From contig JBAIAA010000777.1 in NCBI GenBank assembly GCA_037893245.1, forward strand, positions 310,001 through 374,000: a stretch of 64,000 bases of DNA, read 5' to 3'. A program made the translations under genes and the position numbers. Source of the stretch: Crossaster papposus. Lineage: Eukaryota > Echinodermata > Asteroidea > Velatida > Solasteridae. Positions 1 through 64,000 of this stretch are shown here, in pieces (position 1 is the first letter of the stretch; each line of letters opens with the position of its first letter). Below the pieces are notes generated by a model that searched no databases, was not told the DNA's origin, and saw nothing but the letters and a program-made list of their open reading frames with translations.

Positions 1-57
1 GATGTTCGAATTCTGTTTTCTTTATTCCCGTTTTACAAGAAGAAATAGTATACAAAT

Positions 58-209
58 ATTGACTGCTTTGAGTGGTATAGTAAAACTAGCCTCCCGAGGT
101 GATCCATGGAGCATTATATTTTCCCGAGGCAAAGCCGAGGGAAAATAGAATGCTCCATGGATCACCGAGGGAGGCTAGTTTTACTATACCGCGAAATAAA
201 GCAGTCAAT
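58..209. repeat. Long near-perfect inverted repeat (foldback)
   Basis: Two arms of about 70 bases, running inward from ATTGACTGCTTT and back out to AAAGCAGTCAAT, are reverse complements with few mismatches. The loop of about 13 bases lies near 125-138. The arms contain the motif GATCCATGGAGCAT and its complement. There is no coding content. It could be a foldback transposable element or an inverted assembly artefact. Confidence 0.8.
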
Positions 210-895
210 TTTGTTTTATAACACCTCACTCACAGATTCTGCACAATTTAAGCTTCCTGAAAGTATAGTAATGACAAAAAATCTCCGAATTGTACGTCTC
301 TTGATCATACGTGTACTTTGTTGCCTTGATGAACGGGTGCGAAGGTGATAGAGCAATGTTTACGCAATGCACCGAAACACACGTCTGCGTTTCAGTCACA
401 CTTCCGTTGCTAGCTATGCGCATAGTTCGTGTGTTTCTAATCGCATAGTCCTTTTAGCGTGGTATAGTCTTTTTGGATAGCGCAAGTAAAAAATAGTAAA
501 CATAGCAAGTGACACGTGACGCGCTCTCGGCCAATCAATTTGCCTCTATTTGCCCTTTTGAACCTGCTTAAGTTGACTAATATTTATTATTTTAATCTTG
601 GCATATTATGTTTAAACTAATGAATTATTTATTACCCCATTGCTTTAATCATCTTTTCTTTTTAACCTCAGATGTTCATTGTTAAGTAACCAGAAGTAGG
701 CCCTACATCTCGAAAACTTTTGTATCAACATTTTAACCGTACATCTTTATTTAAAAAAATAGTCCCAAACAACGTGGAATCAAATGTTGGAATAGTCTGA
801 CGGATGTCAAGCAGTCTTGTTCTCTTCATATTTTTAGAAAAAAAATCAAACTTAACTTGCTCAATGATGGTAATTCATTTATTTATTATTTGGCC

Positions 896-1172
896 TGATC
901 TCCTGTAAGTGTAATTGTTTATTGTAGTCCTTGTATGTTGTCCGTAGTTAATGTATCTGGGTTGGGGTAAGGGTGGGGGATAGGGAAAGGAATAAAAGCT
1001 TCGGCTTCTTCTTTTTCCTCAATGTTGACATGTTCTTTTTTTCTACACTTAGTAGTTTAATTTTCACATTATCATTTAATTAACTGTTTGTATTTATATT
1101 GTGCTTACTTGTAATGATTGTTTTGTTGTTGCCAACATTGAAATACGTGTGTGAATAAACTTGAAACTTGAA
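896..1172 (+). mobile_element. Possible 3' tail of a non-LTR retroelement
   Basis: A G-rich stretch (GGGGTAAGGGTGGGGGAT) is followed by GGAATAAAAGCTTCGGCTTC and, further on, a terminal GAATAAACTTGAAACTTGAA. Such short A-rich simple-repeat endings occur at the 3' ends of metazoan non-LTR retrotransposons. No reverse transcriptase is present, so the call rests on the tail alone. Confidence 0.25.
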
Positions 1173-1760
1173 GAGGAAGCAAACTGCGAATCCGATTGGG
1201 TCTACTGCAAGGTCCATCTAGCAGTCATTGTGTTAGAGAACAACATAGTCCAGCTAGCCCGGCTATCCAGCGCACCGGGGCCAACCACCCTCCGACGGTT
1301 CCCGATCCGATTGAACATCAGTGGAGAGAAAATCGTTGCGAAATTTCGGTGAGATACAAGTTGGTACAAAAACAAACAAAAATGTGTCTTAAAAAAAAAT
1401 AGAAAAAAAAATAATAAGAGAATTGTCGCTTTTGCCGTTTTGGACGCGATGCGTCTGAAGCTAGAGCCATATTAAAGTAATTTAATATAGCTCTATAGTC
1501 TGAAGTGACTGTTTTGAAAAAAATAATGTGTAGCGCCCTCAAAAGTCGAGGCGCGAATAGTTTTAGTAATGGCGGCGCCCTTGGCCTGTTTATATGATTA
1601 TGAAACAGCTGTAATTTGTAAAGAACTTTTTCTTGCGCTGTTTTATTTGGAGTTGAAAAGGCAACGTCAAAGGTAAAAATGTGCCTGTGCAGTATAGAGA
1701 AAGTTTGTTTTATAAAAGACGCATATCTTTGATGTATGTAGAGCAGTAGTACAGTTGTTT

Positions 1761-1809
1761 TCCTAGTTCCGGATTTTTCCTAGTTCCGGATTTTTCCCAG
1801 TTCCGGATC
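1761..1809. repeat. Three tandem copies of a ~17-bp motif
   Basis: The motif CTAGTTCCGGATTTTTC is repeated nearly three times in a row; the last copy reads CCAGTTCCGGAT. Confidence 0.85.
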
Positions 1810-2839
1810 GCTTCAAATAAAAACCTACCTCTTAGTCTTATGGCTTGGTCTCCAATACTATTGTTTTAGATGAAGTGCATTTTGAGAAGAAACATACAAG
1901 CTTTTTGTTACATAAATATCTTTTCAATAAAATATCCAGAAAAGGAATTTTGGCTAGATTTTCGACTCGTACTTTGACATGTTTGGACGGTTTGGGACTT
2001 TGTAGAAATCACGTGCATTTGAATCGGCGAACATTGCTCAACATTTTGAGGCCTGATTTTCTCACTTTTTTTGAAAGGTAAGATTACACTGATACTGTGT
2101 TAGTGCCTACTGGGGACAAGCAGCATTTTTGTAAGTGGCCGTTTTCCATGACATTTTTGGGGAAAAGTGTGGGAGGTCATGCCGGGATCGATGTGCACAC
2201 ATTTTGTAAAGCAATCCAAAGGACTCTTGCTTGGACCCTATATCACCCGACATATCCACATGTTGAAAAAGGTGATTTTAGGGTCCAAGTTACTCTGACT
2301 AATGTTTGCCCAAAGCAACATCCAATTTCACCCTCAAAACGGCCACAAAAGTACTTGATTAGCCATCTGAGATGCAAGTACACATCGACGAATAAGATTG
2401 TGGTACTAAGGTTTACTTACGATTCTGATGAAAAGTGAAATTTCAAGGTTAATTCCGCAAGCTGCAACAGACACTTTGTTCTTGAAAAATAGTGCATGCC
2501 GACCGTACCACTATAGTTGATACTGAAGTAAGAATATGTAAGTAGAATCACCAACATAAACTTTTCCAAAAAATAATAATAATAATTATACCCAAACTTA
2601 GAAATAAATATATTACGTGGCAGGGATTAACGATTTATGCAAATTATCCAATTTCCACCACTTGGATTTTTTGAGATTTTTAGTATGTCATTCTAGGGAC
2701 CAGAAGTGCACTGTGGTGAAAAATATTCTATTGCAATTTGTGTGAGGTCAAAACTTATTTTCCTTGGACTATTATTGTGATTTGGAATAATACATGGAGG
2801 AGTGGTTTATGACCAATCAGGGTATTACAAAGGACATTT

Positions 2840-3201
2840 TGTTATGAGGCGCTAGCTTCACGCGTAATGTACGCGCCCAAACCGCTATAAAAGACGAGCC
2901 AAATCAGTGCTCGGGGTTCAGAGATTCAGATCGATGTTCAGGTCGTGACTGGTTCTGGCCCGGTAGACCTAGTACACGGAGCGCGTCTTACTCGACGTTG
3001 GATTGCAATACACATTGACGCTCCGTCTCATTGTTACACACATAGACATTCGGTTTATGTGCATTAGGCATAGTGTGTGCTTGTAGTATTGGAAGCATCG
3101 AACAGATAATAAAACTGTTATTATTCTTTGAAGCCACAGCACGATCTCTCCAGTCTCTTTAGTCATTTAGTACTCGTACCAGTATTTTCAGGCCCGTTAC
3201 A
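2840..3201 (+). mobile_element. Putative solo LTR with TATA box and poly(A) signal
   Basis: A TATAAAA box at 2886-2892 is followed about 25 bases later by a plausible initiator region. An AATAAA signal lies at 3108-3113 and the segment ends in GCCCGTTACA, which resembles the CA-terminal ends of metazoan LTRs. The left end is assigned to TGTTATGAGG only because LTRs start with TG. I see no target-site duplication and no gag or pol nearby. It could instead be an ordinary promoter of an unseen transcript. Confidence 0.35.
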
Positions 3202-3205
3202 ATAT

Positions 3206-3690
3206 ATAAGTTTATAACACCTCACCCATGCCATGGAGGTTTCCTACCTTCATGCCTCACCCAAAGATTCGGCTTGGTTTGAATACTTTAAAATTATAAT
3301 CTAAATACAGTTTAAATGAATTATAATCTAAATACATGTACAGTTAAAATGAACTTTTATTTCAATCCAGCTCCGTAGCGCTGGCTCTTTGAAACAATAC
3401 CCGCTACGATCAGCATACATTTACACACAAATACCGCGCCATGGGTACTACTTTGGTTGCTAATGGTATAGTACTTTGGTTGCTACGGGTATAGTACTTT
3501 TGGTCGTGCACAGAAAGATAGTAAAAATAGAAAATACCATGTGACTAGCTCTTGGTCATTCAAGACACCGAGTCTTTGGGTAAACTCATGCATTTTTATG
3601 CAATCAAAAAAATATATGATGGTTAAATAAATTGTATACAGGAACAAGAAAAATTGTCAAAAATGACCCATGTACAGAACACCCCGTACA
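3206..3690. repeat. Second copy of the dispersed repeat at 216-700
   Basis: It shares the start TTTATAACACCTCAC, repeated GGTATAGTACTTT blocks and an ATAGTAAAAATAGAAAATAC-like block with the copy near the window start. Divergence is high and there is no coding frame. Confidence 0.45.
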
Positions 3691-3839
3691 TATCAACTTA
3701 ATACTTTCCTTATCAGGACGACCTAAGACTTTTCCATTTACATTTTGTATTTACCTGACCTTTACTGTTTGTGTTTTTTATTCATGTAATTTAGTGTCAT
3801 ACTACTAGCTGTACGTGATAACCCCATCGTTTGTCAGTC

Positions 3840-3979
3840 ATGTCTGCAACTGCAACCGAGGTATTTGACGTTTGTGTCGTCGGGGCAGGTTTGTGGGGCA
3901 GTGCAGCTGCCAAATATTGCTCAGAGTGGCCTGGTATCTTGGTTTGCCTTATCGGACCCAGCAAACCAGTCACGAAGAG
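3840..3979 (+). CDS. Exon 1 of a sarcosine-oxidase-type FAD-dependent oxidoreductase
   Basis: The ATG at 3840 opens 46 codons ending at a GT donor (AAGAG|GTATGA). The peptide has a beta strand FDVCVVGAG, then GLWGSAAAKY, which together form the GxGxxG dinucleotide-binding Rossmann motif for the ADP part of FAD. Another strand (ILVCLIGP) ends near the expected acidic-ribose position. This arrangement begins members of the DAO/monomeric sarcosine oxidase family, which oxidise N-methyl or secondary amino acids and release hydrogen peroxide. The donor leaves two bases of a codon, which the exon at 5226 completes to Ser. The rest of the ~400-residue enzyme is not in the window. Confidence 0.65.
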
Positions 3980-4005
3980 GTATGATTTTTGTTTCCCACT
4001 CGTGA

Positions 4006-4793
4006 TTTAAAGGTAGGGAACACCATTTGCGATACCGCAACATTTTACTACCAAATTATTAGGAAATATCTTGCTTATTTGTAGGTAAATAATGATTGTA
4101 GGCATCCAGCAAATAGATTGTGCTAGATATCCTTTAATTGTTCTGAAAAATTGAATTATATTTATTAACCCTAACCCTACCTAATGCTACTTTTTACTAC
4201 TAGTAGTAAAAAGTAGTATGCAGTACTCTCACTGACTTTTGTGCAATGCCTGTAGTAATTTTTAGTACTTCACCACTTATTGCACTCGTAGTACTTTTTA
4301 GCATTGGGTTCCTCTGCTTGCTGAGTGTGCATTGCCCATGTATGCTGTGTAGACTCTACAGCAAAAATTGTAAATTGGGACACAATGGGTCAAGGTTGGA
4401 CTACTGCATTTTTTGCCAGGTAAGTATTACTGACCTGTATTGCCACTATTGGTATTTTGTAGTTGGCAGTATCTGTACTCTGTCAGTACACACCCAATCA
4501 TCAGTCACGGAGAGACCCAATGCTACAAAATATTAAGTAGTATTCTGTAGTACGCAGTTCTTTAGCCCAAAGTAAGGCCTAGGGGGTTAGGGTTACAAAA
4601 ACAGGAACAATATAAGAACTACTGCCTTGCGGCGGTTGAAAACGAGTATTGTTTTTCTTGCTTTTCTTAACATCCATGATTGTAAAACTCCGGACAAGTC
4701 AGTTAAACAATGTTTACTATAAAATACAACCCCCAAAAATTTACCCATTCTTGATAATTCAAGCAATTACTGATGGTGTATCCTACCTTTAAA
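4006..4793. mobile_element. MITE with TTTAAAGGTAGG ends, interrupted by a second element
   Basis: The left end TTTAAAGGTAGGGAACACC and the right end GGTGTATCCTACCTTTAAA are inverted complements. The body is colinear with the shorter copy at 20362-20689, for example the shared CATCCATGATTGT and TAATTCAAGCAATTAC blocks. About 430 bases at 4167-4594 are extra relative to that copy. It lies in the intron right after the oxidoreductase exon 1 donor. Confidence 0.7.
4167..4594. mobile_element. Nested element with AACCCTAACCC / GGGTTAGGGTT ends
   Basis: The ends are short inverted repeats that happen to resemble the telomere motif. They bound DNA absent from the related MITE at 20362. A 30-bp perfect palindrome, built on CTACTTTTTACTACT and its complement, sits inside at 4187-4216. 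A second element with the same ends lies at 8231-8720. Confidence 0.5.
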
Positions 4794-5225
4794 ATCTTTT
4801 GAAGGGCACAATACATTGTTCAAATATATCCAAGACATCAACAAAATTTTACTTATTGTCAGTTGTACATTTTTATTGTTTGAAAGCAGCAAAAGTTCTC
4901 AAAAATCTAAAGAAAAGTGCTTGACAACTAACCTGAAGAAGGTTTAGTTCTGTGAATGATATTTATTCCAATAAAATAATATTCTTAGATTTCGATATGG
5001 AACCAACTGCTTAATGGAAATTTCAAAAAATGCATCTCTGGGACACATCTTTAGACTACTTCAAATTCTTCAAAATGACAGCATGCCAGGGAAATAATTT
5101 CACAGGGAGTTTATAGGGTCATTATTATGTTTACATAATTTGGTGCGAGTTCTGGTACTACAACACTGGAACAATGGAAGAATAATTTCAATTATATTTT
5201 CTGTTTTTTTAAAGAATTATGAAAG

Positions 5226-5350
5226 CCGGTCTGTATTCGGTGCCCATTATGATGAGGGACGAGTATTTAGTGGAATCAGCAGAAGTTTTAAATCGGGAGA
5301 ACTTGGCAGACGAGCAGCTCAAAGGTTCAGTCATATCGAACGAATGACAG
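5226..5350 (+). CDS. Exon 2 of the FAD-dependent oxidoreductase
   Basis: Using the AG at 5224-5225 as acceptor, the first base completes the split codon from exon 1 and the frame reads RSVFGAHYDEGRVF, then ISRSFKSGELGRRAAQRF and HIERMTG. The FGAHYDEGR block matches the conserved segment near the flavin in sarcosine-oxidase-like enzymes, and the spacing to the RF..IE..TG helix agrees with that family. The usual Arg-Ile-Thr-Arg run after DEGR is changed to RVFSG. It ends at a good donor, CAG|GTAAGA, in phase 1. No further exon of this protein is found before the eEF2 exons start, so the gene is truncated, rearranged or misassembled here. Confidence 0.6.
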
Positions 5351-5423
5351 GTAAGAGAGAAACGCACGCACGTGTGAATGCATATGCGGATATTTCACGC
5401 GTACTGTGAACCTGTGAATTTCA

Positions 5424-5500
5424 CATTTTTTTTCTCCATCTAAAGAGTAGGTAGCATGTGAATCACATGCTACCTACTCTTTAGATGGAGAAAAAAAATG
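5424..5500. repeat. Perfect 38-bp inverted repeat with 1-nt spacer
   Basis: CATTTTTTTTCTCCATCT at the left is matched exactly by AGATGGAGAAAAAAAATG at the right, and the arms meet at GTGAATCAC. A perfect 77-bp palindrome can be a very young foldback insertion or an inverted-read artefact. Confidence 0.9.
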
Positions 5501-5934
5501 AATGAAATTTGAACCCAATAGTATAACTGCTAACAAAAACAAAACAGTTTTGTTTGATTCCTAGATTCAATCCAGGAGGTTTGGTCTAATGGTTAATGGT
5601 GTCTGATTCACGTGAGATGACACATCATTTTGAACACCAACTGCAAAATTTTGTATTTTTGTTTTTCTGGCAAGACACTTTACTTAGGTTGTTCTCTATC
5701 AACCTGTGGGGATAGAGATGAGATTAATCCAGCATAATCCTCCTGCGACCGTGTACAAAACAAATTGATACAGCCTCAGTCCTCCAAGATCTTCCATTGT
5801 TTCTTTAATTTGTTCACGGGAGGCGTGGCCACTGCCTGAATTCTGCACAATTTTCCCAACAGTACTGTTGATTTGTTGAGGCAGTGTCGATGATATCCAG
5901 AACCAGTGCAGATGTCATGTTATTTAGGCATATA
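5501..5934. other. Gap without recognisable feature
   Basis: About 430 bases between the palindrome and the next MITE. I see no exon of either flanking gene and no clear repeat. Confidence 0.5.
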
Positions 5935-6327
5935 TGTGACCTGCTCTGTGAAAATGAGTCAGATGTCGAAAATTTTACAGAGTTATATACATGTATACCA
6001 TTAGAAAGAGTGCACTGTCCTCTTTAATTTGATATGTTAGTCTTAATTTTGACGATCTTGTGAAATCTAAAAAAAACCTTCATGACAGAAATTGTGCATT
6101 TAAAACAAAATATTTCCCTTTAGGAGATGTATGCAATAGAATACAAAACCGGTTTTTCTCACTGAATCTGATTTAATTCAGCATGTTTTAATGTAGAAAT
6201 TGAAAATATAGATCCTAACCAAGCTGAAAATCATGAAATAGGAATATAAAATTGTCATACGTTCAACCACCCAAATCTTGTAAGTGCATTCTGCGACATC
6301 TGACTCATTTTCACAGAGCGGGTCACA
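5935..6327. mobile_element. MITE, TGTGACCTGCTCTGTG family
   Basis: The left terminus TGTGACCTGCTCTGTGAAAA and the right terminus, ending CACAGAGCGGGTCACA, are inverted complements over more than 30 bases (including the ATGAGTCAGATGTCG block). The body is AT-rich and non-coding. A relative lies at 19150-19609. Confidence 0.8.
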
Positions 6328-6505
6328 TATGTGTGCATGGCTAACCTTAAACAGCATTAGGTGCAACCTGTACCTTGCTATAGTAAATCCTACAAAATCC
6401 ATTGATTTCTTGATTTCTCATTTTTGGCAAAGAGGATTTTGGAGGACTTGGGAAAGATCAAGTTTGAAGTATTTACACTCTTTTGGGGGGTTTTCCATCA
6501 TGCAG

Positions 6506-6687
6506 TGCCATCTCCTTGTACTATGAATTGGCGGATGCCGACATGCAGTACATCACCCAGGAGAAGGATGGCAATGGATTTCTGATCAATCTGATTGACT
6601 CTCCTGGCCACGTTGACTTCTCCTCCGAAGTGACTGCCGCTCTACGTGTGACCGACAGTGCACTAGTTGTGGTGGATTGTGTCAGTG
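6506..6687 (+). CDS. EEF2: eEF2 exon: G domain with the G3 motif
   Basis: The acceptor is TGCAG|TGCC and the donor CAGTG|GTACGT. The first base completes a Thr codon, then the frame reads [17 protein letters not shown] and [15 protein letters not shown], which contains the invariant G3 motif DSPGH that coordinates Mg and the gamma phosphate. [15 protein letters not shown] follows, with Ser where eEF2 normally has Gly (RVTDGALVVVD). The exon ends in phase 1. Confidence 0.95.
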
Positions 6688-9600
6688 GTACGTTAAAGTG
6701 CGCTCAGAATAGCGCTGGTCATTTTTTGTGTAACTTATTGTTCGCTTTATTCTGAATATTTGAATGTCAAGTTAAACATGTGCCTGGCTGAACTTGTAAT
6801 CACCAGCAAACAGGATTGTGTGAATCTACAAATATTGAGGTTAAAACCCCCAATGCCCTGCACTGGAAACTGTACCTTACCTGACAAACTTGAGTAGCTG
6901 CTCACAGGTTCAGTGTTTACTAAACAGAACCTCCAAAACTCCAACAGGGGCCAATTTCATAAAACATGCAAGCACAAAAATGTGCTTAGCATGAAAATTC
7001 TTCCCTTGGGAAAACAGGGTTACAAATCTAATTTTCAGGTAATATTTATTGTTTGTGACTGTATTTAGCTGGTTTTTGCTTAGCATAAAGAGCATTTGGA
7101 GTTTTGGCTTGTAACCAGTTTTTACTGAGCAAAACTATTTTTGTGCTCAGCAAATTTTTGTGCTAAGCAAATTTTTGTGCTTAGACGTTTTATGAAATTG
7201 GCCTCTGGTCTTGTGCTTACAGTAATAAACTTGTCAAACTTCTAGCAGGTCAAATCTTTTAAATATGTTTGTTGTTTTTTTGTTTTTTTAAGCTCAATAT
7301 AGCTTAAAATTTATTAGGTTTGATAACTTGAACCAAAGTAAATTTGGTACCTCATTGTGCAGCAAAACTTAATGTAGAGAGCACCCGCTTAAGTCTTAAA
7401 AAGCCTTATTTTCTTTCAAAAGACAAGGAATTGAACCCCCCATAAAAGAGAAATCCACGGTTCATTTAAATTGGCTCTCTGAACCCTGAAACGTTTGCAG
7501 GTGTGTGCGTTCAGACGGAGACGGTGTTGCGTCAGGCTATCGCTGAGCGAATCAAGCCCGTGGTGTTCATGATCAAAATGGACCGGGCCCTGCTGGAACT
7601 GCAGCTGGAGATGGAAGACCTCTACCAGACCTTCCAGCGTATCGTGGATAGCATCAACGTGATTGTAGCCACTTACGCTGACGAGCATGGACCCATGGGA
7701 GATATCCAGGTAACAAATCTTTAAATTAATTTGACGGAACCATTACAGTATTGGGTTTTGCCTCACACCTTGAAATTGTGACGTTCAAACTTAAGATCTG
7801 AAGGTGTGGAGCAAAACCCAATACTGTATGGTCCTACAAGGTAAATTTGTGTAAGTTTCAAAGTGAAAAAAGAAATTGGCACTCGAACCTGCGACCTCTG
7901 GAATACTGGACCGGTGCTCTACCAACTGAGCTATCTTGCCCTATCTTAAATAGTCAGTATCTTTGTTCGAGGGCGCTAGTCAGAAGTCATAAACACCAGA
8001 ATGCCGTGTGGCCAGGGATCACCTCCAATTTTACGATACAACCTGGGAAGCGACATGGTGGGGATTAATCAATGAGGATACAACTTTTTATCTTATAATA
8101 CACGAATAAACTACAAGGTAAATTTGCATACATTTCAAAGTCAACAAAGAAATTGTCAAGGCGGGACTTTGAAATTTAAGCAGATTTACCTCGTCAGTTT
8201 CCCTGGTCAGTTTCCCAGTTTATTTGTGTATTTAACCCTAACTACCCCAAACCCATCAAACTCCAACTGCAGCTTTCGCTAGGTTTTGGCAGGTTTGGTA
8301 CCAAACCGTAACAACTTGTTGTTAGACTTTGTTTGACTCGGTACCAAAGGCCCAGGGAGACCCTGTTGAATTCTGTGAGGTTCAGGACAGAAAGACATGG
8401 GACTTGTCAAAATGTTAGAAATTTTGAGAATACACAGGCATTTATACAGGAGTGACCCACATTGTCACGGCACAGTTCCTGGTCAACTGTAAGTGTATGT
8501 ACACTTACACCTTGTATGTGTGTCCCCACTAAAACACATAATACCACTGGCCAGTTATCACTGTTCCAAGTCAATAAAAGTTCAACTGTTGGAGTTTGGA
8601 AGATTTAGTACTGTTAGGTTCAGTACAGTGTACCAAAAATTACTGAACATGTGGGAGCTGTTGAAGTTTGTTAGGTTTGGTATGCTTCCTAGTGCGAGAG
8701 CCTAGGGGGTTAGGGTTAAAGATCAAAAGTTGAATCCTCACATTGTTGCTTCCCAGGTTGTGTAGTAATTTTTTTTCGCGCCCAAGTGAATTGATGTTAC
8801 ATACTACGTCCATCAGAATCCCGTTTGTGATAATTGGTTTGGTTCTTGTTCTGGCCTAATGATCATGTACCCATGGGATTTTTCTAAAAGGGATTGTTAT
8901 TATAGCAAGTTATTTATCTAGTAGCCCCTTAAATCAAGGGTGGCATGATAGGCTTGTGTGTAAAAGCGCTTGCCTCTCACCAATGTGGCCCGGGTTCGAT
9001 TCCCGGCCCGGACCATATGTGACCTGTTCCAACGAAACCCGGACAAAGTCGACTTTTTCGAATTTTTTTCAGATTTTGCTTTTTTCAAATTCTCTAGGTT
9101 CTCAGCTTTAAAATGATGTATCATTTACATATGTACCCCCACCCTATCTTCCCTGGGGTCTGGATTTAGTGATAAAACCCTGACAACCTAATTATGAGAT
9201 AAACAGCTTTGAAGTTCAGAAAAGCGTATTATTTCTATACACAAATGTTTCACAAAATTGACAAAAAAATACACTTCTGGTAGATGTATTTTGTTCAAAT
9301 TTGAGGAGATTGTAGATTAATAGTGAGTGACTTAGGAAAACCTAAAACCTCAAAATGGTAAAATCCATCTCGAAATTACTTCAGGAGTACATTGTGACAA
9401 AACACATTGTGCGACTTTGTCCGGGTTTCGTTGGAACAGGTCACATATGCGAGTAGAGTTGTGCATTGGTTCTCTCCTGTGCCACGAGGGTTTTTCTCCA
9501 GGGCCCAATTTCATAGAGCTGCTTAACGGTAAGCAAATTTTCGTGCTAACTTTAGCAGAAAAATTTGCTAACCTTAAGCGCTATTTCACGGCGTTTTTGT

Positions 9601-9968
9601 GCTAACGTTTGCGCGCGCATGGAAATTCTACTGTTACGTCACTGATTTAAGCAAATTTTCCCGCTAGGTTAAGTGTGCCTTTTGCTGCGCTTACTGCTTA
9701 CGGTCCCCATGAAATAGACGGAGGCTCGGTTAGCAGAAAATCGTGTGCTTAGCAGCGCTATAAAATTGGGCCCAGGTCATCCGGTTTTCCTCCCTCCTGA
9801 AAAATCAAACACTTTCGATCTCAGGTTGTGTTCCGTAGTCATATATGAGTCGATGTGGCCGGCTGCCATAGGTGCCTTTACGTGCCAGCGACTCGACAAC
9901 GTTGTACCGTAGCCGCGTCCTTCGCAATTCAGCACACCAGCTGCGAGTGAGGATGATTAGCCTCCCCA

Positions 9969-10015
<47 letters not shown>

Positions 10016-13000
10016 ATCATTTCCCATTCCCTTGTCCCTTTTGTGTTCAGGTTTATCCCTACAAGGGCACAGTAGGCTTTGGCTCCGGCTTGCACGGCTG
10101 GGCATTCACTCTCAAACAGTTTGCCGAGATCTATGCCAGCAAGTTCAAGATCGAGCCGGCCAAGTTGATGAAGCGTCTCTGGGGCGATCAGTTCTATAAC
10201 GCTAAAGAGAAGAAGTGGAACAAAGCCGGCGGAGAAGGTTACGTCCGAGGCTTCAACCAGTTTGTGCTCGATCCCATCTACAAGGTAAGGAATGATGACG
10301 GTGGTTGCTTTAATAGGGATCGATATTTGTGACCTGTCACCACAAAATGAGAGTAATGTGATTCAGAGATATGGCCATCCAAAGTCAAAATATGAAGGGG
10401 TGGTCAATTTTGAGATTTTGCCTTATTTGGAAAGCCCAAGTCATCCTCTACATATTCCCATTTTTTTGGGTGCGATCAGATGATCGAAAACCTTAAATTA
10501 CGCGATTTTGCGTAGTGTTTGCGTAGTTAGTGTTGGACTAAAGTCCATTAGTGGTCTAATTAACACGGTAATTAAATATGCAAATCAGGTCCTCGTAAGT
10601 ATCCCACGTTTTTGAAGTTTAGATATTTTGTTGTTTATACAATAGTTTGTATGTGTGAAAAATTTTAAGAAATAATGATTAGAACATAGCCGTTGCTATG
10701 CTCAACCGAACCTTGTCCTGTTTTGCAATCTTTTGCGTGTTTTGTTTAAGATGTTTAAAGTAAGTTTTCTTACAAACTTGTTATGTGAAACCCGTGACTT
10801 TCTAGAGCGCGGTAACAAGTAATTATCGCAAAACCCCGGAGTGTTATGCACTATTGGAAAGCTCTCTTTTTCTCAAGAATTTGAAAATACTAATATCTCA
10901 ATTTTCAATATTTTCGACTTTACTCTCATTTTGTTGGGACAGGTCACATTTTTTGGTATTTCAACTGCGCATGTAAACAATGATGTGGGTCACGAGTCAT
11001 ACAGGATAACTAACGCTTGGCCTGAACATTCGTCCTTGGCAAAAACGGGGTTACAAACCCAATTTTCAAGGATAGTATATTGTTTGTGGCTCGTAGTCGG
11101 CTTAAAAAGCACAGTTTTTTACTGAGCAAGACCTTAGCGCTAAGCAATTTGTGCTTAGCAGCTGCCTGAAATAGGCCTCTGGTAAATACATAACCCTGAA
11201 ATTTTTTTTTTTTTTTTTTTTTTCGGCAGGTCTTTGACGCCATCATGAAATTCAAACCAGACGTCACCGCGAAACTCCTAGAGAAACTGAACATCAAATT
11301 GACGGTGGAAGACAGGGAAAAAGAGGGCAAGCCCCTGATGAAGGCCGTCATGCGCAAATGGCTGCCGGCCGGCGAGGCTTTGCTACAGATGATCACCATC
11401 CATCTCCCGTCGCCAGTCACCTCCCAAAGGTACCGCATGGAGTTGCTGTATGAAGGCCCACACGACGACGCCTGCGCTCTGGGTAAGCTGAGAACTGTGA
11501 GGGGTTCTGGCCAAAGAAATGGGCAGAGGTTGAAATGAGGGTTCACGGGTATCAGAAAGGAAGCAAAAATTCTCCTTACAATGCTGTTTCTTGCACTTCA
11601 ATCGGACATTCCACTAAAATCATTATGGCTGTTTAAAGTTTGCATTTATCAACACTGCCCAGTTCCATCTCATTTTGCCAGAACACCTCGTACTTATTAA
11701 TAGGTTAATTTTTGTCTTGCCTGAAAAGTTTAATTGCAAGCAAACTTGGATCATAGGCGCAGTTTGGAAACTTCCATATGATGGTGTTATTAAACCCCAA
11801 CTCCCTACCAATTTATTTTTATTTATTTATTTACAACCATCTTTAATGAGGGTAACCCATCCAGCAGAAGCTGATCATTTGGGGCCCTCGGTAGAGAGAA
11901 GACAATGAGAAGAAGGTACAGATTTAGGGGGAGGAAAACCACAGAAGAATATCCTGGGGAAAACCCACGGAGTCGGGCAGGGACTAAAAACCCAATCCAC
12001 ATATTGGCCCAGCCGTGGTTCGAACCCAGGTCATAGTGGTGGAAGGCGAAGAAAGAACCGCTACGCCAACCTGACTCTTGCACTAACCTAAATCTTTCAA
12101 TTCCAAAGTGTTAAAACTCCATTTGAGATGGTTATGGTTAAAAGTTACGTACGGAGGTCGAAGAACATTTGAGGTCAAGTTGTGAAATGGGGGTAATCGC
12201 AAAAGTAGGTGAGACGTGTGGTTTAAGAACCGTCCTTGTTGTCTGGTTGACCGACTCGTTGTGAAATTTGAATTGCAATTTGTATTAGGCATTTTTAGAA
12301 TTGGTGTTCCCAAAATCCATTATAATCCCAGCACTAACACATGCACATCTATGTGCTCTTCTACATTGTAATACTGACTTTTACAGGCGGTTTGGATGTT
12401 TGGAATGTTCAGTGTAGCACTTTACTTGCAAATCTGAAGTAGAGAATTGGGTAAACCTTTGGTTTTTCCTCTTGTAGGTATCAAGAACTGTGATCCCAAC
12501 GCGCCTCTGATGATGTACATCTCGAAAATGGTACCGACTACGGACAAGGGCCGCTTCTATGCATTTGGCCGCGTCTTCTCGGGTAAAGCTGCCACAGGCC
12601 AGAAGGTGCGCATCATGGGACCTAACTACGTACCTGGCAAGAAAGACGACCTGTACCAGAAGAGTATCCAGAGGTAAGATATGGGGCTTAGTTCGCGCCG
12701 GGATTATTTTAACATCACCGAGCCCAGGGGCGGGATTATTTTTAATGAAACTCGATCCGAAGCGGGTTCAGGCCGATAGTGCCGGGAAGCACACCCACGC
12801 ATTTCCCGCCTTGCTCGCTACTGACAGACATTTCCGAACTTGAACTTGGCGTGTTTATGCGTCATCCGTTTTGAATTTGGGGAAAACTTTGCGTTTATAT
12901 ACACGTCATCCGGCGCGAACTGGTTAACCCTCGACTACCATCCCCCTTCCCTCCAACTCCAATCGGGTTCTGTTCAGGTACTCGGCTGAAAGCAAACGGC

Positions 13001-13464
13001 TCAAATGAGAACCTTGTTAATCCCTTGACGCTGGTATTATTTCCCCACTGCACTGGATTATATGCACAACAGCCCTTTATCCAGCTGCACTGCACAATGG
13101 ACCAGAGCGTGCTGCTTCCGGACGAATTAGCGGGCAGTAGCCATAGCAGCTTTCTCTTACATTGTCCATTGTAACAGATGGACTAGCTGGTTTTTGTTTA
13201 GGTTCACCATGTAAAATATATTTGAAATTGTTATTGTTCAAGACGTACAAAAGTTACTTTTCAATTTCTGGCTTTGATAAAAACTGAATTTATTAAACAG
13301 TGTTTTTTTGATTGAATATTGATTTTAGATGGTGTATCACAGACGTTCATGCACAATTTGAATATAGCGTCGCTGCACACAATCAATAAACATTGCTTTG
13401 CATCAGCACAACGGATAATGTACAACTTCTTTTCATATTTGTAAAAAGTATGTCAACACTTTTT

Positions 13465-13503
<39 letters not shown>

Positions 13504-16500
13504 TTTTTTTTTAACAAACCTGACATTTGTATTCTGTATTCAGGACTATTCTTATGATGGGACGTTACATCGAGCCTATTGAGGATGTGCCCTGTGGTAA
13601 CATTGTCGGCCTTGTTGGTGTCGACCAGTACTTGGTGAAAACTGGAACCATCTCCACATACGAACATGCTCACAACATGAAGGCAAGACTCATTTGTATT
13701 GTATTGACATAAGTTGGGAAAATAGCAGTCAATTGGCAGAGTCAAAAGGAGTCCATGCTTTACTGTGGCTGTTATCGTTGTTTGTCTCACCTGAACGAAG
13801 TTCAAAAAGAGACTAGGCAATCATTATTTCTGTACGTGGTTCATCCATATGTTTCATTTTGGTTACTTTCGAAAAATTGGTTGTGTATGCAAAGATAACG
13901 TCCAATTGCTATCAAACTTTGGTCGTGCATGCTATAGACGATGTGCCTCTGTTTACATCTGTATTCAAATGTGCCTGGCAGTATGCGCACGCATCATGTT
14001 TTACATAAATTCATCAGAGGTCACATACCATAATTTCCTGCGGTAAAGACGCGGCTTATCTGACTTTCTAGACCACAAAAACATCGCCGCGCGTTATCTT
14101 TCGGTGCGCCGTATATGATGTCGCTTGAGTTCAAAGTGATGGTCTTTGTGTGAAGAATTCTTTGAACGCCGCAATCTTACTCAATAATGCGGTCAACCAA
14201 TTAGCTCAACTCTCCGGACATTGTGACCGTGTTTCCATTAACAATGCCGCGATGTGTTGATCCCCCTACGACCGTACATATACGTGTGTACATGTACATA
14301 TGTATACATGTGATTTAGCACTCGGCAGCGTGCGTAGTTTTGTTTGCAATACGATCTTCGCGATTCGGGGCGCCCTCTAACATACGCCGTAGACCACGCG
14401 CGAATTACCTTCGCTAAGACCGAAGGTCATTGCGTGTATGGTACGGCGTACGTTAGAGGACGCCCGCATCGGCGGCCTACGCGCGCTGCATATACCGCGA
14501 TTAAGATCGTCTTGCAAACAAGACTACAGCGTGCGCTGCATGACGCGTACAACAGCGATAAAAAGCTGGCCTGTATTATGTGGCCTTTTTCTAAACGTTT
14601 TTTTCATCTACATTCCGGCTTCATGCAATTCACCATCCGAACTACACAGCGCGGAGCATTCACAACGACTGGAAAAAAGACTAGGGGGTGTCGCAATTAG
14701 GGATATCCGCACGCGATCGCTGCATGTGATGTACATGTGCATGTACATGCATGCAGTTTATACTGCAGTGATACATGATATGTATCGGCAAAGTAAACCT
14801 CGTGCGATATTGTGACTACTGGTTTGAAGTTTTCATACATTGTTTGCAGGCCAGATAAACTCAAGTACTCAGCAAATTCTTGCTTGGAATAGTGGGATCA
14901 TTCTAAGGCAACAAAATGACCCCTTTGTGGCGATGTACCTACACCGGGTGGCGCCTGGTGTTCTTCTGGGTGCGTTCAAGCATGCGCCTTTTTCGGCGGT
15001 GCGCTTTATCTGTTGACGTTTGAATTTTTTGGGGGTGATTTTAGGGACCTGCGCATTAACCGCCGAGCGCCTTGTCCGCAGGAAATTACGGTAACCCTTG
15101 CCCCCTAGGCCCCTTTTTGCTAGCAACCGTCCTCAATCCTCAATTCCTCGGATTCACTACTCAAAAAAATGCGTTCACCCTCAATCCTCAAAAATCCTCA
15201 ATTTTTTTTCACTTGTGTTCAAATCAAGGGGTACCCACTGGCTCAATCCTCCAAAATCCTTGGATTATTAAATACCATTCATCCTCAATCCTCAAAACTC
15301 CTCAAACTGCAATGAGGATTCTGAAGGATTGAAGAAAGTCAATCCTCGAAAATCCTCATTTTTGTTAAACCCCATTTAGCCTCAATCCTCAAAAATCCTC
15401 CACACTTGAAAAAACATTGTGCCTCAATCCTCCAAAATCCTCATTTAAAAAAAAATGCAATTCAACCTCAATCCTCAAAAATCCTCAAACTGCAATGAGG
15501 ACTTTGGAGGATTGAGGAGCGTTAGGGTTAAAAACGTGATAAGATATTGTGTAAAAAGTGTCTGCAGCCTGGCATGGCGAGTTACAGTGGATCCATTCGT
15601 ATGCACGTTCTCGCACGTTGACAAATCAGGAACTTGACTAAACTCCGGATAGATCTAAATCCGTGTACCCATTCCCTTTGAGATTCGACAGATATTAACG
15701 ATCGTTGACTGTAATTGTTGGAACAGGTGATGAAGTTTTCCGTCAGCCCCGTGGTGCGCGTTGCCGTGGAGGCCAAAGATCCATCCCAGCTGCCTAAACT
15801 GGTAGAGGGACTGAAGCGTCTGGCCAAGTCTGATCCCATGGTGCAGTGCATCATTGAGGAGTCCGGGGAACACATCGTTGCTGGCGCGGGAGAACTGCAC
15901 TTGGAAATCTGCCTCAAGGATCTGGAAGAGGACCATGCCTGCATCCCTATTAAGGTACGATCCAAGATTCTCACGGTCACAAATAGTTTTGCTTGGCTTT
16001 GAAGAACGGGGGTTTCCCTTAACTTTTTTTTTCAGTGGCCCGCCGGGCTACCTAATTAGAGTTTTCAGTGGCCCGCAAGCATTTTCAGTGGCCCACGTGT
16101 GCATTTGCCATATCTGTGTTTTCCACCGAGGTTACGCAACGCCAACTGCATTGTCCGACTTTCCGGTAATGAAAGCGTGCCGCGCGTTCGGGAAAATTGC
16201 CGTAATGCGGCGCGGCACGGCACGGCACTATACAGCCCACTGCTTGTTGTAATCGCTGATCTTGCGGGAAGATTTAATTTGCATCCGCCACAAAAGCTAT
16301 CAAAACTAAACCTCACCTGTGACAACAAAACTGGCGGAGTTATTGTAAAAGCATATTAAATGTTTAAGGTTTAAAACTTTTTGGGGAAAAACCAGGAGAA
16401 TGTTGGCCTAAATCTTTCACACGATGAACGCCGAGCTGACCATCACACCACACAAGCGTAAACTGAATGCAGGAAACATGCCGTGGTAGAACATTTTGTA

Positions 16501-19500
16501 GAAACACGCTACATCGCTCAAGGACAAGCGTTACTACCTCGAAAGAAATACATTAACAGAAAATAAAAAAATAGGAAAGGGCGACCATGATCTGATAATT
16601 AACCTGCAGGATATGACTTTCTTCATGGACGTTTGTTTGCCGGGCATTTTTACATCTTACGATGTCAAATTCGACCATTTCGCGTATTGGACAAATACAT
16701 GCATGTCGGCCATGGACTGGTTTCGGTCCTTAACTTTGTCCATTGAAGCGTGCGGCGGAAACCAATCAAACAATGCGCCTGCATTATGCATGCTTTGCAT
16801 GGGGCGAGCACATGGCTTTTTGGCACCATCACCGTTTTTACGTACGCTTGCGGTGTACATGTACATACATGTACATGATATGTACATGTACTGGTAAACA
16901 GTTGATCTGGGAAATCACAAGTAATGTATTTAATATTTTAACTCGCCGGCCGGACGACCGAGGGAAGTGTTTTGAGTCGTCCGTGGCTGTTTTGGGTCGC
17001 ATTTGGCGACCGGGCGACCGCTAAAGGGAAACCCTGCTTATTTCAAGATAAAACTGCCTCAGAAGGTTGTCGGTGTGCTTGGCCTCCAGATCCTAAAAGC
17101 TTTCTGCTTTTTTGCCTTTCTGTCATCGGACAGGTACGATTTCAAGGTTCCGTCTGCAGAGTTGTTTGTGATTTTATTTGATTTGATTTTCGATTTTCTT
17201 GACAGAAATCTGACCCAGTGGTTTCCTACAGAGAAAGTGTAGCGGAGCCGTCCGACCGAACTTGCCTTTCCAAGTCTCCCAACAAGCACAACCGTCTATT
17301 TATGACCTGCTGCCCCTTCCCAGATGGCTTAGCAGAAGACATCGAAAAGGTTCCTTTTTTTTATTTTGTATTCTGTTTAAACAAGTATAATATATCCTCT
17401 TTGATAAGCTGGCATCTTAAAAATATTGACTATATGCGGAAACATAAAAAAAAAATTGATGTGGCACAAAGAAACAGTCTCTATGACGTCTATAAATTGA
17501 TCTGTTTCTTCTGAAGGAAGTCGAGGATTTAAGTTCTCGGTTTTTCCAGCATCTACAAACACAAAACTTAAAAAATAGGTCAGCATCACAATAGTTACTA
17601 AAAATATAAAACCCCCTCTATATTCAAAAATAACAGCAAAAGCAAATGGTGTATACTACCTTCAAAGGGATCGTATATACGTTTGGTAATTACTACAAAA
17701 ATGTATGGGAATACAAACTTACTTGGTAAGAAGTACAGCAGCTGTGGATAGTAAAATGCATTTTTAGAAACTTTTCACTTCGAAGTACTGCGGTTATAGA
17801 AAAAAATATCACTTTTTATCCCCAAAAATTTGAATCTGAAAAGTGTTACTGCAGTGACGTTTCTCAGATTGTGTATTCCAATGCAGATTATTCTTCCTAC
17901 GTGGACATAACCGCTCCAGATTTTTGGCAATATCTCAAAATCGCTACCACCTTTTGAAATGAAATTTGTACAGGCTAGTTTTATGGTATATATCTATAAC
18001 TATATAGGATTAAAACAAACAGTGGTTCCAATTACCAAATGTATACGATCCCTTTAAATGCTTAATTTGTATATTTTTTGTCCAAACACCAACAGGACGA
18101 GATCACTCCAAGGTCCGACGCAAAGGTGCGCGGCCGTTTCCTGGCTGAGAAGTACGAATACGACGTCAACGAGGCCAGGAAGATCTGGTGTTTTGGGCCG
18201 GAGGGCACCGGGCCCAACCTGCTGATTGACGTCACCAAGGGAGTGCAGTATCTGAATGAGATCAAAGACAGCGTGGTGGCTGGCTTTCAGTGGGCGACCA
18301 AAGAGGTACTTTCAGACCTTGCAGTGCATCGGAACCGTGTACCCGATTACCTGACTAACTGTAGCAAATTTGTCAAACTACATAGTAACTTTTCAGACCA
18401 TATTAAAAGTGAAAAGGTTTTGAATTTCATTTGTTTGGGAATTTTGAAAATATTTGCAGTTTACAGCTTAAACAGTTCGCGCCAGGATTATTTTAACATC
18501 ACCGAGCCGACGCACGGGATTATTTTTAACAAAACTCGATCCGAAGCAGGTTCAGGCCGCCAGTACCGGAAAGCACACCAACGCATTTCCGGCCTTGCTC
18601 GCTGCTGACGGACATTTCCGGCCTTGCTCGTGGCGTGTTTATGCGTCATCCGTTTTGAATCTGGGGAAAACTTTGTTAAACGAACTGGTTAAAGCTCACT
18701 GTAAACACTTAATGTTGCTGTATTTGCTCACAGATGTGGCAGTATTGTAGTGTGTATTTTTGGAAACAAGCTGAAAAGGAACGTTCGAGAATGAAGTTTT
18801 AGAGTAGGGCTCTTTTAACGGGTACCCGAGTACGCGTGTTTTTCGTAATCGGGTACCAATTTCCCAAACTACCTGTAAATGTATGCATTCTCCTAACTTG
18901 CAGTCAGACTTTTACTACAACAAACACAATAGACTGAGTAAAAACAAATATATTTATTTAACCAGTGCCTGCAAGTTTGCGGTTATCAAATTATCCGTGT
19001 AACCTATGTTTTGCGGTTACGGTTAACAGTTTTTTATTAAAAAAAATTAAAACAAAACAAAAATTAAAAGGTTAACTGAATAGGAACAGTTTAACCGCTG
19101 CAGGCTTAGTGCCTTGGTGTAATGGTGCGTACAATTATGTGTTATTATTTGTGACCCGCTCTGCAAAAATGAGTCTGTTGCAAAATACATTTTTACGTAA
19201 TGGGCTGTTTATCGTCTCGGAGGTAATTTTTCTTTCAACAAATAATATTTTGTTTTTTAAAGCATTTTGGTTTCTCCGACAGCCTATATTTTCAGATCTG
19301 ATCGATTGAAAAGATTGTTTGGATCCCTAAATACAATTTAATACAGGTTTTGTCATTCTCTTACCATAGCATCTGATGAAGCACTACAATTGTAAATCTT
19401 CATTTCTTTTCAAAGACATTATGAATATAACTGAGAAAAAAACAAATTTTCCAAAATTGTAAAAGACCAATGCATATTACTCTACAGAGTTGTGCCATAT

Positions 19501-22500
19501 ACCAAATGAAAGCTTATTTCCTACTTTTTTTTGACCAATTGTAAAAAAAAAAAAAAAAAAAAAGAAACATTTTTAACACATCAGACTCATTTTTGCAGAG
19601 TGGGTCACTTTGTGACCTGTCATCATAAAATGAGCGTAAAGTCGGCAAAATCTAAAATTGAGATATGGGTATTTCTAAATTCTGTGGGAAACAGAGCTTT
19701 CCAATGGTATATAACACTTGGAGGTTTGATACTCAATATTTTTCTTATTTTTCTTTTTTAGTCTGGAGTCTTAATACAGAGATTATGAGAAAACGGGCAT
19801 CTCAAAATAGACCACCCCTTCAAATTTTGACTTTGACTGGCCGTACCGGGAAATCACTCCGTGCGACTTTACGCTCGTGTTGTGATGACAGGTCACATTT
19901 AGTCAAAGCGAATACAATGTGAATTTTAGTTTGTAGCAATGTTTGCTTTACAGAGTAGGTCGGAGGTCAATAGAGAGGGACCAATTCAGAACTAAACTAA
20001 ACTAAACAATTTCCTTGACCTGAAAGGGGGTGTTGTGTGACGAAAATATTTGAGGGGTGCGCTTCAACATCCACGATGTGACCCTGCACGCAGACGCCAT
20101 ACATCGCGGCGGTGGGCAGATCATTCCTACTACCAGGCGTGTGCTCTACGCTAGCTTGCTGACGGCACAACCTCGCGTCATGGAGCCCGTCTATCTGGTG
20201 GAAATCCAGGTAGGTCTAAAAAGATCTGATCATAATAATAGTGAAGCGCAAATTATATATTAATTATATCCAAAGACTCGTGTGTAACTTCAAGCTGCAG
20301 CCTTGACCTTGTGACGTGCGACTTTTTTCTTTTTTTTACACGAACGCGCGTCCGTACTTTCTTTAAAGGTAGGATACACCATTTGCAGATATCGAAAATA
20401 TTTACTACGGAATTATTAAGAAATATCTTACTCAATTGAAAGTAAATAATGATTCTAGACATTCAGCAAAAAGATATCCTGTAATTATTACAAAAAATTG
20501 AATTTTATAAAGAAAAATTTGCGATTGCCATCCGGCGATCGCTGTTGTTTTTCGTGCTTTTCTCGGCATCCATGATTGTGAAACTTCGGAAAAGTCAGTT
20601 AAACGATATTTACTATGAAATACAACCCCCCCAAATCTACCCATTCATGATAATTCAAGCAATTACCAATGGTGTATACTACCTTTAAAGTCGCTTGTAT
20701 TTCGTGTAATACACCCATGCTGTTCGGTTTTATGGCTATTTGTCAACACAGGCCAGACACCCAGAAACCAGCTGGTGTTGTTGAATAAGGCAAGGCAACA
20801 ATAGTCTTGATTGATTGCTTGGGAAGGTCTGGCGGTAAAATCCACACCTCAAAGACCCTTTATGTACATAATGTAATGGGATACTCGTGGGGCAGCCTTT
20901 GCTTTGCAAAAAGCTGGGTCACCGGTTCAACCAGGGTTCAAGCGGCACTTACCATGTTATTCAGCTTGCTTTGAACTAGGAATACATGTAATATGAGATT
21001 TTTTTTAACGCAGGATGAAATAGTAATTGGGTTTTTTACAGCGAAGCGACTTTGAAAAAAAAGTTCGGCAGCACATCGCAGGCTTAAAGAAACGTTTGTG
21101 CATTGGTGCTTTGTGTAACATGTCGTACGTACATTGAGTGAAAATGACAGGGAAAATGCATACGGGGTTTGGGTGGTTTGTTTGGGTTTTTTTCCCACTT
21201 TTCTTGGGAATAAGACATTAGGTTGGTTTTCTTTCAACCAAATGTTGGAAATGGGATTAAATAAACGATCCAAAACAAAAATTGTTGGGGAATTTCGGGC
21301 GTAATACCCAGTCCTTCTGATTATCTGATTTGAGGCGTGCAATCGCACCACCGCACGCCTAAAAGCACGCCTTGAAGTCCTAATAATCGCACGCCTGAAT
21401 CCCATTGTACCGCACACCTCGGCATACATTGACGGCATAATTGTACTTCATAATTTGTGAAAAATAGTATATAATAGTAATAGTATTAAAGAAAAAATGG
21501 CTTTACTGTAAAACTAACCAAGAAGAATATTATAAACAAAAATTCCAAGTATTGTTTAGTCTTAGGTTGGACCACAGAATCACACGGCTTGAAAATGTAC
21601 CCGCCTAGAAAAATACAGGTGTACCTTTTCAACACGCCTGTGATTTTCAAATTAGGACTGAATACCCCCTTTCACCCCGACCATGTTGATTCCATCCATT
21701 TCAGTATAAATGTGTGTACACCCACCCAGTTGAGTTTAGTGTCGAGTTGATTCGGAATGTCTTGTTGAAATGGTTGGCTTTGTTTTCATGTGTACCTAGT
21801 GCCCAGAACAGGCAGTTGGAGGCATCTACGGAGTCCTAAATCGCAGACGTGGCCATGTATTTGAAGAGGGTATTGTACCCGGAACACCCATGTTCATGAT
21901 CAAGGCATATCTGCCCGTCAATGAGTCATTTGGTACGTATATATATATACTTCTCTTATATTGCAGTTTGGCTTTATAGATTTTAAAAAGAATGTTGCAT
22001 CCTGATGCCACTTTTGTTTCCACCATATTTTTACATATGTACCTCCACCCTATCTCCCCTGGGGTAAGGATTTAGTGATAAGCCCCCCACAATCTAATTA
22101 TGGGATAGACCGCTTTTAAATTCAGAAAAGCGTATTATTTCTATACCAATTGTTTCACAAAAAACCGACCCAAAAAAAAACACTTCGGGGCGATGGATTA
22201 TAAATAAAACACATTGTGCGACTTTGTTCGGGTTTCGTTGGAGCAGGTCACATATGTGACCTGTCATCACAAAATGAGAGTAAAGTCGGAAATATTGAAA
22301 ATTAGGATATTGGTGTTTATACAAATTCTTTAGAAAGAGAGCTTTCCAATGATACATAACACTTGGGGGTTTTGCGATAAATACATTTTACAGCGCTCTA
22401 GAAAGTCATGGGTTTCACAAAACGTGTTTGTGAGAAAACTTACTTTAAACGTCTTAAACAAAAACATGCAAAAGATTACAAAACAGGACAAGTAAGGTTC

Positions 22501-23143
22501 GGTTGAGCATAGCAACGGTTATGTTCTAATCGTTATTTCTTCTTAAAATTGTTCACACATACTATTGTATAAACAACAAAATATCAAAATTTCGAAAACG
22601 TGGGATACTTACGAGGACCTGATTTGCATATTTAATTACCGTGTTAATTAGACCACTAATGGACTCTAATCCAAACACTAACTACGCAAAATCGCGTAAT
22701 TTAAAAGGTTTTCGATCATCTGATCTCACCCAAAAAATAGGAATATGTAGAGGAGGACTTGGGCTTTCCAAATTACGCAAAATCTGAAAATTGACCACCC
22801 CTTCATATTTTGACTTTGAATGGCCATATCTCTGAATCACATTGTGCGACTTTACTCTCATTTTCTGGTGACAGGTCACATATTGAAACAGGGACGTGGG
22901 AGTGGTCAAATATTTGATTATTGGTGTTTTTTTGTTCCCCTTCTTGTAGGCTTCACAGCTGATCTGCGCTCCAACACCGGCGGTCAAGCTTTTCCCCAGT
23001 GCGTGTTTGACCACTGGCAGATCATGCCTGGTGACCCCCTCGATACCACTACCAAGCCTGGTGTCGTCGTGACCGTAACGCGCAAACGCAAGGGCCTATC
23101 GGAGGGAGTCCCCCCACTAGATAAATACTACGACAAACTGTAG
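6506..23143 (+). CDS. EEF2: Translation elongation factor 2 gene, 3' twelve exons, carrying lesions
   Basis: eEF2 is the cytosolic GTPase that moves tRNA and mRNA through the ribosome after peptide transfer. Twelve exons (6506-6687, 7501-7709, 10051-10284, 11230-11482, 12478-12673, 13544-13682, 15727-15954, 17206-17349, 18096-18305, 20027-20209, 21800-21932, 22950-23143) join in frame to ~767 codons, covering human residues ~73 to the C-terminus. The P-loop, switch I and the eEF2-kinase threonine are missing because no 5' exons are seen. The diphthamide-site segment DAIHRGGGQ is intact. Lesions: TGA at 20051-20053 for a conserved Arg, IKMD for the G4 motif NKMD, RVTDS for RVTDG, and MTCC for MKAR. 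Retained introns exclude a retrocopy. It is either a decayed paralogue or a real gene with assembly errors. Confidence 0.9.
6949..7203. mobile_element. MITE, GGCCAATTTCATAAAAC ends
   Basis: GGCCAATTTCATAAAAC and GTTTTATGAAATTGGCC are inverted complements. The inner part carries repeated GTGCTTAGCA and GTGCTAAGCA words. Relatives lie at 9501-9773 and about 11018-11176, all in eEF2 introns. Confidence 0.8.
7501..7709 (+). CDS. EEF2: eEF2 exon: G domain, altered G4 motif
   Basis: The frame reads [20 protein letters not shown], then [20 protein letters not shown]. The guanine-specificity motif NKMD of eEF2 is IKMD here (ATC instead of AAC or AAT at 7573-7575). This Asn is almost invariant in translational GTPases, so the copy may not bind GTP normally. 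The exon ends [13 protein letters not shown] in phase 0 before CAG|GTAACA. An inverted repeat follows 34 bases downstream. Confidence 0.95.
7744..7828. repeat. Inverted repeat just inside an eEF2 intron
   Basis: TACAGTATTGGGTTTTGC at the left pairs with GCAAAACCCAATACTGTA at the right, and the pairing continues inward through the ACACCTT/AAGGTGT blocks. The loop is about 29 bases. Confidence 0.85.
7878..7941 (-). mobile_element. tRNA-derived SINE head
   Basis: On the minus strand it has an A-box-like TAGCTCAGTTGGTAGAG and a B-box GGTTCGAGTGCC in tRNA spacing. The acceptor stem does not pair, so it is a pol III promoter remnant and not a tRNA gene. Confidence 0.6.
8231..8720. mobile_element. 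Element with TTTAACCCTAAC / GTTAGGGTTAAA ends
   Basis: It has the same terminal motif as the nested element at 4167-4594 and a shared subterminal AGCCTAGGGGG block. It is non-coding. Confidence 0.5.
8943..9014 (+). mobile_element. tRNA-like SINE head
   Basis: A B-box GGTTCGATTCCCGG closes a stem with the preceding CCCGG, and a weak A-box-like GGCTTGTGTGTAAAAGCG lies upstream. It abuts the next MITE. The acceptor stem and D-arm are not convincing for a functional tRNA. Confidence 0.4.
9018..9445. mobile_element. MITE, TGTGACCTGTTCCAACG family
   Basis: The left end TGTGACCTGTTCCAACGAAA and the right end TTTCGTTGGAACAGGTCACA are exact inverted complements, continuing through CCCGGACAAAGTCG. 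The flank is ATA on the left and TAT on the right. Partial copies lie at 22030-22254 and about 62948-63470. Confidence 0.85.
9501..9773. mobile_element. MITE, GGGCCCAATTT ends
   Basis: GGGCCCAATTTCATAGAGC and AGCGCTATAAAATTGGGCCC form the terminal inverted repeats. The interior is rich in GCTTAACGG, GTGCTAA and similar words shared with 6949-7203. Confidence 0.75.
9969..10014. repeat. (ATT)n microsatellite
   Basis: About 15 uninterrupted ATT units lie just upstream of an eEF2 exon. Confidence 0.95.
10051..10284 (+). CDS. EEF2: eEF2 exon: G' region
   Basis: The exon is phase 0 at both ends. It reads [20 protein letters not shown], then [29 protein letters not shown] and [11 protein letters not shown]. 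The [17 protein letters not shown] block is a hallmark of eEF2. The insert between KF and the LWGD block is shorter than in human, as in other invertebrates. Splice sites are TTCAG|GTTT and AAG|GTAAGG. Confidence 0.95.
10328..10948. mobile_element. MITE, TGTGACCTGTC family, full length
   Basis: The ends TGTGACCTGTCACCACAAAA and TTTTGTTGGGACAGGTCACA are inverted complements with few mismatches. The ~620-bp body is colinear (in reverse orientation) with 22255-22880 and with the two halves at 52168-52445 and 62609-62946. It starts 44 bases after an eEF2 donor. Confidence 0.85.
11230..11482 (+). CDS. EEF2: eEF2 exon: end of G' and start of domain II
   Basis: The frame reads [20 protein letters not shown], then [20 protein letters not shown] and [20 protein letters not shown]. 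The [11 protein letters not shown] and HLPSP blocks match eEF2 throughout. A long T-tract precedes the acceptor CGGCAG. It ends in phase 1 at CTCTGG|GTAAGC. Confidence 0.95.
12008..12073 (-). mobile_element. tRNA-derived SINE head
   Basis: The minus strand shows the A-box-like GTTGGCGTAGCGG and the B-box GGGTTCGAACCACGG at tRNA-like spacing. Pairing of the outer stem is absent. Confidence 0.5.
12478..12673 (+). CDS. EEF2: eEF2 exon: domain II
   Basis: The frame reads [20 protein letters not shown], then [18 protein letters not shown] and [20 protein letters not shown]. These are the conserved beta-barrel segments of eEF2 domain II. The exon ends after two bases of an Arg codon, completed by the next exon. 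A TTAA-type MITE starts about 15 bases beyond the donor. Confidence 0.95.
12688..12927. mobile_element. TTAA-type MITE, copy 1
   Basis: It runs from AGTTCGCGCCGGGATTATTT to CATCCGGCGCGAACTGGTTAA. The left terminal TTAACC is eroded. The body matches 18468-18692 and 24106-24347. Confidence 0.75.
13544..13682 (+). CDS. EEF2: eEF2 exon with GC donor
   Basis: The frame completes Arg and reads [20 protein letters not shown], then [16 protein letters not shown] and EHAHNMK. The next exon starts VMKFSVSP, so the exon must end at AACATGAAG. The intron there begins GCAAGA instead of GT. AAG|GCAAG is the known consensus for the minor GC-AG class. The upstream acceptor follows a run of ~30 T residues. 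Confidence 0.93.
14026..15093. mobile_element. Element with TACCGTAATTTCCTGCGG ends
   Basis: TACCATAATTTCCTGCGG on the left pairs with CCGCAGGAAATTACGGTA on the right. The inside contains another hairpin at 14369-14464 (GGCGCCCTCTAACATACG against its complement) and GTACATGTAC-type palindromes. It has no transposase. Confidence 0.6.
15130..15530. repeat. Degenerate CCTCAATCCTCAAAAATC repeat cluster
   Basis: More than ten irregularly spaced copies of CCTCAATCCTCAAAAATCC or its complement (AATGAGGATT) fill about 400 bases. The mixed orientations would let the stretch fold on itself. Confidence 0.7.
15727..15954 (+). CDS. EEF2: eEF2 exon: domain III
   Basis: Phase 0 at both ends, 76 codons. 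It reads [20 protein letters not shown], then [20 protein letters not shown] and [20 protein letters not shown]. This is the most conserved stretch of the copy and shows no unusual substitutions. The acceptor is GAACAG|GTG and the donor AAG|GTACGA. Confidence 0.95.
17206..17349 (+). CDS. EEF2: eEF2 exon: domain III/IV border with unusual residues
   Basis: The frame reads [20 protein letters not shown], then [16 protein letters not shown] and [12 protein letters not shown]. Eukaryotic eEF2 normally has MKAR or MKAE where this copy has MTCC, three changes in a row inside a conserved block. The donor AAG|GTTCCT is weak. The exon is phase 0 at both ends. Confidence 0.93.
17664..18055. mobile_element. 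MITE, AAAGGGATCGTATA ends
   Basis: AAAGGGATCGTATATACG and the right end GTATACGATCCCTTT are inverted complements; the pairing extends into TTTGGTAATTAC and GAATTACCAAAT-like blocks. Its right end is 40 bases before an eEF2 acceptor. Confidence 0.75.
18096..18305 (+). CDS. EEF2: eEF2 exon: domain IV start
   Basis: The frame reads [20 protein letters not shown], then [20 protein letters not shown] and [17 protein letters not shown]. The [20 protein letters not shown] and FQWATKE blocks are diagnostic for eEF2. The first ten residues are variable in the family and raise no concern. Acceptor AACAG|GACG and donor GAG|GTACTT. Confidence 0.95.
18468..18692. mobile_element. TTAA-type MITE, copy 2
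   Basis: It runs from TTAAACAGTTCGCGCCAGG to CGAACTGGTTAA, with the same body as copies 1 and 3 (AACTCGATCCGAAGC, GTGTTTATGCGTCATCCG). The right part is shortened. Confidence 0.75.
19150..19609. mobile_element. MITE, TGTGACCCGCTCTGC family
   Basis: TGTGACCCGCTCTGCAAAAA is mirrored by TTTTTGCAGAGTGGGTCAC at the right. It is related to 5935-6327 and directly abuts the next MITE. Confidence 0.75.
19611..19897. mobile_element. Short MITE of the TGTGACCTGTC family
   Basis: TGTGACCTGTCATCATAAAA and the right end GTTGTGATGACAGGTCACA pair. It is an internally deleted relative (287 bp) of 10328-10948. Confidence 0.8.
20027..20209 (+). CDS. EEF2: eEF2 exon with diphthamide site and in-frame TGA
   Basis: After TGAAAG, the frame reads GVLCDENI, a TGA at 20051-20053, then [20 protein letters not shown] and [20 protein letters not shown]. 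The His of DAIHRGGGQ is the residue converted to diphthamide in eEF2, 17 positions after the TGA. The TGA replaces the conserved Arg of ENMRGVRF and would arise from CGA by one C-to-T change. No in-frame alternative acceptor avoids it: the AG of TGAG at 20053-20054 shifts the frame. The exon length (61 codons) is normal and the donor CAG|GTAGGT good. Confidence 0.93.
20362..20689. mobile_element. MITE with TTTAAAGGTAGG ends, uninterrupted
   Basis: TTTAAAGGTAGGATACACCA and TGGTGTATACTACCTTTAAA are inverted complements. It is the intact relative of 4006-4793, and its colinearity shows where that copy is interrupted. Confidence 0.8.
20938..21438. other. Intron DNA without recognisable feature
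   Basis: An open frame of 166 codons exists on the minus strand but has no domain I recognise and sits in an eEF2 intron. Local CGCACGCCT-type words recur near 21320-21420. Confidence 0.4.
21800..21932 (+). CDS. EEF2: eEF2 exon: domain V start
   Basis: The frame reads [20 protein letters not shown], then [20 protein letters not shown] and NESF. The GGIYGVL..RRG and [12 protein letters not shown] blocks match eEF2. It ends in phase 1 at TTTG|GTACGT. Confidence 0.95.
22030..22254. mobile_element. Partial TGTGACCTGTTCCAACG MITE
   Basis: Shares ATGTACCTCCACCCTATCTC and GGGTTTCGTTGGAGCAGG with 9018-9445 but has lost much of the body. Its terminal GGTCACA touches the next MITE. Confidence 0.65.
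22255..22880. mobile_element. Full-length MITE, TGTGACCTGTC family
   Basis: The ends TGTGACCTGTCATCACAAAA and TTTTCTGGTGACAGGTCACA are inverted. It contains TTCTAATCGTTATTTCTTC near 22532, which is the uninterrupted form of the site occupied by the large nest at 52446-62608. Confidence 0.85.
22950..23143 (+). CDS. EEF2: Last coding exon of eEF2
   Basis: The frame reads [20 protein letters not shown], then [40 protein letters not shown] and L before TAG. The C-terminal DKL matches eEF2 across eukaryotes. Acceptor TTGTAG|GCTTC. Confidence 0.95.
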
Positions 23144-24105
23144 AACCTGGTAGTAAGACGGAAAATGAAACCAAACATTGGGCTAAAACCAAACATTTGT
23201 TGCCAATTGTATCTCATTACATTATGCCGGATCACCTATAGAACTATTGAACTGTAATGTATCATGTAACAATACACCAAAAAGTATGCCGTTTTTTCAA
23301 ACATTCATTTGTGTTCTTTTAAGTTATACGTTTGGAAGGCATTTTTTTTTTTTTTTTCTCTCAATCTAAAAAAATTATATGTCAATCAATATTCATCAAT
23401 CATAAAGTATAATAGGGAGTAAATATGAACTGGCATTACTGTATAGGGCATATTAAGCATTAGAGAATTGGAAACTAATGCAATTTGTGTGTTTTTATTT
23501 TCTTTCTGTTATTAACTGATTTATATAGGAAAACAAATTTACGAACTGTCAGTTTACAATGTTAACTTATAAAGTACCCAAGTGTCTCGAGTTGTTGAAG
23601 TTTTCATGAGATAGTCATATTTGGTTTGGTTTGGTTTGGTTTGGGGTTTTATTTATACGAGAACCATTTTAAATTGTTGATTTTGTCACGCGTTGCTGAT
23701 ACAAACTGTGCAGCAATTTGGCAAGTCTTCATTTGCGTTTAGGGGTGGGGGGGGGGGGGTATTTCTTCTAAAAGAATGGGGATTTTCACGTTATGTAGCT
23801 TAATACATGAAGCTGAATGCTTCAGTTATTTAGAAAAATAGGAACAATAATGAATGGTTTGCCCTCTAAAAAAATACTGGCCCTTTTATTTGATAAACTA
23901 CAGGAGTTGCGCATAAACTGATAAGTGAAGGATAAAACGTGCGAGTGATCAACGTTAATATGGAAAGCAAGCAACTCATTTGGTGATGGCATGCATAGCG
24001 GTTGGCTTAATATATTAAACTGGAACTTCTCTGCCATTCGGTGTATTTGTGTTTGATTATTTCAACTGAATGATGTTATCTTGTGGGGTGGGAAGGTGAA
24101 ATTTC
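23144..24105 (+). other. eEF2 3' UTR and intergenic DNA
   Basis: AT-rich sequence follows the stop. I do not see a clear AATAAA near the stop. A (TTTGG)n run lies at about 23620-23645 and a G-run near 23747-23758. Confidence 0.5.
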
Positions 24106-24347
24106 TTAACCAGTTCGCGCCGGGATTATTTTAACATTGCCGAGCCGACGGGCGGGATTATTTTTAACGAAACTCGATCCGAAGCAGGTTCAGGCTGATA
24201 GTGCTGGGAAGCACACCCACGCATTTCCGGCCTTGCTCGCTGCTGACAGACATTTCCGAACTTGAACGTGGCGTGTTTATGCGTCATCCGTTTGGAATTT
24301 GGGGAATTTTTTGCATTTATATACGTCATCCGGCGCGAACTGGTTAA
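24106..24347. mobile_element. TTAA-type MITE, best-preserved copy
   Basis: TTAACCAGTTCGCGCCGGG and CCGGCGCGAACTGGTTAA are inverted, with TTAA at both outer edges. TTAA target duplications are typical of piggyBac-type (and Kolobok) transposases, which are not encoded here. Confidence 0.85.
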
Positions 24348-24390
24348 TGCATGCTTGGGTTTCCTTTTGCGCTGCATTTTGTTTTTCTTT

Positions 24391-24412
24391 GGGGGGGGGG
24401 GGGGGGGGGGGG
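24391..24412. repeat. G homopolymer tract
   Basis: More than 20 G residues in a row. Length is likely uncertain in the assembly. Confidence 0.9.
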
Positions 24413-24489
24413 CGTGGGGGGGTTCTGGATGTTGGCTTTTTATTTAGAACCTATTATCCTCGGTTGTGATGATGCCACTTTGTATGGTT

Positions 24490-27385
24490 CAAATTAGTCC
24501 AAAATATGATAATTTTGAAAAAAATGTGTTTTTTTTCAACAATGTTTCCAAAGTCCCTAGAATTAATTGATAAGAGTTAGTCTTTCATTTTTATGCAAAT
24601 TAGGTCAAAATATAATTTTGTCCGAATGTCTCGAATGTCCCTAAAATTAATTGATATGGGGTTAGCAAATTAGGTAAAAATATAATAATTATGCAAAAAC
24701 TTCCGCAATGTCCCTTAATTTAATTGATAAGGGGTTAGCCTTGCATTTGTCTACAAATAATGTTGAATTCCCATAAAATTTTATTTGTAAGGGGTTAGCC
24801 TTGAATTTTTATGCAAATTAGGTCAAAATATATTAGGTCTCAAATTTCCCTAAAAATAATTGATAAGGGATAATAGCCTTGCATTTGTATGGGAATTAGG
24901 TCAAAATATAATAATTATGCAAAAATGTCTCCAATGTCCCTTAAATTTTTTGATAAGGGTTATCCTTGCATTTGTATGAAAATTTGGTCAATATATGATC
25001 AATATGCAAACAATAAAAAAATGTCTCAAAGTCTCTAAAATTAATTGATAAGGGGTTAGCCTTGCATTTGTATGGAAATTAGGTCAAAATATAATAATTA
25101 TGCAAAAATGTCTCCAATATCCCTTAAATTAATTGATAAGGAGTTAGCCTTGCACTTGTATGCAAATTAGGTCAAAATATATTCATATGACAAAATCATA
25201 TTCTTTGCATAATTATCATATTTTGACTTAATTTTCATAAAAATGGAAGGCTAACCCTTTATCAATTAATTTGAGGGAAAATTGAGACATTTTTGCATAA
25301 TTATCATATCTTAACCTAATTTGAATACAAATGCAAGGCTAACCCCTTATCAATTATTTTAAAATATATTTGAGACATTTTGTATAAATATCAGATTTTG
25401 ACCTTATTTTCAAACAAATACAAGGCTAACTCCATATAAATTAATTTAAAGGACATTTGAGACATGTTTGCATTATTATCATATCTTAACCTTATTTGAA
25501 TACAAATGCAAGGCTAACCCCTCATCAATTAATTTAAGAGACAGTGGAAACATATTGGCGTAATTATTATATGTTGACCTTATTAATTCAAATGCAAGGC
25601 TAACTCATTATCAATTAATTTAGGAACATTTGAGAACTGTTTGCATAATTATTATATTTTGACCTAATTTGCATACAAATGCAAGGATAACCTCTTATCA
25701 ATAAATTATGGATATTGCAAACATCTTTTGACAAAATCATATTGTTTGCATAATTATTATATTTTGACCTAAATTGCATTCAAATGCAAGGCTAACCCAT
25801 GATCAAATAATTTAAGGGACATTGGAGAAATGTTTGCGTAATTATTATATGTTGACCTTATTTGCAAATAAACGCAAGGCTAACTCATTATCAATTAATT
25901 TAGGAACATTGGAGACATTTTTTCATAATTAATATATTTGTTTACCTAATTTGCATACAAATGCATATAAATTTAAGGGACATTTGAGACATGTTTGCAT
26001 AATTATTATATTTTGACCTAATTTGCCTTAAAATGCAAGGCTAACCATGGGCGGATCCAGGATTTTTTTAAAGGGGGGGTCCACCCAAGGTCTTAGGCAG
26101 GATTTTGTGAATTGGGTGTGTAAAAAAAAAATGTGGGTGTGTAACAATTTGAGTACATGTATTACTGGGAAGCATGTACGCGAAGCGCACATCACGAGCG
26201 CGTAGCGCGAAGTCCCTGCGGCCGGGGTTCAGGGCCCGCTTAAGGGCCCTGAATTTTTTTGGTTTATTAGGTGCTCTCTGGCGCAATCTGAGGCCAATTT
26301 CTACCTATTTTTTGTTAATGTTGTGGCAATATGAAGCCTGATTTTTATACCATTTTTTTTTTAAAATCTAATATTTACAATTTTTAGCTGGAATGATAAC
26401 TTGAAATAAATTTTGACCAGAGGAGTATATTATGGATACCGGTATTGGAAGTTTGGATTTAAAAACAGCGCACACTGACTCACACTACGTGTAAAATGAG
26501 GTAACGGTTAATTGGTCATAAACCTTAGGCATACTTAACATAGGCAGGATTTGGCTGGGAGCGACCGGCAATGACTCTATTTAAAATAATAAACAAATTA
26601 CAAGCCCTAATAGTTATTAAGTAAGTTTAATTTAAAGTTGTATGTTAAAATAAAATGTTACAAGTTGTGTTTAATCTTTAAAAAACTACACGCCAAACGC
26701 CCGCTTGTGCTAGCGGGGTTTATTCTCTACAAACGGTGGAAAAAGCGGCGTGTTTTAGTGTTTAGTAATTTACATAAATTTAGCTTAAATTTAGGTCACG
26801 TGACAAATATATAAACACTGTGGTTAGCGCCTATTGCACTCGTTCTGCTGGGGCTACTCAACCGTCACTTCAAACGGTGAAATTCCAGTGTTTTTATTGG
26901 CAAGTCTGCCAAGTAAATGGGCCCAGTGGTGAGCCAAGCATGGCATTTGGGGCAAGCCTGCCCCGTTCAAGCTTATGAAAGCGTTAAAAAAATTAAAATA
27001 TGTAATTGCCTGAAATGCAATAAGAAGGAATAAACAAACTAGCGGCTCGAAAAACTAAGCCAAAAAATCATAGTCTATATGGTTGTTATTTTGTGTGTGT
27101 GGTTTGAGAATAATACACGTGTGTGCGTGTGTACATGTATGTACGTTGCTTGTTAGGTGAAATACATTTTTTTTTTTTTTCGTTTTTTTTTTTTTTTTTT
27201 TTTTTTTTCACTCTAGAAAAAAGGGGGTCCGGACCCCTTGGACCCCCCCCCTGTATCCGCCCATGCTAACCCCTTATCAAATAATTTAAGGGATATTGAA
27301 AACATTTTTTGACAAAATCCTATTGTTTGCATAGTTATTATATTTTGATCTAATTTGCATACAAATCCAAGGCTTACCCCTGGTT
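24490..27385. repeat. AT-rich array of ~100-bp repeats in opposed orientations
   Basis: Units carry AATTGATAAGGGGTTAGCCT, TTGCATTTGTATGCAAATTA and GGTCAAAATATAATAATTAT in order. From about 24536 to 25185 they run forward; from about 25200 to 26046, and again at 27265-27385, they run as the reverse complement (AGGCTAACCCCTTATCAATT). The array is interrupted by the element at 26047-27264. No coding potential. Confidence 0.9.
26047..27264. mobile_element. Non-autonomous TIR element inserted in the array
   Basis: ATGGGCGGATCCAGG and CCTGTATCCGCCCAT are inverted ends, with G-run and C-run subterminal segments. A 7-bp direct repeat GCTAACC flanks it at 26040-26046 and 27265-27271, and joining the flanks restores a normal array unit. 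The interior has GCGAAGCGC-type sequence and a T-tract, no transposase. Confidence 0.8.
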
Positions 27386-29810
27386 AATCAATTTAATGAA
27401 CCGCCCACGCATTAATTGTCCGAAAATTCGACTTATTTTATGTCGATAGAGGGCGCGCCACACAAATAGCAGTCACTAGCAAAACGCGGGCTCAAAGGAA
27501 ACAACACAAAATCAGATAGACGGCGCTGCCTCGCAACTTAACTCGGGAGTAGGGTTGCAATGTATATGTTTTTCGACAGGAAATTTAAGAAATTTAAATA
27601 AAATTGTCTTGTTTACATTGGGTAAGAATTTTTCACAAAAATTCATCGGTCAACCCACCAAAAATTGAAAAGAATATGATATGCTGGTCGTCATGTTTCT
27701 GTTGTCCCTGAACACGTGAGAGTTCCAAGTATTTTAATATTAGATCGTAAAAGTATGGGCGTTTTAGCACTTAGGTCTTAGGCAATTTATTTGCACCGTT
27801 TCACACAAAGGGCTCTGTGTTAAGCCCCGGTCACAACGGATCGTACGAAATCTTTTCGTGGTAAGGCCTGATGGTCACAACGAACCCACGACGCATTTGT
27901 TCCACGAACACGACATAACATTTGGGCAAATCGTGGGTCATCGGGGGTCGTCGCAAGACAGTCCTACGAAAAAAAAAAAATTATTAAAAAAAAAAAAAAA
28001 CAGTCTTAACAAAAGAAAAAAAGAAAAGAAAAAAAAGAAGGTCCCGAAATAAGCCCAACCCCCCGATTTCCTGACAAACTTAAGTACAATCAAAAACCTG
28101 TTGTAGACCAGTTAACAAATTCAATCCATGAATCAGAGCTCATTCACTCTGACCTTTTCTTCACATGAAAACTAAATTAAAGTCAAGGGCCAAATATGCC
28201 AAAGTGGAAAAATACACACTTAATTGTACTAGCACACCTTAGATATTGTTGCATTTAAGGAATATCAAGTTTGATAACATTTTTCCTCCAAGTCGAGCAT
28301 GGTAGGGGCGCATGATGATGCCGCCGTGACCAAAGACGCGCTCTACTGATGAACTCCAAGCCGGTACCCACCGGGCCATTGGTATCACATTGGCACAAGG
28401 TACATGCCAAAATCATCTGTTAATATATCCATGCACGCAAGCCCAACCGAGGTGTAAAGAATTTTCTGAAATTTATCCACTGTGAGTTAGAGTGAAGAAA
28501 TACAACCATTTTGAGAAGAAAGTATAGTCTTTATTTCATACTTTTACATGTCAACAAAACTCAATAGAAAGTAGAGAAAACAATAAATAATATTTAAAAA
28601 AACACCTCTCTCCCTACCCGAACTTTTAAAAATAAAGGACACTCAACAACATATTTTTTTTTAATCTGGCCTTACGTGTTGCTGTTCGGGGTATGTTCGT
28701 GAAAATTCCTCTCATTTTTAAACCGATTATGATGCCAGCCTAAACTTTGGACAATTTGGAGGATAGAATCCACTGAAGATGCTACGTCAAACTCATAGGC
28801 CTTCAGTTTCTATGTGTATAGTTTTCCCGCCAAAAATCGAGGAACTCCAGCACCACATTCCAATGTATTGTAACGTCGAGCGACTCATCAGAGCCAATTA
28901 CACACCCCGCTTGCGACTTGACCTGTAATTTCCAAATCCATTTCGATGCCACCCTGTGATTTTCACAAATACTAGACGAGGAATAGATTATGACGATTTT
29001 TAAATATCTTGAACTTTCTATGCATAGTTTTCCCGATATTTATCGTCAAATCACGGCATCAAATTTAGTTCCGTGTAACAATTACCTTATACAAACGGAC
29101 GCAGCCTACTATTATACAAATAGCACACAAAATTATAGCAGTCACCGGCAAAACGCGGGCTGAAAGGAGACAAAACAAAATCAGGTATAGACGGCGCTGC
29201 CTCGCGACACTCGGGAGTAGGGTGGCAATGTATATGTTTTTTCATTTAAATTTTTAAACATTGTGAGGAGTTAGCCTTGTGTTTTAAATAAAATTGTCTT
29301 GTTTAGGTAAGAATCGTTCACCATGGTCACCACTTTCGCCAGCCGCGCGTCCTGTAATTACTGCAGACTAAAATTAGACCAGTTTGTCTGACCAATAAAA
29401 GTGTGACGGTATAGTTACAATATTAACGCCGATTGTAGGCGCGGCTTAGCTTATTATTTCACTGTTGTAAGATTTCAATAACATTTTGAAGTAACCCTTT
29501 CATTACTCCCCCCCCCCCCCGCCCCCCTCTCTCTTTTAAAGTGAATCAAGAATAGAACGTACGTCTGCATTGGTGGTAAGGGGAAAATGAAGAAAAAAAG
29601 TAATGTGGTCTTGACTAAGCAATTCAGGGGTACGGACCGACGACTCAACACATTGACCGACTCCCATAAAGGACTCTTCAACCTGGCGAATTAAGCCGCT
29701 GAGCTAACTTCGGTTGATATTTGAAGACTATAAATTAATTCTTTTAAAGATAAGGTTGCGAAATTGCGCGCGTTAGAACTGAAGAAAAAAAACACGACAT
29801 CGGACAGGAC

Positions 29811-29877
29811 GAGGACTCGAACCCAGGAGATGAAACTCCGCAGACGAGGAGCCTAACCACTCGGCCATTCGACTACC
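29811..29877 (-). mobile_element. tRNA-like sequence in unit copy 1 (first)
   Basis: The minus strand shows ATGGCCGAGTGGTTAGGC (A-box as in Ser/Leu tRNA) and GGGTTCGAGTCC (B-box). The T-stem and acceptor stem pair poorly, so a functional tRNA is unlikely. Confidence 0.55.
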
Positions 29878-30336
29878 ACTCAACTACCACTCAACTTAGT
29901 TTCAAATTGATGTGACTTAATAGGTTTGGAAGCTGGAGTAATGAAGACAAAAAGTTATGTGGTGTTGACCAAGCATTCAGGGATTCGGACCCATGACTTT
30001 ACTCATTGAACGTCTCCCATATAGCACTCTTTTGGGTTCTAGGCCTCCCGATCCACCGCACTTCCTTCCCTGTCCATGTTCATTTAACCCGTAGGCCACG
30101 CAACCATGTGAGGGAGGACTAACGGAGCGAGGCCCTAGCTCTTGCTGCCTATGCAAGCAAACGAACTCCGTCCCTATACGTAGGTTCGAACCTGAACTCC
30201 GCGGACAGTACCAGCCTGACGAATTAAGCCGCTGAGCTAACTCCGGTTGGTATTTGAAGACGATGAATTAATCCTTTTAAAGATAAGATTGCGAAATCGC
30301 GCGCGTTAAAACTGAGGAAAAAATGACGTCGGCCAG

Positions 30337-30404
30337 CGGGGACTCGAACCCATGAGATGGAACCCCGCGGACAAGGAGCCTAACCCCTCGGCCATTCGAC
30401 TACC
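30337..30404 (-). mobile_element. tRNA-like sequence in unit copy 1 (second)
   Basis: Diverged duplicate of 29811-29877, with A-box ATGGCCGAGGGGTTAGGC and B-box GGGTTCGAGTCC. Confidence 0.55.
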
Positions 30405-32934
30405 AGTCAACATTGTTTCAAATCGATGTGACTTAATAGGTTTGGGAGCTGGAGTAATAGAACTATCCTACATCTGCTCAAAGGAAGAAGTCGAAACTGT
30501 GTTTTCGGGTTAATGAACCGCCAACGCATTAATTGTCCGAAAACTCGACTCATTTTATGTCGTTAGAGGGCGCGCCACACAAATAGCAGTCACTAGCAAA
30601 ACGCGGGCTCAAACTGGAAACAACACAAAATCAGATAGACGGCGCTGCCTCGCAACACTAGGGAGTAGGGTTGCAATGTATATGTTTTTCGACAGGAAAT
30701 TTAAGAAATTTAAATAAAATTGTCTTGTTTACATTGGGTAAGAATTTTTCACAAAAATTCATCGGTCAACCCACCAAAAATTGAAAAGAATATGATATGC
30801 TGGTCGTCATGTTTCTGTAGTCCCTGAACACGTGAGAGTTCCAAGTATTTTAATATTAGATCGTAAAAGTATGGGCGTTTTAGCACTTAGGTCTTAGGCA
30901 ATTTATTTGCACCGTTTCACACAAAGGGCTGTGTGTTAAGCCCCGGTCACAACGGATCGTACCAAATCTTTTCGTGGTAAGGCCTGATGGTCACAACGAA
31001 CCCACGACGCATTTGTTCCACGAACACGACATAACATTTGGGCAAATCGTGGGTCATCGGGGGTCGTCGCAAGACAGTCCTACGAAAAAAAAATTAAAAA
31101 AAAAAACACTAAAAACAAAAACAGTCTTAACAAAAGAAAAAAAAAGAAGAAAAAAAAAAAGAAGGTCCCGAAATAAGCCCAACCCCCCGATTTCCTGACA
31201 AACTTAAGTACAATCAAAAACCTGTTGTAGACCAGTTAACAAATTCAATCCATGAATCAGAGCTCATTCACTCTGACCTTTTCTTCACATGGAAACTAAA
31301 TTAAAGTCAATGTTCAAATATGCCAAAGTGGAAAAATACACACTTAATTGTACTAGCACACCTTAGATATTGTTGCATTTAAGGAATATCAATTTTGATA
31401 ACATTTTTCCTCCAAGTCGAGCATGGTAGGGGCGCATGATGATGCCGCCATGACCGAAGACGCGCTCTACTGATGAACTCCAAGCCGGTACCCACCGGGC
31501 CATTGGTATCACATTGGCACAAGGTACATGCCAAAATCATCTGTTAATATATCCATGCACGCAAGCCCAACCCAGGTGTAAAGAATTTTCTGAAATTTAT
31601 CCACTGTGAGTTAGAGTGAAGAAATACAACCATATTGAGAAGAAAGTATAGTCTTTATTTCATACTTTTACATGTCAACAAAACTCAATAGAAAGTAGAG
31701 AAAAAAATAAATAATATTAAAAAAAAAACCTCTCTCCCTACCCGAACTTTTAAAAATAAAGGACACTCAACAACATATTTTTTTTTAATCTGGCCTTACG
31801 TGTTGCTGTTCGGGGTATGTTCGTGAAAATTCCTCTCATTTTAAAAACCGATTATGATGCCAGCCTAAACTTTGGACAATTTGGAGGATAGAATCCACTG
31901 AAGATGCTACGTCAAACTCATAGGCCTTCAATTTCTATGTGTATAGTTTTCCCGCCAAACAATCGAGGAACTCCAGCACCACATTCCAATGTATTGTAAC
32001 GTCGAGCGACTCATCAGAGCCAATTACACACCCCGCTTGCGACTTTACCTGTAATTTCCAAATCCATTTCGATGCCACCCTGTGATTTTCACAAATACTA
32101 GACGAGGAATAGATTATGACGATTTTTAAATATCTTGAACTTTCTATGCATAGTTTTCCCGATATTTATCGTCAAATCACGGCATCAAATTTAGTTCCGT
32201 GTAACAATTACCTTATACAAACGGACGCAGCCTACTATTATACAAATAGCACACAAAATTATAGCAGTCACCGGCAAAACGCGGGCTGAAAGGAGACAAA
32301 ACAAAATCAGGTATAGACGGCGCTGCCTCGCGACACTCGGGAGTAGGGTGGCAATGTATATGTTTTTTCATTTAAATTTTAAACATTGTGAGGAGTTAGC
32401 CTTGTGTTTTAAATAAAATTGTCTTGTTTAGGTAAGAATCGTTCACCATGGTCACCACTTTCGCCAGCCGCGCGTCCTGTAATTACTGCAGACTAAAATT
32501 AGACCAGTTTGTCTGACCAATAAAAGTGTGACGGTATAGTTACAATATTAACGCCGATTGTAGGCGCGGCTTAGCTTATTATTTCACTGTTGTAAGATTT
32601 CAATAACATTTTGAAGTAACCCTTTCATTACTCCCCCCCCCCCCGCCCCCCTCTCTCTTTTAAAGTGAATCAAGAATAGAACGTACGTCTGCATTGGTGG
32701 TAAGGGGAAAATGAAGAAAAAAAGTAATGTGGTCTTGACTAAGCAATTCAGGGGTACGGACCGACGACTCAACACATTGACCGACTCCCATAAAGGACTC
32801 TTCAACCTGGCGAATTAAGCCGCTGAGCTAACTTCGGTTGATATTTGAAGACTATAAATTAATTCTTTTAAAGATAAGGTTGCGAAATTGCGCGCGTTAG
32901 AACTGAAGAAAAAAAACACGACATCGGACAGGAC

Positions 32935-33001
32935 GAGGACTCGAACCCAGGAGATGAAACTCCGCAGACGAGGAGCCTAACCACTCGGCCATTCGACTAC
33001 C
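32935..33001 (-). mobile_element. tRNA-like sequence in unit copy 2 (first)
   Basis: Same sequence as 29811-29877 in the second tandem unit. Confidence 0.55.
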
Positions 33002-33459
33002 ACTCAACTACCACTCAACTTAGTTTCAAATTGATGTGACTTAATAGGTTTGGAAGCTGGAGTAATGAAGACAAAAAGTTATGTGGTGTTGACCAAGCAT
33101 TCAGGGATTCGGACCCATGACTTTACTCATTGAACGTCTCCCATATAGCACTCTTTTGGGTTCTAGGCCTCCCGATCCACCGCACTTCCTTCCCTGTCCA
33201 TGTTCATTTAACCCGTAGGCCACGCAACCATGTGAGGGAGGACTAACGGAGCGAGGCCCTAGCTCTTGCTGCCTATGCAAGCAAACGAACTCCGTCCCTA
33301 TACGTAGGTTCGAACCTGAACTCCGCGGACAGTACCAGCCTGACGAATTAAGCCGCTGAGCTAACTCCGGTTGGTATTTGAAGACGATGAATTAATCCTT
33401 TTAAAGATAAGATTGCGAAATTGCGCGCGTTAAAACTGAGGAAAAAATGACGTCGGCCA

Positions 33460-33528
33460 GCGGGGACTCGAACCCATGAGATGGAACCCCGCGGACGAGG
33501 AGCCTAACCACTCGGCCATTCGACTACC
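33460..33528 (-). mobile_element. tRNA-like sequence in unit copy 2 (second)
   Basis: Counterpart of 30337-30404, with the A-box ATGGCCGAGTGGTTAGGC intact. Confidence 0.55.
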
Positions 33529-33634
33529 AGTCAACATTGTTTCAAATCGATGTGACTTAATAGGTTTGGGAGCTGGAGTAATAGAACTATCCTACACCTG
33601 CTCAAAGGAAGAAGTAGAAACTGTGTTTTCGGGG

Positions 33635-35882
33635 TTAATGAACCGCCCACGCATTAATTGTCCGAAAACTCGACTTATTTTATGTTGTTAGAGGGCGCGC
33701 CACACAAATAGCAGTCACTAGCAAAACGCGGGCTCAAACTCACTGATCTCTACAAACTGGATAGGCCGAGCGGCTCTGCACGTGAAGCCATTGGCGGCCA
33801 TATTGGGATATTCAAAACATTGCAGGCGTACACACGTTTGTATAGCGCACGACCGAGAAAACTCATTTAATATCACAGGAAACGAAGTTAACGTCGCAAA
33901 AACGATCCAGTTTGATTAGGAAAATTAAGTTAAACATAACAACACCCAATAATGAGATGTATACGCCAAGTTTGAATATTAAAAAGCCCTATTTTCGGGA
34001 AACTGATACGAGACCAACATTTTGTTTTAACATTTCCAACATCATAACCTTATGCACAAACTATAGGAAAATGAAAAACGAGGTTTTTTTAATCAAGGAA
34101 ATTCTTAAATTTTGGGGTTTAATTTTATATCCAGACACTAAAAAGTGCCAGTTTTATAATAAAATAAATTAGAAAATTTCAGTGCGCGCACGTGCGATCA
34201 CTGCATTGTATTGAATATCCCAACATGGCCGCTGGTGACTTCACGGCTCGCTATCCCATCAATGGACAATCGACCTATCCAGTTTGTAGAGATCAGTGGC
34301 TCAAACTGGAAACAACACAAAATCAGATAGACGGCGCTGCCTCGCAACACTCGGGAGTAGGGTTGCAATGTATATGTTTTTCGACAGGAAATTTAAGAAA
34401 TTTAAATAAAATTGTCTTGTTTACATTGGGTAAGAATTTTTCACAAAAATTCATCGGTCAACCCACCAAAAATTGAAAAGAATATGATATGCTGGTCGTC
34501 ATGTTTCTGTAGTCCCTGAACACGTGAGAGTTCTAAGTATTTTAATATAAGATCGTAAAAGTATGGGCGTTTTAGCACTTAGGTCTTTGGGAATTTATTT
34601 GCACCGTTTCACACAAAGGGCTCCGTGTTAAGCCCCAGTCACAACGGATCGTACGAAATATTTTCGCGGTAAGGCCTGATGGTCACAACGAACCCACGAC
34701 GCATTTGTTCCACGAACACGACATAACATTTGGGCAAATCGTGGGTCATCGGTGTCGTCGCAAGACAGTCCTACGAAAAAAAAAAATTATTAAAAAAACA
34801 AAAAACAAAAACAGTCTTAACAAAAGAAAGAAAAAAAAGAAAAAAAAGAAGGTCCCGAAATAAGCCCAACCCCCCGATTTCGTGACAAACTTAAGTACAA
34901 TCAAAAACCTGTTGTAGACCAGTTAACAAATTCAACCCATGAATCAGAGCTCATTCACTCTGAACTTTTCTTCACATGAAAACTAAATTAAAGTCAAGGG
35001 CCAAATATGCCAAAGTGGAAAAATACACACTTAATTGTACTAGCACACCTTAGATATTGTTGCATTTAAGGAATATCGAGTTTGATAATATTTTGTCTCC
35101 AAGTCGAGCATGGTGGGGGCGCATGATGATGCCGCCATGACTGAAGACGCGCTCTACTGATGAACTCGAAGCCGGTACCCCCAGTAGGCTATTGGTATCA
35201 CATTGGCACAAGGTACATGCCAAAATCATCTGTTAATATATCCATGCACGCAAGCCTAAGCCATGTGTAAACAATTTTCTTAAATGTATCCCGTGTAAGT
35301 TAGAGTGAAGAAATACAACAATTTTGAGAAGAAAGTAGTCTTTATTTCATACTTTTACATGTCAACAAAACTCAACAGAAAGTAGAGAAAACAATAAATA
35401 AAAAATAAATAAAAACAACCTCTCTCCCTCGGCTACACGAACTTTTAAAAATAAAGGACGCTCAAAAACATATTTTTTTTTAATATGGCCTTACGTGTTG
35501 CTGGTCGGGGTATGTTCGTGAAAATGTCTCTCATTTTTAAACCGATTATGATGACAGCCTAAACTTTCGACAATTTGGAGGATAGAGTCCACTGAAGATG
35601 CTACGTCAAACACATACAGTTTCTATGTGTATAGTTTTCCCGCCAAAAGTGGGAGCGCCAGCACCACATTCAAAGGTATTGTCACGTCGAGCGACACATC
35701 AGAGCCAACCACACACACCTCTTGCGACTTGACCTGTAATTTCCAAATCCATTTCGATGCCACCCTGTGATTTTCACAAATACTAGACGAGGAATAGATT
35801 ATGACGATTTTTAAATATCTTGAACTTTCTATGCATAGTTTTCCCGAAATTTATCGTCAAACTCACGGCATTAACTTTAGTT
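33635..35882. repeat. 3.12-kb tandem unit, partial copy 3
   Basis: It begins as the other two, contains the insertion 33741-34298, is more diverged (several indels after 35140), and stops matching after AACTTTAGTT near 35882, at just over half of the unit. Confidence 0.88.
33741..34298. mobile_element. 558-bp TIR element with 9-bp target duplication (Mutator-like MITE)
   Basis: CACTGATCTCTACAAACTGG, extending to 25 perfect bases (ATAGG), is repeated inverted at the right end, and weaker pairing continues inward through GGCCATATTGGGATATTCAA. The 9-mer GCTCAAACT flanks both ends and occurs once in the empty site of unit copy 2. A 9-bp duplication with long TIRs is the usual signature of Mutator-like elements. 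No transposase inside. Confidence 0.88.
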
Positions 35883-36039
35883 TAGGAAGATATAAAATTG
35901 TTAAATTATTTATTTTTGTGTTTCTTTTCTTGTACTTTTTAATGTGCTGTATTTTAATGTGCTTTTACTGTACTAGTCAAAAGTACCCGTGGGTGTAATG
36001 ACCGGAAGAAAGGAAGTTGGGGATGGGGTGACGTTGTTG

Positions 36040-36059
36040 GGGGGGGGGGGGGGGGGGGG
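36040..36059. repeat. G homopolymer tract
   Basis: About 19 G residues, after a short interruptible G/T stretch. Confidence 0.9.
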
Positions 36060-36128
36060 TGTGTTTGATGAGCATAAGTGTGTTGGCAGTCTTACATAGT
36101 GGAGAATAAGTGGCCTGAATGAAGTTGT

Positions 36129-36250
36129 TTAGGTGAAAATTTCCTTGTAGACTACGTTGTCTGTGTAGTTGCCTTGCTTCGGTGGGAAATGTCCATTGTG
36201 GGTGACGATCTTGATGTTCTGTTTGTTGTGGACTCTGCTGATGGCGACGG
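36129..36250 (-). CDS. Possible 3'-terminal coding exon, function unknown
   Basis: The minus strand reads SRVHNKQNIKIVTHNGHFPP, then KQGNYTDNVVYKEIFT and a stop. Codons end mostly in C or G (AAC, ATC, AAG, GTC, ACC, TAC), unlike the AT-rich surroundings, which suggests coding constraint. AG dinucleotides at the upstream side (CATCAGCAG) could be an acceptor. The 138-bp satellite begins immediately upstream. I do not recognise the family and no partner exon is identified. Confidence 0.3.
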
Positions 36251-36252
36251 AC

Positions 36253-37458
36253 CTTTCCAAAAATGAACCCCTCAAGGGCAATTCTGGGGTCAACTTACAT
36301 CCACCCACCAAGTTTGGGCGAGATCGGACCAAGGACTTGGGAGGAGTAGCGAAAAACGAACATTTGACCTTTGACCCCAGTGACCTTGACCTTTCCAAAA
36401 ATGAACCCCTCAAGGGCAATTCTGGGGTCAACTTACATGCACCCACCAAGTTTGGGCGAGATCGGACCAAGGACTTGGGAGGAGTAGCGAAAAACGAACA
36501 TTTGACCTTTGACCCCAGTGACCTTGACCTTTCCAAAAATGAACCCCTCAAGGGCAATTCTGGGGTCAACTTACATCCACCCACCAAGTTTGGGCGAGAT
36601 CGGACCAAGGACTTGGGAGGAGTAGCGAAAAACGAACATTTGACCTTTGACCCCAGTGACCTTGACCTTTCCAAAAATGAACCCCTCAAGGGCAATTCTG
36701 GGGTCAACTTACATGCACCCACCAAGTTTGGGCGAGATCGGACCAAGGACTTGGGAGGAGTAGCGAAAAACGAACATTTGACCTTTGACCCCAGTGACCT
36801 TGACCTTTCCAAAAATGAACCCCTCAAGGGCAATTCTGGGGTCAACTTACATCCACCCACCAAGTTTGGGCGAGATCGGACCAAGGACTTGGGAGGAGTA
36901 GCGAAAAACGAACATTTGACCTTTGACCCCAGTGACCTTGACCTTTCCAAAAATGAACCCCTCAAGGGCAATTCTGGGGTCAACTTACATCCACCCACCA
37001 AGTTTGGGCGAGATCGGACCAAGGACTTGGGAGGAGAAGCGAAAAACGAACATTTGACCTTTGACCCCAGTGTCCTTGACCTTTCCAAAAATGAACCCCT
37101 CAAGGGCAATTCTGGGGTCAACTTACATCCACCCACCAAGTTTGGGCGAGATCGGACCAAGGACTTGGGAGGAGTAGCGAAAAACGAACATTTGACCTTT
37201 GACCCCAGTGACCTTGACCTTTCCAAAAATGAACCCCTCAAGGGCAATTCTGGGGTCAACTTACATCCACCCACCAAGTTTGGGCGAGATCGGACCAAGG
37301 ACTTGGGAGGAGTAGCGAAAAACGAACATTTGACCTTTGACCCCAGTGACCTTGACCTTTCCAAAAATGAACCCCTCAAGGGCAATTCTGGGGTCAACTT
37401 ACATCCACCCACCAAGTTTGGGCGAGATCGGACCAAGGACTTGGGAGGAGTAGCGAAA
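36253..37458. repeat. 138-bp satellite, about 8.7 units, open on both strands
   Basis: The unit begins CTTTCCAAAAATGAACCCCT and contains AAGTTTGGGCGAGATCGGAC and TTTGACCTTTGACCCCAGTG. Its length is 46 codons, so an absence of stops in one unit gives open frames of over 400 codons on both strands; this is a periodicity effect and not evidence of two proteins. Units differ by single bases (CATCCACCC or CATGCACCC). It ends in an ACAGACAAACAGACAGAC-like tail. Confidence 0.93.
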
Positions 37459-37589
37459 CAAACACACAGACAAACAGACAGACAAACGTTGCTCGAATTA
37501 TAGTATGATGATGATGATGCTTGGCTGAATCCGCGGCCAGAAATCCGGCCGAATACGCAGCTACCTTGAGCAAGGTAAAAGCGCGCAAA

Positions 37590-37811
37590 AGTTGAACCAC
37601 AACGTTAATTGAAAGTTGAGTACGACGTTTTGAAAGTTGAACCACGACGTTTTGAAAGTTGAACCACGACGTTTTAAAAGTTGAACCATGACGTTTTGAA
37701 AGTTGAACCACGACGTTGCCTGTCCGTTTTAGAACACCATAACATTCAAAACTTTTAAAACGTCGTACTTCACCTTTCAAAACGTCCTGGTTCAACTTTC
37801 AAAACGTCGTA
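37590..37811. repeat. Inverted array of GTTGAACCACGACGTTTTGA units
   Basis: About five forward copies of the ~23-bp unit (37590-37717) are followed by three reverse-complement copies (37745-37811), with a spacer of ~30 bases. The array can fold as a long hairpin. Confidence 0.8.
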
Positions 37812-37839
37812 TGTGCTGACATCGCGGCAGAAATGTGCA

Positions 37840-38640
37840 TAAATTTCTACGTATAAATCTGCTGTACGTGAGTGCGACATAGCTGCGCAGAATTAAATGT
37901 GCAATGGAAATGTACATGTAGTGCCCATCCGTGCGACATCGCACAAATTTGCGTACTAAAAAATCTGCGCAGAACTTGAAATCTAAAATTAAAAAAATGC
38001 GACTTTTCAAAAATCTGCCTAGAAAATAGTCACCATCACATAAATCTGTGCAGAAATCTACAATAAAATCTTCCACATCTCAGAACTATGCTTAGATATA
38101 TGCGATAACATGTTTGTCATCGTTCAAATTCGCGCAGAAGGCGCGATATCGCAGAATCTGCGATGTGTGATGTCCTTTCAGGGCCACCCTAGTGCCGGAT
38201 TGGAAAAGCATCCGATTTGCAAATATGTTTGGTTTGCAAAAAGAATCCGAGTTTACAAAAAGCATTCAAACTAGAAAAGCATGGGAATTAAAATAGCATC
38301 CAAGTTTATAAAAAGCATCCGAGCTAGAAAAGCATTCGAATTAAAAGAGCATCCGAACTGCATCCAGCAAAATGAGTGTGCTAGATATCCTGTAATTGTT
38401 TGAGAAAAAAAACCCAAGTCCACCAAGAACTGCCCGTCGCAGCGACGCCAGTTGAAAATGAAGGCCGCTTTATGTTCTTGCTCACAAATAATGAGCACGT
38501 GCCATGTAATGTAGTTCTTTCACTAAATTTGATCTATTATCAATTATCTTTAATGAAGTAAAGAGACGTTTCCTGCTTGTTGCAAATCAGGAGGGTCTGT
38601 GAGTGTCAGAATTCAATCAATCTTTATTCCAAGCGTAATC
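37840..38640. other. Degenerate short-repeat DNA, no gene
   Basis: Imperfect repeats of AATCTGCGCAGAA-type words (37840-38160) and of AAAAGCATCCGA-type words (38205-38365). Around 38380-38465 there is a fragment similar to the TTTAAAGGTAGG MITE (GCTAGATATCCTGTAATTGT). Confidence 0.5.
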
Positions 38641-38727
38641 TGCATCTTGGCTATACTAAAACTGTAACCTGCATCTTGGCTATACTAAAACCACCATCAA
38701 TGTAAACAACACCCAGGTATCAAGCAC

Positions 38728-38749
38728 CCCCCCCCCCCCCCCCCCCCCC
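38728..38749. repeat. C homopolymer tract
   Basis: Over 20 C residues. Just upstream, a ~27-bp unit with CTGCATCTTGGCTATACT is duplicated. Confidence 0.9.
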
Positions 38750-39369
38750 AACCCCGTCATTCCCCCAGGACAAACAGGGAAATAGATCCAAAAAAATATT
38801 AAAACAGTTTTCGGATGCTTTATTGGAACAAGAGACACCAAATGAGTATTTTAAACTAAATACGGTACGTCCCTATTTTTTATATTTATAACGTACAGCC
38901 CATTGTAATTTAGTCAATCTTGACACCAACTTTATTTGAACCATCATGCTCTATGCTTCAAACGTGTGTTTCAATCCCCCAAAAGCTGCTATGTGGATCC
39001 ACAGAAAGGAATAGAAAAATTTAGCCGTGTCCAAACTGGAATCTTTTTGGGGGGGAGGGGGGGGGGGATTTATTGAGACGATGGTAAAATAAAAAACGGT
39101 CAAATGTGACCACTGTCCGCACTTGGACTCACGACACGGAAATGTTTTACTGAGAACGTGGGAGAAGTAACCGAGCTGTCATAATACCTCAAGAGATGGC
39201 GAAGGAGTTAACAGACAACAGTTTTCTTGTCAAGATTTTCGGATTAAACGTTTCATCCTTTTCGTTAGATACGGTGGATTGTTTTGGCAGTCACAAGATT
39301 TTTGTAAAGAAAAATAATGAGTTCGACAATAAAATTGGTGCAGCAGCCAACCAAGCCGCTTTAACTTGT

Positions 39370-39499
39370 GCCAACTCAAACAAAGACGAACGTTCGCGCA
39401 AACAGTTCGCGTAAGTGGAACGCACCCTCGATGTGTACCTGTAGTGCGTTCACTTACGTGAACTGTTTGCGCAAACGTTCGCCTACGTTTTCAGTTGGC
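39370..39499. repeat. Inverted repeat with ~54-base arms
   Basis: The left arm (GCCAACTCAAACAAAGACGA onward, to TGGAACGCA) and the right arm (TGCGTTCACTTACGTGAACT onward, to CAGTTGGC) are complementary with about ten mismatches, around a ~20-base loop. Related CGTTCGCG/TGGAACGCA words recur near 39815-39880. Confidence 0.75.
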
Positions 39500-40072
39500 G
39501 CAAGTCGAAGTAGAACAATATTTTTTAATACGTTTTCAAAATGGCGGCGCCCAGTGACAGTGACATCGTTTGGTCGACTGTTTTTTGTGCAACTCATTAT
39601 TTTTCTTTAAAAGATCCATGTGACTGCTCAAAACAATCCACCGTTTATAACAAAAACTATGAAACGCAAATCAAAACTGTGTAAAGAAAACTGTCGTCTG
39701 CTAACCTTACCGCCATCTTTAAAATACGTCACTGGCCAACAGCGAACAACTCTGAATATCGTTAGCCGTTTTCGCTAATGTTTGCCAACATACATGTAAT
39801 TGGCACACATTGCGTTCCACTCACGCGAACAACGATAACGTTTGCCAACGTTGGCAACGTTCGAGTGAGTGGAACGCATCCCTGGTATGCTTTTCTGAGC
39901 CACTTTTACTGACTCGGCACTGTCCGCACTGGACTTATCCTCTCGGGAAAAGTTACCTGGTCAGTTTATTTCTGGGAAGTAGTTGGCCAAAAATGCAGAC
40001 AATAAATCCTGCTCTATTTTCATCCAAAATAAAAACAGTTGCCACATTTAGTGTATCTGAATAGTGATTAAT

Positions 40073-42235
40073 ATCTTACAATTCAGTCTTCTGACTTGCA
40101 TCAACTATTATGTCATAATCAGTGGCAACAGCAGCAAGAGTTGTGGTGAATGTCTTACAATTCAGTCTCAGTTGCATCAACTATTATGTCATAATCAGTG
40201 GTAACAGCAGCAAGAGTTGTGGTGAATGTTTTACAATTCAGTCTACTCTGTTGATTCAACTATTATGTCATAATCAGTGGCAACAGCAGCAAGAGTTGCG
40301 GTGAAAGTTTTACAATTCAGTCTCCTCCGTTGCATCAACTATTATGTCATAATCAGTGGCAACAGCAGCAAGAGTTGTGGTGAATGTTTTACAATTCAGC
40401 CTCCTCTGTTGCATCAACTATTATGTCATAATCAGTGGTAACAGCAGCAAGAGTTGTGGTGAATGTCTTACAATTCAGTCTCCTCTGTTGCATCAACTAT
40501 TATGTCATAATCAGTGGCAACAGCAGCAAGAGTTGTGGTGAATGTCTTACAATTCAGTCTCCTCCCACGCATCAACTATTATGTCATAATCAGTGGTAAC
40601 AGCAGCAAGAGTTGTGGTGAATGTCTTACAATTCAGTCTCCTCCGTTGCATCAACTATTATGTCATAATCAGTGGTAACAGCAGCAAGAGTTGTGGTGAA
40701 TGTCTTACAATTCAGTCTCCTCCGTTGCATCAACTATTATGTCATAATCAGTGGTAACAGCAGCAAGAGTTGTGGTGAATGTCTTACAATTCAGTCTCCT
40801 CTGTTGCATCAACTATTATGTCATAATCAGTGGCAACAGCAGCAAGAGTTGTGGTGAATGTCTTACAATTCAGTCTCCTCCGTTGCATCAACTATTATGT
40901 CATAATCAGTGGTAACAGCAGCAAGAGTTGTGGTGAATGTCTTACAATTCAGTCTCCTCCGTTGCATCAACTATTATGTCATAATCAGTGGCAACAGCAG
41001 CAAGAGTTGTGGTGAATGTCTTACAATTCAGTCTCCTCTGTTGCATCAACTATTATGTCATAATCAGTGGCAACAGCAGCAAGAGTTGTGGTGAATGTCT
41101 TACAATTCAGTCTCCTCCGTTGCATCAACTATTATGTCATAATCAGTGGTAACAGCAGCAAGAGTTGTGGTGAATGTCTTACAATTCAGTCTCATCCCTT
41201 GCATCAACTATTATGTCATAATCAGTGGCAACAGCAGCAAGAGTTGTGGTGAATGTCTTACAATTCAGTCTCCTCCGTTGCATCAACTATTATGTCATAA
41301 TCAGTGGTAACAGTAGTACGAGTTGTGGTGAATGTCTTACAATTCAGTCTACTCTGTTGCATCAACTATTATGTCATAATCAGTGGTAACAGCAGCAAGA
41401 GTTGTGGTGAATGTCTTACAATTCAGTCTCCTCTGTTGCATCAACTATTATGTCATAATCAGTGGTAACAGCAGCAAGAGTTGTGGTGAATGTCTTACAA
41501 TTCAGTCTCATCCCTTGCATCAACTATTATGTCATAATCAGTGGCAACAGCAGCAAGAGTTGTGGTGAATGTCTTACAATTCAGTCTCCTCCGTTGCATC
41601 AACTATTATGTCATAATCAGTGGTAACAGTAGTACGAGTTGTGGTGAATGTCTTACAATTCAGTCTACTCTGTTGCATCAACTATTATGTCATAATCAGT
41701 GGTAACAGCAGCAAGAGTTGTGGTGAATGTCTTACAATTCAGTCTCCTCTGTTGCATCAACTATTATGTCATAATCAGTGGTAACAGCAGCAAGAGTTGT
41801 GGTGAATGTCTTACAATTCAGTCTCCTCCGTTGCATCAACTATTATGTCATAATCAGTGGTAACAGCAGCAAGAGTTGTGGTGAATGTTTTACAATTCAG
41901 TCTCCTCCGTTGCATCAACTATTATGTCATAATCAGTGGTAACAGCAGCAAGAGTTGTGGTGAATGTTTTACAATTCAGTCTCCTCCGTTGCATCAACTA
42001 TTATGTCATAATCAGTGGTAACAGCAGCAAGAGTTGTGGTGAATGTCTTACAATTCAGTCTCCTCTGTTGCATCAACTATTATGTCATAATCAGTGGTAA
42101 CAGCAGCAAGAGTTGTGGTGAATGTCTTACAATTCAGTCTCCTCTGTTGCATCAACTATTATGTCATAATCAGTGGTAACAGTAGTACGAGTTGTGGTGA
42201 ATGTTTTACAATTCAGTCTCCTCTGTTGCATCAAT
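40073..42235. repeat. 79-bp satellite, about 27 units
   Basis: The unit contains TCTTACAATTCAGTCTCCTC, GTTGCATCAACTATTATGTC and AGTGGTAACAGCAGCAAGAG. Units differ at a few fixed positions (CCTCCGTTG, CCTCTGTTG, CATCCCTTG; GGTAACAG or GGCAACAG), and combinations of variants recur in blocks, consistent with higher-order duplication. 79 is not a multiple of three, so frames are broken. Confidence 0.95.
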
Positions 42236-42309
42236 GACAGGAGAGTGCCTTTCATGAGTTTGTCCACTGTGAATTTCCTGCAATTCCATCGGCTGCTCCG
42301 TTTCATGAA

Positions 42310-43564
42310 CTATGCAAATAGTAGCAGCATCAGCAAGCTTAAGAGAACGTGTCTCTGGATTGTGGGGCACTTCTTGCAATCCGGCAATCTGCTCTGATGC
42401 ATCACAAATACCAACGCTGGCAACTGCGAGCCTCTCATGAGTTTGTCCGCTGTGAATTCTCTGCAATTCAATCTGCTCTGCTGGCTCCTGTCGGGTATTT
42501 TGGCGTCGTGTGCTTTGGCGTTTGGTATTTTGGCGTCGGGTGTCTGGTGTTTTGGTTTTGTTACAACTGTAACAGTGGCAGCAGCAACAGCAACGACAGC
42601 GTTTTGGATCAAGGCAGGAAAATGTTCCACTAAGGCTGCCCGGTAGTCAGCATTTACGCCACTGTATACCAGAGGGTTAACTGAAGAATTCAGCAAGAAC
42701 AAAATAATACCGAGAAGGTTTACATGAAGCAGTGAATTCTTAACGTTGATTTCATTCAAAGTAGAGAGGCTAACCCAGATCAGGACTAATGACATTGTTC
42801 ATTGTATAATGAACACAATATTGAGGGTAAAAAACACAGCAGTGTTTACCACAAGCATGGCAATGACCCGGCGCAGTTTGTGGTGTGATTGTGTCGATGT
42901 AATATCTTCTGGTTGTCTTCGAAGTTTCTTGACAATGCAAACATACAGGAAGGCATTGATAAACAGACCGGCTGTGAAAATAAAAATGACCAGAATGTAA
43001 CAAATGGTTGCTCCAATTTGTCCTCCACAATGGATTGTCACAATTGTCCCAATTCCTAAGGTTGCTGCAAGCACCCACATCACTGCCACTATCTTAGCCG
43101 CGCGAGTTTTGCTGGCTACCATTCTAAATGTCAGCGGATGTCGAACAGCAGAGAACCTCTCAACGGCTAAAGCTGTGACGATGAAGTAGGATGCCCAGTT
43201 GGCTGAGCTGCCCAGAGAACGTAGAAAGAGACTGCGCACCAAACCCATCATCCCAAATCACCCAAATGAGCTCATCTACGAGAAACAGGCTGTCGGCCAC
43301 TGCTAAGTTGGCCAAGTAGACATTGACAATGGAGTGCATAGATTTGATGCGCCCCACTACGTACAGGAAAATCGCGTTCATCAACAGGCCGATAGGCACC
43401 ATGTACTTGATGCATTCAATCACAATAGCATTGTTGATTTTCCAGTGCCTATCATAATCTTGTGCTGCTTGGACCAGCTCCGAGTCTGGGGAGTCGTGTA
43501 CAATTTGTGTTTCGTTGAAACTGCGTGAGGCATTGACATGCCAAGACAAATTGGTAGTTGCCAT
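42310..43564 (-). pseudogene. Rhodopsin-class GPCR, nearly full length but broken twice
   Basis: The start MATTNLSWHVNASRSFNETQ has three N-glycosylation sequons. Then come TM1 (KYMVPIGLLMNAIFLYVV), TM2 (VNVYLANLAVADS), TM3 ending ALAVERFSAVRHPL (ERF in place of DRY), TM4, TM5 (ICYILVIFIFTAGLFINAF), TM6 (IAMLVVNTAVFFTLNIVF) and TM7 with NPLVY (NPxxY). The frame shifts near 43250 between TM2 and TM3; the paralogue suggests two bases are missing. An in-frame TGA at 42799-42801 separates TM6 from TM7. TM6 lacks CWxP. The tail carries a degenerate PDAKIPNAKAHDAKIP repeat. Echinoderm genomes have large expansions of such receptors; the ligand is unknown. Confidence 0.8.
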
Positions 43565-43579
43565 AACTGACCGTAACAA

Positions 43580-44379
43580 TGTTTGAACATTAATTTGATG
43601 TGTTTAGTTTTGTCACAGATGAGATTGTGATGTGTGGTACAAGTAACCTACAAATGTACGTATGGTTCCCAACTGTAAACACAAAGGAATTTAATTTGTT
43701 TTCTTTAATTTCTAACAAAACTGAAACTGAAATGTCGTTATAAACTTCTCTGAAATCTCATCTAAAATTTCATCTTTTTGTTCGTACTTGTCCAATGTCA
43801 CTTTCATTTTGTACAGTACCTGGGAAAGTGAAACTATGTAAGGCCTACATGAGTGTGCTTGAATTTCAGCCTGGCAACAGTCATTTTTGGCGAGACTAGG
43901 GTTTAGTTGGAACGATATTTCACAAATGGGTTTTAGTCAAGAAAAAATAACTATACTAGTTCATACATTTGTGTGTTACAAAATGTGGCCTATAACATTC
44001 TTAGACTTGTTGATGGTTATAAATAATCCACCTTGAACACGACTATGTCGTGTGTTTCAACTTACCCAACCTATGGGGTAAGTTGAAAAATGGTACATAT
44101 AATAACTTTAATAAAAAATACATTTAATATAAATTTTAATGGACTATCCCAGACAAATTCCTAGAATGAGATGTAGTTTCTTGGCGTACGTACGGTACCG
44201 GTAATTGTGAAAGTGGCATATATAATAATTACAGACACTATTGGAAGGTGTCCACACATTTTGCAATCTGCATTCGGATGAGTTTCTGTTCCCTACGATT
44301 GTATTTTAATGATAGGGTTAAATGCAAGATGTGCACTAATACTAAAGCACAAAGGTTTGTTACTATTCAGCTGGCAGCT
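43580..44379. other. Spacer between the two divergent GPCR copies
   Basis: About 800 bases with no further exon. No core promoter can be assigned with confidence. Confidence 0.5.
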
Positions 44380-45028
44380 ATGGCGACTCCCAACAGTTCA
44401 ACTGGACTTTCTGAAGCCTCCAGCAATATCACTCAAGCATTCGACACCACAGAGGAAGACTTAATTTCGGTTAAAAAAAGTCAAGCACAAATCAACAATG
44501 CCATTGTGATTGAAAGCGTCAAGTACATGGTGCCTATCGGCCTGTTGATGAATGCGATTTTCCTGTACGTAGTGGGGCACATCAAATCTATGCACTCCAT
44601 TGTCAATGTCTACTTGGCCAATTTAGCAGTGGCAGACAGCGTGTATCTCATAGCTCAACTGTTTTCGATAATGTGGACTCGTGTCTTAGGTAAAATGCGC
44701 TTTGTCCTCCGTTATCTGGGCGGCTCAGCCAACTTGGCATCTTACTTCATTGTCACGGCTTTAGCCGTTGAGAGGTTCTCTGCTGTGCGACATCCGCTGA
44801 AATTTAGAACGGTAGCCACCAAAACTCGCGCTGCCAAGATAGTGGCAGTGATGTACTTGCAGCAACCTTGGGAATTGGGACAATCGTGACAATCCATTGG
44901 GGAGGACAAATTGGAACAACCATTTGTGACACGTACTCTGATCATTTTTATTTACACAGCCGGTCTGTTCATCAATGCCTTCCTGTATGTTTGCATTGTC
45001 AAGAAACTTCGAAGACAACCAGAAGAAA
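44380..45028 (+). pseudogene. Rhodopsin-class GPCR paralogue, truncated by a repeat insertion
   Basis: The start MATPNSSTGLSEASSNITQA is followed by TM1 (KYMVPIGLLMNAIFLYVV), TM2 (NVYLANLAVADS) and TM3 to ALAVERFSAVRHPLKF. It is a close relative of the gene at 42310-43564, in divergent orientation. A 4-base deletion after KIVAVM (near 44853) breaks the frame in TM4. DNA similarity continues through TM5 to CGAAGACAACCAGAAGA and stops exactly where CTAGACATGTG begins. The 3' part of the gene is not found after the repeat array. Confidence 0.8.
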
Positions 45029-48000
45029 CTAGACATGTGTTTGTGAACAAACACAGAGCTGTTTCGAGTGTCTAAAATTACTTTCAATATGTGTGTGGTG
45101 GTCTTTTGTGTGTGCCCAGTCTCAAGTCGATCAGATTTACTAAAGTGTCAAAGTCAATAGTCTAAAGAAAAACGTGTACAAAACCTATGGGAGACAAATT
45201 GAACCTTTAACGTGACGTCACATGACCTTGAATGACGCAATCGTGCCGAATTTCTTCCAGAACCATCTATGAGTGATGTTCTAAAGGTATACTAAGTCTC
45301 AAGTCGATCGGATTTACCAAAGTGCCAAAGTCAATAGTCTGAAGAAAAACGTGTACAAAACCTATGGGGGGAAAATTGAACCTTTAACGTGCCGTCACGT
45401 GACCTTGAATGCCGCAATTGTGCCGAATTTCTCCTACGACAGTCTGTGGATGGTGGTCTATGTGTGTGCCAAGTCTCAAGTCGATCGGATTTACTAAGTG
45501 TCAAAGTCAATAGTCTAAAGATAAACGTGTACAAAACCTATGGGGGACAAATTAAATTTTTAACTTGACGTCACGTGACCTTGAATGACGCAATCGTGCT
45601 GAATTTCTTTCAGAAACATCTGGTGGTGGTGTTCTGAGTGTGTGGCAAGTTTCAAGTCGGTCGGATTTACCAAAGTGTCAAATGCAATAGTCTGAAGAAA
45701 AACGTGTACAAAACCTATGGGGAAAATTTCACCTTTAACGCGAAGTCACGTGACCTTGAGTGACGTAATCGCGACGAATTTCTTCTAGGACCGTCCTTGG
45801 GTGGTTGTCTAAATGTATGCCAAGTCTCAAGTCGATCGGATTCATTAAAGTGTCAAAGTGTATTGGCTGAAAAAACGTGTACAAATCCTATGGGGAAAAG
45901 TCTGAAAGTGGAAAAAACAAACAAAAAAAACTAGACATGTGTTTGTGGACAAACACAGAGCTGTTTCGAGTGTCTTTCAATATGTGTGTGATGGTCTTTT
46001 GTGTGTCGATCAGATTTACTAAAGTCTCAAGTCGATCAGATTTACTAAAGTGTCAAAGTCAATAGTCTAAAGAAAAACGTGTACAAAACCTATGGGGAAA
46101 AATTTAACCTTTAACGTGACACCCCGTGACCTTGAATGACGTAATCGTGCCAAATTTCTCCTACGACCGTCTGTGGATGGTGGTCTATGTGTGTGCCAAG
46201 TCTCAAGTCGATCGGATTTACTAAGTGTCAAAGTCAAGAGTCTAAAGAAAAACGTGTACAAAACCTATGGGGGACAAATTAAACCTTTAACTTGACGTCA
46301 CGTGACCTTGAATGACGCAATCGTGCTGAATTTCTTTCAGAAACATCTGGTGGTGGTGTTCTGAGTGTATGGCAAGTTTCAAGTCGGTCAGATTGACCAA
46401 AGTGTCAAATTTAATAGTCTGAAGAAAAACGTGTACAAAACCTATGGGGAAAATTTCACCTTTAACGCGAAGTCACGTGACCTTGAATGACGTAATCGCG
46501 ACGAATTTCTTCTAGGACCGTCCTTGGGTGGTTGTCTAAGTGTATGCCAAGTCTCAAGTCCATCGGATTTACCAAAGTGTCAAAGTGTATTGTCTGAACA
46601 AACGTGTACAAATCATATGGAGAACAAAAGGCAAAAAAAAACTAGACATGTGTTTGTGGACAAACACAGAGCTGTTTCGACTGTCTAACGTTACTTTCAA
46701 TATGTGTGCTATAGGTCTATGTGTGTGCCAAGTCTGAAGTCGATTGGATTTACACAAGTGCAAAAGATAAATTAGTTGAACAAAACATGTACAAATCCTA
46801 TGGAGAAAAATTGAACCTTTAATGTGACGTCACATGATACCCGATGATGTCATCATGATGTCATCTTAATTTTCGTCTGTAACACATCCTAGAATACTTG
46901 CATACCAAGTTTGACCCCAATCGGACATGTACTTCTAGAGATAGAGGGTCCTTAAAACTAAACCTTTAATGTGACGTCACATGACCCACGATGACGTCAT
47001 TATGACGATTTTTCCCTTGGCCCTCCTGGTGATGGTGGTCGAGTTATGTGCTAAGTCTGAAGTCGATAAAATTCACGAAAGTGTCAAAGTCAATAGTCTA
47101 AAGAAAAACGTGTACAAACCCTATGGGGAAAAAAATTGCACCTTTAACTTCACGTCACGTGACCTTGAATGACGCAATCGTGCCATATTTATTTCAGAAA
47201 CATCTGGGGGTGGTATTCTAAGTGTATGCCAAGTTTCAAGTCGGTCGGATTTACCGAAGTGCCAAAGTCAATAGTCTGAAGAAAAACGTGTACAAAACCT
47301 ATGGGGAAAATTAAACCTTTAACGTGACGTCACGTGACCTTGAATGACGCAATCGAGCCAAATTTCTTCTAGGACCATCTGTGGGTGGAGGTCTAAGTGT
47401 ATACCAAGTCTCAAGTCGATTGGATTTAGCAAAGTGCCAAAGTGTATTGGCAGAACAAACGTGTGTAAATCCTATGGGTAAAAACACTGAAAGTGGAAAA
47501 AAAACAAAAAAAAAAAAACTAGACATGTGTTTGTGGACAAACACAGAGCTGTTTCGGGTGTCTAACATTACTTTCTATATGTGTATCTGATGATGGTCTT
47601 TGTGTGTGCCAAGTCTGAAGTCGATTGGATTTACACAATTGCCAAAGATATATTAGTTGAAAAAAAATGTACAAATCCTATGGGGAAAATTGAACCTTTA
47701 ATGTGACGTCACATGACACCCGATGATGTCATCATGATGTCATCTTAATTTACGTCTATGACACATTCTGGAATACTTGCATACCAAGTTTGGCCCCAAT
47801 CAGACATGTACTTCCAGAGATAGAGGGTCCTAAAATCTGCCCCTTTAATGTGACGTCACATGACCCACGATGACGTCATTCTGACGATTTTCCCCTTGGC
47901 CCTCCTGGGTTTGATGGTCGAGGTGTGTGCTAAGTCTGAAGTCGATCGGATTTACCAAATTGTCAAATTCAATAGTCTGAAGAAAAACGTGTACAAAACC

Positions 48001-51000
48001 TATGGAGAAAATTGAACCTTTAATGTGACGTCACATGACACCCGGTGATGTCATAATTACGTCATCTTAATTTTCGTCTATAACACACCCTCGAATACTG
48101 GCAAACCAAGTTTGACCCCAACCGGACTTGTACTTTCAGAGTTAGAGGGTCTTAAAAACTACACCTTTAATGTGACGTCACATGATCCGCGATGACGTCA
48201 TCTTGAATATTTTTTTCTTGGCCCTCCTAAGGATGGTGGTCGAGGTCTGTGCTAAGTCTCAAGTCAATCGAGTTTACAGAAGTGTCAAATTCAATATTTT
48301 GAAGAAAAACGTGTACAAAACCTATGGAGAAAATTAAACCTTTAATGTGACGTCACATGACACCCGATGATGTCATAATTACGTCATCTTAATTTTCGTC
48401 TATAACACATCCTTGAATACTTGCAAACCAAGTTTGACCCCAACCGGACTTGTACTTTCAGAGTTAGAGGGTCTTAAAAAACTACACATTTAATGTGACG
48501 TCACATGACCCGCGATGACGTCATCTTGATTATTTTTTTCTTGGCCCTCCTGAGGATGGTGGTCGAGGTCTGTGCTAAGTCTCAAGTCGATCGAATTTAC
48601 CAAAGTGTCAAAGTCAATAGTCTGAAGAAAAACGTGTACAAAACCTATGGGAAAAAAATGCACCTTTAACGTGACGTCACGTGACCATGAATGACGTAAT
48701 CGTTACGAATTTCTTCTAGGACTATCTGTGCGTGGTGGTCTTAGAGTATGCAAAGTCTCAAGTCGATCGGATCTACCAAAGTGTCAAAGTGTACTGGCTG
48801 AACAAAACACGTGTACAAATCCTATGGAGAATAGTCTGAAACAGAAGAAGAAAAAAAAAAAACTAGACATGTGTTTGTGGACAAACACAGAGCTGTTTCG
48901 AGTGTCTTACATTATTTTCAATATGTGTGTGTGGTGGTCTATGTGTGTGCCAAGTCTCAAGTCGATCAAATTTAAGAAATTGTCAAAGTCAATAGTCTAA
49001 AGAAAAACGTGTACAAAACCTATGGGGGACAAATTGAACCTTTAACGTGACGTCACATGACCTTAAATGACGCAATCGTGCCGAATTTCTTCCAGAACCA
49101 TCTGTGGGTGATGTTCTAAAGGTATGCTAAGTTTCAAGTCGATCGGATTTACCAAAGTGCCAAAGTCAATAGTCTGAAGAAAAACGTGTACAAAACCTAT
49201 GGGGCACAAATTGAACCTTTAACGTGACGTCACATGACCTTAAATTACGCAGTCGTGCCGAATTTCTTCCAGAACCATATATGAGTGATGTTCTAAAGGT
49301 ATGCTAAGTCTCAAGTCGATCGGATGTACGAAAGTGCCAAAGTCAATAGTCTGAAGAAAAACGTGTACAAAACCTATGGGAAAAATTTCACCTTTGACGC
49401 GAAGTCACGTGACCTTGAATGACGTAATCGCGACGAATTTCTTCTAGGACCGTCTTTGGCTGGTTGTCTAAATGTATACCAAGTCTCAAGTCGATCGGAA
49501 TTACCAAAGTGTCAAAGTGTAATGGCTGAAAAAACGTGTACAAATCCTATGGGGAAAAGTCTGAAAGTGGAAAAAAAAAAAAAAAAAAAAAAAACTAGAC
49601 ATGTGTTTGTGGACAAACACAGAGCTGTTTCGAGTGCCTAAAATTACTTTCAATATATGTGTGGTGGTCTTTTGTGTGTGCCAAGTCTGAAGTCAATAGT
49701 CTGAAAAAAAACCGTGTACAAACCCTATGGGAAACAAAAAATCACGTTTAACGTGACGCCCCGTGACCTTGAATGACGCAATCGTGCCGAAGTTCTTGCA
49801 GGACCATATGTGGGTGGTGTTCTAAGTGTATGCCAAGTTTCAAGTCGGTCGGAATTACCAAAGTGTCAAAGTCAATAGTCGGAAGAAACCGTGTACAAAA
49901 CCTATGGGGGAAACAATTGAACCTTTAACATGACGTCACGTGACCTTGAATGACGCAATCGTGGCGAATTTCTTCCTGGAACATCTGGGGGTGGTGTTCT
50001 AATACACTAAGTTTCAGGTCAGTCGGATTAACCAAAGTGTCAAAGTCAATAGTCTGAAGAAAAACGTGTACAAAACCTATGGGAAAAATTTCACCTTTAA
50101 CGCGAAGTCACGTGACCTTGAATGGCGTAATCGCGACGAATTTCTTCTAGGACCGTCTTTGGGTGGTTGTCTAAATGTATGCCAATTCTCAAGTCGATCG
50201 GATTTACCAAAGTGTCAAAGTGTATTGGCTGAAAAAACGTGTACAAATCCTATGGGAAAAAGTCTGAAAGTGGAAAAAAAAAAAAAAAAAACTAGACATG
50301 TGTTTGTGGACAAACACAGAGCTGTTTCGAGTGTCTTACATTATTTTCAATATGTGTGTGTGGTGGTCTATGTGTGTGCCAAGTCTCAAGTTGATCAAAT
50401 TTACGAAAGTGTCAAAGTCAATAGTCTAAAGAAAAACGTGTACAAAACCTATGGGGGACAAAATGAACCTTTAACGTGACGTCACATGACCTTGAATGAC
50501 GCAATCGTGCCGAATTTCTTCCAGAACCATATATGAGTGATGTTCTAAGTGTGTGCCAAGTCTCAAGTCGATCAAATTTACGAAAGTGTCGAAGTCATAG
50601 TCTAAAGAAAAACGTGTACAAAACCTATGGGGGAAAAAATTGAAACTTTAACTTGACGTTACGTGACCTTGAATGACGCAATCGTGCCGAATTTCTTCCA
50701 AGACCATCTGTGGGTGATGTTCTAAGTATATGCCAAGTTTCAAGTCGGTCGGATGTATCAAAGTGTCAAAGTCAATAGTGTGAAGAAAAACGTGTACAAA
50801 ACCTATGGGAAAAATTTCACCTTTAACGCGAAGTCACGTGACCTTGAATCACGTAATCGCGACGAATTTCTTCTAGGACCGTCCTTGGGTGGTTGTCTAA
50901 GTGTATGCCAAGTCTCAAGTCGATCGGATTTACCAAAGTGCCAAAGTGTATTGGCTGAAAAAACGTGTACAAATCCTATGGGAAAAAGTCTGAAATTGAA

Positions 51001-51019
51001 AAACTTTAACGAAAACAAA

Positions 51020-51048
51020 AGCTGTTTCGGTGAAAAACCGAAACAGCT
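51020..51048. repeat. Family A 5' hairpin
   Basis: AGCTGTTTCGG, a 7-base loop and CCGAAACAGCT form an 11-bp perfect stem. It lies six A residues from the CTAG of the next element. Confidence 0.9.
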
Positions 51049-51625
51049 AAAAAACTAGACATGTGTTTGTGGACAAACACGGAGCTGTTTCGAGTGTCTA
51101 AAATTACTTTCAATATGTGTGTGGTGGTCTTTTGTGTGTGCCAAGTCTCAAGTCGATCAGACTTACTAAAGTGTCAAAGTCAATATCCTAAAGAAAAACG
51201 TGTACAAAACCTATGGGGGAAAAATTGAACCTTTAACGTGACGTCACGTGACCTTGACTGACGCAATCGTGCCGAATTTCTTTCAGGAACCTTTGGGGGT
51301 GGTGTTCTAAGTGTATGCCAAGTTTCAAGTCGGTCGGATTCACCAAAGTGTCAAAGACAAAAGTCTTAAGAAAAACGTGTACAAAACCTATGGGACAAAT
51401 TTCACATTTAACGCGAAGTCACGTGACCTTGAGTGACGTAATCGCAGCGAATTTCTTCTAGGACCGTCCTTGTGTGGTTGTCTAAATGTATGCCAAGTCT
51501 CAAGTCGATCGGATTTACCAAAGTACCTAAGTGACCTGTCTGAACAAACGTGTACAAATCCTACGGAGAAAATTCTGAAAAACAAAAAAAAAAAAAAGAA
51601 AAAAAAAAACTTTAACGATTACAAA

Positions 51626-51711
51626 AGCTGTTTCGGTGAAAAACCGAAACAGCTAAAAAAAAAAACTTTAACGAAAACAATAGCTGTTTCGGCTGAATTG
51701 CCGAAACAGCT
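51626..51711. repeat. Two consecutive family A 5' hairpins
   Basis: AGCTGTTTCGG...CCGAAACAGCT occurs at 51626-51654 and at 51682-51711 (loop CTGAATTG in the second), separated by A-tract and CTTTAACGAAAACAA. Confidence 0.9.
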
Positions 51712-52167
51712 AATAACGTAAAACCAAATGGAAAGACCATGCACTGCCAGACCCAGCCCGCAGCACTCAACAAGAGAGCCCAGCGATAGCAACTCAAGAG
51801 AAACGATCACTGGTGAGATCAGGGAATGAAGGGCTCTCTAATAAGACGAGCACGTGGAAGTCAGGTCTGACAATGAAGTTACAGATTAAACAAATATGTC
51901 TTTAATGACCCTTTAAACTTGGCCACGGAGCTAGAATTTTTGATGGAGTGTGGAATGGAATTCCATGTTTTGATGAGAAAACAACTACGAAAAATTACCT
52001 TTGATTGTGATGTTTATCGGTGGCTCGATTGGAACAAAAATATCGATCACGTTTCTTGGGATATTTTGTCGTCTTAGCAAGTTTACTCTGAATCAAGTAA
52101 AGTATCATTGGACAGATCAATAAAGGACAATGTGGACGACTTTAACCAGTTTGCGCCTGAGGACATA
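51712..52167. other. Spacer without recognisable feature
   Basis: About 455 bases between the array and the next MITE. Near 52145 there is a TTAACCAGTTTGCGCC fragment resembling the TTAA MITE end. Confidence 0.5.
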
Positions 52168-52445
52168 TGTGACCTGTCACCACAAAATGAGAGTAAAGTC
52201 GGAAATATTGAAAATTGAGATATTGGTATTTTCAAATTCTTCAGAAAGAGAGCTTTCCAATGATACATAACACTTGGGGATTTTGCTATAAATACTTTTT
52301 ACAGCGCTCTAGAAAGTCATGGGTTTCACAAAATGTGTTTGTGAGAAAACTTACTTTAAACATCCTAAACAAAAACACGCAAAAAATTACAAAACAGGAC
52401 AAGTAAGGGTCAGTTGAGCATAGCAACGGCTATGTTCTAATCATT
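52168..52445. mobile_element. Left half of a split TGTGACCTGTC MITE
   Basis: It starts TGTGACCTGTCACCACAAAA and follows 22255-22880 base for base with few differences as far as GGCTATGTTCTAATCATT, where the nest begins. The continuation is at 62609-62946. Confidence 0.85.
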
Positions 52446-52474
52446 AGCTGTTTCGGTTTTTCACCGAAACAGCT
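52446..52474. repeat. 5' hairpin of the outermost element (family A)
   Basis: AGCTGTTTCGG, loop TTTTTCA, CCGAAACAGCT. It is followed by TTTTGTTTTCGTTAAAG and a T-tract, the same order as in the array at 51000-51711 on the other strand. Confidence 0.9.
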
Positions 52475-52515
52475 TTTGTTTTCGTTAAAGTTTTTTTTTT
52501 TTTTCTTTTTTTTTT

Positions 52516-52670
52516 GGGTTTTTCGCTTAAAAGCGAAAAACCCTTTCTTTTCGTTCTGTTTGTTTTATTTTTGGCTTTTTCGCAATTTTGCGAAAAAGCC
52601 TTTGTTTTTGTTCTGATTTTTTTTTTTCTTTTTTTTTTTTTTGGCTTTTTCGCAATTTTGCGAAAAAGCC
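52516..52670. repeat. Three 5' hairpins of the inner elements
   Basis: GGGTTTTTCGCTT/AAGCGAAAAACCC at 52516-52543, and GGCTTTTTCGCAA/TTGCGAAAAAGCC at 52573-52600 and 52643-52670. Stems are 13 bp with 2-base centres, and each is followed by a TTTTCGTTCTG- or TTTTTGTTCTG-type segment. Confidence 0.9.
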
Positions 52671-52686
52671 TTTGTTTTTGTTCTGA

Positions 52687-52717
<31 letters not shown>

Positions 52718-54602
52718 TTTTTTTTTCTTTTAGTAACCTAAACTCCATAGACTTTGTACACGTTTTTTTGCACAAGTACTTTTGCCAGAAAACAAAGTCA
52801 TATTTCCATAAAACTTAACCCAAGTGAAGACCCCATAGTAAGCTCGTGCCTAGCAAACATACGTCATGGTGACGTCATCAGGGATCACGTGACGTCATAT
52901 TAAAGGTGCAATTGATTTAATCTTTGAAAATCAATAACAAATCAACCGCAAAAGACCTAAACTTGATTTTTGTGGCAATAGATAGAATAATTAAGGATCT
53001 TCATTTCATCTCATGTGCGTGAAATCACGTGACCCTTCCTTCCGGTCCAAACCGGAAGTGCCTTATAATTTAAAACTGGAAAATGATATGAACTTAATTT
53101 CAACGATGTTAGTGTCTGGCTAGAATAAACTTTTCAAAAAATTACCGGCGACGTCATAACACGTTATAGCGCCCTCTAGCGGCAGGTTGAAAAATGGTTA
53201 AAATGCATAATTTGTTGGTGTGTGTGGCGAAGTTTGCTGAAATCACTTCATAACCGGTGTATATAATCAGCTTCGTGCTAAGAACATATTGAGAAAGAGA
53301 TTTATTGATGACGTCACCAAACCGGAAGTTACAATGAAAAGACCTTAACACCTTAAAACGTCGCTTAGACTTTGTACACGTTTTTTTGCACAAGTACTTT
53401 TACCAGAAAACAAAGTCGTATTTTCATAAAACTTAACCCAGGTGAAGACCCTATAGAAAAATCGTGTCTCGCAGACATACGTCATGGTGACGTCATCAGG
53501 GGTCACGTGACGTCATCTTAAAGGTGCAATTGCTTTAATCTTTGAAAATCAATAACAAATCAACCGCAAAAGGCCTAAACTTGATTTTTGTGGCAATAGA
53601 TAGAATAATTAAAGATCTTCATTTCAACTCATGTGCGTGAAATCACGTGACCCTTCCTTCCGGTCCAAACCGGAAGTGCCTTATAATTTAAAACTGAAAA
53701 ATGATATGAACTTACTTTCAACGATGTTAGTGTCTGGCTAGAATAAACTTTTCAAAATAATTACCGGCGACATCATAACACGTTATAGCGCCCTCTAGCG
53801 GCAGGTTGACAAATGGTTAAAATGAATAATCTGTTGATGTGTGTGGCGAAGTTTGCTGAAATTACTTTATAACCGGTGTATATATAATCAGCTTCGTGCT
53901 AAGAACATATTGAGAAAGAGATTTATTGATGACGTCACCAAACCGGAAGTTACAATGAAAATACCTTAAAACCTTTTCTGTTAATTACGTCACGATGACG
54001 TCATCAAGTGTCAGATTACAAGCAACCAAATATTTCTAAATTTAATCTTTGAAAATCAATATAAAATCAACTGTAAGAGATCTGATTTAGATTTTTAGGA
54101 GAATTGATAGATTAATCCATGGTCTTCATAATTTGTATTACATGCAAAAAGACCTGACCCTTCCTTCCGGTCCAAACCAGAAGTGCATTATAATTTAAAA
54201 GTGGAAAACGATGTAAACTTATTTAAAACGATGTTAGGCGCTGGCTAGGTTATAAGTAAAAACAAAGTTAACGTTGACTTCATAAAATGTTATAGCGCCC
54301 TCTAGCGGCATGTTGACAAATGTTACGTCATATTACGATTATATTTGAATTATTACGTTTTTCGACCTTTAAGTCATATCTCAGCAACGGAACGTGCTAA
54401 CATAACATACGTTTGTATTGTTAGGTGATAGATAGTTGCACAAAAAGTTCAGAAACGTGTGACGTCATCGTTTTAATCAGTTTGAGTTTATTTTAATCTG
54501 TTTAAATTAACTTAAATTCGGTTTTTTTGAAAACAAATACTCTAAAAAAATGGGAATACGAAAAAGCCCTATGTTCTGTTCCTTGAACAGACGTAGTTCT
54601 AG
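52671..54602 (+). repeat. Family B body, copy 1
   Basis: Three monomers of ~500-620 bp, each with CATGTGCGTGAAATCACGTG or a relative, CTTCCGGTCCAAACCGGAAG and AGCGCCCTCTAGCGGC. It ends CGAAAAAGCCCTATG, the hairpin TCTGTTCCTTGAACAGA and GTAGTTCTAG. Confidence 0.85.
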
Positions 54603-56493
54603 TTTTTTTTTTTTTTTCTTTTAGTAACCTAAACTCCATAGACTTTGTACACGTTTTTTTGCACAAGTACTTTTGCCAGAAAACAAAGTCATATTTCCAT
54701 AAAACTTAACCCAAGTGAAGACCCCATAGTAAGCTCGTGCCTAGCAAACATACGTCATGGTGACGTCATCAGGGATCACGTGACGTCATATTAAAGGTGC
54801 AATTGATTTAATCTTTGAAAATCAATAACAAATCAACCGCAAAAGACCTAAACTTGATTTTTGTGGCAATAGATAGAATAATTAAGGATCTTCATTTCAT
54901 CTCATGTGCGTGAAATCACGTGACCCTTCCTTCCGGTCCAAACCGGAAGTGCCTTATAATTTAAAACTGGAAAATGATATGAACTTAATTTCAACGATGT
55001 TAGTGTCTGGCTAGAATAAACTTTTCAAAAAATTACCGGCGACGTCATAACACGTTATAGCGCCCTCTAGCGGCAGGTTGAAAAATGGTTAAAATGCATA
55101 ATTTGTTGGTGTGTGTGGCGAAGTTTGCTGAAATCACTTCATAACCGGTGTATATAATCAGCTTCGTGCTAAGAACATATTGAGAAAGAGATTTATTGAT
55201 GACGTCACCAAACCGGAAGTTACAATGAAAAGACCTTAACACCTTAAAACGTCGCTTAGACTTTGTACACGTTTTTTTGCACAAGTACTTTTACCAGAAA
55301 ACAAAGTCGTATTTTCATAAAACTTAACCCAGGTGAAGACCCTATAGAAAAATCGTGTCTCGCAGACATACGTCATGGTGACGTCATCAGGGGTCACGTG
55401 ACGTCATCTTAAAGGTGCAATTGCTTTAATCTTTGAAAATCAATAACAAATCAACCGCAAAAGGCCTAAACTTAATTTTTGTGGCAATAGATAGAATAAT
55501 TAAAGATCTTCATTTCAACTCATGTGCGTGAAATCACGTGACCCTTCCTTCCGGTCCAAACCGGAAGTGCCTTATAATTTAAAACTGAAAAATGATATGA
55601 ACTTACTTTCAACGATGTTAGTGTCTGGCTAGAATAAACTTTTCAAAATAATTACCGGCGACATCATAACACGTTATAGCGCCCTCTAGCGGCAGGTTGA
55701 CAAATGGTTAAAATGAATAATCTGTTGATGTGTGTGGCGAAGTTTGCTGAAATTACTTTATAACCGGTGTATATATAATCAGCTTCGTGCTAAGAACATA
55801 TTGAGAAAGAGATTTATTGATGACGTCACCAAACCGGAAGTTACAATGAAAATACCTTAAAACCTTTTCTGTTAATTACGTCACGATGACGTCATCAAGT
55901 GTCAGATTACAAGCAACCAAATATTTCTAAATTTAATCTTTGAAAATCAATATAAAATCAACTGTAAGAGATCTGATTTAGATTTTTAGGAGAATTGATA
56001 GATTAATCCATGGTCTTCATAATTTGTATTACATGCAAAAAGACCTGACCCTTCCTTCCGGTCCAAACCAGAAGTGCATTATAATTTAAAAGTGGAAAAC
56101 GATGTAAACTTATTTAAAACGATGTTAGGCGCTGGCTAGGTTATAAGTAAAAACAAAGTTAACGTTGACTTCATAAAATGTTATAGCGCCCTCTAGCGGC
56201 ATGTTGACAAATGTTACGTCATATTACGATTATATTTGAATTATTACGTTTTTCGACCTTTAAGTCATATCTCAGCAACGGAACGTGCTAACATAACATA
56301 CGTTTGTATTGTTAGGTGATAGATAGTTGCACAAAAAGTTCAGAAACGTGTGACGTCATCGTTTTAATCAGTTTGAGTTTATTTTAATCTGTTTAAATTA
56401 ACTTAAATTCGGTTTTTTTGAAAACAAATACTCTAAAAAAATGGGAATACGAAAAAGCCCTATGTTCTGTTCCTTGAACAGACGTAGTTCTAG
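54603..56493 (+). repeat. Family B body, copy 2 (offset 1891 bp, nearly identical)
   Basis: Position-for-position copy of the preceding 1.89 kb; I noted a single substitution (G at 53583, A at 55474). It starts within a T-tract and ends with the same hairpin and CTAG. Confidence 0.92.
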
Positions 56494-57604
56494 TTTCTTC
56501 TTCTTCTTCTTCTTCTTGTTCTTGTGCCATAAATCGCATAGACTTTGTACACGTTTCATTCTGGCGGTCACTTTTGTCATTAAACAGACTTCAATGTCAT
56601 TGAAACTTTGCACATACTCGGAACTCATACTGAGCTAGTGCCTAAAACTCGGATGTCATCATGACGTCACCACGTGACATGTGACGTCATCTTAAAGTTT
56701 TAATAATTTAATCTTTGAAAATCAATACAAAATCAACCGCGAAAGACCGAAACTAGATGTTTGTGGGAATCGATAGAATAATTAAGGGTCTTCATTTTAT
56801 CTCGTGTGCGTAAAATCACGTGACCCTTCCTTCCGGTCCAAACCGGAAGTGGCTTATAATTTAAAAGTGGAAAATGATTTGAACTTACTTTCAACGATGT
56901 TAGTCTCTAGCTAGGCTGCGCTCTACAAAAAAAGTGATCGGTGACATCATAAATTGTTTTAGCGCCCTCTAGCGGCAGGTTGAAAAATGTTTGAAATGAA
57001 CAATCTGTTGATGTGTGTGGCGAAGTTTGTTCAAATCACTTTATAACTGATGTATATAATCAGCTTCATGATAGGAACAGGTTGACGGAAAGAAAAAAAT
57101 ATGACGTCACCAGACCGGAAGTTATAATGAAATTACCTCTTTTCCTTAAAAAATTCCTAAAAAATTAACCCAGACAGATATAATCTTGTTTTTTGCTCTA
57201 AAGGTTAATGTAAAAGTACTTCTCAGACTTCCCTGTGTTTTGTAGCAAAAGGCGAACTTGGACATAGCCTGAGACACCCTTGAAATTTCATGTTTTTTGT
57301 CCTTGATTGCAAGGCCCCAGTATACGTGTACATTGTATTAAGCGTACTTGCACGTACATGTACGATGTCAGTACGCTCCATACATTGTACAATAGAGAAG
57401 GGAAGGCGGGACACTGGTATCCATTTGTACGGTGACATGTGAAACACGAGAGTCATCAACATAGGCCACGAGGAAGGGCGCCGCTTATGGCAGGTAGGTA
57501 AACGTGCCTTCGGCAACGCAGAACTACGCGTGAATTATACACGTACCACAGTCAGTCCGCAGCGCACGGGTTAATAAGGTCATATCCCGAACTTTATTTG
57601 AAGG

Positions 57605-58295
57605 GCCGGTGTGGAAGGTAATTCTGTCCCCCGGTAAAATTGTCCGGGGGGACAGAATTACCTAGGTAAAAGTGTCCCCCTAGAGACGTTAATTCTGTCC
57701 CCCTCTAGTTTATTCTGTCCCCTCTCTAGGTAATTGTGTCCCCCAATGTTCCACACATAAGCGGTTATTTTGATGTTATTTCAATGAAAAGCCCACATGG
57801 TATTTATTATTTTGACTTCTCTTCCCTTTATCGATTTATCAAAACAAAAATACAAATACAAATAACTTTATTAATTAAATCAACCGATCTACGTTTCTGC
57901 GCGAAAGGGAAAATGGCAGTAATCAGTATTTTTAGACTTCTTGCACGCGTACAGATTCTAGATACCCAGCACGAAATAAGGCAGCACTTTTGACCACCTG
58001 TAATTTGTAGGACTCTACACATCCTACAGTCTGCCACAAATAATGCACCATAGAGGGGTGAACCTGTACTACACTGGTTGTTGCGTCTAGTGGGTGCTAG
58101 ACTTGTGACGTTGCACGGGACAAATTTACCAGGGGGACACGTTTAACGTTGGACGGGGAGACAGAATTACCTGGAGGGGGACAGAAATACCTAGGTAAAT
58201 GTGTCCCCCCGGACAGATTTACCGGGTCACGGCCTGGTAAGTCTGTCCGGGGGGACACATTTACCAGGGGGGACAGAATTACCTTTCACACCGGC
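57605..58295. mobile_element. MITE with GCCGGTGTG ends and GTCCCCC subterminal repeats
   Basis: GCCGGTGTGGAAGGTAATTC is mirrored by GAATTACCTTTCACACCGGC. Subterminal segments repeat AATTCTGTCCCCC and GGTAAATGTGTCCCCC many times in both orientations. Confidence 0.8.
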
Positions 58296-58984
58296 GTCGC
58301 AAATCGGCCACGAGATTTACGCGAGTAATTGCAGGAGTTCGACCGCTTTGTTTTCACGAGCTACACGTTGCAAACGAAGCAGTGATTTTCCAAGATGGCG
58401 TGGTAAGTGGAAAGCGAACGATTTTCTGAATCGAATGATATAAAATATGACGAGATTCAGTGTGTTTTTGGCAGAATTTTGTTCACTCGAAGTTAGAGTA
58501 TAATTTCAAGAAATGTTTTTGTCGTGTGTTTAGTTTCTGCGCCCTGACTGGACTAACAAATATTACCAAAAATGATCACTACACATTGATAAAAGAAGCA
58601 ATGATATTTCGTTTGATATACAATTTAGCCTGTGGCGACATTTTGTTCATGTATTTTGCGACGATTTTCGTGCGCGCGATTTCAACTTTTTCGGCCATGT
58701 CTTTCGGCTTTACATACGCAGAACGTGTATTTCATTATGCACACAAGCACATGTGTACATGTGCTGGATATGCACTAGATGCGATGGTGATTGCACAGTA
58801 GCCTTATTTATATGATAAAGTTAGGTTTCTTTCATGTATAAAAAGGCCTATGTTTTTGTTCAAAATTATAACAAATTGCTTAATAATAATAAATTTAGTT
58901 ACTACTATTATTGTGCTAAACTTCATAGTTCCTATTTCTGTCTTCCAATATGTTTCTTATACTAGGTAGCACTCGTCCACCACC

Positions 58985-59340
58985 ATGGCCATGCCCACCA
59001 CCATGCCCACCGCAGCCATCGCAGCCATTGCCAGCATGTCGGGAGCCTCTACAGAAGGCCAAAGGCAACTCTTCTCCTTGGATATTCTCTCACAAAGTAT
59101 CTCAAAGAGAACATCACTACTAAAGTTGGTTGATTTGCAGGTAGTGACTCATCGCGGTACTACATTTTCTGACCTTAGAAAGTATCTGCTTCATCAGCAT
59201 GACATCTGCTCTTATTCCTCCATGGCCTGACATTGTATTTGTAATGATTCATGTTGGGACAAATGATCTAGAGTTGGGTTTCCAAAGAAGTGTTGAAAAT
59301 AGTTGAAGATTTAAATGTACTGGTGGATATGCAGCACGTG
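58985..59340 (+). pseudogene. Degraded SGNH/GDSL-hydrolase-like fragment
   Basis: One frame gives RGTTFSDLRKYLLHQHD; a shifted frame continues IPPWPDIVFVMIHVGTNDLE. The PDIVFV.IHVGTNDL block is the block III (GTND) region of SGNH hydrolases, which also occur next to zinc-knuckle and reverse-transcriptase proteins of transposons. The frame shifts at about 59210 and again near 59300. The catalytic GDS block is not seen. A possible acceptor (ACTAG) lies at 58966. Confidence 0.4.
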
Positions 59341-60699
59341 CTTTGTACATGTATATTTAAAGGTTTTGTATTTTAGTGTTTTAAATAATATACATGACTT
59401 TGTGTCAGTGTTGTGCAAACGCAATGCAGCTAAAACAGATCAAAACCGAGTGTGGCCGAGTCGGGTGAGTTTGTCAAAACATCTAGGAATAATGCCCCAA
59501 ACTATGCCAACAAAGTTTTGAGCTACAATGTAAATTTGACACAAACGGCATATAACTTTATTAATGCAGATTGTATTATTTCTATTATCAGTGATATAAT
59601 TTATGTGCATTAACACTTATATTAGCAAAATTTATGTCTTATTTAAAATATTTTGTTTTTGCAATGTTAGAAGCGGGCATACATTGTAATTTAATATTTA
59701 CAATAATTTAATGCCAAAGAAACTATGCCAAAAACATCAAGCAAAGATAAAACAAGCTTTATTTACTTTTATAATAAATCTCAATGGTTTGCACATTGAA
59801 CATTATGCCAAAGATGAATAAGTTTTAACAATTTCAGGGTTTAATTTAACAATTTTATTCAAGCCATATAACATCAACAGGGTATGTTAATGTAAGCGAT
59901 AAAATTCAAGTTTCAGATAAAAAGTGCAGTTTCCTTTATAAACCAACCTCACAATACAGAAACTGATATAAATTGTTGTAAACATTTGTATTTCTCAATG
60001 TTATTGTTGTCAATACATTTTAAACAACGACTTCATTTGTCGCTTGTTTTTTGTTTATTTGGCTGTATACATTGTATTATGCAGGCAATATTATTATTTT
60101 TTAATCAGTTCACTGTTAAAAAGAAAAAAAACCTGAATAGCAGATAAATCCTTTTCGCTCGAGCTTACAATTAAAAAAATACACAAAAAACAACTGCGTA
60201 TTGAAATGTGCATGAACTACACGTTACCACGAAGCCTTTTTCAATGAAGTCATTTTCGACCAATGAGGGCGCAGGAAGACTATGGACTGTCATGGCGGGA
60301 TGTTCCGTTTGTTAATTTATTGAGAACGTTATAATTTTCTGCGCCCTGACTGGACTAAGTGTGAAATTGGGTTGTGGCCGCTGCCAGAAGATGGACAAAA
60401 TTCGTCTTTTTTTAAAGGTCAATTTGTTGGTTCGGGAGCTTTTTTTACGTTATAAATTTTACCCTCTAAATGTCATATAAATTCCAATCTGATTTGATAA
60501 TATAACAAAATGTTTCTTTATCCAAAAGAAAATATACATAATATTGACAGCCAGTGAATAAAACGGATGTTTCGGACCAAATTCCAGGCGTTGTCGCCAG
60601 CTCATTAAGTATTCAAAAACGAGGTCACGCACAAAGTGCCATGCATAAATCGCACATAAAAGAAACGGCTTTTCAGTGCGCTGCGGACTGACTGTACCA

Positions 60700-61920
60700 T
60701 ATAATAGATGTACGCGAACGTTTGCACAAGTACTTTTAACAGAAAACAAATTGGTATTCCCATCAAACTTAACCTCCGTAAATACTCTATAGTGCACTCG
60801 TGCCTTGCGGACAGGCGTCGTGATGACGTCACCATGGGTCACGTGACGTCGTCTTAAACGTGCAATAGATTTAATGTTTGAAAATTAATAAAAAAATCAA
60901 CCGCGTATGATCGGAACTTGAAGTTTGTGGGAATTGATATAATATTAAATCCATGATCTTCATTTTATCTCGTGTGCGTGAAATCCCGTGACCCTTCTTT
61001 CCGGTCGAAACCGGAAGTGGCTTATAATTTAAAAGTGGACCATAATGTGAACTTATAGTTTCAACGATGTTAGTCTCTGGCTAGTAGTGCTTTTCACACA
61101 AAAATACCGGTAACGCCATAACATGTTACAGCGCCCTCTAGCGGCAGTTTGAAAACTGTTAACAATGAATAACCAGTTGATTTGTTTTGCGAAGTTTGCT
61201 CAAATCACTGTATAACTGGTTTATATAATCAACATCTTGTTAGGAACAAGTTGGCGAAGACAAAAAAATATGACGTCACTAGACCGAAAGTTACAATGAA
61301 AAGACCTTTAAACCTTAAATAATTGCTGAAAAATCAACGCGATAGATATAATTCTTTTTTTTGCTTTAAATAGACAAGTTCAGACAGCTCTCGAGCTGTA
61401 TGTTAATGACGTCACGATGACGTCATCAAGTATCAGATTGCAAGCAACTAATGATTTGTAGATTTAATCTTTGAAAATCAATATCAAATCAAATGTAACA
61501 GATCTGATTTAGATTTTAACGGGAATTGATAGAATAATCCAGGGTCTTCATATTCGTATTACATGCAAAATGACTTGACCCTTCCGTCCGGTCCAAACCG
61601 GAAGTGCCTTATAATTTGAAAGTTGAAAATGATATGAATTTACTTTCAACGATGATAGTCTCTAGGTAGCCTGCACTCTACAAACAAAGTTACCGGTGAC
61701 GTCATAATTTGTTATAACGCCCTCTAGTGGCAGGTTGAAAAATGTTTAAAATGAATAATCAGTTCATTTTCGTGGCGATCAGTTTGCTCAAATCGCTTTA
61801 TAATTGGTATTTATAATCAGCATCTTGTTAGGAACAAGTTGGCGGATAAAAACAAAATAATATGACGTCACTAGACCGGAAATTACAATTAAAAGACCTT
61901 TAAACATTTCTAAAAATTAA
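60700..61920 (+). repeat. Two diverged family B monomers
   Basis: They carry CTTTCCGGTCGAAACCGGAA / CGTCCGGTCCAAACCGGAAG, TTTCAACGATG and GCGCCCTCTAGCGGCAG (61130-61145); the second is mutated at that site (ACGCCCTCTAGTGGC). Confidence 0.8.
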
Positions 61921-62077
61921 CCGCGAGAGATATAATCCAATTAATAATTTAAAATTTGCATTTTTGAAAAAATTAAATAAAGAAATTTATTAAATGAAAT
62001 CATAAATGTAATGAACAATACCAAAAAAAAATGCGAAAAAGCCATATGCTCTGTTCCTTGAACAGACATATCTCTAG

Positions 62078-62608
62078 TTTTTTTGTTTTTTTTTCCCACT
62101 TTCAGACTTTTTCCCGTAGGATTTGTACACGTTTTTTCAGCCAATACACTTCGACACTTTGGTAAATCCGATCGACTTGAGACTTGGCATACACTTAGAC
62201 AACCACCCAAGGACGGTCCTAGAAGAAATTCGTCGCGATTACGTCATTCAAGGTCACGTGACTTTGCGTTAAAGGTGAAATTTTCCCCATAGGTTTTGTA
62301 CACGTTTTCCCTCAGACTATTGAATTTGACACTTTGGTAAATCCGACCGACTTGAAACTTGCCATATACTCAGAACACCACCACCAAATGTTTCTGAAAA
62401 AAATTCAGCACGATTGCGTCATTCAAGGTCACGTGACGTCAAGTTAAAGGTTTAATTTGTCCCCCATAGGTTTTGTACACGTTTTTCTTTAGACTATTGA
62501 CTTTGACACTTTCGTAAATTTGATCGACTTGAGACTTGGCACACACATAATGAAAGTTATCTTAGACATCCGAAACAGCTCTGTGTTTGTCCACAAACAC
62601 ATGTCTAG
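62078..62608 (+). mobile_element. 3' part of the outermost family A element
   Basis: A T-tract and CCCACTTTCAGACTTTTTCC are followed by about three ~177-bp repeats in the opposite orientation to those at 45029-51600, then CGAAACAGCTCTGTG, the ACAAACACA hairpin and CTAG at 62605-62608. The host MITE resumes at the next base. Confidence 0.8.
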
Positions 62609-62946
62609 TTATTTCTTGTTTCCACACAGTATACAAACTATTGTACAAACAACAAAATATCAAAATTTCGAAAACGTGGGATACTTACGAGGACCTGATT
62701 TGCATATTTAATTACCGTGTTAATTAGACCACTAATGGACTTTAATCCAAACACTAACTACGCAAAATCGCAGAATTAAAGAGGTTTTCGATCATCTGAA
62801 ATCACCCCAAAAATAGGAATATGTAGAGGAGGACTTGGGCTTTCCAAATTACGCAAAATCTCAAATTTTACCACCCCTTCATATCTCTGAATCACATTGT
62901 GCGACTTTACTCTCATTTTGTGACAGGTGACAGGTGACAGGTCACA
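62609..62946. mobile_element. Right half of the split TGTGACCTGTC MITE
   Basis: It resumes TTATTTCTTGTTTCCACAC and follows 22537-22880 to a terminal GGTCACA. The end has GTGACAG repeated three times. Confidence 0.82.
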
Positions 62947-62947
62947 C

Positions 62948-63470
62948 ATTTCAGAGTGGACTTTACCATTTTGAGGTTTTGGGCTTTTCCAAATCACTAC
63001 AATGTAACTATTATCTACAATCTCCCCAAATTTGAACATAATCCGTCACCCACAAGGTTGTTTTCTGTCGATTTGGTGAAACAATTTAGGTGTTTCACAG
63101 TAATATGCGCCATCTTGTTCACAGGGCAAATTTACTTTACCAAGTTTACACGTTGCGTTTCCAAGTCATCATGTGTTCATTCTAAAAAGTGCGCGCGTCT
63201 AGCAACGAGTGTTCTTTTGGCCTATTGAACAAGATAAAAATAATAAGCTTCTATTAACTTCAAAGCTGTTTATCTCATAATTCCATGTACATGTAGGTTG
63301 TCAGGGTTTTATCACTAATTTCTTCCCCAGGGAAGATACAGGTAGGGTGGGGGCACACATGATACATGTGTACATCATTTTAAAGCTGAGAACCTAGAGA
63401 ATTTGAAAAAATCTAAATCTAAATAACAATAATTGTTAACTTTGTCCGGGTTTCGTGGAAGCAGGTCACA
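62948..63470. mobile_element. TGTGACCTGTTCCAACG MITE, partial copy
   Basis: It shares TTTTGAGGTTTTGGG, GTTGTCAGGGTTTTATCAC and CTTTGTCCGGGTTTCG with 9018-9445 and ends GCAGGTCACA. The right terminus is intact and the left eroded. Confidence 0.6.
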
Positions 63471-63500
63471 TTAGTATCTCTAGTGGTGTGTCTATCATTT

Positions 63501-64000
63501 AGAGTTAGAGGGTCTTAAAAACTACACCTTTAATGTGACGTCACATGATCCGCGATGACGTCATCTTGAATATTTTTTTCTTGGCCCTCCTAAGGATGGT
63601 GGTCGAGGTCTGTGCTAAGTCTCAAGTCAATCGAGTTTACAGAAGTGTCAAATTCAATATTTTGAAGAAAAACGTGTACAAAACCTATGGAGAAAATTAA
63701 ACCTTTAATGTGACGTCACATGACACCCGATGATGTCATAATTACGTCATCTTAATTTTCGTCTATAACACATCCTTGAATACTTGCAAACCAAGTTTGA
63801 CCCCAACCGGACTTGTACTTTCAGAGTTAGAGGGTCTTAAAAAACTACACATTTAATGTGACGTCACATGACCCGCGATGACGTCATCTTGATTATTTTT
63901 TTCTTGGCCCTCCTGAGGATGGTGGTCGAGGTCTGTGCTAAGTCTCAAGTCGATCGAATTTACCAAAGTGTCAAAGTCAATAGTCTGAAGAAAAACGTGT
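63501..64000. repeat. Near-perfect copy of 48138-48637
   Basis: From AGAGTTAGAGGGTCTTAAAA to the window end I find no difference from the array segment 15,363 bases upstream, same orientation. It includes GATGTCATAATTACGTCATC. It continues past the window edge. Confidence 0.9.

Follow-up and report, generated by a model that had tools for sequence, protein, structure and literature searches.

How do four 5' hairpins come to stand in a row and then be followed by four CTAG ends in the DNA of the sea star Crossaster papposus? The window (the whole stretch of 64,000 nucleotides that was analysed, from an assembly of 1.02 Gb in 1841 contigs) contains such an arrangement, which the original prediction read as brackets, with each element inserted in the T-tract just inside the previous 5' hairpin. 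The eight landmarks of that reading were all found in place (5' hairpins at 52446, 52516, 52573 and 52643, CTAG ends at 54602, 56493, 62077 and 62608), and positions 52446-62608 of the plus strand are a four-level nest, A[B[C[D]]], in which the orders of the four hairpins and the four ends match. This nest is very probably made of non-autonomous Helentron-type (HINE-like) elements and was built through repeated transposition. The features of the window are the following:

45029..51711, minus strand: second array, of A-family elements, divergent, with 3 5' hairpins and 8 CTAG ends, 734 bp from the nest
52446..52474, plus strand: 5' hairpin of A (outermost), AGCTGTTTCGG arms, folded
52475..52515, plus strand: left piece of the A pad (spacer and T-run), 41 nt (41 + 36 = 77)
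52516..52543, plus strand: 5' hairpin of B, GGGTTTTTCGC arms, folded
52544..52572, plus strand: left piece of the B pad, 29 nt (29 + 42 = 71, against 69 in the intact B of C162)
52573..52600, plus strand: 5' hairpin of C, GGCTTTTTCGC arms
52601..52642, plus strand: left piece of the C pad, 42 nt (42 + 33 = 75)
52643..52670, plus strand: 5' hairpin of D (innermost), folded
52671..54602, plus strand: D with intact pad, 1879-bp body, 3' half-stem, 3' hairpin and CTAG end
54603..56493, plus strand: C pad and body resumed, with its own CTAG end; the body differs from that of D by one base
56494..62077, plus strand: B pad and body resumed, with its own CTAG end
57610..58290, no strand assigned: separate inverted-repeat element within B, with CCGG flanks on both sides
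62078..62608, plus strand: A pad and body resumed, with 3' hairpin and CTAG end; half-stem CCGAAACAGCT at 62570-62580

Each 5' hairpin of the nest precedes a short spacer and then a T-run, and each body (D, C, B, A) closes with a half-stem, a small hairpin and CTAG. Past each inner CTAG the outer T-tract and the outer body pick up again, as had been read, and the A half-stem recurs inverted ahead of the 3' hairpin, as had been claimed, at 11 of 11 bases; it also returns in B, C and D with one mismatch, beginning 39 nt (A) or 45 nt (D) from the 3' end. The observation is confirmed by these data, and the interpretation given to it is partly supported. The 5' hairpins that were folded (A, B and D, that of C being identical to that of D) have 12-bp stems with energies of -12.6 to -13.2 kcal/mol, a stability reached by 0 of 200 shuffles. 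The body of D contains internal repeats spaced 507-618 bp, and the resumed B holds approximately 3.6 kb of non-family DNA (about 57152-60720), in which lies the inverted-repeat element, missing from the B copies on C162 and L015. Scans of the window for Rfam families (at gathering thresholds) and for tRNAs were empty; GPCR-like reading frames can be read off translations of the window.

Anatomically, the identification as Helentron/HINE-type elements that had been proposed holds, since hairpin ends, inverted half-stem and TT site fit the literature in its accessible portions, and a Helentron-type (HINE-like) anatomy is well supported at the level of sequence. A palindromic 5' subTIR, as in mite HINEs, is present in the form of the 12-bp stems; an inverted copy of the subTIR lies near the 3' end with a short palindrome, followed by CTAG; and insertion takes place at TT or T-rich sites, where T's stand on either side and nothing longer is duplicated. 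The available text on HINE and DINE-1 elements (PMC4067079, PMC7492417) describes the same palindromic 5' subTIR hairpin and 3' inverted half-stem with short palindrome, together with central repeats, a simple-sequence tract near the 5' end and a TT or T-rich target with T's flanking both sides (at least two T's per side in HINEs, according to PMC4067079). Canonical Helitrons, which have 5' TC and 3' CTRR termini and insert between A and T, were rejected as candidates, as the elements start with GGC, GGG or AGC and insert at TT, though CTAG does conform to CTRR.

If each element was inserted into the previous one, removal of the bracketed intervals should restore uninterrupted copies, and this expectation holds for B and C; A could be compared only with one diverged copy. 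C without D agrees at 1950 of 1959 bases with a lone copy, L021, whose surroundings are a TTA microsatellite. When C and D are removed from B, its pad and the start of its body resemble an uninterrupted B on another contig, C162, with body identities of 98.8% across 1119 bp and 98.7% across the next 829 bp, past the extra insert of the window copy. The alignment of the rejoined B with C162 is poor end to end (1556 of 1696, with 606 gap columns), mainly because the window B holds that further insert; with nothing removed, only 816 of 1036 positions match, with 1906 gap columns. In a third B (L015) an A-family nest interrupts near the same point (26 nt versus 29 nt). The rejoined A matches another, diverged A of the window at 530 of 583 aligned positions. 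One split (L020) falls partly beyond a pure T-run, so that both halves are readable: the outer spacer stops at TTTGTT and resumes with TTTTTGTTCTG after the inner CTAG. The two extra T's found in L020 and L021 reflect either copying of the TT or T's carried by the element.

The two pieces of a split pad should, in the same way, add up to an intact one, and left and right pieces were added for 33 directly nested pairs. The script scored 29 of the 33 as label-consistent, four of these 29 having no further end in view; after checking the body that follows, 28 is the fairer count, as the B pad of L028 (21 + 45) precedes an A-type body and not a B-type one. Halves of C pads total 71.1 +/- 7.8 nt (n = 17; 20,000 permutations, p 0.004), and intact C pads measure 57-77 nt in 23 of 24 cases, the remaining one being 131 nt. 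The B sums are 71 in the window and 68 in the B of L015 with a TTAAAA loop, compared with 69 in the one intact B. Among A pairs, complementation of the pad halves was not significant (n = 8, p 0.34).

A nest built by insertion should also close its elements in the reverse order of their opening. Twenty stretches of 10 kb were fetched around exact copies of the C/D 3' end, with four extensions, giving a parse set of 22 sequences (both strands of the window included) with 87 hairpins and 100 CTAG ends, and both families occur in 10 of the 22. When the last hairpin opened is the first closed, family labels agree in 60 pairs and conflict in 4, versus 40 and 28 under first-in-first-out pairing; for 36 of the 100 3' ends no hairpin is open, and 11 of these 36 are the first feature of a stretch cut by its edge. 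Permutation of labels within stretches gave on average 26.1 conflicts (5' labels, minimum 11) or 19.4 (3' labels, minimum 8), global permutation 44.1 (5' labels) or 32.9 (3' labels), and 0 of 2000 permutations reached 4 conflicts in each of the four schemes. The C97 array, with unrelated DNA on both sides (judged by eye), has 8 hairpins and 8 ends with every label matching. Within each stretch a single direction is shared by the directional 5' units, 87 in all, and by the 3' ends, of which a looser pattern than that of the parse gave 104; targeting of the T-bearing strand would predict this. Rejoining, label order and the sums of C and B pads agree on insertion of one element within another, at the T-tract that follows the outer 5' hairpin, the central claim of the original prediction; to the extent that sequence comparison can establish it, the nesting order is firm, as are the split complementary pads and the uninterrupted counterparts of C and B.

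Balance between hairpins and ends, which had also been put forward, does not extend beyond some arrays. Seven arrays have unrelated DNA on both sides (again by eye), of which four are balanced (the plus array of the window, 4 hairpins to 4 ends; C97, 8/8; L022, 4/4; L021, 1/1) and three are not (the minus array of the window, 3/8; L016, 1/2; L024, 4/2), and universal balance was rejected on this count. In L024 the A body is shortened and no A end was seen. The number of hairpins is not a reliable count of insertions. In the minus array the bodies vary in length, and most are of different types. Local duplication is thus a poorer account of them than independent insertions followed by the loss of hairpin units, or than the movement of composites.

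Composite moves could be more general. Under this explanation the formation of nests was rare and existing ones were copied as composites, either from an outer 5' start past inner 3' ends or from an inner start to an outer end, which would account for the excess of 3' ends; a similar step has been proposed for Fusarium Helitrons in the accessible part of PMC5148889. A case in point is that of L014 and L028, in which one and the same pair recurs, its pad divided alike (33/33), in different surroundings, their right flanks being identical over the first 60 nt and their outer bodies differing at 17 positions, versus at least 62 in each other pair (11 compared). Their inner bodies, on the other side, have no shared derived state, and two hits at one spot are possible, although the simplest reading of these sequences would be that one nest moved as a unit. 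The wider sample speaks against composites as the general route. It was drawn from 951 candidates and comprises the 40 exact copies of a single 3' end that scored best, chosen regardless of context; among the 39 flanks read of these best 40 of 951, 34 enter a T-run and the body of another member (24 C-type, 10 A-type), 3 enter another hairpin and 2 unrelated DNA. (The flank script gave 36 nested, 2 unique and 1 hairpin; two nested rows that start with a hairpin were recounted by eye.) Within this best-40-of-951 sample, 30 of the 34 right flanks of nested copies differ from one another, some of them sharing arrays, so that most nestings look separate. Composite copying as the main source of nests is a serious possibility that we nevertheless doubt, and separate nested insertion is preferred.

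A further explanation takes nests as the passive outcome of a preference for TT or T-rich targets and nothing else, and the preference of Helentrons and HINEs for T-rich sites, reported in the available text of PMC4067079 and PMC7492417, is in its favour. However, in the 47,154 bp of the window outside both arrays there are 6 A/T runs of at least 15 nt, and a scan of this DNA found no ends of these families, there or elsewhere in it (one window, a small sample). The positions of the 87 hairpins bear on the same point: 53 follow another 5' hairpin at a distance of 6-51 nt, 22 follow a CTAG at 2-24 nt (7 of these at exactly TT), 2 lie in the TT of another element's 3' end and 10 are elsewhere, with left flanks that all end in TT and carry only 2-5 T's. 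The class in the 3'-end TT consists of two rows moved by eye (L025, one of 11 scored as unique, and L014, the sole one scored as elsewhere), and stacked hairpins may include slippage copies, so the 87 are not all separate landings. Still, within the arrays sampled the single orientation and the strong tendency toward the pads of other members are evident from the sequences, and the landing counts, set beside the A/T runs of one window, hint at something beyond the mere availability of T's. Passive accumulation as the whole explanation is for these reasons judged unlikely.

Local tandem duplication, or unequal crossing-over between T-runs, could have multiplied bodies or hairpin units without insertion, and some neighbours look as if it had: three C-family bodies of the C18 array are identical, C and D of the window are one base apart, two A bodies of the C97 array are mutually closest (5 differences), the near-identical hairpin units of about 49 bp in L026 resemble slippage, and C and D share two variants that turn up just once more in a set of 27 such bodies (from which a 28th, partial row was dropped). 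But adjacent bodies are in many cases from different subfamilies, the two families are interleaved in the order that brackets require, the C pad halves are complementary and different inserts interrupt different B copies. Simple tandem duplication was rejected as the main cause from the mixing of subfamilies, and as an account of the nests it is improbable; local movement or duplication does appear to occur as well, judging from the variants shared by C and D and from the A pair of C97, and for identical C-family neighbours insertion and local duplication cannot be separated. An assembly artefact, in which repeats were collapsed or mis-ordered because T-runs and near-identical copies assemble poorly, is hardly credible, since the same grammar is found at many loci with differing flanks.

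Repeated transposition, the favoured reading, can be followed step by step. The first to land would have been A, in ordinary DNA with a short TT; B would then have landed in the T-run 41 nt behind the 5' hairpin of A, C 29 nt behind that of B and D 42 nt behind that of C, every landing being in the same orientation. Each element would import a new T-run and each insertion would split a pad into two T-rich halves, both open to further hits, so that a growing nest would offer more and more landing sites. Later losses or duplications of hairpin units (which lie between T-runs and measure about 50-70 bp) seem to have taken place, and a nest may at times transpose as a composite; either process would spoil the balance between hairpins and ends. 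The machinery would be a Helentron Rep/helicase acting in trans by a rolling-circle process, with a single-stranded intermediate at TT, and T-runs adjacent to hairpins may be favoured because they are single-stranded or because the enzyme is held nearby.

Genes for such enzymes are abundant in the genome (150 Helitron_like_N matches scored of 273 candidates), although the Rep/helicase element sharing these ends that had been anticipated was not among the few stretches examined. Neither the six loci taken around Rep hits (L033-L038) nor further stretches from C215, C259 and C186 matched the 5' and 3' end patterns convincingly; there were only loose, hairpin-less matches, two to the 5' arm (L043, L044) and one to the A 3' hairpin (L044). 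C259 carries what we read as a canonical-Helitron-like end, a GC hairpin followed by CTAG, and 4 Pfam matches, DUF6570, OTU and PHD among them, fall within 1723 residues of the C215 protein; the ends of the C215 element were looked for and not found. Among the matches listed (80 ends and 150 Rep places), no end lies within 12 kb of a Rep, as judged by eye. In this respect the system differs from the HINE and DINE-1 elements of the literature: no Rep/helicase gene in the stretches examined could be tied to the ends of the nest elements.

Self-insertion of rolling-circle elements is already known, and the Fusarium FoHeli elements show it together with multiple 5' termini and proposed composites; the accessible part of PMC5148889 reports one nested example, with no multi-level balanced arrays found in it, and FoHeli1 and 2 insert between TNAT and A, whereas the elements described here use a T-run. 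SaTar and MULE arrays of guayule and rice are similar in being mixed-family arrays that arise from simple-sequence targeting, but they are explicitly non-nested and composed of MULEs with terminal inverted repeats, according to the available text of PMC5907723; a non-nested array of this type was ruled out because insertions split elements at their pads. Tandem truncated Helitrons of plants (Xiong 2016, cited in the accessible part of PMC12628747) likewise have unequal numbers of 5' and 3' ends, with many 5' ends and one 3' end, explained by rolling-circle amplification, unlike the present arrays, in which complete bodies lie inside one another and it is mostly 3' ends that are in surplus. The same review, in the part available, mentions dimers formed through insertion preference and shuffled oyster loci, and nesting affects 11 of the 322 repeats of a region in Calliphora (PMC3630058, likewise in part). 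Deep one-way nests in an element's own 5' T-run do not figure in the accessible text of PMC4067079 and PMC7492417, and a literature search covering few subscription journals gave no paper that was recognised as describing them. What seems novel is how deep these nests go, the single direction of their insertions and a landing pad that is part of the element.

The self-propagating trap of the original prediction fits the landing statistics, which suggest targeting beyond a TT preference and do not demonstrate it. Its strongest form, in which hairpin and T-run constitute a self-targeting device that draws the family's own machinery beyond TT preference, spares the rest of the genome and lets nests travel as composites, is put forward tentatively, as an idea with the chances somewhat against it; if true, new copies would land inside old ones and landing sites would multiply. 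Automatic repeat annotation should be misled by such loci, because the two ends of one element can sit 10 kb apart. To our knowledge, target choice by rolling-circle transposons is poorly understood, and a natural landing pad with split halves of known total makes it both testable and readable from sequence alone. By landing chiefly in its own copies a transposon may spare its host some harm, and long directional arrays of this kind are a possible route towards satellite-like DNA.

About 3.6 kb of the DNA within B (about 57152-60720), the second element of the nest of HINE-like elements at 52446-62608, belongs to none of the element families, and it is common to the B copies on another contig (C162, where B is uninterrupted) and on a further stretch (L015, where B is split by an A-family nest), within reach of those stretches; it is possibly a capture. 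The C162 copy has an empty site for an inverted-repeat element that lies in this B. Further features of the window:

57610-58290, inverted-repeat element within B, with CCGG at each flank
45029-51711, minus strand, second HINE-like array (3 hairpins and 8 CTAG ends)
42310-43257, minus strand, GPCR-like reading frame (from its translation)
44170-44889, plus strand, GPCR-like reading frame (from its translation)

The two GPCR-like frames lie on opposite strands, their likeness being judged from translations. Elsewhere in the window, a tandem repeat (36129-37604) has open frames on both strands that code a repeated unit.

The second array is separated by 734 bp from the nest, from which it diverges. 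The nest bodies are dense in TGACGTCA (26 on the plus strand vs 0.16 expected under a first-order Markov model) and contain 9 copies of AGCGCCCTCTAGCGG-like motifs, similar to the CTCF site. The nests therefore build one-way arrays of motifs of this kind.
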